Part shown: positions 1-47,445 of the stretch, in pieces
How positions within the stretch are numbered: the stretch's first letter is position 1
How the letters are laid out: each line of letters starts with the position of its first letter
NCBI GenBank assembly: GCA_024684215.1
Contig: JAIKXH010000165.1
Location: forward strand, 1-47,445
DNA from: Lachnospiraceae bacterium
GTDB taxonomy: Bacteria; Bacillota; Clostridia; Lachnospirales; Lachnospiraceae
Direction of reading: 5' to 3'
Length of the DNA: 47,445 bases
Notes under the pieces: generated by a model
What the model saw: the letters and a program-made list of their open reading frames with translations, nothing else
Told to the model about the DNA's origin: nothing
Databases searched by the model: none
Position numbers and translations under genes: made by a program

Positions 1-185
1 TCCAGTTTAAGTCCTACCATAAGCTTCATCAGAGTAGACTTTCCAATGCCGTTAGCCCCAATCACTCCGATACTCTCGCCGTCGTGAGCGTGGAGATTTA
101 CGCCCCTTAGTACCTCTTCTCCTTTTTCGTAGGAGAAGTGAAGGTCCTCAATTTTTAAAATTTCACCTGTGGCTCCAGTATGCAT
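1..185 (-). CDS. cbiO: Cobalt/nickel ECF transporter ATPase, N-terminal part (cut by window edge)
   Basis: Only the first 61 codons are present; the gene runs off the left edge. They encode an ABC ATPase start with an aromatic A-loop region (LHFSYEKGEEV) and a complete Walker A motif, GANGIGKST. The ATG at 183-185 is preceded by AAAGGAAC at a good distance. It begins 13 bp after the CbiQ stop, so it is the third gene of a CbiM-CbiQ-CbiO set. The known role of this family is to supply ATP-driven energy for cytoplasmic uptake of Co2+ or Ni2+ through the CbiMQ membrane unit. Co and Ni cannot be told apart from sequence. Confidence 0.88.
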   Translation of the reverse strand, partial: MHTGATGEILKIEDLHFSYEKGEEVLRGVNLHAHDGESIGVIGANGIGKSTLMKLMVGLKL

Positions 186-198
186 CTATGTTCCTTTC

Positions 199-978
199 TT
201 AATAAAAGTGCCTTATATAAATAAACAAAACTATCCAGATAAACGGGTAAAGAAAATCGCTGGCGCTTACACTTTTTCTTTTCACCCTGAAATCTCCGTT
301 AAACCCTCTTAGCGTCATACTCTCGTACACAGCATTTGCCCTGTCCATGCTTCGTAAAAGCCACTGTCCAACAAGACTTCCCCAGGCGCTGTAATGAATG
401 CCCTTTTGCTTTGGGGCTCTTAGCATGTAAGCTGTTGTGATCCTGTCCGCCTCAGCTCCCATGAGCCCAAAGTACCTGTATATCAACATGATAACTATAA
501 CTATGATCTTAGGAACGCGAAGGATCCTAAGGGCGTAGCAGATCTCTTCTATGGAGGTTGTGGCAATCAGAATGTAGGCTGACAGCACAGAGAAAAGACC
601 TTTGACCATCAGCGACAGCATCGATATCACACCGCCTGTTACTTGCACCTGGCTTCCCGCTACAGCCATTGTAAAGAGCACCTTCCTGTCAAAAAACGGG
701 TTGAACACCCCCACAAACAGTACCAGTGGCAGAATGAGCCTCATACGGTAGAGCCCCTCTTTCAAGGACAGATCCCCAACAATAAAACAAAACACTGGAA
801 AGATCGCCATCACAATAAGCTTATCAATAGCGTACTTGTCAAAGGATGCTACGACAAAGATGTATATAACGCAAACAAGCAGCTTCCCCAGAGGATGAAG
901 CCTGTTCATCCAATGGGAACGCTGCTGCAGGTTTTGAAGTTTATTAAGTTCTCTTATATTATCTTCAATCTGCTTCAT
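199..978 (-). CDS. cbiQ: ECF transporter transmembrane (T) component, CbiQ family
   Basis: A 259-residue protein with about six hydrophobic segments and the family's two cytoplasmic coupling regions: the A-x-x-x-R-x-x type stretch AYMLRAPKQKG and, near the C-terminus, YESMTLRGFNG. These match the coupling helices that bind the ATPases. The start codon lies inside the end of cbiM (14-bp overlap) with no strong Shine-Dalgarno of its own, so translation is probably coupled to cbiM. With the preceding substrate-binding CbiM and the following CbiO it forms a metal-ion importer. Confidence 0.9.
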   Translation of the reverse strand: MKQIEDNIRELNKLQNLQQRSHWMNRLHPLGKLLVCVIYIFVVASFDKYAIDKLIVMAIFPVFCFIVGDLSLKEGLYRMRLILPLVLFVGVFNPFFDRKVLFTMAVAGSQVQVTGGVISMLSLMVKGLFSVLSAYILIATTSIEEICYALRILRVPKIIVIVIMLIYRYFGLMGAEADRITTAYMLRAPKQKGIHYSAWGSLVGQWLLRSMDRANAVYESMTLRGFNGDFRVKRKSVSASDFLYPFIWIVLFIYIRHFY

Positions 979-1966
979 TTTTCTTAAAGAACTTAAACAG
1001 GTAGCAAGCTCCTACTGTCACAAGGACAACCACAAGGGATCCTGCAATACCGGAAAAGCTTGTGCCCACAGCTGACTCGCTGTCTTTAAACGCATAGTCA
1101 GGAAGAAGTGATGTTGTCTCCTGGATACCTGCTGCTGTATCGTAAGCGCCTCCCTGCGCCTCAAGCTCTGTAGTTCCAGCAACCTGCTCCATAGACCACT
1201 CAAGTCCATCTGGGAATGCTGATGCGAAAAGAGATATCACTCCGCCGCAAATAGCTGCTGCTACAGCAACTGCAATGATTGTATTCTTAAAGCTGAGCTT
1301 ACCTTCCTTTTTCTCTGAAGTCTCTCCTACGCCCCATAAAAGCTCAGGTCTTGCTTCATGTACGAAGATAAGCACTGCTGTAGTGATAAGTCCCTCTACA
1401 AAACCAATTGCCAAATGAATAGGCTGCATTGTTGCAAGGAATACAGAAAACGGAAGTTCCGTAACGCCAGAAGCAAGGGTTTCAAGTGTAACCGAAAATG
1501 CCCCAAGCTGCAGCGTAAGAACACATCCAAGTATTGACGCCAGCGCAATCTTACCCCTGCTTGCTCCCTTCTTCATAATAGGCTTCCAGATAAGAAGTGC
1601 TCCTATAAAACACCCGTAAAATGCCATGTTCCAGACATTACATCCAAGAGCCAGTAGTCCACCGTCTGCAAATAGCAGGCACTGAACCAGCAGCACTCCT
1701 ATCATTGTAAGAAATCCAGCGTAAGGTCCAAGAAGAGCGGAGAGCATCATGCCACCGCACAGATGTCCTGAAGAACCTGTTCCTGGAATTGTAAAATTGA
1801 GCATCTGAGTTGCAAAAACAAAGGCTCCCATAACTCCCATTACAGGGATCTTCTCAGGGCTTGCTTCCTTTCTTACCTCTTTAACTGATACTCCTGCTGC
1901 CGCAGTAGATAAAACGTACATTGTTCCAGCAACTGCTGGTGCCACAAGGGCGTCTGCCATATGCAT
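965..1966 (-). CDS. cbiM: Cobalt/nickel transport substrate-specific protein CbiM with fused C-terminal PDGLE (CbiN/NikN-like) domain
   Basis: A 333-residue membrane protein. It begins Met-His-Met-Ala-Asp; in CbiM/NikM structures the N-terminal Met-His pair is part of the metal site, so this start (preceded by GGGAGGAAA) is well supported. GSSGHLCGG supplies the conserved second histidine. The first roughly 215 residues are the multi-helix CbiM domain. After a linker, a further membrane helix and the PDGLEWS motif mark a CbiN/NikN-type accessory domain, with a last helix near the C-terminus. It is the S-component of an ECF metal importer and is co-transcribed with cbiQ and cbiO. No cobalamin riboswitch was recognised upstream, so the metal and its control stay open. 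Confidence 0.9.
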   Translation of the reverse strand: MHMADALVAPAVAGTMYVLSTAAAGVSVKEVRKEASPEKIPVMGVMGAFVFATQMLNFTIPGTGSSGHLCGGMMLSALLGPYAGFLTMIGVLLVQCLLFADGGLLALGCNVWNMAFYGCFIGALLIWKPIMKKGASRGKIALASILGCVLTLQLGAFSVTLETLASGVTELPFSVFLATMQPIHLAIGFVEGLITTAVLIFVHEARPELLWGVGETSEKKEGKLSFKNTIIAVAVAAAICGGVISLFASAFPDGLEWSMEQVAGTTELEAQGGAYDTAAGIQETTSLLPDYAFKDSESAVGTSFSGIAGSLVVVLVTVGACYLFKFFKKNEAD

Positions 1967-2059
1967 AAATATTTCCTCCCACCAATACTGTTATAGATGC
2001 GATAAAAAGGCGCTTATTAAGCAACCCGTGATTAATTCACAACTATGAGTATAGATAAA

Positions 2060-2092
2060 GAAAATGGGCGTCACAAGCCCCCCTGGGGGTTC
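2060..2092 (-). terminator. GC-rich stem-loops between mtnA and cbiM, possible terminator
   Basis: The 145-bp gap between mtnA and cbiM holds a G/C-rich block. On the minus strand GGGC-TTGTGAC-GCCC is followed by ATTTTCTTT, a weak intrinsic-terminator shape for mtnA. On the plus strand AAGCCCC...GGGGTT is followed by CTTTTT. The alternative pairings could also be part of a leader controlling cbiM, but I match them to no known riboswitch. Confidence 0.4.
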
Positions 2093-2111
2093 TTTTTATG
2101 CAAAAGCTCTA

Positions 2112-3239
2112 TTATTTTTTAACTTTCTTTTTAAACAGCTCTCTGATTGACTTGTCATAAGGCGCCCTAAGTACTCCATACTCAGTTACAATACCTGTTA
2201 TCAGTTCATTGTCTGTAACGTCAAATGCAGGATTATAAACCTTAACTCCCTCTGGCGCCATTCTCTCGCTGTACCACATTTCAGTAACTTCCTCAGGTTT
2301 CCTCTGCTCGATGTTGATCTGATCACCTGTCGGAGTATTTATATCAATTGTGGAAGTTGGCGCGCATACATAAAATGGCACGTTGTAGCGCTTTGCAACT
2401 GTAGCCACCATGCTGGTTCCAATTTTGTTGGCAGCATCTCCGTTTGCAGCTACCCTGTCGCATCCAACAAATATAGCATTTATAGCACCAGTCTTCATGA
2501 GAGATGCGGACATATTGTCGCAAAGAAGCGTGGTGTCAATTCCTGCAGAATGAAGCTCAAAAGCTGTAAGTCTTGCCCCCTGCAGCAGAGGTCTTGTCTC
2601 ATCACAATACACCCTGATATTCCAGCCCTTTTCATGAGCAAGGTACATAGGCGCCGTTGCTGTTCCATACTTGCAGGTAGCCAACTGTCCGGCATTGCAG
2701 TGAGTTAAAATTCCGTTTCCGTCCTTTATAAGGGTTACACCATTTTCACCGATTCTTCTGCATACGTCGATATCTTCCTGTTTGATGCGCCGACATTCAT
2801 CCCGCATCTCTTTTATCAGTTCTGCGCGGATTGTCTCAAAATCCGCATTCTGAGATGCACCGCCATCTCCGTTCCCATGGCTTTTTTCTGAACAGACTTT
2901 TTCCACATGTGCTTTCATGCGTTTTAACGCCCATGAAAGATTGACTGCGGTAGGCCTGGATGAATTCAGGTAGTCGCTCTTTTCATCAAGCTCTTTCATA
3001 AATTCCTCATAGCTGGCAGCTTCTGAGTGTTTCATCAAAAGATACAGCCCCATTCCGGCAGTTACACCGATAGCCGGTGCACCCCTTACCTGCAGCAGGT
3101 AAATGGCATCCCATATTTCTTTTGCGGTATGAAGTCTGATGATCTCAATTCTGCCGGGAAGCAGCGTCTGGTCGATTATCTCCAGTGCATCATCCTCATC
3201 AATAAGTGATACGGTCTCGTAATCCAAAATACTCTTCAT
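2112..3239 (-). CDS. mtnA: S-methyl-5-thioribose-1-phosphate isomerase
   Basis: An eIF2B-alpha/MtnA family enzyme that converts methylthioribose-1-phosphate to methylthioribulose-1-phosphate in the methionine salvage pathway (cytosolic). Visible motifs in order: RGAPAIGV, SSRPTAVNLSWA, THCNAGQLATCKYGTA (catalytic Cys), DETRPLLQGARLTAFEL, VGCDRVAANGDAANKIGT (catalytic Asp) and PFYVCAPTSTID. An ATG at 3254 is possible, but the one at 3239 has GGAGA five bases upstream and gives the usual N-terminus MKSILDYE. There is an extra Gly/Ser/Asn-rich stretch of about 20 residues after SWALKRMKAHVEK. No other methionine-salvage gene is visible nearby. It follows the membrane-protein gene by 18 bp, so the two are probably co-transcribed. 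Confidence 0.93.
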   Translation of the reverse strand: MKSILDYETVSLIDEDDALEIIDQTLLPGRIEIIRLHTAKEIWDAIYLLQVRGAPAIGVTAGMGLYLLMKHSEAASYEEFMKELDEKSDYLNSSRPTAVNLSWALKRMKAHVEKVCSEKSHGNGDGGASQNADFETIRAELIKEMRDECRRIKQEDIDVCRRIGENGVTLIKDGNGILTHCNAGQLATCKYGTATAPMYLAHEKGWNIRVYCDETRPLLQGARLTAFELHSAGIDTTLLCDNMSASLMKTGAINAIFVGCDRVAANGDAANKIGTSMVATVAKRYNVPFYVCAPTSTIDINTPTGDQINIEQRKPEEVTEMWYSERMAPEGVKVYNPAFDVTDNELITGIVTEYGVLRAPYDKSIRELFKKKVKK

Positions 3240-3257
3240 AGTACTCTCCGCCATTTT

Positions 3258-4883
3258 TTATTTCCAAACCTTAAAGGTTTTGGTCTCATCATACAGTACG
3301 TATTTATCATTCATCTGATTGTTAATACTATCATAGACAGGAACAATAACATAATTGCCGGCCATGTCGTACTCATTTAATTCATCTGTCGTTTTTAAAA
3401 CATTTATTGTTTTTTCAGCAAGCATAAACTGAAGTATCTGAACTCCCGGCTGATAAGCGCTGTTTATGTAAAAGATCTTATCGCTGCCTGATTCCTTCAG
3501 CCCTTCTGCAAGTTCTGCATTTTCCTTAGAATAAGTCATATTGCGATTTACCATATCGCCGGAAATATAAAAGGAAAGCACTATGAAAGCCGCAGAAAAC
3601 ACCCAAGGCATAAATCTCATTTTTACCATGCTTTTCCTAAAAGCACTTGCAATAAACATTACCAATAACCCGGCAAAACCGGATAGTCCGGCACTAATGA
3701 TCATTAAAGCAGGTGATGTCTTTTTTACAAGGAAATAATTTGTACCTAATGCAAACAGGGAATCCACACTCTCGTATTTAACAAGGCCGCTAAGCACCAG
3801 TACCCCTGAAATTACCGTTACCGTCATAAATATGAGAAAGTATTTTTTCCCAAGACCCTTTTCCTTAACTTCGCATATACCATACAGTATCAACCCCGGC
3901 ACCATGTAGTCTATGTACCTTCCATAAAGGACCGACAACGATGATTCATTCGAATACAGGAAAAGAGCTGACAATGCCATCTCACAAATAAGCGACACCA
4001 GATAGAAATACTCAAAATCCTGTTTCTCCCTTACTTTCCTGATAATACGGCCAAGTCCGATATATGCCAGCCCCAGGCTTGCAGCTCCAATGTAAAAAAT
4101 CTCACCTGTAACAGCAAGCAAAAAGCACTTCAGCCCGTTTAGCGAATACAATTTCCCAAATCTCGTAAGGACAGAATAGAATCCTGTTCCTGCAGCGCCA
4201 TTTGCTGCAACTATCGGTTTTTGGAAATAAAAGTCAGCGCAGAGAGCCGCAGCAAATAATACGAGCGCTAAAATAAGAAGCAGGACAAATCTCTTTTTAC
4301 CATTCTTATCTTCTCCTTCCTTATCCCTTATAAGGAGCAGCGCAACAACAGACAAAGGCAATGTCCTCATATGGATTGTAAAAAGAAAAACAAGAAGAAG
4401 GATCAGCACAGCACCATCTGTTGTATTTCTGCTTTTTAGAAATCTTTTTAAGAACAGTAACACAAAAGTAAAGGTAAACAGTAGAAATACCTCGCTCATG
4501 GTAGTTAGTGCATAATAGACCAAGGGCGGATAGATCAGAAAAAAACAAGGGTTTTCATCCATTGTTCTTAGCAGCACCAATCCGGCAGCAGACAGCATGA
4601 TCAGATTTAAAATAATCGCCAGACGATATGCAGTCAGCGCTGAGCCGGCCAAAAGGTGGATCGGCAAAAGAATAATGCTATATCCATAAGAATAATAGTC
4701 GCCAAGAGCGATGATCTGTTCCCAATTAAAGCCCCTTAACAGCGCCACATTCTGCCAGTACCCAAATTCATCAGGAAGAATGTCAAAAGGATATAGTCTC
4801 CTAAAATATAGCAAAGCCATACCCAGATACACTGCAAAGGAAATACCTATGATCATTTTTTCAATAGCTCTTTTATCACTCAT
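3258..4883 (-). CDS. Polytopic membrane protein, GT-C glycosyltransferase-like
   Basis: About 541 residues with roughly 11-13 hydrophobic segments. The first outer loop contains PDEFGYW after the first helix, reminiscent of the acidic Asp-Glu motif in the first loop of GT-C enzymes (GT39/GT83 types) that use polyprenyl-phosphate sugars. A soluble C-terminal tail of about 80 residues follows the last helix. A longer reading frame would begin with a GTG inside the terminator of the upstream gene, so I chose the ATG at 4883, with GGGA eight bases ahead. It is followed by mtnA after 18 bp, but no functional link is obvious. Enzyme activity is inferred from topology only and the substrate is unknown. 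Confidence 0.7.
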   Translation of the reverse strand: MSDKRAIEKMIIGISFAVYLGMALLYFRRLYPFDILPDEFGYWQNVALLRGFNWEQIIALGDYYSYGYSIILLPIHLLAGSALTAYRLAIILNLIMLSAAGLVLLRTMDENPCFFLIYPPLVYYALTTMSEVFLLFTFTFVLLFLKRFLKSRNTTDGAVLILLLVFLFTIHMRTLPLSVVALLLIRDKEGEDKNGKKRFVLLLILALVLFAAALCADFYFQKPIVAANGAAGTGFYSVLTRFGKLYSLNGLKCFLLAVTGEIFYIGAASLGLAYIGLGRIIRKVREKQDFEYFYLVSLICEMALSALFLYSNESSLSVLYGRYIDYMVPGLILYGICEVKEKGLGKKYFLIFMTVTVISGVLVLSGLVKYESVDSLFALGTNYFLVKKTSPALMIISAGLSGFAGLLVMFIASAFRKSMVKMRFMPWVFSAAFIVLSFYISGDMVNRNMTYSKENAELAEGLKESGSDKIFYINSAYQPGVQILQFMLAEKTINVLKTTDELNEYDMAGNYVIVPVYDSINNQMNDKYVLYDETKTFKVWK

Positions 4884-4942
4884 GATAATCGTCCCAAGTA
4901 TTTGTTTAATGTAAAAAGCAGAGCCGCTTCCTGTTAAAAAGC

Positions 4943-4975
4943 AAAAAGGCTGCCACACAAAATGTGTGACAGCCT
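4943..4975 (-). terminator. Rho-independent terminator after the 4989-5792 gene
   Basis: On the minus strand AGGCTGTCACACA pairs with TGTGTGGCAGCCT around a 3-base loop (one mismatch) and is followed by TTTTTG. It ends transcription 14 bp past the gene's stop and separates it from the membrane-protein/mtnA pair. Confidence 0.93.
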
Positions 4976-4988
4976 CAGCATCACATGT

Positions 4989-5792
4989 TTAATTATACTT
5001 AATAATCGAATACATTACCAGTGAGCTGTCCGTAGCAGGAACATTAACGCTGACTGTAGCAGGGTCATCGTCTGTATCCTCAAGGATCTTAGTTGCTCCG
5101 CCAGGATATACAGCAACAACAGCAACCTTATCTCCTTCTCCTGCGAATGAAGGATCTAATCCCATTTTCATGGTTCCTTCTGCTGCATCACTGCTTTTCA
5201 CAAGATTTCCATCCTTGTACTTTTCGTATTGGAAATTAACAGATGGTCCCACAACAGCATCAACGCTTTTAGCAACTTCATTGACTACAGCAATAGCTGC
5301 CGGACTCTTGGAAGCATTGGTCTCGTATGCAACACAATGTAACCTGGCATAATTTAAGTCCTCGTTTATTATCGCAGGCGAATAAGAAATACCCTTTATA
5401 TCCTTGATCAGATACAACCCGTAAAGCTTACTGAACGCCTTTGAACCATCGGAATTAACAACAGTGATATGCTCTGGTTTACTACCCTCATCCACAAGAG
5501 CCTGTCTCTCGGCTGCTGCCTGTGCTGTCATTCTCTCCTGCTGAATTTCCCGCTGAATCTCCTTCTGGGAAGGAGAGGAATCAACCTCAACTGTTTGTTC
5601 TACAATTGACGTAATTGTGTCCTTTTCAATTCCGTATATAGAATCATAGTATTCAACAGAACTGCTCCAGTACTTGCCGTCCGGCCCGATCCAGGCATCT
5701 ACCTTGTCAGCGCTGGTATAATTAACTACCCCTCCGAGCACCACAACAGCTGTTCCAATAAGCGAAATCAATGTCTTTGTTGATCTTCTCAT
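4989..5792 (-). CDS. Membrane-anchored or secreted protein of unknown function
   Basis: 267 residues. The N-terminus MRRSTKT followed by a hydrophobic segment (about residues 8-28) is a signal anchor with no lipobox. Next comes a short conserved-looking piece (WIGPDGKYWSSSVEYYDSIYG), then a Gln/Glu/Arg-rich helical stretch (about 75-100), and a mixed alpha/beta C-terminal region of about 150 residues. I recognise no domain. It begins 88 bp after etfA with AGGTG before the ATG, and no convincing terminator separates them. The first strong terminator downstream of the butyrate operon is the one after this gene, so readthrough from the operon is plausible. Confidence 0.75.
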   Translation of the reverse strand: MRRSTKTLISLIGTAVVVLGGVVNYTSADKVDAWIGPDGKYWSSSVEYYDSIYGIEKDTITSIVEQTVEVDSSPSQKEIQREIQQERMTAQAAAERQALVDEGSKPEHITVVNSDGSKAFSKLYGLYLIKDIKGISYSPAIINEDLNYARLHCVAYETNASKSPAAIAVVNEVAKSVDAVVGPSVNFQYEKYKDGNLVKSSDAAEGTMKMGLDPSFAGEGDKVAVVAVYPGGATKILEDTDDDPATVSVNVPATDSSLVMYSIIKYN

Positions 5793-5880
5793 CTAGTCAC
5801 CTCACACATTTTTTATTTTTTGCTTTCCCAGGAAACACAAATTTATTGCATTTCCAATACTGTTATGGAAAAAATACCTC

Positions 5881-6933
5881 TTATGCCAGCTCTTCCTTAA
5901 GTCTCTTTGTAAGAGCAGGAACAACCTTGTTTAGGTCGCCAACGATACCATAATCAGCCACGTCAAAGATAGGAGCGTTCTCATCCTTGTTGATAGCGAT
6001 GATGATGTCTGACTCTTCCATACCTGCAACGTGCTGGATTGCTCCAGAAATACCGATTGCAAAGTAAAGTGAAGGACGAACTGTCTTACCTGTCTGTCCG
6101 ACCTGAAGATCCTTTGGCTTCCAGCCAGAATCAACAACTGCACGTGAGCAGGAAACTGTTCCGCCCAAAACCTCTGCAAGATCATCAAGAAGTTTGAAGT
6201 TCTCAGGTGAACCAACTCCACGTCCGCCAGATACAAGGATCTTAGCAGCCTGGATATCAGCTACTGCTGAAGTCTCTTTTACAATCTTAACGATCTCTGT
6301 GTAGCAGTCGTTCTTCTCAAATCCAGGATTGTAATCAACAACCTCTGCCTTAGCGCCCTTGATAGGATCGATCTTCTGCATAACACCAGGACGAACTGTT
6401 GCCATCTGAGGACGGAACTCTGGGCATGCGATAGTAGCGATTGTGTTACCACCAAATGCAGGACGTGTCATAAGGAGCTGATTGTGCTTCTGGTTCTGGC
6501 CGGGGATTGCTACAAGAGGGAAATCTCCGATCTCAAGAACTGTACAGTCAGCGGTAAGTCCGGTAGCAACTCTTGCAGATACGGTAGGACCAAGGTCACG
6601 ACCGATTGCAGTAGCGCCTACAAGTACGATTTCAGGCTTATACTCGTTGATAACAGATGCAAGTGCGTGTGCATAGGGCTCGGTACGATACTCCTTAAGC
6701 TCGGGATCGTCTACAACGATTACTCTGTCTGCGCCGTACTGTGCAAGGCTGTCAACAAGGTTAGCAACACCGCTTCCGATAAGGACTGCGGTAACCTGTG
6801 CGTTAAGGGGCTGTGCAAGCTCCTTAGCTTTTCCCAGCAATTCGTAAGCAATTCCGCTTACTTCATTATCAACCTGCTGAGCGAATACGAATACGCCCTT
6901 ATACTGAGCGATTTGTTCTTCTGTCATTTTCAT
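5881..6933 (-). CDS. etfA: Electron-transfer flavoprotein alpha subunit
   Basis: 350 residues. The N-terminal alpha/beta domain (about 1-200) is followed by the FAD-binding domain with LVSGGRGVGSPENF, SRAVVDSGW, QVGQTGKTVRP, YFAIGISGAIQH and DSDIIIAINKD-like segments. EtfA pairs with EtfB and delivers electrons to or from butyryl-CoA dehydrogenase. In butyrate producers the Bcd-EtfAB complex bifurcates electrons from NADH to crotonyl-CoA and ferredoxin. It is the last of the six genes, 61 bp after etfB. Confidence 0.96.
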   Translation of the reverse strand: MKMTEEQIAQYKGVFVFAQQVDNEVSGIAYELLGKAKELAQPLNAQVTAVLIGSGVANLVDSLAQYGADRVIVVDDPELKEYRTEPYAHALASVINEYKPEIVLVGATAIGRDLGPTVSARVATGLTADCTVLEIGDFPLVAIPGQNQKHNQLLMTRPAFGGNTIATIACPEFRPQMATVRPGVMQKIDPIKGAKAEVVDYNPGFEKNDCYTEIVKIVKETSAVADIQAAKILVSGGRGVGSPENFKLLDDLAEVLGGTVSCSRAVVDSGWKPKDLQVGQTGKTVRPSLYFAIGISGAIQHVAGMEESDIIIAINKDENAPIFDVADYGIVGDLNKVVPALTKRLKEELA

Positions 6934-6994
6934 GATATATATACCTCTTTTCTGTTATAGATTGACACTTGGATTGTTGCTCTGCAAGTCTCAA

Positions 6995-7792
6995 TCAGAT
7001 TACATGCTTCTCAGCAAGCTTACCTACGATGTAAGCAACTGCATCTTCGGGTGAATCGGGAACAACCTTTTCTCCGGCTCCCTTACGTACCTTATCAGAT
7101 GCCTTGGCAATCTTTGTGGGTGAACCGTTAAGACCAAGGTTTCCGTCCTCTACATCTACGAGGTCTGCTCTTCCCATTGTGGTGATCTCTGCTGCACATG
7201 CATCAAAGATTCCTCCGGGAGTCATGTAACGGGGATCGTTAAGCTCTGCAAGAGCTGTGATAAGGCAAGGCATCTGAGCCTCAAGAACATGGTATCTGTC
7301 GTCATACTGACGCTGAACGATAACCTTGTCGCCTTCAACCTTGATATCCTGAGCGTAGGAAATAACGGGATATCCAAGGTGCTCAGCGATCTGAGGACCA
7401 ACCTGAGCGGTATCACCGTCGATTGCCTGACGTCCGGTAATGATGAGGTCATATTTATCTGTCTGCTGTAATTTTCTGATAGCACCTGCAATGGTGGTAG
7501 AGGTTGCCCAGGTATCTGCACCGCCGAGTACTCTGTCGGTTACAAGGACTGCCTTGTCAGCGCCCATAGCGATTGCCTCGCGGAGCACATCTGAAGCCTT
7601 GGGAAGACCCATGGTAAGAACGGTTACTTCTGCACCGTACTGATCCTTGAGACGAAGAGCAGCCTCGAGGCCTGCCTTGTCATCAGGGTTCATGATAGCG
7701 AGCATTGCTGCTCTGTCAAGAGTTCCATCGGGATTGAACTTTACGCCACCCTTTGTATCAGGAACCTGTTTAATACAAACGATTATCTTCAT
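6995..7792 (-). CDS. etfB: Electron-transfer flavoprotein beta subunit
   Basis: 265 residues with the typical start MKIIVCIKQVPDTKGGVKF and the EtfB signatures MNPDDKAGLEAALRLKD, VLTMG, GRQAIDGDTAQVGPQIAEHLG and PCLITALAELNDPRYM. The partner of EtfA, it carries the bifurcating flavin in the clostridial Bcd-Etf complex. It has a strong ribosome site, AAAGGAG, nine bases from ATG. It is separated from bcd by a 160-bp gap with RNA stem-loops. Confidence 0.96.
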   Translation of the reverse strand: MKIIVCIKQVPDTKGGVKFNPDGTLDRAAMLAIMNPDDKAGLEAALRLKDQYGAEVTVLTMGLPKASDVLREAIAMGADKAVLVTDRVLGGADTWATSTTIAGAIRKLQQTDKYDLIITGRQAIDGDTAQVGPQIAEHLGYPVISYAQDIKVEGDKVIVQRQYDDRYHVLEAQMPCLITALAELNDPRYMTPGGIFDACAAEITTMGRADLVDVEDGNLGLNGSPTKIAKASDKVRKGAGEKVVPDSPEDAVAYIVGKLAEKHVI

Positions 7793-7952
7793 TGTATATT
7801 ACTCCTTTGTTTATATATAGTTTATTAAGTAAGCACCACTCGAAAACCTTAGGTTTTCTCGTTCGCGCAGCTGCGCTGCACGTTTGCATCTTTCTGAATT
7901 TGTCTGCTTACCTGCAAGCAGGGCTCAGACCCATTCATAAATCCGCTTTCGC
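7793..7952 (-). other. Structured intergenic RNA region between bcd and etfB
   Basis: Three hairpins can be drawn: GAAAACC/GGTTTTC with a 3-base loop (7842-7858), the perfect palindrome GCGCAGCTGCGC, and CCTGC-AA-GCAGG nested in GTCTG...CAGAC. No long U-tract follows them. They may act as processing or stabilising elements that set etfAB transcript levels, or may simply be tolerated repeats. There is no open frame with a ribosome site. Confidence 0.5.
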
Positions 7953-9119
7953 TTACTTGAGCAGGTTCGCGGAGATGACCATACGCTGAACCTCACTGGT
8001 TCCCTCATAGATCTCAGTGATCTTTGCATCTCTCATCATACGCTCGATCTCATACTCTCTGATGTAACCGTAACCGCCGTGGAGTTGTACTGCCTTGGTG
8101 GTAACTTCCATAGCAACTTCTGCTGCGCAAAGCTTAGCCATAGCTGCTTCTACAGAATAAGAAATCTTAGGGTTTGTCTGGTACTCTGCCTTTTTCATAG
8201 CTGCCTTATAAACAAGGAGCTTAGCAGCCTCAACCTTGGTTGCCATATCAGCGAGCTGGAACTGGGTGTTCTGGAATGCGCTGATTGACTTACCAAACTG
8301 CTTTCTTTCCTTGGTGTATGCGATAGTTCTCTCAAGAGCGCCCTCTGCAATTCCGAGAGCCTGAGCTGCGATACCGATACGTCCACCGTCGAGGGTGTGC
8401 ATTGCGATATTGAAGCCCTTACCCTGCTGGCCTAAAAGGTTAGCCTTGGGGATACGGCAATCGGTAAAGATGAGCTCATAAGTGGATGATCCGCGGATAC
8501 CCATCTTATTTTCCTTAGTTCCGAATGTAAATCCGGGAGTGCCTTTCTCTACGATAAATGCAGAAATCTCTTTGAGCATCTTTCCACGCTTCTCAACCTT
8601 ACCGGTAACTGCGATAACTACATATACATCAGCTTCCTTACCGTTGGTGATAAAGCACTTGGATCCGTTAAGAACCCACTCGTCGCCGTCGAGAACGGCC
8701 TTGGTCTGCTGACCCTGAGCGTCGGTACCTGCACCGGGCTCGGTAAGTCCGAAAGCACCGATCTTCTTTCCTGATGCAAGGTCGGGAAGATACTTTGCTT
8801 TCTGTTCGGGTGTACCATAGGTAAGGATGGGATCTACACAAAGTGAGGTATGTGCAGATACGATAACGCCGGTAGTAGCGCAAACCTTAGAAAGTTCCTC
8901 TACGCACATAACGTAAGTAAGGATATCTGCGCCCTGTCCGCCAAACTCCTTGGGTACGGGGATTCCCAAAAATCCGTATTTTGCCATTTTATCTACGGTG
9001 CTTCTGGGGAATGCTTCATTTTCATCAGTCTCAATTGCGAGAGGCTTTGCTTCGTTCTCAGCAAACTCTTTGAACAGAGTCTGTGCCATTTCATGCTGCT
9101 TGCTAAGAGTAAAATCCAT
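7953..9119 (-). CDS. bcd: Butyryl-CoA (short-chain acyl-CoA) dehydrogenase
   Basis: 388 residues from the ATG at 9119, preceded by TGGAGGAAATAAA; a longer frame to 9158 lacks a site. Acyl-CoA dehydrogenase motifs: [17 protein letters not shown] (flavin/substrate loop), [33 protein letters not shown] and [13 protein letters not shown], whose Glu is the catalytic base. It reduces crotonyl-CoA to butyryl-CoA with EtfAB in the cytosol. The context (hbd upstream, etfBA downstream) fixes the assignment better than sequence alone. Confidence 0.95.
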
Positions 9120-9168
9120 TATTTTATTTCCTCCAAAATAGTTTAGTTTGTATCTCAAGACTTGCGCG

Positions 9169-9256
9169 GCGAATCCGTATCAGCGAAGCTGATTAAATAC
9201 ACTACGGATTCGCTCGCATCCCATGCGGAGCATAACTCGTAAAAATTATGCTCTGC
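9169..9256 (-). other. Two strong RNA stem-loops between hbd and bcd
   Basis: The 144-bp gap holds a nested hairpin at 9169-9213: outer arms GCGAATCCGTA/TACGGATTCGC, 11 bp perfect, with an inner ATCAGC-TTC-GCTGAT. A second, at 9226-9256, has arms GCAGAGCATAA/TTATGCTCCGC with one mismatch. Neither has a terminator U-tract. Their position before bcd suggests mRNA processing or 5'-end protection of the bcd-etfBA segment. Confidence 0.6.
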
Positions 9257-9263
9257 AAAATTT

Positions 9264-10136
9264 TTAGAGTTTGTCTACAGGAGTCTTGGTACGATCTGCG
9301 TTGTATACGTAGAATCCCTTTCCGCTCTTGCATCCAAGGTTTCCGCCGCGAACCATCTTACGGAGAAGAGGGCATGCGCGATACTTGGAATCACCGGTCT
9401 CCTTGTAGAGAACGTCCATGATTGCAAGACAGATATCAAGTCCTACAAAATCGCCGAGCTCAAGGGGTCCCATGGGATGGTTTGCACCAAGCTTCATAGC
9501 GCTGTCGATACCCTCTATATCTGAAACACCTTCCATCTTGATGAAAGCTGCTTCATTGATCATAGGGATTAAGATACGGTTAACAACAAAGCCTGCTGCC
9601 TCGTTAACCTGTACGGGCTCCTTGCCGATTTCCTTGGAAATCTCGATGATTCTGTCAACAGTAGCCTGAGGAGTGTTAACACCTGCGATAACCTCAACAA
9701 GCTTCATGCGGTCTGCGGGATTGAAGAAGTGCATACCGATCATGGGACGGGTAAGTCCGTTTCCGATTTCAGTGATTGAAAGGGAAGAAGTATTTGATGC
9801 AAATACGCAAGACTCCTTACAGATCTTGTCAAGCTCTGAGAAAGTGGTCTTCTTAACCTGCATATCTTCGAATGCAGCTTCTACGATAAGATCACAGTCA
9901 GCGCAAAGATCTTCCTTGAGACCGGGAGTGATTCTTGCAAGGATTGCATCAACGTTCTCCTGAGTCATTTTTCCTTTTTCAACAAGCTTTGCATATCCCT
10001 TTGCAATCTTGTCTTTTCCGCCTTCAGCCCACTCCTGCTTGATATCGCAGAGTGCAACCTGATAGCCATCAACCAGAGCGAATGCCTTAGCGATTCCCTG
10101 GCCCATTGTTCCGGCACCGATAACGCCTACTTTCAT
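9264..10136 (-). CDS. hbd: 3-hydroxybutyryl-CoA dehydrogenase
   Basis: 290 residues from the ATG at 10136, preceded by GGAGGACATAAAA; the frame extends five codons further but those overlap the ribosome site. Rossmann motif VGVIGAGTMGQGIA, the SNTSSLSITEI loop, HFFNPADRMKLVEVI with the catalytic His, and the C-terminal domain GFVVNRIL...NHPMGPLELGDFVGLD. It reduces acetoacetyl-CoA to 3-hydroxybutyryl-CoA, the second step of the pathway. A small hairpin (GTCC...GGAC) lies in the 78-bp gap from crt. Confidence 0.96.
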   Translation of the reverse strand: MKVGVIGAGTMGQGIAKAFALVDGYQVALCDIKQEWAEGGKDKIAKGYAKLVEKGKMTQENVDAILARITPGLKEDLCADCDLIVEAAFEDMQVKKTTFSELDKICKESCVFASNTSSLSITEIGNGLTRPMIGMHFFNPADRMKLVEVIAGVNTPQATVDRIIEISKEIGKEPVQVNEAAGFVVNRILIPMINEAAFIKMEGVSDIEGIDSAMKLGANHPMGPLELGDFVGLDICLAIMDVLYKETGDSKYRACPLLRKMVRGGNLGCKSGKGFYVYNADRTKTPVDKL

Positions 10137-10214
10137 TTTTATGTCCTCCATAGTGAATGATAAAAGATTTTAAAATTACGTCCCGCGAGGACTTCTCCCC
10201 GCAAGACTTAAAAA

Positions 10215-11045
10215 TTACTTATTCTGGAAAGGTACGACCTTAAGCTTCTTTTCCTTATCCTTCTCAAGGAAATTGCCCATTCCGGCCTTCTGATCTTCTG
10301 TCTCGAAGCAGTCACCGAAAAGCTTCTCCTCGATAACGATAGCCTTGTCCATATCTACCTGAAGACCTTCGTTAATAGCCTTCTTGCAGTTGCGAACTGC
10401 TATAGGAGCATTCTGGGCGATGGTGGTAGCCATCTTTACAGCTGCTGCCATAAGATTCTCTTTTGCTGAAACGGTAACATTTCCTGCCTCGTCTACAGTT
10501 GCTGCGATAACATCATTTACAAGTCCGATGCGGTAAGCCTCGGGAGCCTTGATGTTTCTGGCAGTGTAGATAAGCTGCTTAGCCATGCCTGCGCCTACAA
10601 GACGTACAAGTCTCTGGGTTCCGCCAAATCCGGGAGTGATTCCGAGACCAACCTCGGGCTGACCGAACATAGCATTCTCTGAGCAGATACGAATATCACA
10701 GCTCATAGCGATCTCGCATCCTCCGCCGAGTGCAAAGCCGTTAACGGCTGCGATAACGGGAATAGGGAAAGTCTCGAGCTTTCTGAATACATCGTTACCC
10801 TTTTTACCGAAAGCTTCGCCTTCAGCCTTTGTAAGGGTGCTCATCTCTCCGATATCTGCGCCTGCAACGAAGCTCTTCTCGCCTGCACCGGTAAGGATGA
10901 GACATCTAACAGTATTTAAATCTACGGCATCAAGAGTTGCGTTAAGCTCATCAAGAACCTGTGAATTGAGCGCGTTCAAAGCCTTCTCACGGTTGATTGT
11001 GATGGTTGCAACCGCACCGTTTACTTCATAAAGAATATAATCCAT
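10215..11045 (-). CDS. crt: Crotonase (short-chain enoyl-CoA hydratase)
   Basis: 276 residues of the crotonase fold. NREKALNALN, FVAGADIGEM and GFALGGGCEIAMSCDIRI form the oxyanion hole, and FGQPEVGLGITPGFGGTQRL contains the catalytic Glu. It dehydrates 3-hydroxybutyryl-CoA to crotonyl-CoA. A ribosome site AGGAG lies ahead of the ATG, 26 bp after thl. At 276 residues it is slightly longer than the clostridial enzyme (about 260), with a short extra loop around AATVDEAGNVTVSAKENL. Confidence 0.95.
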   Translation of the reverse strand: MDYILYEVNGAVATITINREKALNALNSQVLDELNATLDAVDLNTVRCLILTGAGEKSFVAGADIGEMSTLTKAEGEAFGKKGNDVFRKLETFPIPVIAAVNGFALGGGCEIAMSCDIRICSENAMFGQPEVGLGITPGFGGTQRLVRLVGAGMAKQLIYTARNIKAPEAYRIGLVNDVIAATVDEAGNVTVSAKENLMAAAVKMATTIAQNAPIAVRNCKKAINEGLQVDMDKAIVIEEKLFGDCFETEDQKAGMGNFLEKDKEKKLKVVPFQNK

Positions 11046-11071
11046 TGTAATCTCCTAATTAAATCCGGTTA

Positions 11072-12271
11072 TTAGTCCTCAATCTTAACGATAGTAGCAC
11101 AACCCATACCACCGCCGATGCAAAGAGTAGCAAGTCCGGTCTTTGCACCCTTAGCCTGCATCTCATGAAGAAGAGTAACAAGGATACGAGCACCTGATGC
11201 TCCTACGGGGTGTCCGAGAGCGATAGCGCCTCCGTTGGGGTTAAGCTGCTTGTCAACATCGATTCCAAGGTCCTTTCCAACTGCAACTGACTGTGCAGCG
11301 AATGCCTCGTTAGCCTCGATGATATCGAAGTCTTCGATCTTCATGCCGGTCTTAGCCATAACCTTTCTGGTAGCTGCAACAGGTCCGATACCCATAACCT
11401 CGGGACGAACACCTGCAAGTGCACCTGCTACGAAAGTAGCCATGGGCTTAACACCGAGCTCCTTAGCCTTCTCTTCGCTCATAACAACGATAGCTGCTGC
11501 ACCGTCGTTGATTCCGGAAGCGTTACCTGCGGTAACAACACCGTCAGCATTAAGAGGACGAAGCTTTGCAAGACCTTCGATTGTAGAACCTGCTCTGGGT
11601 CCTTCATCGGTATCGAAAGTAACGATCTCTTTCTTCTTTCTGATTTCTACGGGAACGATCTCCTTCTTGAATGCGCCGTTCTCGATAGCAGCGCAAGCCT
11701 TCTGCTGAGACTTAAGAGCGAACTCATCGAGCTCTTCTCTGGTAAGGTTCCACTCCTTAGCGATATTGTCAGCGGTTGTGATCATGTGATAATCATTGAA
11801 TGCATCCCAAAGAGCATCCTTAACCATGGTATCAACAAGAGCGCCCTGGCTCTGGCTGGGCCATGTCATTCTGTATCCGTAACGTCCCTGAGGAAGTGCG
11901 AAGGGAGCCATTGACATGTTCTCCATACCACCTGCAACAACGATATCGGCATCGCCTGCCATGATCATCTGAGCTGCCTGGTTTACGCAGTTAAGACCCG
12001 ATCCGCAAACAACGTTAATGGTAACGGCAGGAACTTCGATGGGAAGACCGGCCTTTATGGAAGCCTGACGAGCGACATTCTGTCCCTGGCCTGCCTGGAT
12101 AACGCAGCCCATGTAAACCTGATCAACCTTCTCGGGAGCGACACCCGCACGGTTAAGAGCCTCCTTTATTACGATTGCACCCAGCTCTGCAGCGGGAATG
12201 GTGGAAAGTGAACCACCCATTGTACCGATTGCGGTACGACAAGCACCGGCCAAAACAACTTTTCTTGCCAT
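11072..12271 (-). CDS. thl: Acetyl-CoA acetyltransferase (thiolase)
   Basis: 399 residues with all thiolase signatures: nucleophile Cys89 in [11 protein letters not shown], the [11 protein letters not shown] motif, His354 in [13 protein letters not shown] and Cys384 in CIGGGMGCA. It condenses two acetyl-CoA to acetoacetyl-CoA, the entry to butyrate. It is the first gene of the thl-crt-hbd-bcd-etfB-etfA operon. Its own ribosome site is CGGAGG, and a good promoter lies about 75-105 bp upstream. By eye the operon favours AAG and other C/G-ending codons more than the surrounding genes, as expected for very high expression. Confidence 0.96.
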
Positions 12272-12346
12272 CTTGAAATCCTCCGTTTTCTTTAATGAAA
12301 AAATTTATTAGTTTGATGTGATTGTTATTTTTTTCACATATTGATT

Positions 12347-12375
12347 ATTTTATCATAGAGCATATACAAATGCAA
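12347..12375 (-). promoter_or_regulatory. Promoter of the butyrate operon
   Basis: On the minus strand TTGCAT (12370-12375), a 17-bp spacer and TAAAAT (12347-12352) form a sigma-A type promoter. It gives a leader of about 70 bases before the thl ribosome site. No clear operator or Rex-like site was identified. Confidence 0.72.
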
Positions 12376-12431
12376 TCGGAAAAGATTTCCAAAACGGCTA
12401 AATTTGCAACAAATTTTTAACACTTTTTTGT

Positions 12432-12466
12432 AAAAAAATGAAGGTGCAGCTCACAGTTGCACCTTC
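12432..12466 (-). terminator. Rho-independent terminator of hpf
   Basis: On the minus strand GAAGGTGCA pairs perfectly with TGCACCTTC around a 9-base loop and is followed by A-TTTTTTT. It lies 37 bp past the hpf stop and upstream of the thl promoter, so it insulates the butyrate operon. Confidence 0.95.
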
Positions 12467-12502
12467 ACTATAAAATCAATATTTTAATTTCGAGATTATA
12501 AA

Positions 12503-13030
12503 TTAAATCTCAGGTTCGATAAGTCCGTAGGTTTCGCCCTTTCTCTTATATACTACGTTAACCTGATCAGTCTCGGCGTTTATAAATACGAAGAAGTTGT
12601 GTCCGAGAAGCTCCATCTGTACGCACGCATCTTCGGGATACATGGGCTTGATCTCAAATTTCTTTGAACGGATAATCTTGATTTCCTCGTCCTCATCTGC
12701 CTCATTCTCTACATATGCCTTTGAAAATGCTACAGCATCCTGCTGCTTCTCAATAATCTTATTCTTATATTTCTTAAGCTGACGCTCTATGATCTCCTCC
12801 ACCAGATCGATTGATACGTACATATCACTGGAAACCTGTTCTGAACGGATAATACTACCTTTTACGGGAATCGTAACCTCGATTTTCTGGCGCTCCTTCT
12901 CTACGCTCAAAGCTACGTGAACTTCTGTATCCTCATTAAAGTACTTTTCGAGCTTGCCAAGCTTATCCTCGACTGCACTCTTAAGACCGGGGGTTACATC
13001 AATGTTTCTGCCAATGATTACAAATTTCAT
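12503..13030 (-). CDS. hpf: Ribosome hibernation promoting factor, long form
   Basis: 175 residues from the ATG at 13030 (AGGGTG upstream). The N-terminal S30Ae/HPF domain (about 1-100) starts KFVIIGRNIDVTPGLKSAVEDKLGKLEKYF. The C-terminal dimerisation domain (about 120-175) contains KFEIKPMYPEDACVQMELLGHNFFVFINAETDQVNVVYKRKGE. Long HPF dimerises 70S ribosomes into inactive 100S particles in stationary phase or stress. It has its own promoter and terminator, so it is monocistronic. Confidence 0.95.
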   Translation of the reverse strand: MKFVIIGRNIDVTPGLKSAVEDKLGKLEKYFNEDTEVHVALSVEKERQKIEVTIPVKGSIIRSEQVSSDMYVSIDLVEEIIERQLKKYKNKIIEKQQDAVAFSKAYVENEADEDEEIKIIRSKKFEIKPMYPEDACVQMELLGHNFFVFINAETDQVNVVYKRKGETYGLIEPEI

Positions 13031-13125
13031 ATGTTTCACCCTTTTTTTCCCGAAACGCTTAAAGGAAACTGTTCCGGGCTCGCTCAGAAATAAGCGAGTT
13101 CCTTTCATATGGATTTCGTATAAAT

Positions 13126-13154
13126 ATAGTAGCACAATAAATGGTATTTATCAA
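13126..13154 (-). promoter_or_regulatory. Promoter of hpf
   Basis: TTGATA (13149-13154), a 17-bp spacer and TACTAT (13126-13131) on the minus strand. The leader of about 90 bases carries a hairpin, CTCGCT-8 bases-AGCGAG (13079-13098), ahead of the ribosome site, which could tune translation. Confidence 0.7.
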
Positions 13155-13305
13155 TAATAATCTGACAATTCACCACTTTATTTTGTAAAATTCAAGCTCT
13201 TTTTAATTGTCTGAAAATTCATAAATATGACTGACATCAGGCATTTTGCACAAAACATTTGTTCGAAATGTTTACCATAATTTTTACCCGATTGACATAA
13301 TTTTA

Positions 13306-13375
13306 AGTGGATACTGTGTATAAAATCGTGTATAAAGCCCATTTTTCGTTGTTTATTTCTTAACACTGTGGATAA
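13306..13375 (-). promoter_or_regulatory. Cluster of four DnaA-box-like 9-mers
   Basis: On the minus strand, same orientation: TTATCCACA, an exact consensus DnaA box (13367-13375), TTATACACG (13327-13335), TTATACACA (13315-13323) and GTATCCACT (13306-13314). They lie in the 528-bp gap between the NlpC/P60 gene and hpf, in AT-rich sequence 150-250 bp upstream of the hpf promoter. They could be a DnaA-controlled regulatory site or titration site. Flanking genes run the same way on both sides, which argues against a chromosome origin. Confidence 0.5.
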
Positions 13376-13399
13376 CTTTTCAGTTCCCGGCAAATTAAA

Positions 13400-13456
13400 G
13401 AAGTCATCTTACAATTTTCTTTGTGCATTTCTCACAAAGGATTGTAGGATGACTTC
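13400..13456 (-). terminator. Long inverted repeat after the NlpC/P60 gene
   Basis: A 57-bp stem-loop: outer arms of 16 bp (one mismatch; GAAGTCATC...GATGACTTC) and inner arms CTTTGTG/CACAAAG. It starts about 100 bp past the stop codon. The tail TTTAATTT is only moderately T-rich, so it may be a terminator or a stabilising 3' structure. The remainder of this gap (13457-13558) shows nothing else. Confidence 0.6.
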
Positions 13457-13558
13457 CCTTATCTGCCCATTTTAATTGAGCAATTATTCTCTTTTATGTT
13501 TCACAAGTGATCACAGTGTCACATATTTAATCACAATTTACTATATAGACTTCAATCC

Positions 13559-14653
13559 TTAGAAGATTCTCCTGATTCCGAGCATTGTCATAAAATCGAT
13601 TCCGGAAACCACAATTCCAAGTCTTGAGTTAGCCGCATGAACAATCTGGTTATCGCCCATATATATAGCCACATGACCTGAATAAATAATGATGTCTCCG
13701 GGCTGAGCATTTTCTATTCCGTCTACGGCAACGCCCGCATACCTTTGTGCATCTGAAGCATGTGAGATGTTAACTCCGAAATGCTTGTAAAGAGACATTG
13801 TAAATCCGGAGCAGTCGCATCCCTTAGTAAGGCTTGTTCCGCCCCATACATAAGGATTTCCGACAAACTGAAGAGCATATTCAACGAGCTCCTTGCCCTT
13901 TTCCAGGCTTTCCTCGGCAAGTCTCTTCTCTTCCTCTTCTTTAGACTCCGCATAAGAAAACTGCCAATTGATATCCGCATATTCCTCGGACATCCATCCG
14001 TCACCGGAAGCGGTCTCTACATAGAGCCAGCCGTCCTTTTTATCCTTGACAAGATATTCCTCGCCGTTTTTGACTATGCACAAAACATCGGCATCCTTGT
14101 CGGCTTCGCTCCTCACATAAAGCGTGGGAACATTCACGCAGGCAAGCTCATATCCGACTTCTTCGGCCTTTTTCTTTGCCTTTGAGCCGGTAATGCAATT
14201 ATCTGCCTTCACATATCCGGTAACGTTACCCGATTTTATGAGATACCATCCGTCCTTACTTTCAAGTATCTCTCCGACGCAATCGTTGTATATCTTTCCA
14301 AGGTACTCGGAATCGGTACTCGCATCCTCTCTTACATATAAGAAATCTTTCGTTTCGGCAATCGCGATATTGTCAAGAAGTCTGTCGTACTCTTCCTTTG
14401 CATTTGCCTTAAGTCTTAATGCTACCTCTTCCTGTGAATCGATTACTTCCTCGACCTCAAATCCTACCGCGGTCTTTGTAGCGCATTCACCGAGAGCAAC
14501 GCTTACACCGCCGCCGGGAAGAACATCCGAAGCGGTTGCTGCATATGTATTTATTGTCGGACTCACACCGGACATAAAAAATAAAGCTGCCATACTCATT
14601 GATGACAGCTTTACTACCATTTTAAGTATATTTCGATAACTAAGTTTCTTCAT
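13559..14653 (-). CDS. Secreted SH3b-SH3b-NlpC/P60 peptidoglycan hydrolase
   Basis: 364 residues. A signal peptide (about 1-38, hydrophobic core MAALFFMSGV, cleavage after TYAA) is followed by two bacterial SH3 domains (about 98-155 and 171-228; LYVREDASTDSEYLGKI and LYVRSEADKDADVL). A Glu/Lys-rich linker leads to an NlpC/P60 domain (about 253-364). Its catalytic residues are visible: Cys281 in CDCSGF, His327 in SGHVAIYMG and His339 in IVHAANS. The family cleaves D-Glu-diaminopimelate (or Lys) bonds in wall peptides; a role in daughter-cell separation or wall turnover is likely. It has its own strong promoter. Confidence 0.93.
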   Translation of the reverse strand: MKKLSYRNILKMVVKLSSMSMAALFFMSGVSPTINTYAATASDVLPGGGVSVALGECATKTAVGFEVEEVIDSQEEVALRLKANAKEEYDRLLDNIAIAETKDFLYVREDASTDSEYLGKIYNDCVGEILESKDGWYLIKSGNVTGYVKADNCITGSKAKKKAEEVGYELACVNVPTLYVRSEADKDADVLCIVKNGEEYLVKDKKDGWLYVETASGDGWMSEEYADINWQFSYAESKEEEEKRLAEESLEKGKELVEYALQFVGNPYVWGGTSLTKGCDCSGFTMSLYKHFGVNISHASDAQRYAGVAVDGIENAQPGDIIIYSGHVAIYMGDNQIVHAANSRLGIVVSGIDFMTMLGIRRIF

Positions 14654-14700
14654 AACACCTGTACTGTAATTGTTACAAATTTATTAAATTTATTACAGAC

Positions 14701-14729
14701 AATATATCATAGGTGTTAAAAGGTGTCAA
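14701..14729 (-). promoter_or_regulatory. Promoter of the NlpC/P60 gene
   Basis: A perfect -35 TTGACA (14724-14729), 17-bp spacer and TATATT (14701-14706) on the minus strand. The leader contains an inverted repeat, CTGTAAT...ATTACAG, before AGGTG and the ATG. Confidence 0.85.
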
Positions 14730-14760
14730 GCATTCTCTGAACGCGTCCTTAAGTTACCTG

Positions 14761-14848
14761 TTTTCCTACTCTTCATTCACACTTATCATATCAATAATAA
14801 GTGATTTTCCTACTCTTCATTCATGCTTATCATATCGACAATAAGCCA
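14761..14848. repeat. 44-bp tandem duplication of a gene 3' end including the stop codon
   Basis: Two adjacent 44-bp units (14761-14804 and 14805-14848), 38 of 44 positions alike. The right unit is the true end of the 14810-15913 gene (residues IVDMISMNEE plus stop). The left unit, just downstream of the gene, still spells IIDMISVNEE plus stop in another frame. Confidence 0.93.
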
Positions 14849-15913
14849 GTTTCCGTTTATATTTGCGTAATAATATGTATTATGAGTCTTGTCATGAACA
14901 GTCATACTTCTCTTGGGCAGATACATTGTTTTAACAAATGAGACCTCAACAGAATAAAAACTGTCATTATACCTGATATAATTTGAGGTTGCCTCCTCCG
15001 AAAAGCTTGGAGTGGTATGTCCGCTATACATCCACAGGTCGTGATTGATGTAATTCTGGAACAAAGGTATCAGATATGAATCCTCGGGGAACAGGCTCTT
15101 CATAGATGAAAGTGTTCTGTCTCCGGCATAAATATCAGAAATATTCTTGGCGTTTGTAACGGCGCTGTCAGCTATATCCGCAGGTACCTCACCTCCAGCA
15201 AATCCGGCGGTATAAGTGTTTCCGTCCTGCTCGCACGCTACAACATTACCTGCAGCATCCTTAACCTCAACCGAAGGAGCGCTCACAAGTCCGCTTATAG
15301 AATATGTAAGCTTCTTAGGTACTTCTACATATTGGGCGGCGATTTCAAATTCCATGTAATCGGTAGGCTCACCTACGAGTTCTCTCTCATCTACCGCAAC
15401 GCCGTTTACCGACACAGTGTATGAATCGGGTACTTCTATAACGACCTCATTGCTTCCGGCCTCGTACAAAGGAGTCACCGATGCAATCTCCCACTCCTGA
15501 ACAGAAAGTATGAACATAAGCTGCTCAGAAGATACCGATTTAATATTTACGGTAGCGATATGCGCATCATCGGCATAAAGTTCATATACCGGAGCGTTGG
15601 AATCGTAACTTGTCTCATTTTCCTTAAATGTGACTGTCTTTCCCGCAATGGCTGCAGTAAATGCATCCTTGTAGACATCCGGAGATTCAAATCTCGAAGA
15701 ACTCTCTACAAAGTTCATGGATGAGAGATCTCCCTCCTGAATCTTTGAAACAAGCTCCTCCATAACATGTCCGGGCTGAGCCGCCTCATAGATTGCCAGA
15801 TCCTTTTTGATAACTCCGTTTAAGAAATAAATCCAAAATCCTACAAGTACCAATATAAATATAATGTAAAAAACCCAAAATCCTATGGAACTTCTCTTTT
15901 GTGTCTTGCTCAT
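14810..15913 (-). CDS. Membrane-anchored extracytoplasmic protein, NTF2-like C-terminus
   Basis: 367 residues. One transmembrane helix (about 11-32), a short cytoplasmic tail (MSKTQKRSS), and a large outside part. The middle region contains a beta-rich segment with SYTVSVNGVAVDE, and the last 110 residues (SMKSLFPEDSYLIPLFQNYINHDLWMYSG ... YYYANINGNWLIVDMISM) have the pattern of an NTF2-like fold. This order resembles TcaA-type wall-associated proteins, but I cannot confirm the family. It follows the phosphodiester glycosidase gene by 6 bp and is last in the glycan operon. Its 3' end is tandemly duplicated (14761-14848). Confidence 0.75.
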   Translation of the reverse strand: MSKTQKRSSIGFWVFYIIFILVLVGFWIYFLNGVIKKDLAIYEAAQPGHVMEELVSKIQEGDLSSMNFVESSSRFESPDVYKDAFTAAIAGKTVTFKENETSYDSNAPVYELYADDAHIATVNIKSVSSEQLMFILSVQEWEIASVTPLYEAGSNEVVIEVPDSYTVSVNGVAVDERELVGEPTDYMEFEIAAQYVEVPKKLTYSISGLVSAPSVEVKDAAGNVVACEQDGNTYTAGFAGGEVPADIADSAVTNAKNISDIYAGDRTLSSMKSLFPEDSYLIPLFQNYINHDLWMYSGHTTPSFSEEATSNYIRYNDSFYSVEVSFVKTMYLPKRSMTVHDKTHNTYYYANINGNWLIVDMISMNEE

Positions 15914-15919
15914 TACCGG

Positions 15920-17341
15920 TTACCTCCTTTCTACCACAAACGCAAGCGGTAATCTCCAGGATGCGTTCGAATAATACAAAGTAACCGATGTCATTTCATA
16001 TTCACCGTCACAGTACATACATGAAGAGCTTCCGCCGTCAAGGTTCGCGGCGTTAACGGCACCGTATTCCTGCATTACGGAAATTACATCCGCTGCAGTG
16101 GCACCAAGGTGTCCTCCGGCTCCGCGTCCGTCGGTAACAAGTATAAGAACGGTTCCGTCGGCCTTCTGTCCGATAACGGTACGAGGGTTTGCTCCCGATC
16201 CGCTTCCGTTAAGTGAAACCGACTCTCCGTTTATAATAAGCTTTGTAAAGTGGTTATCATCTCCGTCCGCGATATCCTTAAATGTAACCGCATCACGGAT
16301 ATTGAGCTCTGTGACAAGGTTCTTTACATCTGCAGCGCTCATATCTCCGATATCCCTGATGATAAGGATATTGTCGGTATTAAATCCGACCATTACATCT
16401 CCGGCATAAGGGTTGTTGTACTGAATCTCTCCGTCACATACAACCAGGCCCTTAGGTGAACCGCCCTTGTTGGAATCTGACTGATACTCACCGCCGTTTA
16501 CGCCGGCAAGGAAATTACCTTTATCCACAAGCACGTCCAATGTCTCACCGTACTCTTTCCATGAGCCGTCAAAAATGGTTGTGAGCTTTACTCTTGAGGG
16601 ATCGTTTATGATCATAAGCTTTCCGAAATAAGTTCTGCCCGAAAGCTCAACAATCTCAAATCCGTCTATATCAAATTCTTCCTCTGTAGCTGTCTCACCA
16701 TCCGCTGTAGTCTCTGCGGTATTTCCACCGACACTGATAAGTCCTGTATCGACCTCGGCATCAAGGGTTCCCATGGAATTGTGACCGGTAACCTCCTCGA
16801 TTTCCTCGGTGGTAAGGAAAAGCTTGTTAACAAACTTAAGCTGACCTGTCTCCTGGATAGTGGAAACCATCAGGTTTCTGGCTGAATCGGGTCCGTTATA
16901 AATCTCACGAAGCATAAAATAAACTCCGCCGACCATGATTACCAGGAAAGTCAAGACAACAAGTACTATTCTTCCTATTACTGTTCCGGCCTTAAGCTTA
17001 GGCTTTCTCTCAGTCATAGCATAATTGGTCTCACGCTTAACGCCCATACCGATTCCGGATTTGTATTCTCTCTTTACGCTTCTGCCGGTATTCTCAGGTT
17101 TGCGGGTATCCTCCAACTCATCGTAATATTCCAGCGCATCATCCATATCTTCGGGAGGATAATAATTGCCTTCCGCATCATAGTATCCGCCATCAGGGTC
17201 ATAGCATCCGCCTTCCGCGTCGTAATAATAACCCTCTTCGTCGTAATACCCACCGTACTCATCGTAGGTGATACCGTTATCGGCTGAGTATCCGTTCTCA
17301 CCGTTATCGTAATTCATATCATTTACGTCTCGGTCTTTCAT
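15920..17341 (-). CDS. Membrane-anchored phosphodiester glycosidase (NAGPA domain) with Tyr/Gly-rich cytoplasmic tail
   Basis: 473 residues from the ATG at 17341 (AAGGAGA upstream; a TTG at 17350 is too close to that site). The first roughly 65 residues are acidic and repetitive, built from YYDEEG/YYDAEG/CYDPDG units. After a basic stretch comes a helix (about 120-145). The outer domain has NAGPA signatures: FLAGVNGGEY, the RTVIGQKADGTVLILVTDG core and the terminal ANLDGGSSSCMY. Family members remove sugar from phosphodiester-linked glycans; the substrate here could be a wall polymer or exopolysaccharide. It begins 17 bp after the glycosyltransferase gene. Confidence 0.85.
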   Translation of the reverse strand: MKDRDVNDMNYDNGENGYSADNGITYDEYGGYYDEEGYYYDAEGGCYDPDGGYYDAEGNYYPPEDMDDALEYYDELEDTRKPENTGRSVKREYKSGIGMGVKRETNYAMTERKPKLKAGTVIGRIVLVVLTFLVIMVGGVYFMLREIYNGPDSARNLMVSTIQETGQLKFVNKLFLTTEEIEEVTGHNSMGTLDAEVDTGLISVGGNTAETTADGETATEEEFDIDGFEIVELSGRTYFGKLMIINDPSRVKLTTIFDGSWKEYGETLDVLVDKGNFLAGVNGGEYQSDSNKGGSPKGLVVCDGEIQYNNPYAGDVMVGFNTDNILIIRDIGDMSAADVKNLVTELNIRDAVTFKDIADGDDNHFTKLIINGESVSLNGSGSGANPRTVIGQKADGTVLILVTDGRGAGGHLGATAADVISVMQEYGAVNAANLDGGSSSCMYCDGEYEMTSVTLYYSNASWRLPLAFVVERR

Positions 17342-17358
17342 TTCGGTCAAGTCTCCTT

Positions 17359-18498
17359 CTATCTAAATACCCATCTTTGCTGAATCTGATAGCTTCCAAG
17401 GAATAAAAGTACATCAACTATGGGCTTGTATACGAGTCCTTCGAGTGCCTCTCCTCCGCCAAAAAGCGCAGAAAGGGCAAACACTCCCGCGGCTGCGAGT
17501 ATCATCTGCGCAAAGCAGAGTATGTAATACTTCCACATGGATTTCTTAACAGAAGTCTTCGACTCGAACACCGCATTTTTATTGAGGAAATAATTGACTA
17601 TGGAAGAAACGATTCTCGCCACAACCGTAGCAATCAAAACCTTTAGCGCTATTGTATCATTACCTCCGGAAAATACTTTAACAAAAAATTCTCCGACTTT
17701 GGTGCCTATCTTTATATCATCAAGCACTGTCGAATGAGCCAAAAGCACATTTAACAGATTAAAAAGTCCTATATCGATCACACAACAGATAAGTGAACTG
17801 AGTGTGTACTTAAATATGAACTTTAATATTATACGATATATTTTGATTGAATCAAGAAAAGGATTAAAATGTGTTTCCGAATTATCATCGATATATACCG
17901 TGTCTATTTTCTCTTCCACCCAGGAAATATGAGCCTTGTGAAGTGCAAAAAACATCTCGGTCTCATACTCAAATCTCTCACCCTTTGTGGCTACAAGAAG
18001 TGGCAAAAACTCTCTTGGAATCGCACGAAGTCCTGTCTGCGTATCGGAAATCTTCATTCCGCAAAACATCGAGAAAACTCTGCTTGTGGTCTTATTTCCG
18101 AATCTGCTCTTTGGCGGAACACCGGGGCTGTCAAAGTCCCTGCATCCAAGTACAACCTTGTCCTTTTCATCCACCATTCTCTTTGCACAATTGTAAATAT
18201 CATGAGAAGTATGCTGTCCGTCACCGTCAACAGTGACGACGCCCTTTGACTCCGGCCTGTTTTCAAGCACAAACTCAAATGCGGTCTTTAAGCCTCTTCC
18301 CTTACCCTTGTTGACCTCGTGGGTAAGAACAGTCACTTCGGGATGCTCCGCAGCCTTTTCAAAAGGCTTTAAATGCTCAGCATTACTTCCGTCATTGACG
18401 ATAACAATATCCGTAAAGCCCTTTTCTATCAGCCCATCAACAACACTATTAAGTTTTTCATCAGGATTAAGTGATGGTAAAACTACTGTAACATTCAT
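17359..18498 (-). CDS. Family 2 glycosyltransferase fused to GtrA-like membrane domain
   Basis: 379 residues. The N-terminal GT-A domain (about 1-225) has VVLPSLNPDE, IVNDGS, NKGKGRGLKTAF, the DXD-type VDGDGQH and the ISDTQTGLRAIP motif typical of DPM1/GtrB-like polyprenyl-phosphate glycosyltransferases. The C-terminal part (about 230-379) holds four helices of the GtrA/DPMS type (CCVIDIGLFNLLNVLLA ... IVNYFLNKNAVFES). Together they would make a lipid-linked sugar and flip or dock it. The short site AAAAAGG sits close to the ATG. It lies 57 bp after the PIG-L gene. Confidence 0.9.
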   Translation of the reverse strand: MNVTVVLPSLNPDEKLNSVVDGLIEKGFTDIVIVNDGSNAEHLKPFEKAAEHPEVTVLTHEVNKGKGRGLKTAFEFVLENRPESKGVVTVDGDGQHTSHDIYNCAKRMVDEKDKVVLGCRDFDSPGVPPKSRFGNKTTSRVFSMFCGMKISDTQTGLRAIPREFLPLLVATKGERFEYETEMFFALHKAHISWVEEKIDTVYIDDNSETHFNPFLDSIKIYRIILKFIFKYTLSSLICCVIDIGLFNLLNVLLAHSTVLDDIKIGTKVGEFFVKVFSGGNDTIALKVLIATVVARIVSSIVNYFLNKNAVFESKTSVKKSMWKYYILCFAQMILAAAGVFALSALFGGGEALEGLVYKPIVDVLLFLGSYQIQQRWVFR

Positions 18499-18555
18499 AC
18501 CTTTTTCTGCTTCTTTTCACAAAATAATTATTAACAGATGTAAACGGTCTTCTAT

Positions 18556-21042
18556 TTACTTAAACTGTCTTCTCTTGCCATTTTTGGAAACCTTGACACC
18601 GATAATTGCCGATACGGTAACTATCAAAGCTCCGCTTACGCAGGCAATCACAACAAATTTTTTATCAAGACCGGAAAAGCCCTCTTCTGCAATCTCTTCT
18701 ACAGGCTCGTCCTCAGTTACAACCTCTTCCTCCGGCTCCGGTACATACACAAGCATGGGTATCTCCTCATCCTTTGTATATCCGCAGATCTCGCAGGTAT
18801 ACCTCATGATACCGTTCTTTTCATAGGTGGGCTGTTCAACAATACTTCCCTCGCCGTAGGAATGCTCATGAAGAGTATAATTTGCTCTGTAGCTATAACC
18901 GTTTTCCGCACATGTATATGTGGTATAACCGAAATTATAGCAGTCCCCAACGGTTACTTCCTCGGTGTATGTAGGATTTTCTATCATATTTGGATAGAGG
19001 TCCTTACTGTAATCAAAGATTTCATTCCTTTTAAATGACTCAGTATTTCCGGCATACTCAAACTCCCAGATCATTACCTCTCCGAAAATGGGCTCGCAAT
19101 ATGCACGCCTGTTGGTATTGTCCTCAAAGAAGGTAATCTGTCCGGTTACGCTGTTTCCGGTAAGAGATCCTTTATAACCAATGTTTAGATTGGGGAAGAA
19201 AATATACATTCCCACGATTCCGCCGTTGTGAACGTATCCGTGATCGGAGTCGTATCCGTCGATATTTACGGTACAATCATCAACATCGAGATATCCCGCT
19301 CCATACACACCGCCCATATACTGCTCATCGCGCTCTTCCTTGTTTTTATCGACGCACACAAGTGTTGTGTTTATAACGCAGTTCTTTGCCTTACCTGCAC
19401 CGTATCCCACAAGTCCGCCAACGCCGAACATAGGCGCATTGACCTTTAAAGTGATCCTTGCTTCCTCTATGGTACAGTCAAGTATTCTGGTGTTTTCCGT
19501 GTATCCTGCGATGCTTCCCACAAAGCAGCTCTCGTCTATATCGACATCGGCGCTCATTCCGTATAAAGAAAGTTTCTTTATGGTCGCTCCCTCAGCCACA
19601 TCGAAAAGCCCTGCAAACTTTGTATCATATACCTTGAAATTGCCGTCGTATGTGGACCTTACCGCCTCTCCGGCCTTTGTAACATTAAGATTTAATATGG
19701 CATGACCGTTTCCGTTTAAAATACCGTAAAAGCTAAAGGGAGTCCAATCATATCCCGCCATATCTATATCATCATCGAGCACATAGCTTGCGGAAGGGTC
19801 GTTTCTCATAGCATCAAGCCCCTCGGGCGTGCTTATGTGAATCCTTGTATCCTCAAATGAAAAATCTGTCAGGTTCTCAAAAAAATCATTATCCGAATCC
19901 GTTCCGACATTTGTACGATACAGTCCCCATGCCGCACTGTTGATCTCAGGATGCTTGTCATTGGGGTCGTCGGAAACATAGAACCAGCACCACTGCTGGG
20001 ATACATGCTGTTTGTAAGCAAGAGAAGCAATTTCGATAGGGCAAAGACCGCCTCTCTCATCAATCGGCTGCCTTAAATCCAAGGTAACCGCATTTTCTTT
20101 ATAATTGTGAATATAAGCCTTTGGTGTGTCCCACACTTCATAGGAAGCGCTCGCGCCTTCCTGATAGGACTCATCCGCAGCATTTTCAAGTGCAGTCGCC
20201 ACAGACTCCGCAACAAGCTTATGGAAGCCGTGACCGTACTCTCCGTCAAAATCGTGAGTGATAACGATAAGAGGCTTAAATCTTCTGATCTCCGAAGTCT
20301 CGTAAGCTATCATATCCGCTTCGTTATATACCGTTTTGGCGGACTCTAAGCTGTCGGCATACACATCGGGGAAATTACCGCAGACAGGGTAATATCTGAC
20401 TCCCAAAGTCCATAATCCGTCGAGCTTTTCATGCTCTCTGACGCTAAGGCCCGTCCAATACTCGGTAAGGTAGGAAAGCTGAACCTTTGCACCTTTCTCA
20501 TAGATATATTTTGCGATAGCGGAGCCGAAAAACAAAATCTCGTCGTCGGCATGGCTGGAAAATACCAGAATGTCCGCCTGTTCACAGGGAGGCTGCCAAA
20601 CTTGCACATCGTCAGGTATATCGCTTTTTGATGTAAAAACCCTTACCCTTGAAAGTTTCTGTGATCCCGCGATATTTAAAACCACCTGATTGGACGCTCC
20701 GGGCAGTTCAACATATTCGTGAATAAACCCGTTTGTTCCTCCGTCTATATTTCCGGCATCGGTTGTAATAGTGTAAGGTGAGACGGTACTGTTCCATATA
20801 AGATAGATTGCTTCTATGGCCGATCCGTCGGATGCGCTTACAGTGACAGTATCTCCGGCAGAAAGTCCTACGGAAGTATCATAATCCGTATCGGTTACAT
20901 TTCCGGAACCGGCGCCGTTTGAAAAGACAACCGTAGGTGTAACCTCACTTGAAGCGTAGCTGTCTGACTTAAAAGCTCCTAAAAGCAGAGCACCTATAAC
21001 ACAAATAAAACTTAAACTTAAATATCTGAAAATCTTGTTCAT
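18556..21042 (-). CDS. Surface protein with PIG-L-type deacetylase domain and C-terminal membrane anchor
   Basis: 828 residues. Signal peptide (about 1-30), a beta-sandwich-like region (about 33-150), then a PIG-L/LmbE domain with FSSHADDEILFFG (His164, Asp166, Asp167), an ITHDFDGEYGHGFHK metal motif and DTPKAYIHNY. From about 410 there is a repeat-rich beta region of the GLUG type (DIDMAGYDWTPF, LYGMSADVDID, GSIAGYTENT, GGLVGYGAGKAKNC). Two CxxC-like pairs (TCAENGYSYRANY, YTCEICGYT) precede an acidic stretch, a final helix and a basic tail. PIG-L enzymes remove acetyl groups from N-acetylglucosaminyl compounds, so deacetylation of a surface glycan is likely. It is first in its operon. Confidence 0.86.
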   Translation of the reverse strand: MNKIFRYLSLSFICVIGALLLGAFKSDSYASSEVTPTVVFSNGAGSGNVTDTDYDTSVGLSAGDTVTVSASDGSAIEAIYLIWNSTVSPYTITTDAGNIDGGTNGFIHEYVELPGASNQVVLNIAGSQKLSRVRVFTSKSDIPDDVQVWQPPCEQADILVFSSHADDEILFFGSAIAKYIYEKGAKVQLSYLTEYWTGLSVREHEKLDGLWTLGVRYYPVCGNFPDVYADSLESAKTVYNEADMIAYETSEIRRFKPLIVITHDFDGEYGHGFHKLVAESVATALENAADESYQEGASASYEVWDTPKAYIHNYKENAVTLDLRQPIDERGGLCPIEIASLAYKQHVSQQWCWFYVSDDPNDKHPEINSAAWGLYRTNVGTDSDNDFFENLTDFSFEDTRIHISTPEGLDAMRNDPSASYVLDDDIDMAGYDWTPFSFYGILNGNGHAILNLNVTKAGEAVRSTYDGNFKVYDTKFAGLFDVAEGATIKKLSLYGMSADVDIDESCFVGSIAGYTENTRILDCTIEEARITLKVNAPMFGVGGLVGYGAGKAKNCVINTTLVCVDKNKEERDEQYMGGVYGAGYLDVDDCTVNIDGYDSDHGYVHNGGIVGMYIFFPNLNIGYKGSLTGNSVTGQITFFEDNTNRRAYCEPIFGEVMIWEFEYAGNTESFKRNEIFDYSKDLYPNMIENPTYTEEVTVGDCYNFGYTTYTCAENGYSYRANYTLHEHSYGEGSIVEQPTYEKNGIMRYTCEICGYTKDEEIPMLVYVPEPEEEVVTEDEPVEEIAEEGFSGLDKKFVVIACVSGALIVTVSAIIGVKVSKNGKRRQFK

Positions 21043-21076
21043 TTCGAACCATCCTTAATTTTACACAGTTATAGTG

Positions 21077-21105
21077 ATTATAACACATAGGCTACCTATG
21101 TACAA
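21077..21105 (-). promoter_or_regulatory. Promoter of the PIG-L glycan operon with palindromic operator in the spacer
   Basis: TTGTAC (21100-21105), 17-bp spacer and a perfect TATAAT (21077-21082) on the minus strand. The spacer is almost filled by the perfect inverted repeat ACATAGG-cta-CCTATGT (21085-21101), exactly where a repressor would block polymerase. Confidence 0.8.
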
Positions 21106-21113
21106 TTTACATA

Positions 21114-21143
21114 TTGCCTCTAAGGACCACACTATTTTATAAT
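21114..21143 (+). promoter_or_regulatory. Divergent promoter for the vanZ-family gene
   Basis: TTGCCT (21114-21119), 18-bp spacer and a perfect TATAAT (21138-21143) on the plus strand. Transcription would start near 21150 and give a leader of about 180 bases that contains the three 36-bp repeats. It is back to back with the glycan-operon promoter and 9 bp from it. Confidence 0.62.
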
Positions 21144-21206
21144 AATTCTGTTAAATTTTTCATAATTTTAAGAAAAATTAACCTCTTATATATATTTTTT
21201 TCATCA

Positions 21207-21314
21207 AAAATCATTTACTATAGTAAGGTCACCACTAACTTTAAAATCATTTACTGTAATTACGTCACCATTAACTCTAAAAATCATTTACTGTAATTAC
21301 ATCACTATTAACCG
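21207..21314. repeat. Three 36-37 bp tandem repeats in the vanZ leader
   Basis: Units start at 21207, 21243 and 21280 and share AAAATCATTTACT...TCAC...TAAC. Each unit carries an inverted repeat: TTACTATAGTAA in the first and TTAC-T-GTAA plus GTAATTAC in the others. Because the spacing is nearly constant and the last unit ends 18 bp before the ATG, they could be protein-binding sites or RNA elements. Confidence 0.88.
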
Positions 21315-21332
21315 TTTTAGATACCTTTTATT

Positions 21333-21893
21333 ATGATTGATCGAAGATCCAATGTAAGAAAAAATCTTATACTTTTATATGTCCACTATCTTTTGTTTGC
21401 GCTCTGGATAGCACTGATGGTCGTCATCGTATGGTTTTCAAGCAAGGATGCCGCCGAGTCCACCGAGCAGTCTCTAAGCGTCGGAAAATGGATTTGCCAT
21501 ATAATCGTTTCCGGTTATGACAATATGACGGACGCCTCACAGCTTGACTACGCCATGCTTTTGGATAAATTTGTCAGAAAAAGCGCCCACTTCTGCGAAT
21601 ATGCAGCCTTAGGCGCTCTTACATACAATGCTTCCTATGTTATTTTTGAGTTTTTAAGGCTTAGAAACAGAGTAAAGCTTAAAACCTCTTATATGATCAT
21701 CGCTTCGATACTTTGGTGCATCCTCTTTGCGGCTTCCGATGAGATCCACCAGCTTTTTGTCCCCGGAAGATACGGCTCTCCGCTGGACGTTTTGCTTGAT
21801 ACTCTGGGCGCAACCCTCGGAATATTCCTGGTAAGACTTATAGCGCATCTTATCACTCGCTCAAAGTCACCTTCGAAGCAGGCAGATACTTAA
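21333..21893 (+). CDS. VanZ-family membrane protein
   Basis: 186 residues with four predicted helices. The family pattern is visible: WFSSKDAAES early, then KFVRKSAHFCEYAALGALTYNA, and later ASDEIHQLFVPGRYGSPLDVLLDTLGATLGI (the acidic DE.HQ..VPGR..S..D...N/D motif). VanZ-like proteins are linked to teichoic-acid or glycopeptide-related surface phenotypes, but their biochemistry is unclear. No good ribosome site precedes the ATG (upstream is ACCTTTTATT), so translation may be weak or unusual. Its last 41 bp overlap the end of the convergent histidine kinase gene. Confidence 0.87.
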   Translation: MIDRRSNVRKNLILLYVHYLLFALWIALMVVIVWFSSKDAAESTEQSLSVGKWICHIIVSGYDNMTDASQLDYAMLLDKFVRKSAHFCEYAALGALTYNASYVIFEFLRLRNRVKLKTSYMIIASILWCILFAASDEIHQLFVPGRYGSPLDVLLDTLGATLGIFLVRLIAHLITRSKSPSKQADT

Positions 21894-24075
21894 CGCACAT
21901 TGCTTCAAGGTCATCGCCCTTTACAGGCTTCGACAGGTAATCCACAAATCCTATCTTTCTGTACTGCTCTTCCACTCCGTTAAGAGCATTCGCGGTAAGT
22001 ACCACAACAGGGGTTTCTATATTTGCCCCTTCTTTTTTGATCTCGTTAAAGGCCTCAACTCCGTCGGGAGAAGGCATCATATGATCCATAAATATCAGAT
22101 CGTATTTCTCGTCTTTGCACATATCAATGGCTTCTTTTCCGCCGCTTGCTATCTGTACATACACCTTTGTTTTTCCCAAAAGTGCTTTTACAACCTTAAG
22201 ATTCATAGGCACATCATCCACAACCAGAATTTTGGCTTCGGGTGCAAGGAAGCTTACCCTGTACTCCTTGGTGGATTTTGTCTCCATTAAGCTGAACTCG
22301 CCGATGGGGCTCTCGTCCGCAACTACCTGAGGTATCTCGATGCTAAAACAAGATCCCTCGCCGAGCTTACTTTCAACACTGACATCACCGTGCATAAGGG
22401 CAGTCAGCTCTCTGGTAATGGTAAGTCCAAGGCCTGTTCCTTCTATGCTCCTGTTTTTCTCTTCATCCACTCTCTGGAAGGCGTCAAACAAAATCTTTTG
22501 ATTTTCCTCGGAAATTCCTATTCCGGTATCAACAACGGAAATCTTGAGAAGAATCTGCTTTATGTCCGTTTCCTTAAAAGAAACCTTTACGGTGACAGAA
22601 CCCTTTGAAGTATACTTGATGGCATTGGATAAAAGGTTCGAGAGCACCTGACGGATTCTCATCTCATCGCCGTATAAAACCTTAGGCGTATTCTCATCGC
22701 ACTCAATCTTATACTCAAGATTTTTGTCCTTGGCTGAGGGGCCCAAAATATTGTAGCAATCCCTCAAAATCTTATGAATATTATAATCTGCTTCAACGAT
22801 TGACATTCTTCCGGCTTCGATCTTTGAAAAATCCAAAATATCATTAAGCAGTGAAAGAAGGCTGTTTCCGGCAACTTTTATATTTTCGGCGTACTCTATA
22901 AGCCTCTTGTCGTCAGCCTCTCTTATTATCATTTCATTCATACCGAGAAGCGAATTAAGAGGAGTTCTGATCTCATGGGACATGTTCGCGAGGAAGTTGC
23001 TCTTTGCGGCATTTGCACCGTCCGCTTCCTCCTTTGCGCTCGCCAGTTCCTCCATGACATAATACTCTTCGGTGACATCATCCACCATGATATACGACCC
23101 CAGATAGGCTCCTCTGTCATCCAATATCTTGTTAAAGGAGAGTCTGTAATGGCGATCCCTGTTCTTGGGATTTTTGGCCGGCTTAACATATGTAACCGTC
23201 CCGGGCAATACCTCATTAAAAGGCTTACCTTCGGTTACGGTATTTATCACTTCGTTTTCCTGAGTACAGTCTTCTTCGCTGAATTTAAAATTCACGCAAA
23301 TAAACTCATTTACAAAAATACACTTACCGTCAATATCAAACAAAATAAGACCTTCGTTCATCTCACTTACGGCTTTTTTTAGGGCCTTATCGGTAAGCAT
23401 TTTTGGCACATATTTTTCTGTGAAAAGATAAATAAGCGTAGCCATTAATGCATATAAAACCACGGACAGATCAAGCGGGAACTTCGTGATCATATACAAG
23501 GCATTCAATATGATAATAACGGTCAATGTTGTGGAAACAACAAGATATTTGTATTTGTAGAAGCTTTTTGAGACCACAAGTCTTGAAATCATGTACACAA
23601 GGCACATGGCAATTCCAATATAGTCAAAGGCCAGATGAAAATTGTATGGTACTCTTCCCTCCGTGAGAAAATAAGTAGCCCCGCTCTTGCCCGTAAATTC
23701 ATATATATCAAAGACCTTGTGAGTAAAAAGATTGGAAAAAATAAGAATGGTATCGATAACTGTTACAATAATTGTAGGCACTGTAAAACGCGTTAAAAGC
23801 TTGTCCCTGTCGGTATAAGCCACGCAGAATCCGGTAAGTGCCAAAATGATCCAGTCAAGGCTGGCAAAATACATGCAGTAGGAAATATTTGCCATAAATT
23901 CATTCGCCGAAAAAGCAATGAAAATATTGGCAAGGCTTGCGACCATAGCCATATAAGTAGCTCTGATCAGATAGATTCCGTATTTGGCTTTAAGCTTGCT
24001 GACGGGAAAAAGAATGATAATAAGATCTATTATCGATGCCGTCAGCAATATCGCAAACAAGATTTTCCAGTACAT
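21853..24075 (-). CDS. Hybrid sensor histidine kinase (7TM sensor, PAS, kinase, receiver)
   Basis: 740 residues. Seven N-terminal helices (about 1-220) of the histidine-kinase 7TM type are followed by a PAS domain (about 230-340). HisKA has His367 in FLANMSHEIRTPLNSLLG, the HATPase has NLLSNAIKYT, DTGIGIS and GTGLGLTI, and a C-terminal receiver (about 613-735) carries phospho-acceptor Asp664 in LIFMDHMMP and the Lys of YLSKPVKG. It is the last gene of the run beginning with two EAL proteins, 25 bp after the SDR gene, with AGGGGAA before the ATG. The output partner is not encoded in the window; a phosphorelay through an unlinked HPt is expected. Confidence 0.94.
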   Translation of the reverse strand: MYWKILFAILLTASIIDLIIILFPVSKLKAKYGIYLIRATYMAMVASLANIFIAFSANEFMANISYCMYFASLDWIILALTGFCVAYTDRDKLLTRFTVPTIIVTVIDTILIFSNLFTHKVFDIYEFTGKSGATYFLTEGRVPYNFHLAFDYIGIAMCLVYMISRLVVSKSFYKYKYLVVSTTLTVIIILNALYMITKFPLDLSVVLYALMATLIYLFTEKYVPKMLTDKALKKAVSEMNEGLILFDIDGKCIFVNEFICVNFKFSEEDCTQENEVINTVTEGKPFNEVLPGTVTYVKPAKNPKNRDRHYRLSFNKILDDRGAYLGSYIMVDDVTEEYYVMEELASAKEEADGANAAKSNFLANMSHEIRTPLNSLLGMNEMIIREADDKRLIEYAENIKVAGNSLLSLLNDILDFSKIEAGRMSIVEADYNIHKILRDCYNILGPSAKDKNLEYKIECDENTPKVLYGDEMRIRQVLSNLLSNAIKYTSKGSVTVKVSFKETDIKQILLKISVVDTGIGISEENQKILFDAFQRVDEEKNRSIEGTGLGLTITRELTALMHGDVSVESKLGEGSCFSIEIPQVVADESPIGEFSLMETKSTKEYRVSFLAPEAKILVVDDVPMNLKVVKALLGKTKVYVQIASGGKEAIDMCKDEKYDLIFMDHMMPSPDGVEAFNEIKKEGANIETPVVVLTANALNGVEEQYRKIGFVDYLSKPVKGDDLEAMCVKYLPASKVTLSE

Positions 24076-24100
24076 AAAATTCCCCTAATACCCTTAAAAT

Positions 24101-24838
24101 TTATATCCATCCACCGTCTATCTTGACGATTTGCCCCGTTAAATAGTCCGGCATTTCAATAAGCTTATATACTGCCTGTGCCACTTCCTCGGCAGTTCCG
24201 ATCCTGTCACAGGGGATTTCTTCTATTACCCCGCAAAGATCCTCTTTTGAAAAACAGGAATTCATTTTTGTATCAATAAGTCCGCAGGCCAAAGCATTTA
24301 CGCAGATTCCCGAGGGAGCCAGTTCCTTTGCAAGGCTTCTTGTAAACGCCTCCACTCCGCCTTTTGAAGCAGAGTAGGCAACTTCGGTTGACGCACCGGC
24401 GCTGCCCCACACCGAAGATATATTTATTATCTTTCCGGAATGTTTTTTTAACATAATCGAAACGGCATACTTCGAATGATAAAAGACGCTCCCCAAATTG
24501 ACACTTATTACGCGCTCCCAGTCCTCGTCGGCCATCTCATGAAGGAGTCCGACATAAGATATCCCGGCATTGTTTACAAGTACGTCCAGCCCTTTTTCCT
24601 TAAAAAAATCTTCCTCAAAAAGTGCTTTTACCTGTGCCGGGTCCCCTGCGTCACATTTTTTGAACTCACACTCTATATTATACTTTTCTTTAATTGCACT
24701 TGCAATATTTGTTAGGTCTTCAAGCGAATTACTGCATGTCAAAAATAAATCATAACCTTCGCTTGCAAGTTTATCCGCTATTGCCGCACCGATGCCTCTT
24801 GAAGCACCGGTGACAAGAGCCGTTTTTTTACAATTCAT
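24101..24838 (-). CDS. Short-chain dehydrogenase/reductase, FabG-like
   Basis: 245 residues from the ATG at 24838, which has GGAGG six bases upstream and overlaps the end of the previous gene by 11 bp; a longer frame to 24874 lacks this. Classical SDR motifs: TALVTGASRGIGAAIAD (NADP-binding), LVNNAGIS, the catalytic Ser in INISSVWGSAG, YSASKGG (Tyr-x-x-x-Lys) and the C-terminal LTGQIVKIDGGWI. It resembles 3-oxoacyl-ACP reductases, but it lies next to signalling genes and not fatty-acid genes, so the true substrate is unknown. Coupled translation suggests a link with the DUF4037-DUF4125 protein. Confidence 0.9.
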   Translation of the reverse strand: MNCKKTALVTGASRGIGAAIADKLASEGYDLFLTCSNSLEDLTNIASAIKEKYNIECEFKKCDAGDPAQVKALFEEDFFKEKGLDVLVNNAGISYVGLLHEMADEDWERVISVNLGSVFYHSKYAVSIMLKKHSGKIINISSVWGSAGASTEVAYSASKGGVEAFTRSLAKELAPSGICVNALACGLIDTKMNSCFSKEDLCGVIEEIPCDRIGTAEEVAQAVYKLIEMPDYLTGQIVKIDGGWI

Positions 24839-27233
24839 AAAAAGCCTCCGCCTTTTCCAGACTTTCATAGCCATAGAGCCTGCAGCTGTTTTCCATCGTC
24901 ATCTTTGCAAGATTTTTTCCCTCACGGGCCAGTTCCACTATAAACTTGGTGTAAAGCTGGAGCATCTTATCGGAATATGTGCTTATCTCCCCACGAAGAT
25001 ATGTCTCGTAAGAAGTGTCATAGCTTTTGTCATCGCCTGTATGTACTGTTCTTGCCTGAGCTGCAAGCTTGGGATATTTGACTGAAAACTCTTCCATCCA
25101 TCCCACCTGAATCTTGCATATCTCCTCGATGATGGCACGCTGCTCATCCGTAAGAGCCGGGAAATTATCCTTTATCTCCTCATATCTTTCCGGTGCAGTG
25201 CTCTCCATCATGCGGCCGTACTTCTCGGTTATCAGATTATGCCCAAGTGCCGACTCTCTCTTGAAATCATAGAGATACTGAAGGAGCATTGTGCGGTTCC
25301 AGGTAAGGTACTGACTGCGTCTCATTATTCCGAATGTAGCCCAGTCGTTTTGACACGAAGCTCTTCCGCCCTCGTTTTGAACCTTATCGAACTCCTCGAA
25401 CTCACATCTTGCGATGATTTTGGTAAGCTCCTCGTTGCTGTTTGCGCTGTAGAAACTCTTCATCATAAGCTCCTCGGTCTGATGATCCAAATAAGGGTCC
25501 GTATCGCTTATATAATCAAGGACGTACATCTCCATTGCAAGCGACTCACCGATTTTTTCTATGACTCCGGGTATAAGCTTTTCCTCGCACATAAGAAGCG
25601 TGTTAAGGCCTTCCTTTAAAGCGCTTCCGCCCATAAGTCCGTCAAGTCCCTTGTAGAGCCACTTATCGTGCGGAGGGAAACGATTTTCCATATAATAAGC
25701 TATCTTACAAGCCGAACGGATTGCATCGGAAAGCATAATACCGGCGGTTACTTTATCTCCCCTTTTAAGACACCTTAAATAATTGTACTGGCCTGCCTGT
25801 GAAAACTCCGCGCAGCTTTGCGCAAGCTTTTTATAAAGAACAGGCTCGGGATATCCGCTTCCCACCTCGCTTCTTAACCTGCTAAAGATCCCCTCTTTAT
25901 CTATCCATACTTCGCCGTTTACAAAAGCGGAAAGTGATGCATCACTGACGGAAGTCCAATCTATTTCATCGCGGATACCGGACTTACTCCATACTCCGAG
26001 ATGCTTTCTGCAAAAATCGGAAATCTTTATAACCCCGCGCCTGCCCGCTCCGGAAACGACAGCCCCCCTCTTAATTCCGTGAAACTCTGTAGGCAGCTTC
26101 TCATAAGCTTTTTCAAGCTCAGCGCCTATTTTGTCATAGACTTCATCCGTAAGCCAAATGCAAAATTCCGGTCCCCAGTCATGATCTCTTGAAATCTCAT
26201 CATCGAAACCGTAACAATCCGAACCCTCTCCCACAAGTCCTATAGCCATCTTGTCCATATATTCCGGGAATTTTTCCTCAAGCATGGGAAATCCCACTTC
26301 GTTAAAATAGCTCCTGCAAATATCGATACCGCGGACGGCGAGCCCATCTGCATTTCCTGAATTTCCTGCATTTCCGCTATTTTCTGTACCACCCGCGCTT
26401 CCTGATTTAGCAAGGTCTGCACTCGCCTCTTTCGCACGCTTTTCCAAAAGTGCCTGCCTGCAGGTCTCGTAGTTCTCGGCTATTCGCTCATAATACGCAT
26501 TTTTTCCGAGGGCACCTTCCATGGCTTCCATAGCGGCGCCGTATACTTCCATGCCCTTTTCAAATTCACCTTTAATATAATAATAACTACCCATTGCGGT
26601 AAGTGCCGCTGCATAATGACCGTCAAAAACTTCAAGGCTCTTAAATATCTCTGCAGACTTAACTGCATGTTCAAAGCCTTCATCAAGTTCTCCGAGCTGC
26701 ATACAGGTTCCCGCAATATTTGCCCTCGTAACGGCTTCTTCGTATACATTTCCCGTATTTACAGCTACCTCAAGTGCCTTTAACAATAGCTCCTTAGCCT
26801 TGGCAAATTCGCCCGTCTCCTGGTACATAAGAGACTCATTGTTAAAGAGGCTTCCCCAAAGCCTGTTATCGGGCTCTAAAACCTCCTCATATATTTTTTC
26901 AACTTTTTTGTATTCGGCCATGGCATCGTCAAGCCTTCCTCCGGTACGGTAAGCTGTGGCGATATTTAAAAGTGAAGTTGCATACGGCACTGACATTTCC
27001 GGCAAGATCCTTGAAGCCACGGACTTTATCTCATCCGCAACCTTATAAGCGTCCTCAAATCTCGAGGACTCCCTGTAATATCCGATAAGCTCATTTAACA
27101 GCTGCAAAAGAGCACCACCGTCGCCTTCGTCCAAGGCCACGCTGATTCCTCCCATGAGAAGTTCTTCCACTTCCTCTGCTCTGTTTTGATTAAAAAGATT
27201 GTCCTCCGCCTCGAGAATTCCTGAAATATCCAT
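24828..27233 (-). CDS. TPR - DUF4037 (nucleotidyltransferase-like) - DUF4125 fusion protein
   Basis: 801 residues, cytosolic. Residues about 5-265 are tetratricopeptide-like helical repeats (GRLDDAMAEYKKVEKIYEE, GEFAKAKELLLKALEVA, GEFEKGMEVYGAAMEAM). A Gly/Ser/Asn linker (about 275-298) leads to a DUF4037 domain with a nucleotidyltransferase-type signature: Gly337-Ser338 in VGEGSDCYGFDD and Asp350-x-Asp352 in SRDHDWGPEF. The last roughly 190 residues (YLTWNRTMLLQYLYDFKRESALGHNLITEKYGRMM is the start region) match my recollection of DUF4125. Function is unknown; the NTase fold suggests nucleotide transfer to a protein, RNA or small molecule. It sits in a tight run with two EAL proteins, an SDR and a hybrid kinase. 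Confidence 0.8.
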   Translation of the reverse strand: MDISGILEAEDNLFNQNRAEEVEELLMGGISVALDEGDGGALLQLLNELIGYYRESSRFEDAYKVADEIKSVASRILPEMSVPYATSLLNIATAYRTGGRLDDAMAEYKKVEKIYEEVLEPDNRLWGSLFNNESLMYQETGEFAKAKELLLKALEVAVNTGNVYEEAVTRANIAGTCMQLGELDEGFEHAVKSAEIFKSLEVFDGHYAAALTAMGSYYYIKGEFEKGMEVYGAAMEAMEGALGKNAYYERIAENYETCRQALLEKRAKEASADLAKSGSAGGTENSGNAGNSGNADGLAVRGIDICRSYFNEVGFPMLEEKFPEYMDKMAIGLVGEGSDCYGFDDEISRDHDWGPEFCIWLTDEVYDKIGAELEKAYEKLPTEFHGIKRGAVVSGAGRRGVIKISDFCRKHLGVWSKSGIRDEIDWTSVSDASLSAFVNGEVWIDKEGIFSRLRSEVGSGYPEPVLYKKLAQSCAEFSQAGQYNYLRCLKRGDKVTAGIMLSDAIRSACKIAYYMENRFPPHDKWLYKGLDGLMGGSALKEGLNTLLMCEEKLIPGVIEKIGESLAMEMYVLDYISDTDPYLDHQTEELMMKSFYSANSNEELTKIIARCEFEEFDKVQNEGGRASCQNDWATFGIMRRSQYLTWNRTMLLQYLYDFKRESALGHNLITEKYGRMMESTAPERYEEIKDNFPALTDEQRAIIEEICKIQVGWMEEFSVKYPKLAAQARTVHTGDDKSYDTSYETYLRGEISTYSDKMLQLYTKFIVELAREGKNLAKMTMENSCRLYGYESLEKAEAFYEL

Positions 27234-27305
27234 TTATGATCCTCTTTCGTTTTGCAGCCTCCTACGTTCGGGATATTTATTCCGTCACATAAAGGCCCTT
27301 ATATA

Positions 27306-29312
27306 TTACATTCTCGTCACATATTCATCAGCCGGCATGGGCTTTGCGTAATAATAACCCTGTATCATGTCGCACCCTAATGTTGCAAGAAAATCAACCT
27401 GGTCCTTAATCTCAACACCTTCTGCAACTGTCCGCATATTGAGGCTCTTTGCAAGCTTTATTGCCTCGGTCACAACTATCTTTCCTCTGCCGTCCTCATC
27501 TTCTCCGCGGAAAAATTCCGCATCAAGCTTTAGTACGTCAAGCGGCATATCCTTTAACGAGTTAAGCGATGAATATCCCGAACCGAAATCATCCATGGAA
27601 ACGGCAAAACCATAATTTTTCAGCTTGGCTATGGTAGAGAGCATCGCCTTTTTATCATCAAAGAATGCGCTTTCTGTAAGCTCTATTTCAATAAGTTCAT
27701 GAGGAGCGCCTTCGCTGTCAACCAGCTCTAAGATCTGCTCTGCAAGATCGTCCTCCGAGAAATGCGCCCTCGATACATTTACAGAAACCGGTACACATTT
27801 ATAGCCTGCATCAAGCCATTTTTTCTGATCTCTCGCTACATGTCTGATCATGTAATGATCGATCTCGGTGATAAATCCGTTTTGCTCAAATATAGGAATG
27901 ATACGATTTGGAGTGACAAAACCAAACTCCGGCGACTGCCATCTTATAAGAGCCTCGGCTCCGGTAAGCTTATCGGTTTTGGGATCGTATTTAGGCTGAT
28001 AATAAACCACAAATTCTTCATTTTCCAAGGCCTGCTTTTGTTTCTCGCATACGATATCAACCCACTTTTGTTCCTCTATCAGGCTGTCCGTCAAAAGTGC
28101 AACGCCGCTCTCATCAGAACCGGCCAGAGTATTTGCCGCCGCAATTGCATAGTTGTACTCCTTTTCGATATCCATGAGAATCCTGCCACGCTTATTCACA
28201 TCACCTGTTTTAGAAGAATCCACCACGGCTATGCCGGCCTGAAAAGCAAATTTATGCTCATCAGAAACTCCCTCAAGCTGCTCTATTATATGACGAACTC
28301 TCTTTTTTATTTTTTCCTCGTCCGTATACTTTAAAAGCAGTACAAAATCCGAAGATGAAACATGCGCGCAAAGTTCATTTTTCAATATATTCTTTGTAAG
28401 GGTCTGCTGAACCTTTACAAGTATCTGTTCGCCCTCCTTAAAGGAATGGCATACGCAAAAGTAAGAATATCTCACAAGTTTAAGCGAAACCACGGCATAT
28501 TTTCTGTCACGGTTCTTCTTTTTGCGGATGATCCTGTTTCCGTAAAACACAAAGCGGTTCATATTGTATCCGCCCGTTACAGGGTCCTTAAATACCATAT
28601 TCATGGTATTTCTCCGTCTTACGGCATTTAATATCACATGGATAAACAAAACAACCGATACCGTAAAAGTGATAATACTCAGCAGTGTAAAGAATATAAA
28701 CCACGAAACAAAGTCCCTCGTGTTTATAACCATTTTGGCCATGCACGCAAAATGTGACTCTCCGTCTGAAAGAACCATATCGACCCAAACAGGTATCGAG
28801 AACACCTCAGCTTCCGAATCTATCCTGAGATTCATCATTTCAGACATATCATGACTCTTACTTATCTGTTTTACCACATCAAAAAGATTTATGATTCCGG
28901 AAGCGTCCGCGGTAGATTTGATAAAGCTTATATCCGCATTACTGTAAAATACCGTTCCCTCATTTTTATAGTCGGCAACAATATTATCTTCCGTATAAGC
29001 TACTATCTCGCCGTTACTGTGGATCACATTTCCTTTATCATCCGTCACATAATATATGCGCCCTCTCTCATCAAGGTCTTCAAACAGCTCATTCCTCTTT
29101 GACTCGTCGGTTTGTTCATACAAAGCCTTAATGCCTCTGATGGTTTCGTACTCACTGGCCATTTTTGACTCAAATACATATGTGATGAACACCGCAGTTG
29201 CGGCCAGCAAAATAGCGTGAACGCAGATTGCGGCAAAAAATATCACCACGAATCCGATCCACGCTGTATTTCTTGTAAGTCTACGATAATTTTTTTCTTT
29301 TTTGTTTTTCAT
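27306..29312 (-). CDS. Membrane-bound EAL-domain c-di-GMP phosphodiesterase with degenerate GGDEF
   Basis: 668 residues. Helix (about 15-45), an extracytoplasmic sensor region (about 46-205), helix (about 206-230), then a GGDEF-like domain in which the signature is replaced by SSSDF (HVSSSDFVLLL), so no cyclase activity is expected. The EAL domain (about 420-668) is intact: AEALIRW, VSVNVSR, IEIELTES, SMDDFGSGYSSL, LKLDAEFF, AEGVE and QGYYYAKP provide the metal and catalytic residues. It hydrolyses c-di-GMP to pGpG at the membrane. The degenerate GGDEF may bind GTP as a regulatory site. It follows the other EAL gene by 28 bp. Confidence 0.93.
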   Translation of the reverse strand: MKNKKEKNYRRLTRNTAWIGFVVIFFAAICVHAILLAATAVFITYVFESKMASEYETIRGIKALYEQTDESKRNELFEDLDERGRIYYVTDDKGNVIHSNGEIVAYTEDNIVADYKNEGTVFYSNADISFIKSTADASGIINLFDVVKQISKSHDMSEMMNLRIDSEAEVFSIPVWVDMVLSDGESHFACMAKMVINTRDFVSWFIFFTLLSIITFTVSVVLFIHVILNAVRRRNTMNMVFKDPVTGGYNMNRFVFYGNRIIRKKKNRDRKYAVVSLKLVRYSYFCVCHSFKEGEQILVKVQQTLTKNILKNELCAHVSSSDFVLLLKYTDEEKIKKRVRHIIEQLEGVSDEHKFAFQAGIAVVDSSKTGDVNKRGRILMDIEKEYNYAIAAANTLAGSDESGVALLTDSLIEEQKWVDIVCEKQKQALENEEFVVYYQPKYDPKTDKLTGAEALIRWQSPEFGFVTPNRIIPIFEQNGFITEIDHYMIRHVARDQKKWLDAGYKCVPVSVNVSRAHFSEDDLAEQILELVDSEGAPHELIEIELTESAFFDDKKAMLSTIAKLKNYGFAVSMDDFGSGYSSLNSLKDMPLDVLKLDAEFFRGEDEDGRGKIVVTEAIKLAKSLNMRTVAEGVEIKDQVDFLATLGCDMIQGYYYAKPMPADEYVTRM

Positions 29313-29340
29313 AGTTTATCCTTCAAACGAGAATGCGATA

Positions 29341-31116
29341 TCACCATTTTTCGGAAAGAGTTTTTCTCTCCTCCTCCGTCTCCCACGCGGGGATGGGAAT
29401 ACCCAGACCCAGTCTGTGGAAAATTGTATCCAACCCTTCAGGTTTATGGTACAGGAAGCCTTGCGCAAGCTCGCATCCCGCCTCTTTCAAAAACGCTTTT
29501 TGTTCCTCGGTCTCCATGCCCTCACACAAAGTATGAACTCCAAGTTTTCTGGCCACGCCAATCATAGCCTTTATGATTTCACGGTTCGCGCCGTTATGAT
29601 CATCAAGGTGTCTCAAAAGATCCATATCAAATTTAATCAGATCAATATCAAATCTGCTAAAAACATTAAGCGATGAATATCCGCTTCCGAAATCATCTAT
29701 CCAAAGCTTGTATCCGCTTTCTCTGATTTCCCTGAGCTGTTCATAAAAATTCTCGGTACCGAGTGCCATATCCTGCTCAGTGATCTCAATGATAAAATAA
29801 CTTTTATCTATGTTGTAACGGCCGATTTTGTACCTTTCTACAATGCGGTTCAACTCTTCCGGCACGTTTATATAATCAAAATCCTGTCTGGAAAAATTAA
29901 CAGACACGGGAAGCAGTGGCAGATTGGCATCAAACCTCGGCTTTATCTCACTGCATACCTTTTCAAAAATATAAAGATCCATCTTATGAATAAGATGATA
30001 CTTTTCCAAAATCGGAATAAAATCTGCCGGAGTAATAACACCTCTCTCGGGATCATGCCATCTGGCAAGCGCTTCAAATCCGGCTCCCTTATCGGTCTCT
30101 AAGCGTAAAAAGCACTGATAATAAATCTTGATCCAGTCATTTTTTATCGCGTGCCTGAAATTTTCTACGATATAGCGCTCATTGATCAAGTCCTCCATAT
30201 CGCTCTTTTCAAAAAATCTGTAGCAGTGATTTAAATCCTCACCGAGATATTTATTGGCAAGCTTTGCATGATCAAGTCCGTCCGCAATGCTCTTTCCCTT
30301 TGTATAAATTGCAACCCCGGCATGAATACCCGTTGTCTGTCCTCCGGCTTCATGCTTTATCCTCCGGTTAACCGCCTTAATTCTGGCACCAAGTTTTTCC
30401 CTGGATTCTATGGAATCCAAAACCACAAAATGATCGTCCGCCCCTCTTATGACAAGTCCCTCAGGAAACTCCTCCTGGAGAGACCTTGCCGTCAAAATCA
30501 AAAGCTCGTCGCCCTTTTGTATTCCGTACTGCTTATTGTATGTCTGCATTGAATCAACATCAAAATACATAAGCACAGGAGTTTTCTCCATGGCTAAAAT
30601 ATCCATAAGTCTGTCCTGACCATAAGCATGAAGATAGTTGATATTTGGCAGATCGGTCAGATAATCTATAAAAAATCCTTCATTACCCAAAAGGCTGTAT
30701 TTCTCAGCAAGTTCGGATGCTATATCCTCATGTGCACTCATATCAGAATACACTATAATACATGCATCACTGCCATCCTTCATCCTTTGGCGGAAACCTT
30801 TTGCGTGAACGCGATGATAACCATCGGCACGTCTTGTTCTGAATATTACATCATAGTCTCCCTGAATTCCAAGTACAAAATCATCACTTACAGCCTTTAG
30901 CTTAGCAGCTTCTTCCGGATGCACTTTCTCAAACAGATTGCCATCCAAATCCCCGTGGAACAATTCGTTTAACGTCTCCCTCGAGACGCCCTGAAACTTC
31001 AGAAAACCATCGGTAAATAAAATTGCCTTTGGCATTCCTTCTTCCACGCCCATTATTAAAAAAGGTATTTCAAGTGCTTCGTAGGTCTTTCTTACAGCTT
31101 CCGGAAATTTATACAT
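29341..31116 (-). CDS. Cytosolic PAS-GGDEF(degenerate)-EAL c-di-GMP phosphodiesterase
   Basis: 591 residues, no membrane helix. A PAS-like N-terminal region (about 10-125) is followed by a GGDEF-like domain whose signature reads GADDHF (RGADDHFVVLD), probably inactive as a cyclase. The EAL domain (about 310-580) keeps FEALARW, VSVNFSR, IIEITEQD, IDDFGSGYSSL, IKFDMDLL, CEGMETEEQ and QGFLYHKP, so phosphodiesterase activity is likely. It is the first gene of a five-gene run, so one transcript may carry two c-di-GMP-lowering enzymes with different sensors. A GGTG ribosome site precedes the ATG. Confidence 0.92.
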   Translation of the reverse strand: MYKFPEAVRKTYEALEIPFLIMGVEEGMPKAILFTDGFLKFQGVSRETLNELFHGDLDGNLFEKVHPEEAAKLKAVSDDFVLGIQGDYDVIFRTRRADGYHRVHAKGFRQRMKDGSDACIIVYSDMSAHEDIASELAEKYSLLGNEGFFIDYLTDLPNINYLHAYGQDRLMDILAMEKTPVLMYFDVDSMQTYNKQYGIQKGDELLILTARSLQEEFPEGLVIRGADDHFVVLDSIESREKLGARIKAVNRRIKHEAGGQTTGIHAGVAIYTKGKSIADGLDHAKLANKYLGEDLNHCYRFFEKSDMEDLINERYIVENFRHAIKNDWIKIYYQCFLRLETDKGAGFEALARWHDPERGVITPADFIPILEKYHLIHKMDLYIFEKVCSEIKPRFDANLPLLPVSVNFSRQDFDYINVPEELNRIVERYKIGRYNIDKSYFIIEITEQDMALGTENFYEQLREIRESGYKLWIDDFGSGYSSLNVFSRFDIDLIKFDMDLLRHLDDHNGANREIIKAMIGVARKLGVHTLCEGMETEEQKAFLKEAGCELAQGFLYHKPEGLDTIFHRLGLGIPIPAWETEEERKTLSEKW

Positions 31117-31234
31117 ATTTTCACCGTTTTAATACAAATCAACAATTCCATAAAATCTACGTTACAGACCAAAAAGTGCCTGCCTGCACATAATAATTCA
31201 TTTTACCATATTTCAAAGGTTTTTACCATTTTAT

Positions 31235-31279
31235 AAATCAGGCTTCAGTGCACTATAAATTAAGCTTCAGTGCATTAAT
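31235..31279. repeat. 22-23 bp direct duplication in the ThrE/EAL gap
   Basis: Two adjacent copies sharing AGCTTCAGTGCA-like cores (31235-31256 and 31257-31279). They lie between the ThrE-type gene stop and the first EAL gene. The rest of this 196-bp gap is AT-rich, with TGGTAAAAT as a possible extended -10 for the EAL operon (low confidence). Confidence 0.75.
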
Positions 31280-31312
31280 CATCGCATGCATTTATTTTAC
31301 CCGGTATTTTTA

Positions 31313-32572
31313 TTATTTGCAGTCCCGATGCGCTGGTTTAAACAGCTTTCCTCTCGCCGTATATATGGACTGCAGCTGCTTTGCAAAGCTGATTGCTATG
31401 GCTATCATAAATGCACACATAAAACTGCTCTTCATAAAGCTGTATGCGGCTCCGTGCTGCCCGGTAAGCAAAAAGTATATGCCGCGGTACAATGTAATTC
31501 CGGGGATCAAAGGGAATATGCTTGTTGATAAAAATACAGTCATAGGACATTTCCTTTTTACCGACAAAATCATAGAACCTACAGCCACAAAGCCTGCTGC
31601 CGCCAGGATTGCCAGATTTTCCATCTGTAAAAATCCCGATATAAGCAGATATATGAGCCAGGACACCGCTCCCAGGATAAACAAATCCGGGAAATATTTT
31701 TTCGGTGCATGATACAAAAATGAAAAAGCAATAGTGCCGACGCCTGCCATCACAACCCTGAAAATCATCTCGGGAACCGATTCCACCGAAGTGGCAAAGC
31801 TTTCAGCCATCTGCTCGGAAAACGGCAGCACCTCAGACACCGCGGCCACTCCCACAGCCATCGATATACTGGTAAGAAGTGCGCTCATAAGATGCGATAT
31901 TCCCGTAGCATAATTGTTCTCCGAAAACTCTCTGACAGAGTTTACAAATACGGCTCCCGGAACCATAACCATAAAGGTACCGAGGATTATTAGTCCTCTC
32001 ATATGACCGAATCCGAGATAGCAAAAAAGGTTAGCCAGCAAGGTAACAGTTACGCTCCCTATAATCGTAACCAGAAATTTCGTCTTTATAACCTTCTCTA
32101 TAAAATAGGTTAAGATGCCGAGTATAAGGCCCGTAACCGCAGAAGCAAGAGAATCTATAACCGTGCTGCCCGTAGCGTAAGCAAATCCGCCTGATGCAAA
32201 AAAATATGCAAGAACGGTAATAACAAATCCGACATTCGGCATTTTTCTAATCTCGGCAAGGCGTCTCTCGATTTCCTCGGCACCGGGATTTCCTTCCTTT
32301 TCAAGTTTCCTTGACAGGTCGTTGACCGCTTCAAGCTTTCTTAAATGAGTCCTGATTTCCGGTACATTTGCTACCCTCGAAACACGCTCGCCCTCTTTAT
32401 TTATCCCCGTGGACATAATGCCACCGGTTACCGTGTAAGCGTCAAACTCCGTGATTTCCATGACCTTAGCCATATGCCTCATTGTCTCTTCCACACGAGA
32501 TATTTCAGCCCCGCTTTCCATAAGCGTTTTTCCGGCGTCTATTACAACGTCCAAATCTCTGTTATCATCCAT
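31313..32572 (-). CDS. Threonine/serine exporter family protein (ThrE type, both halves fused)
   Basis: 419 residues. The N-terminal part (about 1-250, DUF1212/ThrE: VIDAGKTLMESGAEISRVEETM, VTGGIMSTGI, then helices) carries a cytosolic N-domain and five helices. The C-terminal part (about 255-400; DUF3815/ThrE_2: GVGTIAFSFLYHAPKKYF, SWLIYLL) adds five more. Proteins of this type are associated with amino-acid export (threonine, serine); substrate not shown here. A strong AGAGGAGAGG lies unusually far (14 bases) from the ATG, so initiation may be inefficient or the site displaced. A TATAAT lies upstream without a clear -35. Confidence 0.85.
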   Translation of the reverse strand: MDDNRDLDVVIDAGKTLMESGAEISRVEETMRHMAKVMEITEFDAYTVTGGIMSTGINKEGERVSRVANVPEIRTHLRKLEAVNDLSRKLEKEGNPGAEEIERRLAEIRKMPNVGFVITVLAYFFASGGFAYATGSTVIDSLASAVTGLILGILTYFIEKVIKTKFLVTIIGSVTVTLLANLFCYLGFGHMRGLIILGTFMVMVPGAVFVNSVREFSENNYATGISHLMSALLTSISMAVGVAAVSEVLPFSEQMAESFATSVESVPEMIFRVVMAGVGTIAFSFLYHAPKKYFPDLFILGAVSWLIYLLISGFLQMENLAILAAAGFVAVGSMILSVKRKCPMTVFLSTSIFPLIPGITLYRGIYFLLTGQHGAAYSFMKSSFMCAFMIAIAISFAKQLQSIYTARGKLFKPAHRDCK

Positions 32573-32643
32573 AAAAAATCAAATAACCTCTCCTCTAAAA
32601 TGTGCATCTATTATACATCATAATACCCTTTTATGGGCGGAAA

Positions 32644-32760
32644 ATATATCAGTAAATCCCCCGCCTTCGGCACCGGAATCTTCCATTTTTGGCACAAGTA
32701 TCCCCCACTTTTAACACAAGTATGCCCCGCTTTTAGGTGCAAAAATCCCCCTCCTTTTTG
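32644..32760. repeat. Degenerate 22-24 bp tandem repeats in the gap before the ThrE gene
   Basis: On the minus strand about five units of the form GTGGGGGATACTTGTGCCAAAA follow each other with substitutions. A related inverted copy of CCTAAAAG...GGGG lies at about 32789-32805, so part of the region can fold into a large hairpin. The 319-bp gap shows no credible gene; the repeats are most of its content. Confidence 0.72.
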
Positions 32761-32891
32761 ATATGCGCCCGCACACTGCGGCACATACCTAAAAGTTGGG
32801 GGGATGTATGATTGTTATTTACATTCATAATTCGTGGCCATTATGTCTATCATTATGCATGCCATGATAAACCATCAAGCCGTAGCACTAA

Positions 32892-33890
32892 TCAGACTTC
32901 CTTGTCAACGGCTGCGCCCTTTATATCTTCTTCAAGGAGCTTAAGCTTACTCATCATTTCTTTGACCTGTTCTACAGCTCCGTCGAAGTTTGCGGAATCC
33001 ACTTCCATCTGAGTTGTAGACTCGAGAATTTCCTCTGTGATCTTCTGCTTTTCGCGCTTATCATCTTTGATCTTCTCGATCCTCTCTTCGAGCTTCTCCT
33101 CTTCCTCGCGCTTTTCCTTTGCATCCTCGATCTTTTCCTCGAACTGCTCGTCGAGATGCTCCTTGCCCTCCTCGAAAAGCATTACCTTTGTCTCATCATT
33201 TGCCTGTTCTAAGACAAGATTTGCTCTTTTTTTCGCATCAACCATGGGCGCATGTTTAAGGCGCTCAAGCTTCGTTCCGGCTATAATGGAATTCTCGGTA
33301 CCGATCTGTCTCTCGTTATCGTATATCTTGTCAGCGTACTCTTTTTCGGAATTCTTAAGTTCCAAAGAATGCTTCTGATACTCGGTAAGCTCGCCTTTTT
33401 TTATCTCTTTTAACTTTTCTATTTCCTCATCGGTCAAGGTAATCTTAGAACCCTTAAACCTTGACTCCGCCTCTTTGGAAAGTAGCTGCAGATCCTGCTC
33501 TTCTTCGCTGTCCTCGGTGACACCGTAAGCACTTCTTAGACCTTTCCTTTGGTCCTCGATTTTCGTGATTTCCTTACTGTATTCATAGTTTTCGGCAGTA
33601 AGTTCCCTGACTTTTTTTCTATGCTCTTCCATACCTTCATCGATCCTCGTGTCATTTGACACAGCCTCTCCGATGATACGCATAGCCTGCTTTTTTGCAC
33701 TGTTTTTTCTGGCTGCAATAGGATCGAATTTCTCCCTGAGTGCAGCTCCGCTTATAGTGTTATTCTGCTTGTCGAAGTTTCCTCCGATTTCTTTGGACAA
33801 TCTGTCATTCAAGGGTGAAGCACCCGTTGAAATCCGGGCAACTGTCTGCCCGTTACCTCCCATTAAAAAAGAATTCTCATTTAACCTCAT
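32892..33890 (-). CDS. Charged coiled-coil protein of unknown function
   Basis: 332 residues, very rich in Glu and Lys, with no signal peptide or membrane helix. A Ser/Gly/Asn-rich N-terminus (about 1-60) precedes long heptad-like helices (about 70-130 and 150-320; EEKIEDAKEKREEEEKLEERIEKIKDD core region). It is not recognised as a known family. An AGGAGG ribosome site supports the start. It lies alone between a membrane protein and the ThrE gene. Confidence 0.72.
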   Translation of the reverse strand: MRLNENSFLMGGNGQTVARISTGASPLNDRLSKEIGGNFDKQNNTISGAALREKFDPIAARKNSAKKQAMRIIGEAVSNDTRIDEGMEEHRKKVRELTAENYEYSKEITKIEDQRKGLRSAYGVTEDSEEEQDLQLLSKEAESRFKGSKITLTDEEIEKLKEIKKGELTEYQKHSLELKNSEKEYADKIYDNERQIGTENSIIAGTKLERLKHAPMVDAKKRANLVLEQANDETKVMLFEEGKEHLDEQFEEKIEDAKEKREEEEKLEERIEKIKDDKREKQKITEEILESTTQMEVDSANFDGAVEQVKEMMSKLKLLEEDIKGAAVDKEV

Positions 33891-33993
33891 GTCTATCCTC
33901 CTGATGTAAAAAAAGCGATGAACAAACCTCTCTATATCTTATATCGGAGGCAATAAGGATTATTTTAGTTTTTAGTGAAATAAATATTTTACT

Positions 33994-34090
33994 CTGAAAC
34001 TTATTTTTGTCCTGAAATTTATTTTTGTCCTGAAATTTATTTTTTATTCTGAAAGTAATTTTATTCTTACTCTGAAAGCCTATTTTTTTG
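33994..34090. repeat. 18-23 bp tandem repeats continuing from a gene's stop codon
   Basis: Five units start (plus strand, CTGAAA) at 33994, 34012, 34030, 34049 and 34072, giving periods of 18, 18, 19 and 23. The last unit contains the stop codon of the 34080-34874 gene. In coding sense each unit reads AAAAATA(A/G)...TTTCAG, so the stop triplet is repeated. The gap 33891-33993 shows nothing else but AT-rich sequence. Confidence 0.88.
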
Positions 34091-34874
34091 ATTCAGCAAT
34101 TTTGCTTTTCTTGAAATCTGCGGTAAGACCGAATACCAGATAAAACACTATGGTAAGAACGACAAATATCAGCACAAACCAGTTGATTTCTTCATTCCAT
34201 TTTAGATAAACCGTAGCACCTGACAAAAGAAGCATTATTCCCGGATAGAAAATATCAAAATTTGCAGATCCCTTTTGCATATAATTATACAAAAGCCTTC
34301 CGAAGACCGTCACCAAAACTATAGCTGCCGCAAACTCAAAAATGTAAAACACCGTGCGCCTTGGCATCTCCATAAATGATATATAGCAAACCGGAATCGT
34401 CATAGAAAACAGAGTCAGATAGATTACCGAAACGATGGATACAAACTTGCTGCTTCCGCTTAGGCATGCTTCTATGCACCTGATTATCATTGCCGCTATC
34501 AAAAATCCGTATGCGGTAAACTGAAGCCCCGGAATGGTAAGACCTGTGTGCATCATTCCGCCGTAAAGCAGCGCTGCTACTGCTGTGATAAGCCTGCCGT
34601 TTTTCTCCTCAAAAGGATACTCTTCATTTGACATAAGCGCCTTAACCATCTCAACCAAGGGTTTTACAAAAAGGATCACTCCTGCCACCAGACTGACAAT
34701 GGTTATTCCATATGCGATATAATTAAATACATTTCCGGATTTAAGCGCATACTCATCACCGATGTTTGCACTATATATAGCCGCCGCTATACGCTCCCCG
34801 AACAAAATTATAAAGTATAGCGAAAATCCCACTATCTTCAGTTTATTCATTATAAGTTTCGTTTGCTTACTCAT
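34080..34874 (-). CDS. Polytopic membrane protein of unknown function
   Basis: 264 residues from the ATG at 34874, which has AAGGAGA nine bases upstream; longer starts lack one. About eight hydrophobic helices are visible, and the C-terminus is a short basic tail (DFKKSKIAESKK). No family recognised. It follows glf by 149 bp and could share its transcript. Its stop codon lies in the first of five tandem repeat units (33994-34090). Confidence 0.72.
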   Translation of the reverse strand: MSKQTKLIMNKLKIVGFSLYFIILFGERIAAAIYSANIGDEYALKSGNVFNYIAYGITIVSLVAGVILFVKPLVEMVKALMSNEEYPFEEKNGRLITAVAALLYGGMMHTGLTIPGLQFTAYGFLIAAMIIRCIEACLSGSSKFVSIVSVIYLTLFSMTIPVCYISFMEMPRRTVFYIFEFAAAIVLVTVFGRLLYNYMQKGSANFDIFYPGIMLLLSGATVYLKWNEEINWFVLIFVVLTIVFYLVFGLTADFKKSKIAESKK

Positions 34875-34958
34875 CCCCAATATCTCCTTTCGCATCACAA
34901 TAACCATTGGCTACGCTTCGCCCGTATCAGATTCTTTCAAAATCTCATTCACAGTGTT

Positions 34959-35030
34959 CTTACTTTGTGTTACAGCGATTTTAATTTATGTCACACTTTA
35001 TGTTTCAGCGGTCTTACTTTATGTTACAAC
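34959..35030. repeat. Imperfect tandem repeats at the 3' end of glf
   Basis: Three copies of CTTACTTTRTGTTACAGCG-like sequence start at 34959, 34992 and 35013 (periods 33 and 21). The copy at 35013 contains the glf stop codon. Two further copies lie downstream of the gene. Confidence 0.78.
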
Positions 35031-36301
35031 AACCTCGCGCAAAGTTCGAGTGCGGCCGCGATCACTGCGTCCATATCGTAATACTTGTATTCTCCGAGCC
35101 GTCCGCCAAAATAAACATTCCTCTCGTCCTTTGCAAGAGCTTTGTATTTGTCATAAAGCTGACTGTTTTTTTCATCATTTACCGGATAATACGGCTCATC
35201 CCCCGGGTGCCACTCCAAGCTGTACTCCCTGCTTATCACGGTTTTACCGCTTATCTCGTTTTTATCATCTATCTCGCTTTTATCACTTATCTCGTTTTTA
35301 TCGTTTATCCTGTTCTCACCGCCTGTTACACCGGTAGCGGTTTGATGCTGCTCTACTATATTCTCAAACCACTTATGCTCAATTATCCTGGTATACGGAG
35401 TCTCTGCATCCGTATAATTTATAACGGCATTTCCTTGAAAATCAGGTGTATTTAAGACCTCATTTTCAAACCGAAGCGACCTGTACTCAAGCCTTCCCAA
35501 TTTGTATTCGAAATACGCATCAATGGGGCCCGTGTAAATCACAGTTTTTGCTAAATGTTTGTATTTTTCTTTATTTGACAGATAGCCTCCTAAGTCAGAC
35601 TTACCATCCCCTACTTTTGACAAATGACCTCCTAAGTCAGACATACCATCCCCCGCTTTTGACAAATAATCCTCGCAAAGCCTTACTTCTATCCCCTCAA
35701 GCATATTTTCAACCATTTTGGTATAGCCCCCGATGGGAATACCCTGGTATTTTGCATTGAAATAATTGTTATCAAAAGTAAAACGCACCGGCAATCGCTT
35801 TATAATAAACGCGGGCAAATCCTTGCAATTTCTTCCCCATTGCTTCTCGGTATAGCCTTTAACCAGCTTTTCAAAAATATCTCGCCCAACCAAACTTATC
35901 GCCTGCTCTTCGAGATTTTTAGGCTCGCCCTTTATCTCGCTTCGCTGCCTGTCTATCTCGGCCTTGGCCTCCTGTGCCGTCTCGACACCCCACATTTCCT
36001 TAAAAGTGTTCATATTAAACGGCAGAGAATACAGCTCTCCTTTATAATTGGCTTTGGGCGAATTTATATAATTGTTGAACCCGGCAAACCTGCTTACAAA
36101 GTCCCATACTTCCTTATTGTTTGTGTGGAAAATATGTGCCCCGTACCTGTGAACATTTATTCCTTCAATATTTTCGGTATAGACATTTCCACCGATATGA
36201 GACCTTTTGTCTATAACAAGTACGCTTTTGCCTGCCGCCTTTGCTTCATGTGCAAATGTCGCACCGTACAGTCCTGCTCCCACTATCAAATAATCATACA
36301 T
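35024..36301 (-). CDS. glf: UDP-galactopyranose mutase with two in-frame repeat insertions
   Basis: 425 residues against about 370 usual. The FAD-binding start YDYLIVGAGLYGATFAHEA, IGGNVYTENIEGINVHRYGAHIFHTN, SLPFNMNTF, GYTEKQWGR, PIGGYTKMVENML, TGPIDAYFEYKLGRLEYRSLRFE, TVISREYSLEW and EPYYPVNDEKN are all present, so the enzyme core looks intact. It interconverts UDP-galactopyranose and UDP-galactofuranose for surface glycans. The extra length comes from a duplicated 14-residue block (HLSKVGDGKSDLGG type) and an Asp-Lys-Asn-Glu-Ile-Ser repeat of three units, both placed in surface loops. It starts 26 bp after the DUF2974 gene (AAAGGAAAC ahead of ATG). Confidence 0.93.
   Translation of the reverse strand: MYDYLIVGAGLYGATFAHEAKAAGKSVLVIDKRSHIGGNVYTENIEGINVHRYGAHIFHTNNKEVWDFVSRFAGFNNYINSPKANYKGELYSLPFNMNTFKEMWGVETAQEAKAEIDRQRSEIKGEPKNLEEQAISLVGRDIFEKLVKGYTEKQWGRNCKDLPAFIIKRLPVRFTFDNNYFNAKYQGIPIGGYTKMVENMLEGIEVRLCEDYLSKAGDGMSDLGGHLSKVGDGKSDLGGYLSNKEKYKHLAKTVIYTGPIDAYFEYKLGRLEYRSLRFENEVLNTPDFQGNAVINYTDAETPYTRIIEHKWFENIVEQHQTATGVTGGENRINDKNEISDKSEIDDKNEISGKTVISREYSLEWHPGDEPYYPVNDEKNSQLYDKYKALAKDERNVYFGGRLGEYKYYDMDAVIAAALELCARLL
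35251..35304. repeat. 18-bp in-frame tandem repeat inside glf
   Basis: Three 18-bp units starting at 35251, 35269 and 35287 encode hexapeptides KNEISG / KSEIDD / KNEISD. They sit just before the conserved TVISREY motif, where the family normally has a short loop. Confidence 0.9.
35586..35669. repeat. 42-bp in-frame tandem duplication inside glf
   Basis: Two 42-bp units (35586-35627, 35628-35669) encode YLSKAGDGMSDLGG and HLSKVGDGKSDLGG, an insertion in the substrate-domain loop region before the TGPIDAYFEY motif. Confidence 0.93.
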
Positions 36302-36327
36302 ATTCGTTTCCTTTAATTAGTTGCAGA

Positions 36328-38088
36328 TCAAAGTTTCCTCAAAAGATGTATTATCTCAAGCAATGCATCTATCAAAAAAACAACTCCACAACTGATAGTA
36401 TATATACTCTGATTTATATTCGGAACAACAAGAATATACAGGCCCAGTATTATCGCAACCACACCTTCCAAAGCAAATCTGATTCTTACCGACAGATCAC
36501 CTTTGTTATTTTTAAATACAATGGCGCACTGATATGCACATAACAAAAATGCACTTCCAAAGGCCGCACTTGTAACAAGGAAAAGTGCATCTTCCTTTAC
36601 TATAAGCAGCGTAAAAGCCACTATCATAAGAACACATATACTGACTCTGAGTCTCTCCTTTTTCAGGTTCCACTGTGATTTTTTAAGATGGATAAGTGTG
36701 ATGACAACTTCAAACACTGTGCTTGCGAAAGCCAAAACAGCCAGGAAAGCCTGCAAAAAATTCTCCGGAATAACAAGGCACAACACTCCAAGCACAACCA
36801 TAATCGCTATATGAATTGCAGATACAGCCCTGGTTCCCTTGGATATGTTTTTAAAGCCTTTCTTTTTTCCCAGTTCGTCAACAATGCTCTGCCTTACATT
36901 GTTCAAAATATATGTGCCCGCACCTTTACCGCTGACAACACTTGTTATAACATTTTCAAAAGCTGCCGGACCTTTTTTTGCAAAATCCATAATGGTTACC
37001 GCGCCGCCTTCACTCATAGCATCAAAAAGAGAATTTACAAAAGATTCTCTGGCGTCCGAATCCATCTTTTCAATCAATTTATCCAAAACCGAATTGAGCT
37101 TTTTGCTTTCAGGAATATAGTCTGATACATACTCAAAACTACCGTCTGAAATTTCCCAGCTCATCATATCATGAGCAAGAAGCTGCTTTCCGTTACTCTT
37201 TACTATGTAATTTACAGGAACTTTGGGCTCAAAAATATGCCCCACAACACAATAATCCGGAGTATATCTCACGCACTTGTCCGCAATTATATCTATAAGG
37301 CTCACATCCAGAATCTCGCTACAAAAACCGGGCGAATCGTTAAGATAGATTTTTTTGATTTTATCCTGAAGCCGACCCGGGGCCACTTCACCGGCTTTTA
37401 CTTTTTCATCCTCCCCGTTAACTGATTCATACGGCTGCGAATTATCTGTTTTCGCTTTACCATTCTCTTTTTCTGTAAGATAGGCCGTAGCGTACAGCGC
37501 CAGATTTCCGCCCTTCGAATGCCCCACGACATAGAGATTGTCCCTCTTTTTTGCCTGCATTCTCAAGTACTCCAACGCCTTTTCCTGCGCCGGTACTCTC
37601 GTATAGCTGAGCATGAAATCCTCTTTCCAGCCCACTATAGTCTCGTCCGTTCCCCTAAATGCAACAACACTGCTGCCATCATCCAGCACAAAAGTAACCG
37701 CCGAAAACTGTATATTCGACGCAGGATCGGTCTCCTGTACATAGTCTTCGACTATAATCTCTCCAAACCTCTTAGATGCCGCAGCCGCCTCCACAAAAGG
37801 AATGTTAAAATCCATCGACATAATGAATTTAAACACAATCTCCTCAGCAGGCTTTGACGCTAAATCCTTTATTTTTATCTGCTTACAAGGCGAAGCCGCA
37901 GCCTCCTCAGTCCTTGCAGCCAAAGCATCCATTTGTCCTGCGTCAGTCCTTAGCGTTTCACTTTGGAAAAAATCTGTGTAATCGATATAACTTAAATAGC
38001 AGAACACCACATTGTCTATATCTGAAAGAGGCTTTTCCGAAAATGATAAATCGCCTCTCCATTTAATATAATCCGTAATATTTGACAT
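36328..38088 (-). CDS. DUF2974 (Mbeg1-like) alpha/beta-hydrolase with C-terminal membrane domain
   Basis: 586 residues from the ATG at 38088 (AGGA upstream; a GTG at 38124 is the alternative). The N-terminal hydrolase (about 1-330) has VVAFRGTDETIVGWKEDF and the nucleophile elbow VVGHSKGGNLALYA (Ser), then LNDSPGFC. A helical linker (about 335-430) precedes about six membrane helices (about 435-586) that resemble DUF308/HdeD-like repeats. A lipase or esterase activity at the membrane is plausible, but the substrate is unknown. It is followed by glf after 26 bp, so the pair is probably one transcript. Confidence 0.83.
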   Translation of the reverse strand: MSNITDYIKWRGDLSFSEKPLSDIDNVVFCYLSYIDYTDFFQSETLRTDAGQMDALAARTEEAAASPCKQIKIKDLASKPAEEIVFKFIMSMDFNIPFVEAAAASKRFGEIIVEDYVQETDPASNIQFSAVTFVLDDGSSVVAFRGTDETIVGWKEDFMLSYTRVPAQEKALEYLRMQAKKRDNLYVVGHSKGGNLALYATAYLTEKENGKAKTDNSQPYESVNGEDEKVKAGEVAPGRLQDKIKKIYLNDSPGFCSEILDVSLIDIIADKCVRYTPDYCVVGHIFEPKVPVNYIVKSNGKQLLAHDMMSWEISDGSFEYVSDYIPESKKLNSVLDKLIEKMDSDARESFVNSLFDAMSEGGAVTIMDFAKKGPAAFENVITSVVSGKGAGTYILNNVRQSIVDELGKKKGFKNISKGTRAVSAIHIAIMVVLGVLCLVIPENFLQAFLAVLAFASTVFEVVITLIHLKKSQWNLKKERLRVSICVLMIVAFTLLIVKEDALFLVTSAAFGSAFLLCAYQCAIVFKNNKGDLSVRIRFALEGVVAIILGLYILVVPNINQSIYTISCGVVFLIDALLEIIHLLRKL

Positions 38089-38145
38089 AACTGATTCTAT
38101 CCTATATTGGTACTTTTCCTGCACTTCTCGCCGTTTGCAATACCC

Positions 38146-38181
38146 ACAAAAATAAAGTGCAGATATAACTATCTACACTTT
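38146..38181 (-). terminator. Rho-independent terminator of the MerR-methyltransferase gene
   Basis: On the minus strand AAAGTGTAGATA pairs with TATCTGCACTTT (one G-U) around a 4-base loop, followed by ATTTTTGT. It is about 55 bp past the stop. Confidence 0.93.
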
Positions 38182-38234
38182 ACCATTTTGCAATATTAAT
38201 TTCCACCCGATTAAGAAAACAACTCTAAGAATCT

Positions 38235-39416
38235 TCAATTAAAGCAATGCCAGAACTGCGATCCGATCTCAATCTTAATCTCGCCATTCTCCTGAATTAT
38301 TTTATCAAAATATTGTCTAATCGCATTTGCTTTATCACCTATGTATTTCTCCTGCTCCGGATAATACTCTTTCATTCTCTGCAAAAGCTCATCGGCATTA
38401 TTATAGTGCCAGCAATTCGACAATATCACCGACTCGGTTTTGGCAAAATGCTTCCCAAGCATCGCTATGCACGCATCTCTCTTTTCGGTTTGCATTTTCA
38501 CCTTTTCATCGATGAAATCACTTTTCAGTCCGAGATCATCCATCGTTTTTTTGAAAAACACATTCCAAAATCCCACATTTGCCCCGTTATACGAAAACAT
38601 TCCGCCCTTTTTCAAGACCTTTGAAGCCCTCTCTACCAAAGCCTCCGGATTTTTAAGTTCATAATCAATATAATGAGCAATGATCAAATCGTATTTCTTG
38701 TTTTTCTCGATATTTTTCCAGGCACTTTCCTCCTCAAGATTTTCAAACTCAAGAGAAATATTTACGCCCTCGGGGAGTCCACCCTTGTTATTCTCAAGAT
38801 ACTCCGCAAAATTGTCGGCCCAGCTTCCGTGAATATCATACGCAAAAATGCTTGCACCCGCAGGAATTTCACTTACATTATTCCTCCAAAGCTTAGCAAA
38901 ACCGCATCCAAGATCTAATATTTTCTCATCCTTTTTTATATTTAACGACTTAAAAATCTTTACATACCAATCTTCCTCTGAACCGGTATGTTTAAGTGCA
39001 TCCCAGTGTCTCTCATCGGCGCTTTGATCGAGGCTTACATTTTGAACAATCTCAGCAACATCATCCCAGTCAAGCTTTTCATTTTTTCTGTCAAGCGTAC
39101 GATTGATTGCATCTATCACCTTTTCGGTCCGGTAGCGTTTCTCCTCCATAACCTTAAGCTGCATGCGAAGCGCATCCTCGATATTTGACGCCTCACCATT
39201 AACAAGATTATCCCTGATTTCTTCGAGAGAAAAACCTATTTGTTTGAGCGCAACGATCTTTTCCAAAACCTGCAAAGCCGCCTTGTCATAGAGCCTGTAA
39301 TTTCCTTCCGAATAATCAGTCGGCTTTAGCAGTCCCTTTTCATCGTACAACCTCACAGCTTTTTGAGAAACTCCTGCCTTCTTGGCAATCTCACCTGATG
39401 TCATTTTTTTATCCAT
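38235..39416 (-). CDS. MerR-family regulator fused to SAM-dependent methyltransferase
   Basis: 393 residues. The N-terminal MerR winged-helix (about 1-75: TSGEIAKKAGVSQKAVRLYDEKGLL, LKQIGFSLEEI) and a dimerisation helix (about 80-130) are joined to a class I methyltransferase (about 150-390) with motif I ILDLGCGFAKLWRN and ASKVLKKGGMFSYNGA. Such fusions are known: the C-terminal domain may sense or modify a small molecule and the MerR part controls promoters. The gene has a mer-type promoter (TTGACT-19 bp-TAAGGT), so it very likely regulates itself. The start is fixed by AAGGAGG. It is monocistronic, with its own terminator. Confidence 0.92.
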   Translation of the reverse strand: MDKKMTSGEIAKKAGVSQKAVRLYDEKGLLKPTDYSEGNYRLYDKAALQVLEKIVALKQIGFSLEEIRDNLVNGEASNIEDALRMQLKVMEEKRYRTEKVIDAINRTLDRKNEKLDWDDVAEIVQNVSLDQSADERHWDALKHTGSEEDWYVKIFKSLNIKKDEKILDLGCGFAKLWRNNVSEIPAGASIFAYDIHGSWADNFAEYLENNKGGLPEGVNISLEFENLEEESAWKNIEKNKKYDLIIAHYIDYELKNPEALVERASKVLKKGGMFSYNGANVGFWNVFFKKTMDDLGLKSDFIDEKVKMQTEKRDACIAMLGKHFAKTESVILSNCWHYNNADELLQRMKEYYPEQEKYIGDKANAIRQYFDKIIQENGEIKIEIGSQFWHCFN

Positions 39417-39446
39417 AACGGAACCTCCTTTTTTCTTTATAAATCC

Positions 39447-39477
39447 ACCTTAAGGGGTTCCCCAAGGGAAGAGTCAA
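39447..39477 (-). promoter_or_regulatory. MerR-type promoter (19-bp spacer) of the MerR-methyltransferase gene
   Basis: TTGACT (39472-39477), exactly 19 bp, then TAAGGT (39447-39452) on the minus strand. The spacer contains the dyad CTTGGGG-aa-CCCCTTAAG. Over-long 19-bp spacers with a central dyad are the hallmark of MerR-activated promoters, and both hexamers equal those of the classical mer promoter. Confidence 0.88.
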
Positions 39478-39500
39478 GAGGGTTTTTTCAAAAATTTTTC

Positions 39501-39610
39501 AATCCTGTTTCTGCAATTTTTTATAATCCTGTTTTTTCAAAAACTCCTACAATCCTGTATTTTCAAGAATCCTTACAAACCTGTTTTTCAAAATCTCTTA
39601 CAATCCAAAT
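39501..39610. repeat. About 25-bp tandem repeats continuing from the YjbR-MGMT stop codon
   Basis: Five units begin (plus strand, AATCCTG or variant) at 39501, 39525, 39551, 39577 and 39602, with periods 24, 26, 26 and 25. The last is the real gene end. In coding sense units read CAGGATTGTA(A/G)GAG...TTTTGAAA, so Leu-stop is reproduced. The array stops 24 bp short of the MerR promoter's -35. Confidence 0.9.
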
Positions 39611-40368
39611 TTGCTCAAATCAACCTTGCCCGAAACAACTTCCACGCCATCTGCCTCAAGTAATCTCTGCTGCACTTTGTCTCCTCCAAAGACAAACGCC
39701 TCCGCCAACTCTCCCTTTGAATTCACAACCCTATAGCAAGGAATGTTTTCCGGGTCTGGGTTTTTGTGGAGCGCATTTCCAACCGCTCTGGACATCTTCG
39801 GATTTCCGGCCATCTCCGCAACCTTTCCGTATGTTGCAACTTTCCCTTTTGGAATTTTTTTGACCGCCTCATATATTCTTTTAGTCGGAGTATCCGATAT
39901 CATTTGATAACTGTCGGCAATTCTGGCTTTTATTTCCTCCAGCGAAACTGTGCCGTCCAGCAAGATTGTAATCCAATTTTTCTTGCTCATGTGATAAGCC
40001 GGCAGGTAACCATTGGTTCCGGCAACCATTGATATAAAATCTGTATCGGCTTTAACATTTATAATCCAAACATCGCCAAATATCTCATTCTTTGCCGCAC
40101 CGTAAATTCCGGTTTCTTCATAGCCAAGCGGTTCATTCCTTGCCGCACCGTAAATTCCGGTTTCTTCATAGCCTAATGACACATCGTATCGCTCAATGTT
40201 TCCGGCAATACCAAGTTTCTCACGGCCTACATTCATCACGATTGCGAACCACTTGCCGGAATACATTTCCTTGAATGTCTCATATTGCGGGTACTGATGC
40301 CAAGGATGCTCCGGCTTTACTTTATAATTTTTAAAAATAAACTCTTCTACTTTTTTAACCAAGTCCAT
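39598..40368 (-). CDS. MmcQ/YjbR-like domain fused to MGMT-like (Ogt/ATL) DNA-repair domain
   Basis: 256 residues. The N-terminal YjbR/MmcQ-type DNA-binding-like domain (about 1-160: HPWHQYPQYETFKEMYSGKWFAIVM, AYHMSKKNWITILLDG) is followed by an alkyltransferase-type domain (about 163-245: YEAVKKIPKGKVATYGKVAEMAG, SRAVGNALHKNP, IPCYRVVNSKGEL). The reactive Cys211 is present but the usual PCHR is PCYR, so the His that activates the Cys is replaced by Tyr; alkyl transfer may be weak or the protein may only recognise damage. A 16-residue block (YEETGIYGAA...) is duplicated in the N-terminal domain. Promoter and ribosome site are good. Confidence 0.87.
   Translation of the reverse strand: MDLVKKVEEFIFKNYKVKPEHPWHQYPQYETFKEMYSGKWFAIVMNVGREKLGIAGNIERYDVSLGYEETGIYGAARNEPLGYEETGIYGAAKNEIFGDVWIINVKADTDFISMVAGTNGYLPAYHMSKKNWITILLDGTVSLEEIKARIADSYQMISDTPTKRIYEAVKKIPKGKVATYGKVAEMAGNPKMSRAVGNALHKNPDPENIPCYRVVNSKGELAEAFVFGGDKVQQRLLEADGVEVVSGKVDLSKFGL
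40086..40181. repeat. 48-bp in-frame tandem duplication in the YjbR-MGMT gene
   Basis: Two 48-bp units (40086-40133, 40134-40181) encode the same 16 residues, GYEETGIYGAA(R/K)NE plus two variable ones. Identity is very high over the first 39 bases, suggesting a recent event. Confidence 0.95.
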
Positions 40369-40499
40369 TTTTACCTTCCTATTTCATACACCACATACTT
40401 TGCTTTCCGCTTTGCTTTATGCTTATACTTTATTTTGTAGCCTCATATTTACTTTGCAAATTTATCTTTTGGGCTATTAATATCACTTCACTTATAGTT

Positions 40500-40528
40500 A
40501 GAATATTCTCACAATAAAACAGTGTCAA
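40500..40528 (-). promoter_or_regulatory. Promoter of the YjbR-MGMT gene
   Basis: A perfect -35 TTGACA (40523-40528), 17-bp spacer and TATTCT (40500-40505) on the minus strand, inside the palindrome AGAATATTCT. The leader of about 130 bases is AT-rich with GCAAAG repeats. The 320-bp gap 40369-40688 holds only this promoter and the 40-bp repeats. Confidence 0.75.
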
Positions 40529-40608
40529 GTTCTGCCTTGGCTACTCTAGATCACCGACCTCTATAATTTTACATCTGTCTCTTTTTAACTATCTTTTCCA
40601 ACAAATAT

Positions 40609-40728
40609 CTACAACAATTTCTCTCTGATTTTCTTCTCTATCGTAATTCTACAACAGTTTCTATCTGATTTTCTTCTCTATCGTAATTCTACAACAGTTT
40701 CTCTCTGATTTTCTCCTCTATGAATTTT
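40609..40728. repeat. Three exact-period 40-bp repeats of a gene 3' end including the stop codon
   Basis: Units start at 40609, 40649 and 40689 (period exactly 40). The unit 40689-40728 is the coding end of the PD-(D/E)XK-like gene (residues EEKIREKLL plus stop). The two others lie downstream of the gene and each end in the same TTGTTGTAG-type sequence with few changes. 40 bp is not a codon multiple. Confidence 0.95.
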
Positions 40729-41486
40729 GTATCCAGCGGCATTTCTCCAGATTCCATTGAAAACAAAAGATTATATCCCGCTTCATATCCGCAGGCCTCA
40801 TACATTTTTATTTTCTTCAATGCCCTCATAGCATATTCCCCATCATCAATAAGCCCAAAATGCTCCCAATAAATCGTCCTTCTTTCCCGCAAATTCAAAA
40901 GAGCAAAATCAGGATAGACATTCTTTCCATTTTTCAGTTCCACCTTTGGCTCATAGCAATAAGGTACTTTCATTCTGAAAAACATGTCTGCAAGTATTTT
41001 CTCAGACTTGGATCTCACACGCTCTCCTCTATCTGTCAAATATTGATTTTCATTTGGAAAAGAATTTATGTTCCCCGCATGGCTCTGCTCCCAGCTTTTA
41101 ATAAACTCAGCATCCGTAGGGTAGATAGGGGTTATCAATTCCTTTCTACCAACAGACAAATCTGAGAATGCCCTTTCGAATTTTGAAATGTCATAAGATT
41201 TAACAAAACTGCTTATCCTTTTCCTCTGCTGAATCATAATTTTCAATACAGACCTATCATAGTCTTTTTGTATTATTTTTCTAGCAATATCTCTGTCAGC
41301 TTTTTTTATATATTCTCTTTTTCCGTTGGGTCTTTTGAAATAGTACTGATATCCATTTTCCCTCTTATGTCCATATACAATTTCGCCTTCAAAATCATTA
41401 TTATTTCTAATCCGTTTCTCAGCTTTTTCAATCAAACTATCCAATAGCTTTATTTCTTTTTTTAATTCAATTTTACAGTCTTTCAA
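40689..41486 (-). CDS. PD-(D/E)XK-like nuclease-fold protein
   Basis: 265 residues, cytosolic. The coiled N-terminal half (about 1-100, with EKAEKRIRNN and the basic FKRPNGKREYIKKADRD) precedes a C-terminal region with a nuclease-like pattern: Glu162 (RSKSEKILADMF), YCYEPKVEL, Asp193 (VYPDFALL) and Glu208 (IYWEHFG), followed by an Arg/Lys-rich helix. The usual ExK Lys is replaced by EHF, as in some PD-(D/E)XK branches. No homologue is named with confidence. The start is TTG, supported by GAGGGG five bases upstream. Its nearest rightward neighbour is the 53-bp repeat array, and its own 3' end is triplicated. Confidence 0.75.
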   Translation of the reverse strand: MKDCKIELKKEIKLLDSLIEKAEKRIRNNNDFEGEIVYGHKRENGYQYYFKRPNGKREYIKKADRDIARKIIQKDYDRSVLKIMIQQRKRISSFVKSYDISKFERAFSDLSVGRKELITPIYPTDAEFIKSWEQSHAGNINSFPNENQYLTDRGERVRSKSEKILADMFFRMKVPYCYEPKVELKNGKNVYPDFALLNLRERRTIYWEHFGLIDDGEYAMRALKKIKMYEACGYEAGYNLLFSMESGEMPLDTKFIEEKIREKLL

Positions 41487-41678
41487 TTATTCCCCCTCTT
41501 AATGTAAAAAAGTACCAAACAGTACAAAATAATGCAAAACATTTCATTCTAAAACGGAATCACTTGTGAGAATAAATCACATAGAAATTTGTAGACATAC
41601 AGAATATACCTTACTTATCCCTGTGATGCAACATCATAATGATAAAATAATTATAAAATTTCCTTGTTTATATGGTTT

Positions 41679-42174
41679 GTGGCGTCGCACGTCATCTATC
41701 TGTGCCCCACTATTGATTCCTTCGCTCGATTGTGGCGTCGCCTCCACACTACACCGACGCCACTCCCTTCACTTTCCTCTCCCTGTGGCGTCCCTGGTTT
41801 GAACCAACGACATAAATTTCCGGCTTTTTCGCTATTTGTGGTGTTCTGCATCCTAGACAGAAGCATGCAAAATGTGAGGTTGTTTGAATTGTGGGGCTCT
41901 ATAGCCTAGGCAAAAGCATGCGGAGCCCCACAAGCTTCCATTTGTGGCGTCGCCCGCCATCTATCTGTGCCCCACTATTGGTTCCTTCGCTCGATTGTGG
42001 CGTCGCCCGCCATCTATCTGTGCCCCACTATTGATTCCTTCGCTCGATTGTGGCGTCGCCTCCACACTACACCGACGCCACTCCCTTCACTTTCCTCTCC
42101 TTGTGGCGTCCCCTTCTCCCCGACAAAACGCCACTCCCTTCACTTTCCTCTCCCTGTGGCGTCCCTGGTTTGAA
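41679..42174. repeat. Ten-unit array with exact 53-bp period (GTGG...)
   Basis: Units begin with GTGG at 41679, 41732, 41785, 41838, 41891, 41944, 41997, 42050, 42103 and 42156: nine equal steps of 53 bp. By similarity the types run A,B,D,C,C,A,A,B,B',D (the last cut after 19 bases). In A and B units the GTGG is matched by CCAC at positions 29-32; in B it is a 9-bp perfect stem GTGGCGTCG/CGACGCCAC with 14-base loop. The second C unit has GTGGGGCTC/GAGCCCCAC 41 bp apart. A pyrimidine-rich 21-bp linker follows. The plus-strand open frames here are by-products because 53 is not divisible by three. The rest of the 792-bp gap (41487-41678 and 42175-42278) is AT-rich with no gene. Confidence 0.95.
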
Positions 42175-42278
42175 GAAGTGCAAAAATATGAAAATGATGT
42201 ACTTTTAAAAAGATAGCAAAATAACTAACATGATCTAAAATAATTAATATAAAAGATATATAACTGAAAGGCAATATA

Positions 42279-43103
42279 ATGAAAGTTTTAGAATCGGAAA
42301 TAGTAAAAGCATATATCCGCATGGCTGATGACGGATGGCAGCAAGGATGGCATGAGCGCAACGGCGGAAACCTCACATACCGCATGAAAAATGAGGAAGT
42401 TGAAGAGCTAAAGGAAAACTTTACTCCCGGCAAATGGCAAGATATCGGAACCACAGTTCCCGGACTTGCCGGCGAATACTTTATAACCACCGGTTCGGGA
42501 AAATTTTTCCGGAATGTATCGATTAAACCCGAAGACTCAATTGCAATCATTGAGATTGATGAAAAAGGCGAAAACTATCGTATATGCTGGGGACTTGTAA
42601 ACGGAGGCAGACCTACTTCCGAGCTTCCCTCACACCTTATGAACCATGAGGTTAAAAAAAGAATCACAAACGGAAAACACCGCGTGATTTACCACGCGCA
42701 CCCCGTAAACACCATCGCTCTTACATTTGTTCTGCCTCTGAACGATGAAACCTTTACAAGGGAGCTTTGGGAAATGGCCACCGAGTGTCCGGTTGTTTTC
42801 CCCGACGGAATCGGCGTAGTGCCCTGGATGGTTCCCGGGGGACGTGACATTGCGGTGGAGACCAGCAAACTTATGGAAAAATACGATGTGGCCATCTGGG
42901 CACATCACGGAATGTTTTGCTCAGGCGAAGATTTCGACCTTACCTTCGGACTCATGCACACAGTTGAAAAATCCGCAGAAATCCTCGTGAAGGTCCTCTC
43001 CATGACCGACAAAAAACGCCAGACCATACAGCCTGACGATTTTAGAAATCTTGCCAGGGACTTTAAAGTAACCCTCCCCGAGCGATTCCTTTTTGAAAAA
43101 TAA
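42279..43103 (+). CDS. rhaD: Rhamnulose-1-phosphate aldolase
   Basis: 274 residues of the class II aldolase/RhaD family. It splits L-rhamnulose-1-phosphate into DHAP and L-lactaldehyde in the cytosol. Visible: WHERNGGNLTYR (phosphate site), TTGSGKFFRN, Glu115 in RPTSELPSHLMNH, zinc ligands His139 and His141 in YHAHPVN, His210 in WAHHGMF, plus TRELWEMATECPVVFPDGIGVVPWMVPG, which closely follows E. coli RhaD. A ribosome site AAAGG lies ahead of ATG. It stands alone: no rhamnose kinase, isomerase or transporter is nearby. One of only two plus-strand genes. Confidence 0.93.
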   Translation: MKVLESEIVKAYIRMADDGWQQGWHERNGGNLTYRMKNEEVEELKENFTPGKWQDIGTTVPGLAGEYFITTGSGKFFRNVSIKPEDSIAIIEIDEKGENYRICWGLVNGGRPTSELPSHLMNHEVKKRITNGKHRVIYHAHPVNTIALTFVLPLNDETFTRELWEMATECPVVFPDGIGVVPWMVPGGRDIAVETSKLMEKYDVAIWAHHGMFCSGEDFDLTFGLMHTVEKSAEILVKVLSMTDKKRQTIQPDDFRNLARDFKVTLPERFLFEK

Positions 43104-43142
43104 CTAAAGATACATCGAAGTGTTTAATTGAATCTTGCAAAT

Positions 43143-43197
43143 AAAAAGACATCCCGCATTTGAGGCTCACCTCATTCACCGCAGGGATGTCTTTTAT
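43143..43197. terminator. Bidirectional terminator between rhaD and the BceB-type gene
   Basis: AAAGACATCCC (43145-43155) pairs perfectly with GGGATGTCTTT (43184-43194). An inner stem TGAGG-ctca-CCTCA is nested. A-tract and T-tract on the two sides allow use from rhaD (plus) and from the permease gene (minus). Confidence 0.92.
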
Positions 43198-43244
43198 GTT
43201 GTCTTTAATTTGGCTTTTGTATTATCTTTTATGTTGTCTTTAAT
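43192..43244. repeat. 35-bp-spaced direct repeat after the terminator
   Basis: TTTTATGTTGTCTTTAAT occurs twice, at 43192-43209 and 43227-43244, between the terminator and the permease stop. The intervening 17 bases are AT-rich. No function evident. Confidence 0.8.
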
Positions 43245-43272
43245 ATTGTAAAAATATTTCTGTGTAGATTTA

Positions 43273-45309
43273 TCAAGCAAGCTCTCTGCCCTTTATTATC
43301 CACCTGCTGTTGTAAAATGTTACAAGGAAATATCCGCCGTAGATAACAAGGAGAATGATCGACGTAAGGATGATGGATTCCTTTATTCCGTCCGTTCCGA
43401 ACACTTCCATGACCTGGGTCGCGAACTTCATACCAAATACCGAATGTACTATGGCAAGTACCAAAGGAAGCAGGAAAAACACTCCGGTCTGTCTAAATAG
43501 CGAAATATTTATATCCCTCTCCTCAGCGCCGATTTTTCTGAGCATCTCATACCTGGGCAGGCTGTCTACACTCTCCGAAAGTTCCTTGAGCGCCAGGATT
43601 GCACCGCAGGCGATCAAGAACACCAATCCTATGTAAAGTCCAAGGAAAGCAAGTATAGCACCTAACCCGACAGCTGCCTCAAATATATCAAGCTTAGTGT
43701 TGATTGAGCCGTCATATACTGCTCCCTCGCGAACCGTTCCAAATCCTTGGTATACCGCATTAAATCTCTCGCGCTGGACACTTTCAACTGCTTCAAGTTC
43801 TTCCTTTGTAGTTCCGTCGTAGTTTCCGATAAAACGATATTCCTTCGCACAATCCTCCGGCACGATTTCATCCGGCACAATAAATACTCCAATATTAACA
43901 TGCTGCGCGCTTATACTGATAAAACCATCCCGACATTCTGAATATTTTGAATGAAGCGTTTTTCCAAACACTGTAATCTCCGAGCCGGTATCCAGTGCCT
44001 CATCGCGTACTGCCTTCATGGATTTAAAATCACAAATCAATATAAACTCATCATCTTCCATCTCCAGTGTTTCTTTGCCATACAGCTCCATCAACTTATT
44101 GTACTCACTGAGCTTTACAATTTCTTCGGGACTTTCGTAATCAAGGAATCTGTAGTTTGCTCTTATACTCTCAAGATGTGAGCCCAGAGAAGCCGCAAGT
44201 ATAAATGACGGATCTCCGTAAATGGTTATCTCTGAATACTCTTTGAAACCATCGGTTATATCATATCCGCAGTCCGCATAGATTTCCGAAATTCCCATCT
44301 CATCAGCCGCGAAATTTATCTCGGCATCAGCGGGGCACAACTCTTTAATGTTGGAATTTAGCGAATTTCTGATGGAAAATGCAGCTGTCAAAGCACATAT
44401 GGTAACAAAAAGCATAAGACAAATGACAGTCATGGAAAAAACCATGGTATTTACTTTGCTGCTGAGCTGACGGAAAGTAAATGCATTTAAGCCTCTGTGA
44501 TACACATTTTTCATCGACATGATGATTCTTAAAAATAGTCCCGATACAGACCAAAAGATAAAAAATGTACTCAGGGCTCCCATCCCTATCATAAGTGCCA
44601 TTTTTCTCTGATTTAATTCACCGTAATTCCAACCCACCTCATAATAAGCATAGCCAAGGACCGCTGCGGAAGCAATAAATATGATCACACACAATATAGG
44701 ATTTTTAAGGCGTATCCTTTCAGACTTTTTACCGCTCTGAATCAGATTTATAAGCTTCATTCTTGTAACTGTGGTGCTGTTAAAAATCATCACCACCAGA
44801 TACATTATCGCAAAATAGATTATTGTCATAACAATAGATTTACCGGAAATCGTAAATCTGAATGCAGACATATCCGCCTCAAAAAGATTTACCACAAGTG
44901 CGCTCATAAGCTGTGACAAACCGATCCCTACTCCGATTCCTACGACAAGCGAGCCTATGCCGATAAGGATTGTTTCAACAAGCAATATGGCAGATATCTT
45001 GCCCTTGCTCATACCGAGAAGCATATACAGGGCAAATTCTCTGTTTCTGCGTTTCATTAAAAATCTGCTCGCATAAACGATTAAGAGCGCCAAAATAACT
45101 GCTACAAATACGCTCACGCCCGAAATAGTCGTGCCAAGGAGCTCTACTATATCGTTTCTGCTCCTGCTGACCTCCATCATAGCAGCCTGACCGCTGATGG
45201 AATTAAATACATAAAATACCGAGACGCCGATAATAAGGGTAAAGAAATAAATTGCGTAGTCTCTGATACTTCTTCGCATATTTCTGATTGGGAGTTTAAA
45301 TAACATCAT
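43273..45309 (-). CDS. BceB-type ABC transporter permease (FtsX-like)
   Basis: About 679 residues. Ten helices are visible: one at the N-terminus (DYAIYFFTLIIGVSVFYVFNS), three after RRNREFALYMLLGMSKGKISAILL, then others, with a large extracytoplasmic domain (about 325-570) between helices 7 and 8. The C-terminal trio begins LDIFEAAVGLGAILAFLGLYIGLVF. Bce permeases bind and release lipid-II-targeting peptides such as bacitracin and also signal to the BceS kinase. The start is in the overlap with the ATPase end (stop at 45296); ATG codons at 45306, 45309 and 45315 are possible, and GGGGG favours 45309. Confidence 0.88.
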   Translation of the reverse strand: MMLFKLPIRNMRRSIRDYAIYFFTLIIGVSVFYVFNSISGQAAMMEVSRSRNDIVELLGTTISGVSVFVAVILALLIVYASRFLMKRRNREFALYMLLGMSKGKISAILLVETILIGIGSLVVGIGVGIGLSQLMSALVVNLFEADMSAFRFTISGKSIVMTIIYFAIMYLVVMIFNSTTVTRMKLINLIQSGKKSERIRLKNPILCVIIFIASAAVLGYAYYEVGWNYGELNQRKMALMIGMGALSTFFIFWSVSGLFLRIIMSMKNVYHRGLNAFTFRQLSSKVNTMVFSMTVICLMLFVTICALTAAFSIRNSLNSNIKELCPADAEINFAADEMGISEIYADCGYDITDGFKEYSEITIYGDPSFILAASLGSHLESIRANYRFLDYESPEEIVKLSEYNKLMELYGKETLEMEDDEFILICDFKSMKAVRDEALDTGSEITVFGKTLHSKYSECRDGFISISAQHVNIGVFIVPDEIVPEDCAKEYRFIGNYDGTTKEELEAVESVQRERFNAVYQGFGTVREGAVYDGSINTKLDIFEAAVGLGAILAFLGLYIGLVFLIACGAILALKELSESVDSLPRYEMLRKIGAEERDINISLFRQTGVFFLLPLVLAIVHSVFGMKFATQVMEVFGTDGIKESIILTSIILLVIYGGYFLVTFYNSRWIIKGRELA

Positions 45310-46060
45310 TCGCATCACCCCCAAGCAAAGTAACCACGTCTATAATCTTGTCAAAGAACTGCTTCCTGCTGTCCTCTCCGCGGGCAATCTCATGATATAT
45401 CTTACCGTCTTTTATAAAGATGACGCGGCTCGCATAGCTTGCCGAAAAGCTGTCATGAGTAACCATCATGATCGTGGCGTTACATTCCTTGTTCAGATAG
45501 TTAAAACGTTCCAAAAGCATCTTTGAAGACTTTGAATCAAGAGCTCCGGTAGGTTCGTCGGCAAGAACGAGGCTTGGATTTGTCACAATCGCTCTGGCAG
45601 AAGCCACACGCTGCTTTTGCCCGCCTGACATCTGATAAGGGTACTTGTTAAGCACATCGGTTATTCCGAGCTGCTCGGCAACATTTTTTACCGCGGCATC
45701 GATTACGCTCGCTGATTTTTTTTGAATAGAAAGCGCCAGCGAAATATTCTCATAAGCCGTAAGCGTATCCAGCAAATTAAAATCCTGGAAAATAAAACCG
45801 AGCTTTTCACGGCGAAAACGGTTTAGCGCCTTTCCCTTGAGTGCCGTAACATCGACACCTTCAAGATAGATGTGGCCCGCTGTCACGCGGTCAATGGTTG
45901 AGATACAGTTAAGCAAGGTGGTCTTTCCGCTTCCGGAAGCTCCCATTATTGCTACAAACTCCCCCTTATCAACCTTGAAGGAAATATCATCTATCGCCTT
46001 GGTGAGGCTTGATTTATTTCCGTAGTACTTTTCAATTTGTTCTACTTTTAGTAATTCCAT
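45296..46060 (-). CDS. BceA-type ABC transporter ATPase
   Basis: 254 residues from the ATG at 46060 (AAAGGAG upstream; a TTG at 46078 overlaps that site). Walker [11 protein letters not shown]-loop [10 protein letters not shown], signature MSGGQKQRV, Walker [14 protein letters not shown], and H-loop [18 protein letters not shown] are all intact. It is the energy-providing half of the Bce-type peptide detoxification complex and overlaps the permease start, so translation is coupled. Confidence 0.94.
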
Positions 46061-46107
46061 GTAAAAAACTCCTTTCAACTCTGTGATTTATAATTTACAT
46101 GAATCAC

Positions 46108-46154
46108 TATATAAAGTCGTTTTTCCAATCTTACAAAACATTACAATTTTGTAA
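46108..46154 (-). promoter_or_regulatory. Candidate BceR-controlled promoter of the ABC genes
   Basis: On the minus strand TTGTAA (46131-46136), 17-bp spacer and TATATA (46108-46113). Directly upstream are the perfect palindrome TTACAATTTTGTAA (46141-46154) and a third TTACAAAA half-site overlapping the -35. Bce-type response regulators bind such inverted repeats beside weak -35 elements, so this is a reasonable operator. Confidence 0.6.
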
Positions 46155-46242
46155 CCTTGATTTATAGTACTTGCATTCAAAATAGATTTTGTGTGAGCCT
46201 TCATCGAAATTAAAAATACATGCAAAGCTCCAAAGGTTATTT

Positions 46243-47256
46243 TTAGCTCATCTTAAAATAATCATTCTTCAAAAAAGCAATTCGAAACTCGGTAAATTCT
46301 CCCTCTTTTGACGAAGCATCTATATTGTGCCCCAGCCTGTCACACAAGCTTTTAACTATATAAAGCCCCATTCCCGTGGATTTATTGTCCTTCCGGCCGT
46401 TGCTTCCCGTAAACGACTTTTCAAATACATAAGGAATATCTCTTTCTGTAATTCCGATTCCGTTGTCCCTAAAATGAAAGACTACCCTATCGTCCATATC
46501 CTCTGCATAAGCATTTATCATAAGTGGTCTTTTCTTTGACCTGTACTTAATGCTGTTTGACATCAGCTGACCTATCATATACTCAAGCCACTTGCCATCG
46601 GTTAACACAGGGACATCTAAGCCTTTAACATCAAGCGTTGCATCCATTAGTTGGAGCATTTCTCTGTTTTTAACTGCCACACTTCCAAATGCTTTTTGAA
46701 GGGATATTTCTTTTATAATATAATCCTTTTCGGCGTTTTCACTGCGCGAATAGTAAAGAACATTTTCGATATAATCATCGATTCTCTTTATCTCGCCGCT
46801 CATCTTTTTGTCGGTTTCAGGATTGTTGTGACACATAAGCCTGAGGGAAGCGACGGGAATCTTTATCTCATGGACCCACATTTCAATATATTCCCTAAAA
46901 TGCTTGCTCTGAGACCTGTATAAGGCCACATTCTCGGCCATGGACTTATCACAGTCAGTCAAGGAATCATACAGTATTTGCCCCTCATAAAAGGCCGGTC
47001 TGTCCACCACCTCGGTTATAAGGTATTTTTTGTCCATATCATTCAGCGAATTTACAAACCTGTTATAGAATTTATTTTTCCGGCTGTAGTCCCATAAATC
47101 AACCGTAACGGCCGCTGTTACAAACGTGACCAAAACCACAATAACAGCGCTCGTTCCGACCTTCAGCGCCATCAAAAATATCATGCAGACCGCCAGAAGT
47201 ACTGTTCTTATTATGTATGCGATTGCTCGGTCCTTTAAAAAAGATGAAAATTTCAT
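46243..47256 (-). CDS. BceS-like intramembrane-sensing histidine kinase
   Basis: 337 residues. Two closely spaced N-terminal helices (about 11-52) with almost no outer loop, as in BceS. The phosphorylation motif contains His129 in EMWVHEIKIPVASLRL, and the ATPase domain has LMSNSIKYRS, FRDNGIGITE and STGMGLYIVKSLC. It depends on the BceAB transporter for input and phosphorylates the response regulator encoded just before it. Start and stop of the two genes overlap (ATGA). Confidence 0.93.
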   Translation of the reverse strand: MKFSSFLKDRAIAYIIRTVLLAVCMIFLMALKVGTSAVIVVLVTFVTAAVTVDLWDYSRKNKFYNRFVNSLNDMDKKYLITEVVDRPAFYEGQILYDSLTDCDKSMAENVALYRSQSKHFREYIEMWVHEIKIPVASLRLMCHNNPETDKKMSGEIKRIDDYIENVLYYSRSENAEKDYIIKEISLQKAFGSVAVKNREMLQLMDATLDVKGLDVPVLTDGKWLEYMIGQLMSNSIKYRSKKRPLMINAYAEDMDDRVVFHFRDNGIGITERDIPYVFEKSFTGSNGRKDNKSTGMGLYIVKSLCDRLGHNIDASSKEGEFTEFRIAFLKNDYFKMS

Positions 47257-47445
47257 TTTAATACATACCCCTGCTTTTTCCTTGTTTCTATTGCGTCAGC
47301 ACTACCAAGCTCGGATAGTTTGCTTCTGAGCCTGCTGATATTTACCGAGAGCGCATTATCGTTTAAATACTCATCATTATCCCAAAGCGCAGTCATGAGT
47401 TCATCGCGGGAAACTATCTCGCCCTTATGATCCAACAAAAGCTGA
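47253..47445 (-). CDS. OmpR-type response regulator, C-terminal DNA-binding part (cut by window edge)
   Basis: The last about 63 codons of a winged-helix output domain are visible: LLDHKGEIVSRDELMTALW, LNDNALSVNISRLRSKL and the terminal TRKKQGYVLK. The receiver domain lies beyond the window. It overlaps the BceS-like kinase by four bases and is therefore the BceR-like partner expected to control the ABC genes. Confidence 0.87.
   Translation of the reverse strand, partial: QLLLDHKGEIVSRDELMTALWDNDEYLNDNALSVNISRLRSKLSELGSADAIETRKKQGYVLK

Follow-up and report, generated by a model that had tools for sequence, protein, structure and literature searches.

A PD-(D/E)XK-like gene family associated with helically phased repeat arrays in Lachnospiraceae

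The gene and the array in the window

The window, by which we mean the whole 47,445-nucleotide stretch of Lachnospiraceae bacterium DNA analysed here (GCA_024684215.1, contig JAIKXH010000165.1), carries a tandem array of 53-bp units next to a gene for a PD-(D/E)XK-like protein. The features are:

40689..41486, minus strand: PD-(D/E)XK-like gene, 265 aa, its start 193 bp from the array
41679..42174, no strand: 53-bp array of nine full units and a partial tenth, with GTGGCGTC-type handle
41679..41686, plus strand: first L handle, unit positions 1-8
41732, 41785, 41838, 41891, 41944, 41997, 42050, 42103, 42156: starts of the further L handles
41756..41763, minus strand: R handle of the second unit, unit positions 25-32, inverted copy GACGCCAC
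41703, 41968, 42021, 42074, 42127: starts of comparable R handles ending in CCAC
41785..41943, no strand: diverged C, D and E units, with GCATGC at the R position of D and E

The gene reads away from the array, so that the array lies upstream of it. The constant element of the 53-bp unit is the 8-bp L handle at positions 1-8; in the A and B unit types an inverted copy (R) follows 24 bp on, at positions 25-32, and that position reads differently in types C, D and E, with the GCATGC of sister species in D and E. A first-pass annotation, made from the letters alone, had described ten GTGG starts at an exact 53-bp step, two units (41838 and 41891) that have diverged yet keep the phase, and CCAC at unit positions 29-32 in six units. 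All of this was reproduced, the starts running as 41679 + 53n to 42156; the tenth unit is partial, and homology stops near 42174. The same annotation had called the array not CRISPR-like, and we agree, as there is no near-identical long repeat with unique spacers and only about 8 bp are constant. It had also credited unit 41891 with a stem of its own as a sign that stems are kept up. This stem (GTGGGGCTC/GAGCCCCAC) is present; it is near-complete in one other array (contig C154) and missing in the E units of C97 and C78. Blastn with the array found nothing in phage or plasmid records.

Two further observations concern the array. The end of contig C154 repeats the left flank of the window array (L011 4787-4856; window 41619-41688) and then continues with a different unit order, for which a strain variant, an assembly branch and a duplicated locus are alternatives. 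The best-kept part of the 21-bp spacer in the arrays of the source genome and of two sister genomes (G000, G014 and G006) is a short T-tract at unit positions 42-43, possibly a DNA bend.

The window protein is 47-48% identical to the proteins encoded immediately behind the orthologous arrays of G006 and G014. It matched no Pfam family even at E 5 and no NCBIfam family, and across 19 members of its family we found scattered single-member Pfam matches (for example RhuM in one) and NCBIfam matches in at most three. The C-terminal half was matched by PADLOC's PDC-S68 models in 19 of 19 members and, weakly, by PHROG resolvase and endonuclease families; PHROG 9019 (Holliday junction resolvase) matched 13 of the 19 (best 1.3e-5) and PADLOC HEAT_CxxC_PDDEXK nine (best 6e-7). 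By homology to described PD-(D/E)XK proteins, the family is classed as PD-(D/E)XK-like. Residues E162, D193 and E208 are invariant in the 19 sequences and the canonical lysine position is variable; the catalytic lysine of PD-(D/E)XK proteins can migrate. The protein may be a nuclease. The structure model was poor (pLDDT 54, and below 50 across most of the C-terminal half), and a Foldseek search with it returned no fold match at E <= 0.001. For residues 1-117, VIA-align gave helical-hairpin look-alikes; an integrase arm domain, considered for the N-terminal part, was absent among the matches listed, and Pfam matches to this part all fell far below the cut-off.

In viral contigs, tblastn with two narrower alignments found no homologue. 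Phage records gave three protein matches, one of them clear (MT839528.1; 92% of the query, 32% identity, E 2e-24), at L353 3114-3833 on an unverified 4.2-kb faecal scaffold labelled as phage; this record has no array by the homologue-locus test given below and is not counted among the 68 loci. Six partial matches in plasmid records were to four AAA ATPases, one RecD-like helicase and one unannotated protein. A 40-bp direct repeat of 2.8 copies (window 40608-40721) overlaps the 3' end of the PD-(D/E)XK-like gene.

Arrays elsewhere in the source genome and in sister species

In the source genome (168 contigs, 92% complete), the pattern GTGG-N49-GTGG-N49-GTGG was matched 32 times in forward and 13 times in reverse orientation, and a reversed control pattern not at all. 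Arrays in exact 53-bp phase lie on six of its contigs, that of the window and five more, and the window array is more than chance. The genes near these arrays are ordinary: a GH88 enzyme, ribosomal protein L20 together with a GH114 enzyme, an ABC transporter, a glutaredoxin-like protein, a DUF308 protein and a DHH protein.

Among 59 genomes, the source genome included, the GTGG pattern was found in that genome and as single matches in two others. Arrays found by DNA search in two sister genomes have the same 53-bp phase, with CGCATGCT at positions 1-8 and AGCATGCG at positions 25-32. Triple-handle GCATGC matches occur in three of the 31 genus genomes (G014, G006 and G005), and a looser two-handle pattern in five further ones, where its one or two matches per genome were not taken for arrays. 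The absence of a second array in related genomes had been set beforehand as grounds for giving up the first-pass reading; many arrays were found. Many spacers are homologous between the two handle types: counting a match when at least 20 of 37 core positions are identical, 24 of 42 source-genome units match a GCATGC-type unit, as against 1 of 42 when shuffled. The best-matching cores of the two types still differ at 10 or more of the 37 positions, and length is kept. The number of units varies, being six in G014 and one in G006 at one orthologous locus, and six and eight at another. The order of unit types looked strikingly conserved, an impression that shuffling did not bear out (75 of 200 shuffled orders did as well). 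G005, a genome 72% complete, has a GCATGC array, and its sole homologue has another handle (TACGGAA).

Searches for the GCATGC arrays were extended to larger collections. The three-handle pattern occurred in five viral_contigs and 39 genome_contigs stretches. All 44 were passed through a 53-bp inverted-repeat detector, which picked out six loci belonging to two Lachnospiraceae MAGs (RUG13622 and RGIG4443) and, weakly, L096. Nine genome and two viral stretches were viewed in phase; by eye, L095 (RUG11236, at a contig end) and L113 (RGIG4443) are short arrays, and L101, L110, L088 and L092 look like chance. A conserved-spacer pattern run against 397 family genomes matched four other genomes, none of them as an array.

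Association, helical period and covariation across the family

Homologues of the gene number 26 in 16 of the 31 genus genomes, and the gene is present in 131 of 397 sampled Lachnospiraceae genomes. When 20 genus loci were read, many had an adjoining tandem array of inverted handles in other letters, such as CACGTG/GCGTGT, TGCACGC, GGACCAC, CCGCTGT, TTGATGC, TTACCAT and TACGGAA. The pairing of gene and array recurs with different words across many gut bacteria. We scored an upstream array where at least five copies of an inverted 7-mer lay within 700 bp upstream of the gene. The locus set was not random: it joined the 20 genus loci to 29 top-scoring and 20 hand-chosen ones, giving 69 rows, two of which (L251 and L257, without an array) were one place fetched twice, so that 68 loci are distinct. 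In 40 of these 68 an array of inverted handles adjoins the gene, upstream in 35 and solely downstream in five, and 28 have neither (upstream plus downstream only: 13 + 1 of 20 in the genus, 22 + 4 of 48 in the wider family). At a threshold of six copies the figures are 33, four and 31. Two further genus arrays, L219 (four exact copies) and L213 (downstream), are visible outside the test. At L206, ten copies of a 34-bp repeat lie downstream of the homologue (2425-2791), besides the upstream array.

Controls were drawn from a genome of another genus (G335, one 2.86-Mb contig with three homologues) and from the loci themselves. In G335, 37 of 917 genes (about 4%) reach five copies upstream and nine reach six or more; six of these nine carry cognate handles, and two homologues score highest. 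None of eleven other genes in the homologue loci passes the array test. Among 163 genus ORFs, 17 reach five copies; 14 of them belong to loci that were picked because of an array or that contain the homologue itself, one adjoins a RAYT-linked repeat and two have other repeats. Shuffled upstream stretches reach five copies in 2 of 30 loci (best of five shuffles). Co-occurrence of arrays with homologues of the 40689-41486 gene, which the first-pass annotation had named as a check, is borne out by 40 of 68 loci. That annotation had also suggested that the array might be bound by the PD-(D/E)XK-like protein encoded next to it; the association of gene and array is strongly supported, and the protein is a candidate for binding it.

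Dispersal of arrays away from the gene is not confined to the source genome. We scanned the first 1.6 Mb of G335, with two irregular AT-rich windows set aside, and found 18 regular arrays, of which 17 agree in both handle and period with an array beside one of its three homologues (GTACCCC/94, TACCATA/72 and ATTACGT-TACGTGT/71-72). A count by handle gives 11, 4 and 4 clusters, all of whose 150 handle copies lie outside ORFs of at least 200 aa. A regular TGTTATA/96 array at about 284,000 of G335:C1 (L287) has no known partner gene.

The periods cluster at whole B-DNA turns (52-54, 61-65, 71-77, 84-86, 94 and 103-108 bp), with 71, 77 and 108 off the whole turn. For 37 distinct handle-period pairs the best unit is 10.5-10.6 bp (R 0.77, reached by 0 of 20,000 uniform draws), with a phase of 0.08 bp at unit 10.5. 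A set of 32 loci, one per protein cluster at <60% identity, gives R 0.76 (0 of 20,000 uniform draws), a value that 0 of 4,000 draws reach when the unit is fitted as well. The fitted peak is broad, R being 0.67-0.72 at 10.0 and 11.0; the modal period of L206 is a double period. Handles vary from locus to locus in step with the protein tree. By Mantel test, protein identity is correlated both with the similarity of handles (r 0.39, 0 of 5,000; r 0.16, 0.12% of permutations in the non-redundant 32) and with period (r 0.36, and 0.34 in the non-redundant 32; 0 of 5,000 each).

The ability to form stems, which the first-pass annotation had taken to be maintained, is not supported as a kept feature: L and R of the same unit are complementary at 5.78 of 8 positions, compared with 5.81 in partner shuffles (97 pairs). 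R paired with the L of the next unit scored 5.98 against 5.82 shuffled (84 pairs; 0.4% of shuffles reach it), a slight excess that is inflated by duplicated units. At other loci and in G335, 99 handle pairs contain a variant, and in 88 the change is one-sided, in nine two-sided and non-complementary, and in two complementary. Most variants are thus uncompensated, and stems are not what is conserved. Rfam 15 found nothing in the window at gathering score, and the two matches in 41500-42350 were at chance level. The earlier suggestion of a structural RNA array is disfavoured by the missing Rfam match, the lack of compensatory excess and periods locked to the B-DNA helical repeat; uncompensated handles together with whole-turn periods speak for sites in double-stranded DNA rather than for a hairpin RNA or a cruciform.

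A proposed mechanism, its rivals and known systems

We propose that the array and the neighbouring gene are two parts of one system, so that the window array would be explained by the gene next door. The PD-(D/E)XK-like protein would recognise its own short handle on double-stranded DNA. As the inverted handles repeat at a whole number of helical turns, five in the window array, bound copies would face one side of the helix and could assemble there. The gene-side array would be a local copy, with like arrays of the same handle and period scattered between genes elsewhere, and arrays would accordingly be copied or moved in trans, perhaps driven by the protein, with a possible benefit or cost to the host. 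Upon a change in the protein's specificity, arrays with a new handle would replace the old ones and parts of the spacers would persist. On the comparative evidence, we think it probable that the protein reads its handle from one face of the double helix and that its arrays have spread through the genome. Weighing against this are the 28 of 68 loci without an array, the array-less homologue on the phage-labelled scaffold, the non-random choice of loci, the partnerless TGTTATA/96 array, the differing handle of the G005 homologue, the periods off a whole turn under a broad peak, the variable lysine and the poor structure model. A bolder reading, to which we give somewhat less than even credence, is that of a new class of genome-resident replicator in Lachnospiraceae, in which a PD-(D/E)XK-like enzyme copies its own helix-phased DNA word to intergenic sites; word, spacing and enzyme co-diverge, which would give several independent pairs per genome.

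The arrays might instead serve the host, as operators or sinks that hold or regulate a potentially toxic or defensive nuclease, with dispersal left to ordinary recombination and no array moved by the protein. The predominance of upstream arrays (35 versus five downstream only) fits such a role, as does the match of 19 of 19 homologues to the C-terminal part of the PDC-S68 candidate defence models, with which they have a PD-(D/E)XK-like stretch in common. However, the match is confined to the final stretch of these models, which are about 1,200 aa long, compared with about 250-340 aa for the array-linked proteins; the neighbours of homologues included no conserved partner gene; and same-handle arrays far from the gene (the 11, 4 and 4 clusters in 1.6 Mb) go beyond what an operator needs. 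We therefore regard a host-serving role as rather unlikely. A recombination-site cassette, also raised in the first-pass annotation, is possible.

If the array were transcribed and its repeat RNA neutralised the neighbouring enzyme, the locus would resemble a type III toxin-antitoxin system, in which (as in the ToxIN type) a tandem array lies upstream of a toxin nuclease gene. The position of the array upstream of a nuclease-like gene is alike, and inverted handles make hairpins possible. This account is nonetheless improbable, given periods that follow the B-DNA turn, mostly uncompensated handle changes (88 + 9 versus 2 complementary), arrays far from any homologue, window units that are highly diverged and far from identical, and homologues of another protein family, resembling PD-(D/E)XK models rather than ToxN-type endoribonucleases. 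A neutral minisatellite beside an unrelated gene would account for the varying unit number at one orthologous locus (6 versus 1) and for a unit order no better kept than in 75 of 200 shuffles. It is very improbable all the same, because it leaves aside the association, the whole-turn periods, the covariation of handle and protein, the genome-wide cognate copies and a unit length that is kept even though the best-matching cores disagree at 10 or more of 37 positions. Scarcely credible, finally, is mobilisation as REP elements by a RAYT, a transposase of the Y1 kind: the three genomes with GCATGC arrays (G014, G006 and G005) each have a Y1 transposase, but none was found in the source genome (PF01797; 92% complete) despite its six arrays, and one is present in 6 of 27 genomes without GTGG- or GCATGC-type arrays.

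As an analogy, REPIN-RAYT is the nearest. REP/REPIN-RAYT systems (REPtrons) likewise have dispersed intergenic inverted repeats, a dedicated protein beside some copies, many copies without a gene and several families per genome. Unlike in those systems, the protein here is PD-(D/E)XK-like and not a Y1 HUH transposase (gene 40689-41486 has no Y1_Tnp match), and the arrays are tandem at whole-turn periods, without conserved stems or a GTAG/CGTC tag rule. REP palindromes carry a GTAG or CGTC tag at one end, according to PMC3733652. CGTC does occur in the GTGGCGTC handle, but inside the arm, and GCATGC and most other handles contain neither tag. The likeness to CRISPR is a tandem array beside a nuclease-like gene; the arrays here differ in their inverted handles, their many places and spacers common to arrays and species, and the window gene matched no Cas protein. 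BOX elements and other modular intergenic repeats are intergenic, modular and variable in unit number, as are these arrays, which in contrast are helically phased and come with a cognate protein family. A further analogy is alpha-satellite DNA and its CENP-B boxes, since there too diverged tandem monomers keep a constant protein box in phase; the present arrays are bacterial and intergenic, with several handle-protein pairs per genome. We regard the pairing of gene and array as distant from the known kinds of system. In the open-access literature searched we found no description of it, and it may be described elsewhere. An unannotated protein family present in 131 of 397 sampled Lachnospiraceae genomes is now linked to a class of dispersed bacterial repeats, and its dozens of natural pairings of protein and word open a DNA-recognition code, the part played by helical phasing and the spread of bacterial repeats to direct tests.

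Two minor observations were made on the genes around these arrays. Beside the homologue in eight loci of several genera (L209, L210, L212, L220, L223, L225, L228 and L236) lies a common neighbour family, which may be GMP synthase (guaA). RAYT-like Y1 transposases, 51-94% identical, occur in G014, G006, G005 and G029 (L161 1405-2244, L162 1090-1941, L163 1462-2241) and go with a separate dispersed repeat that has AAATGAC/GTCATTT arms and a GGGGGACGG core (for example L154, about 7619-7701), of which there are many copies in those four genomes and single matches in G000 and G027.
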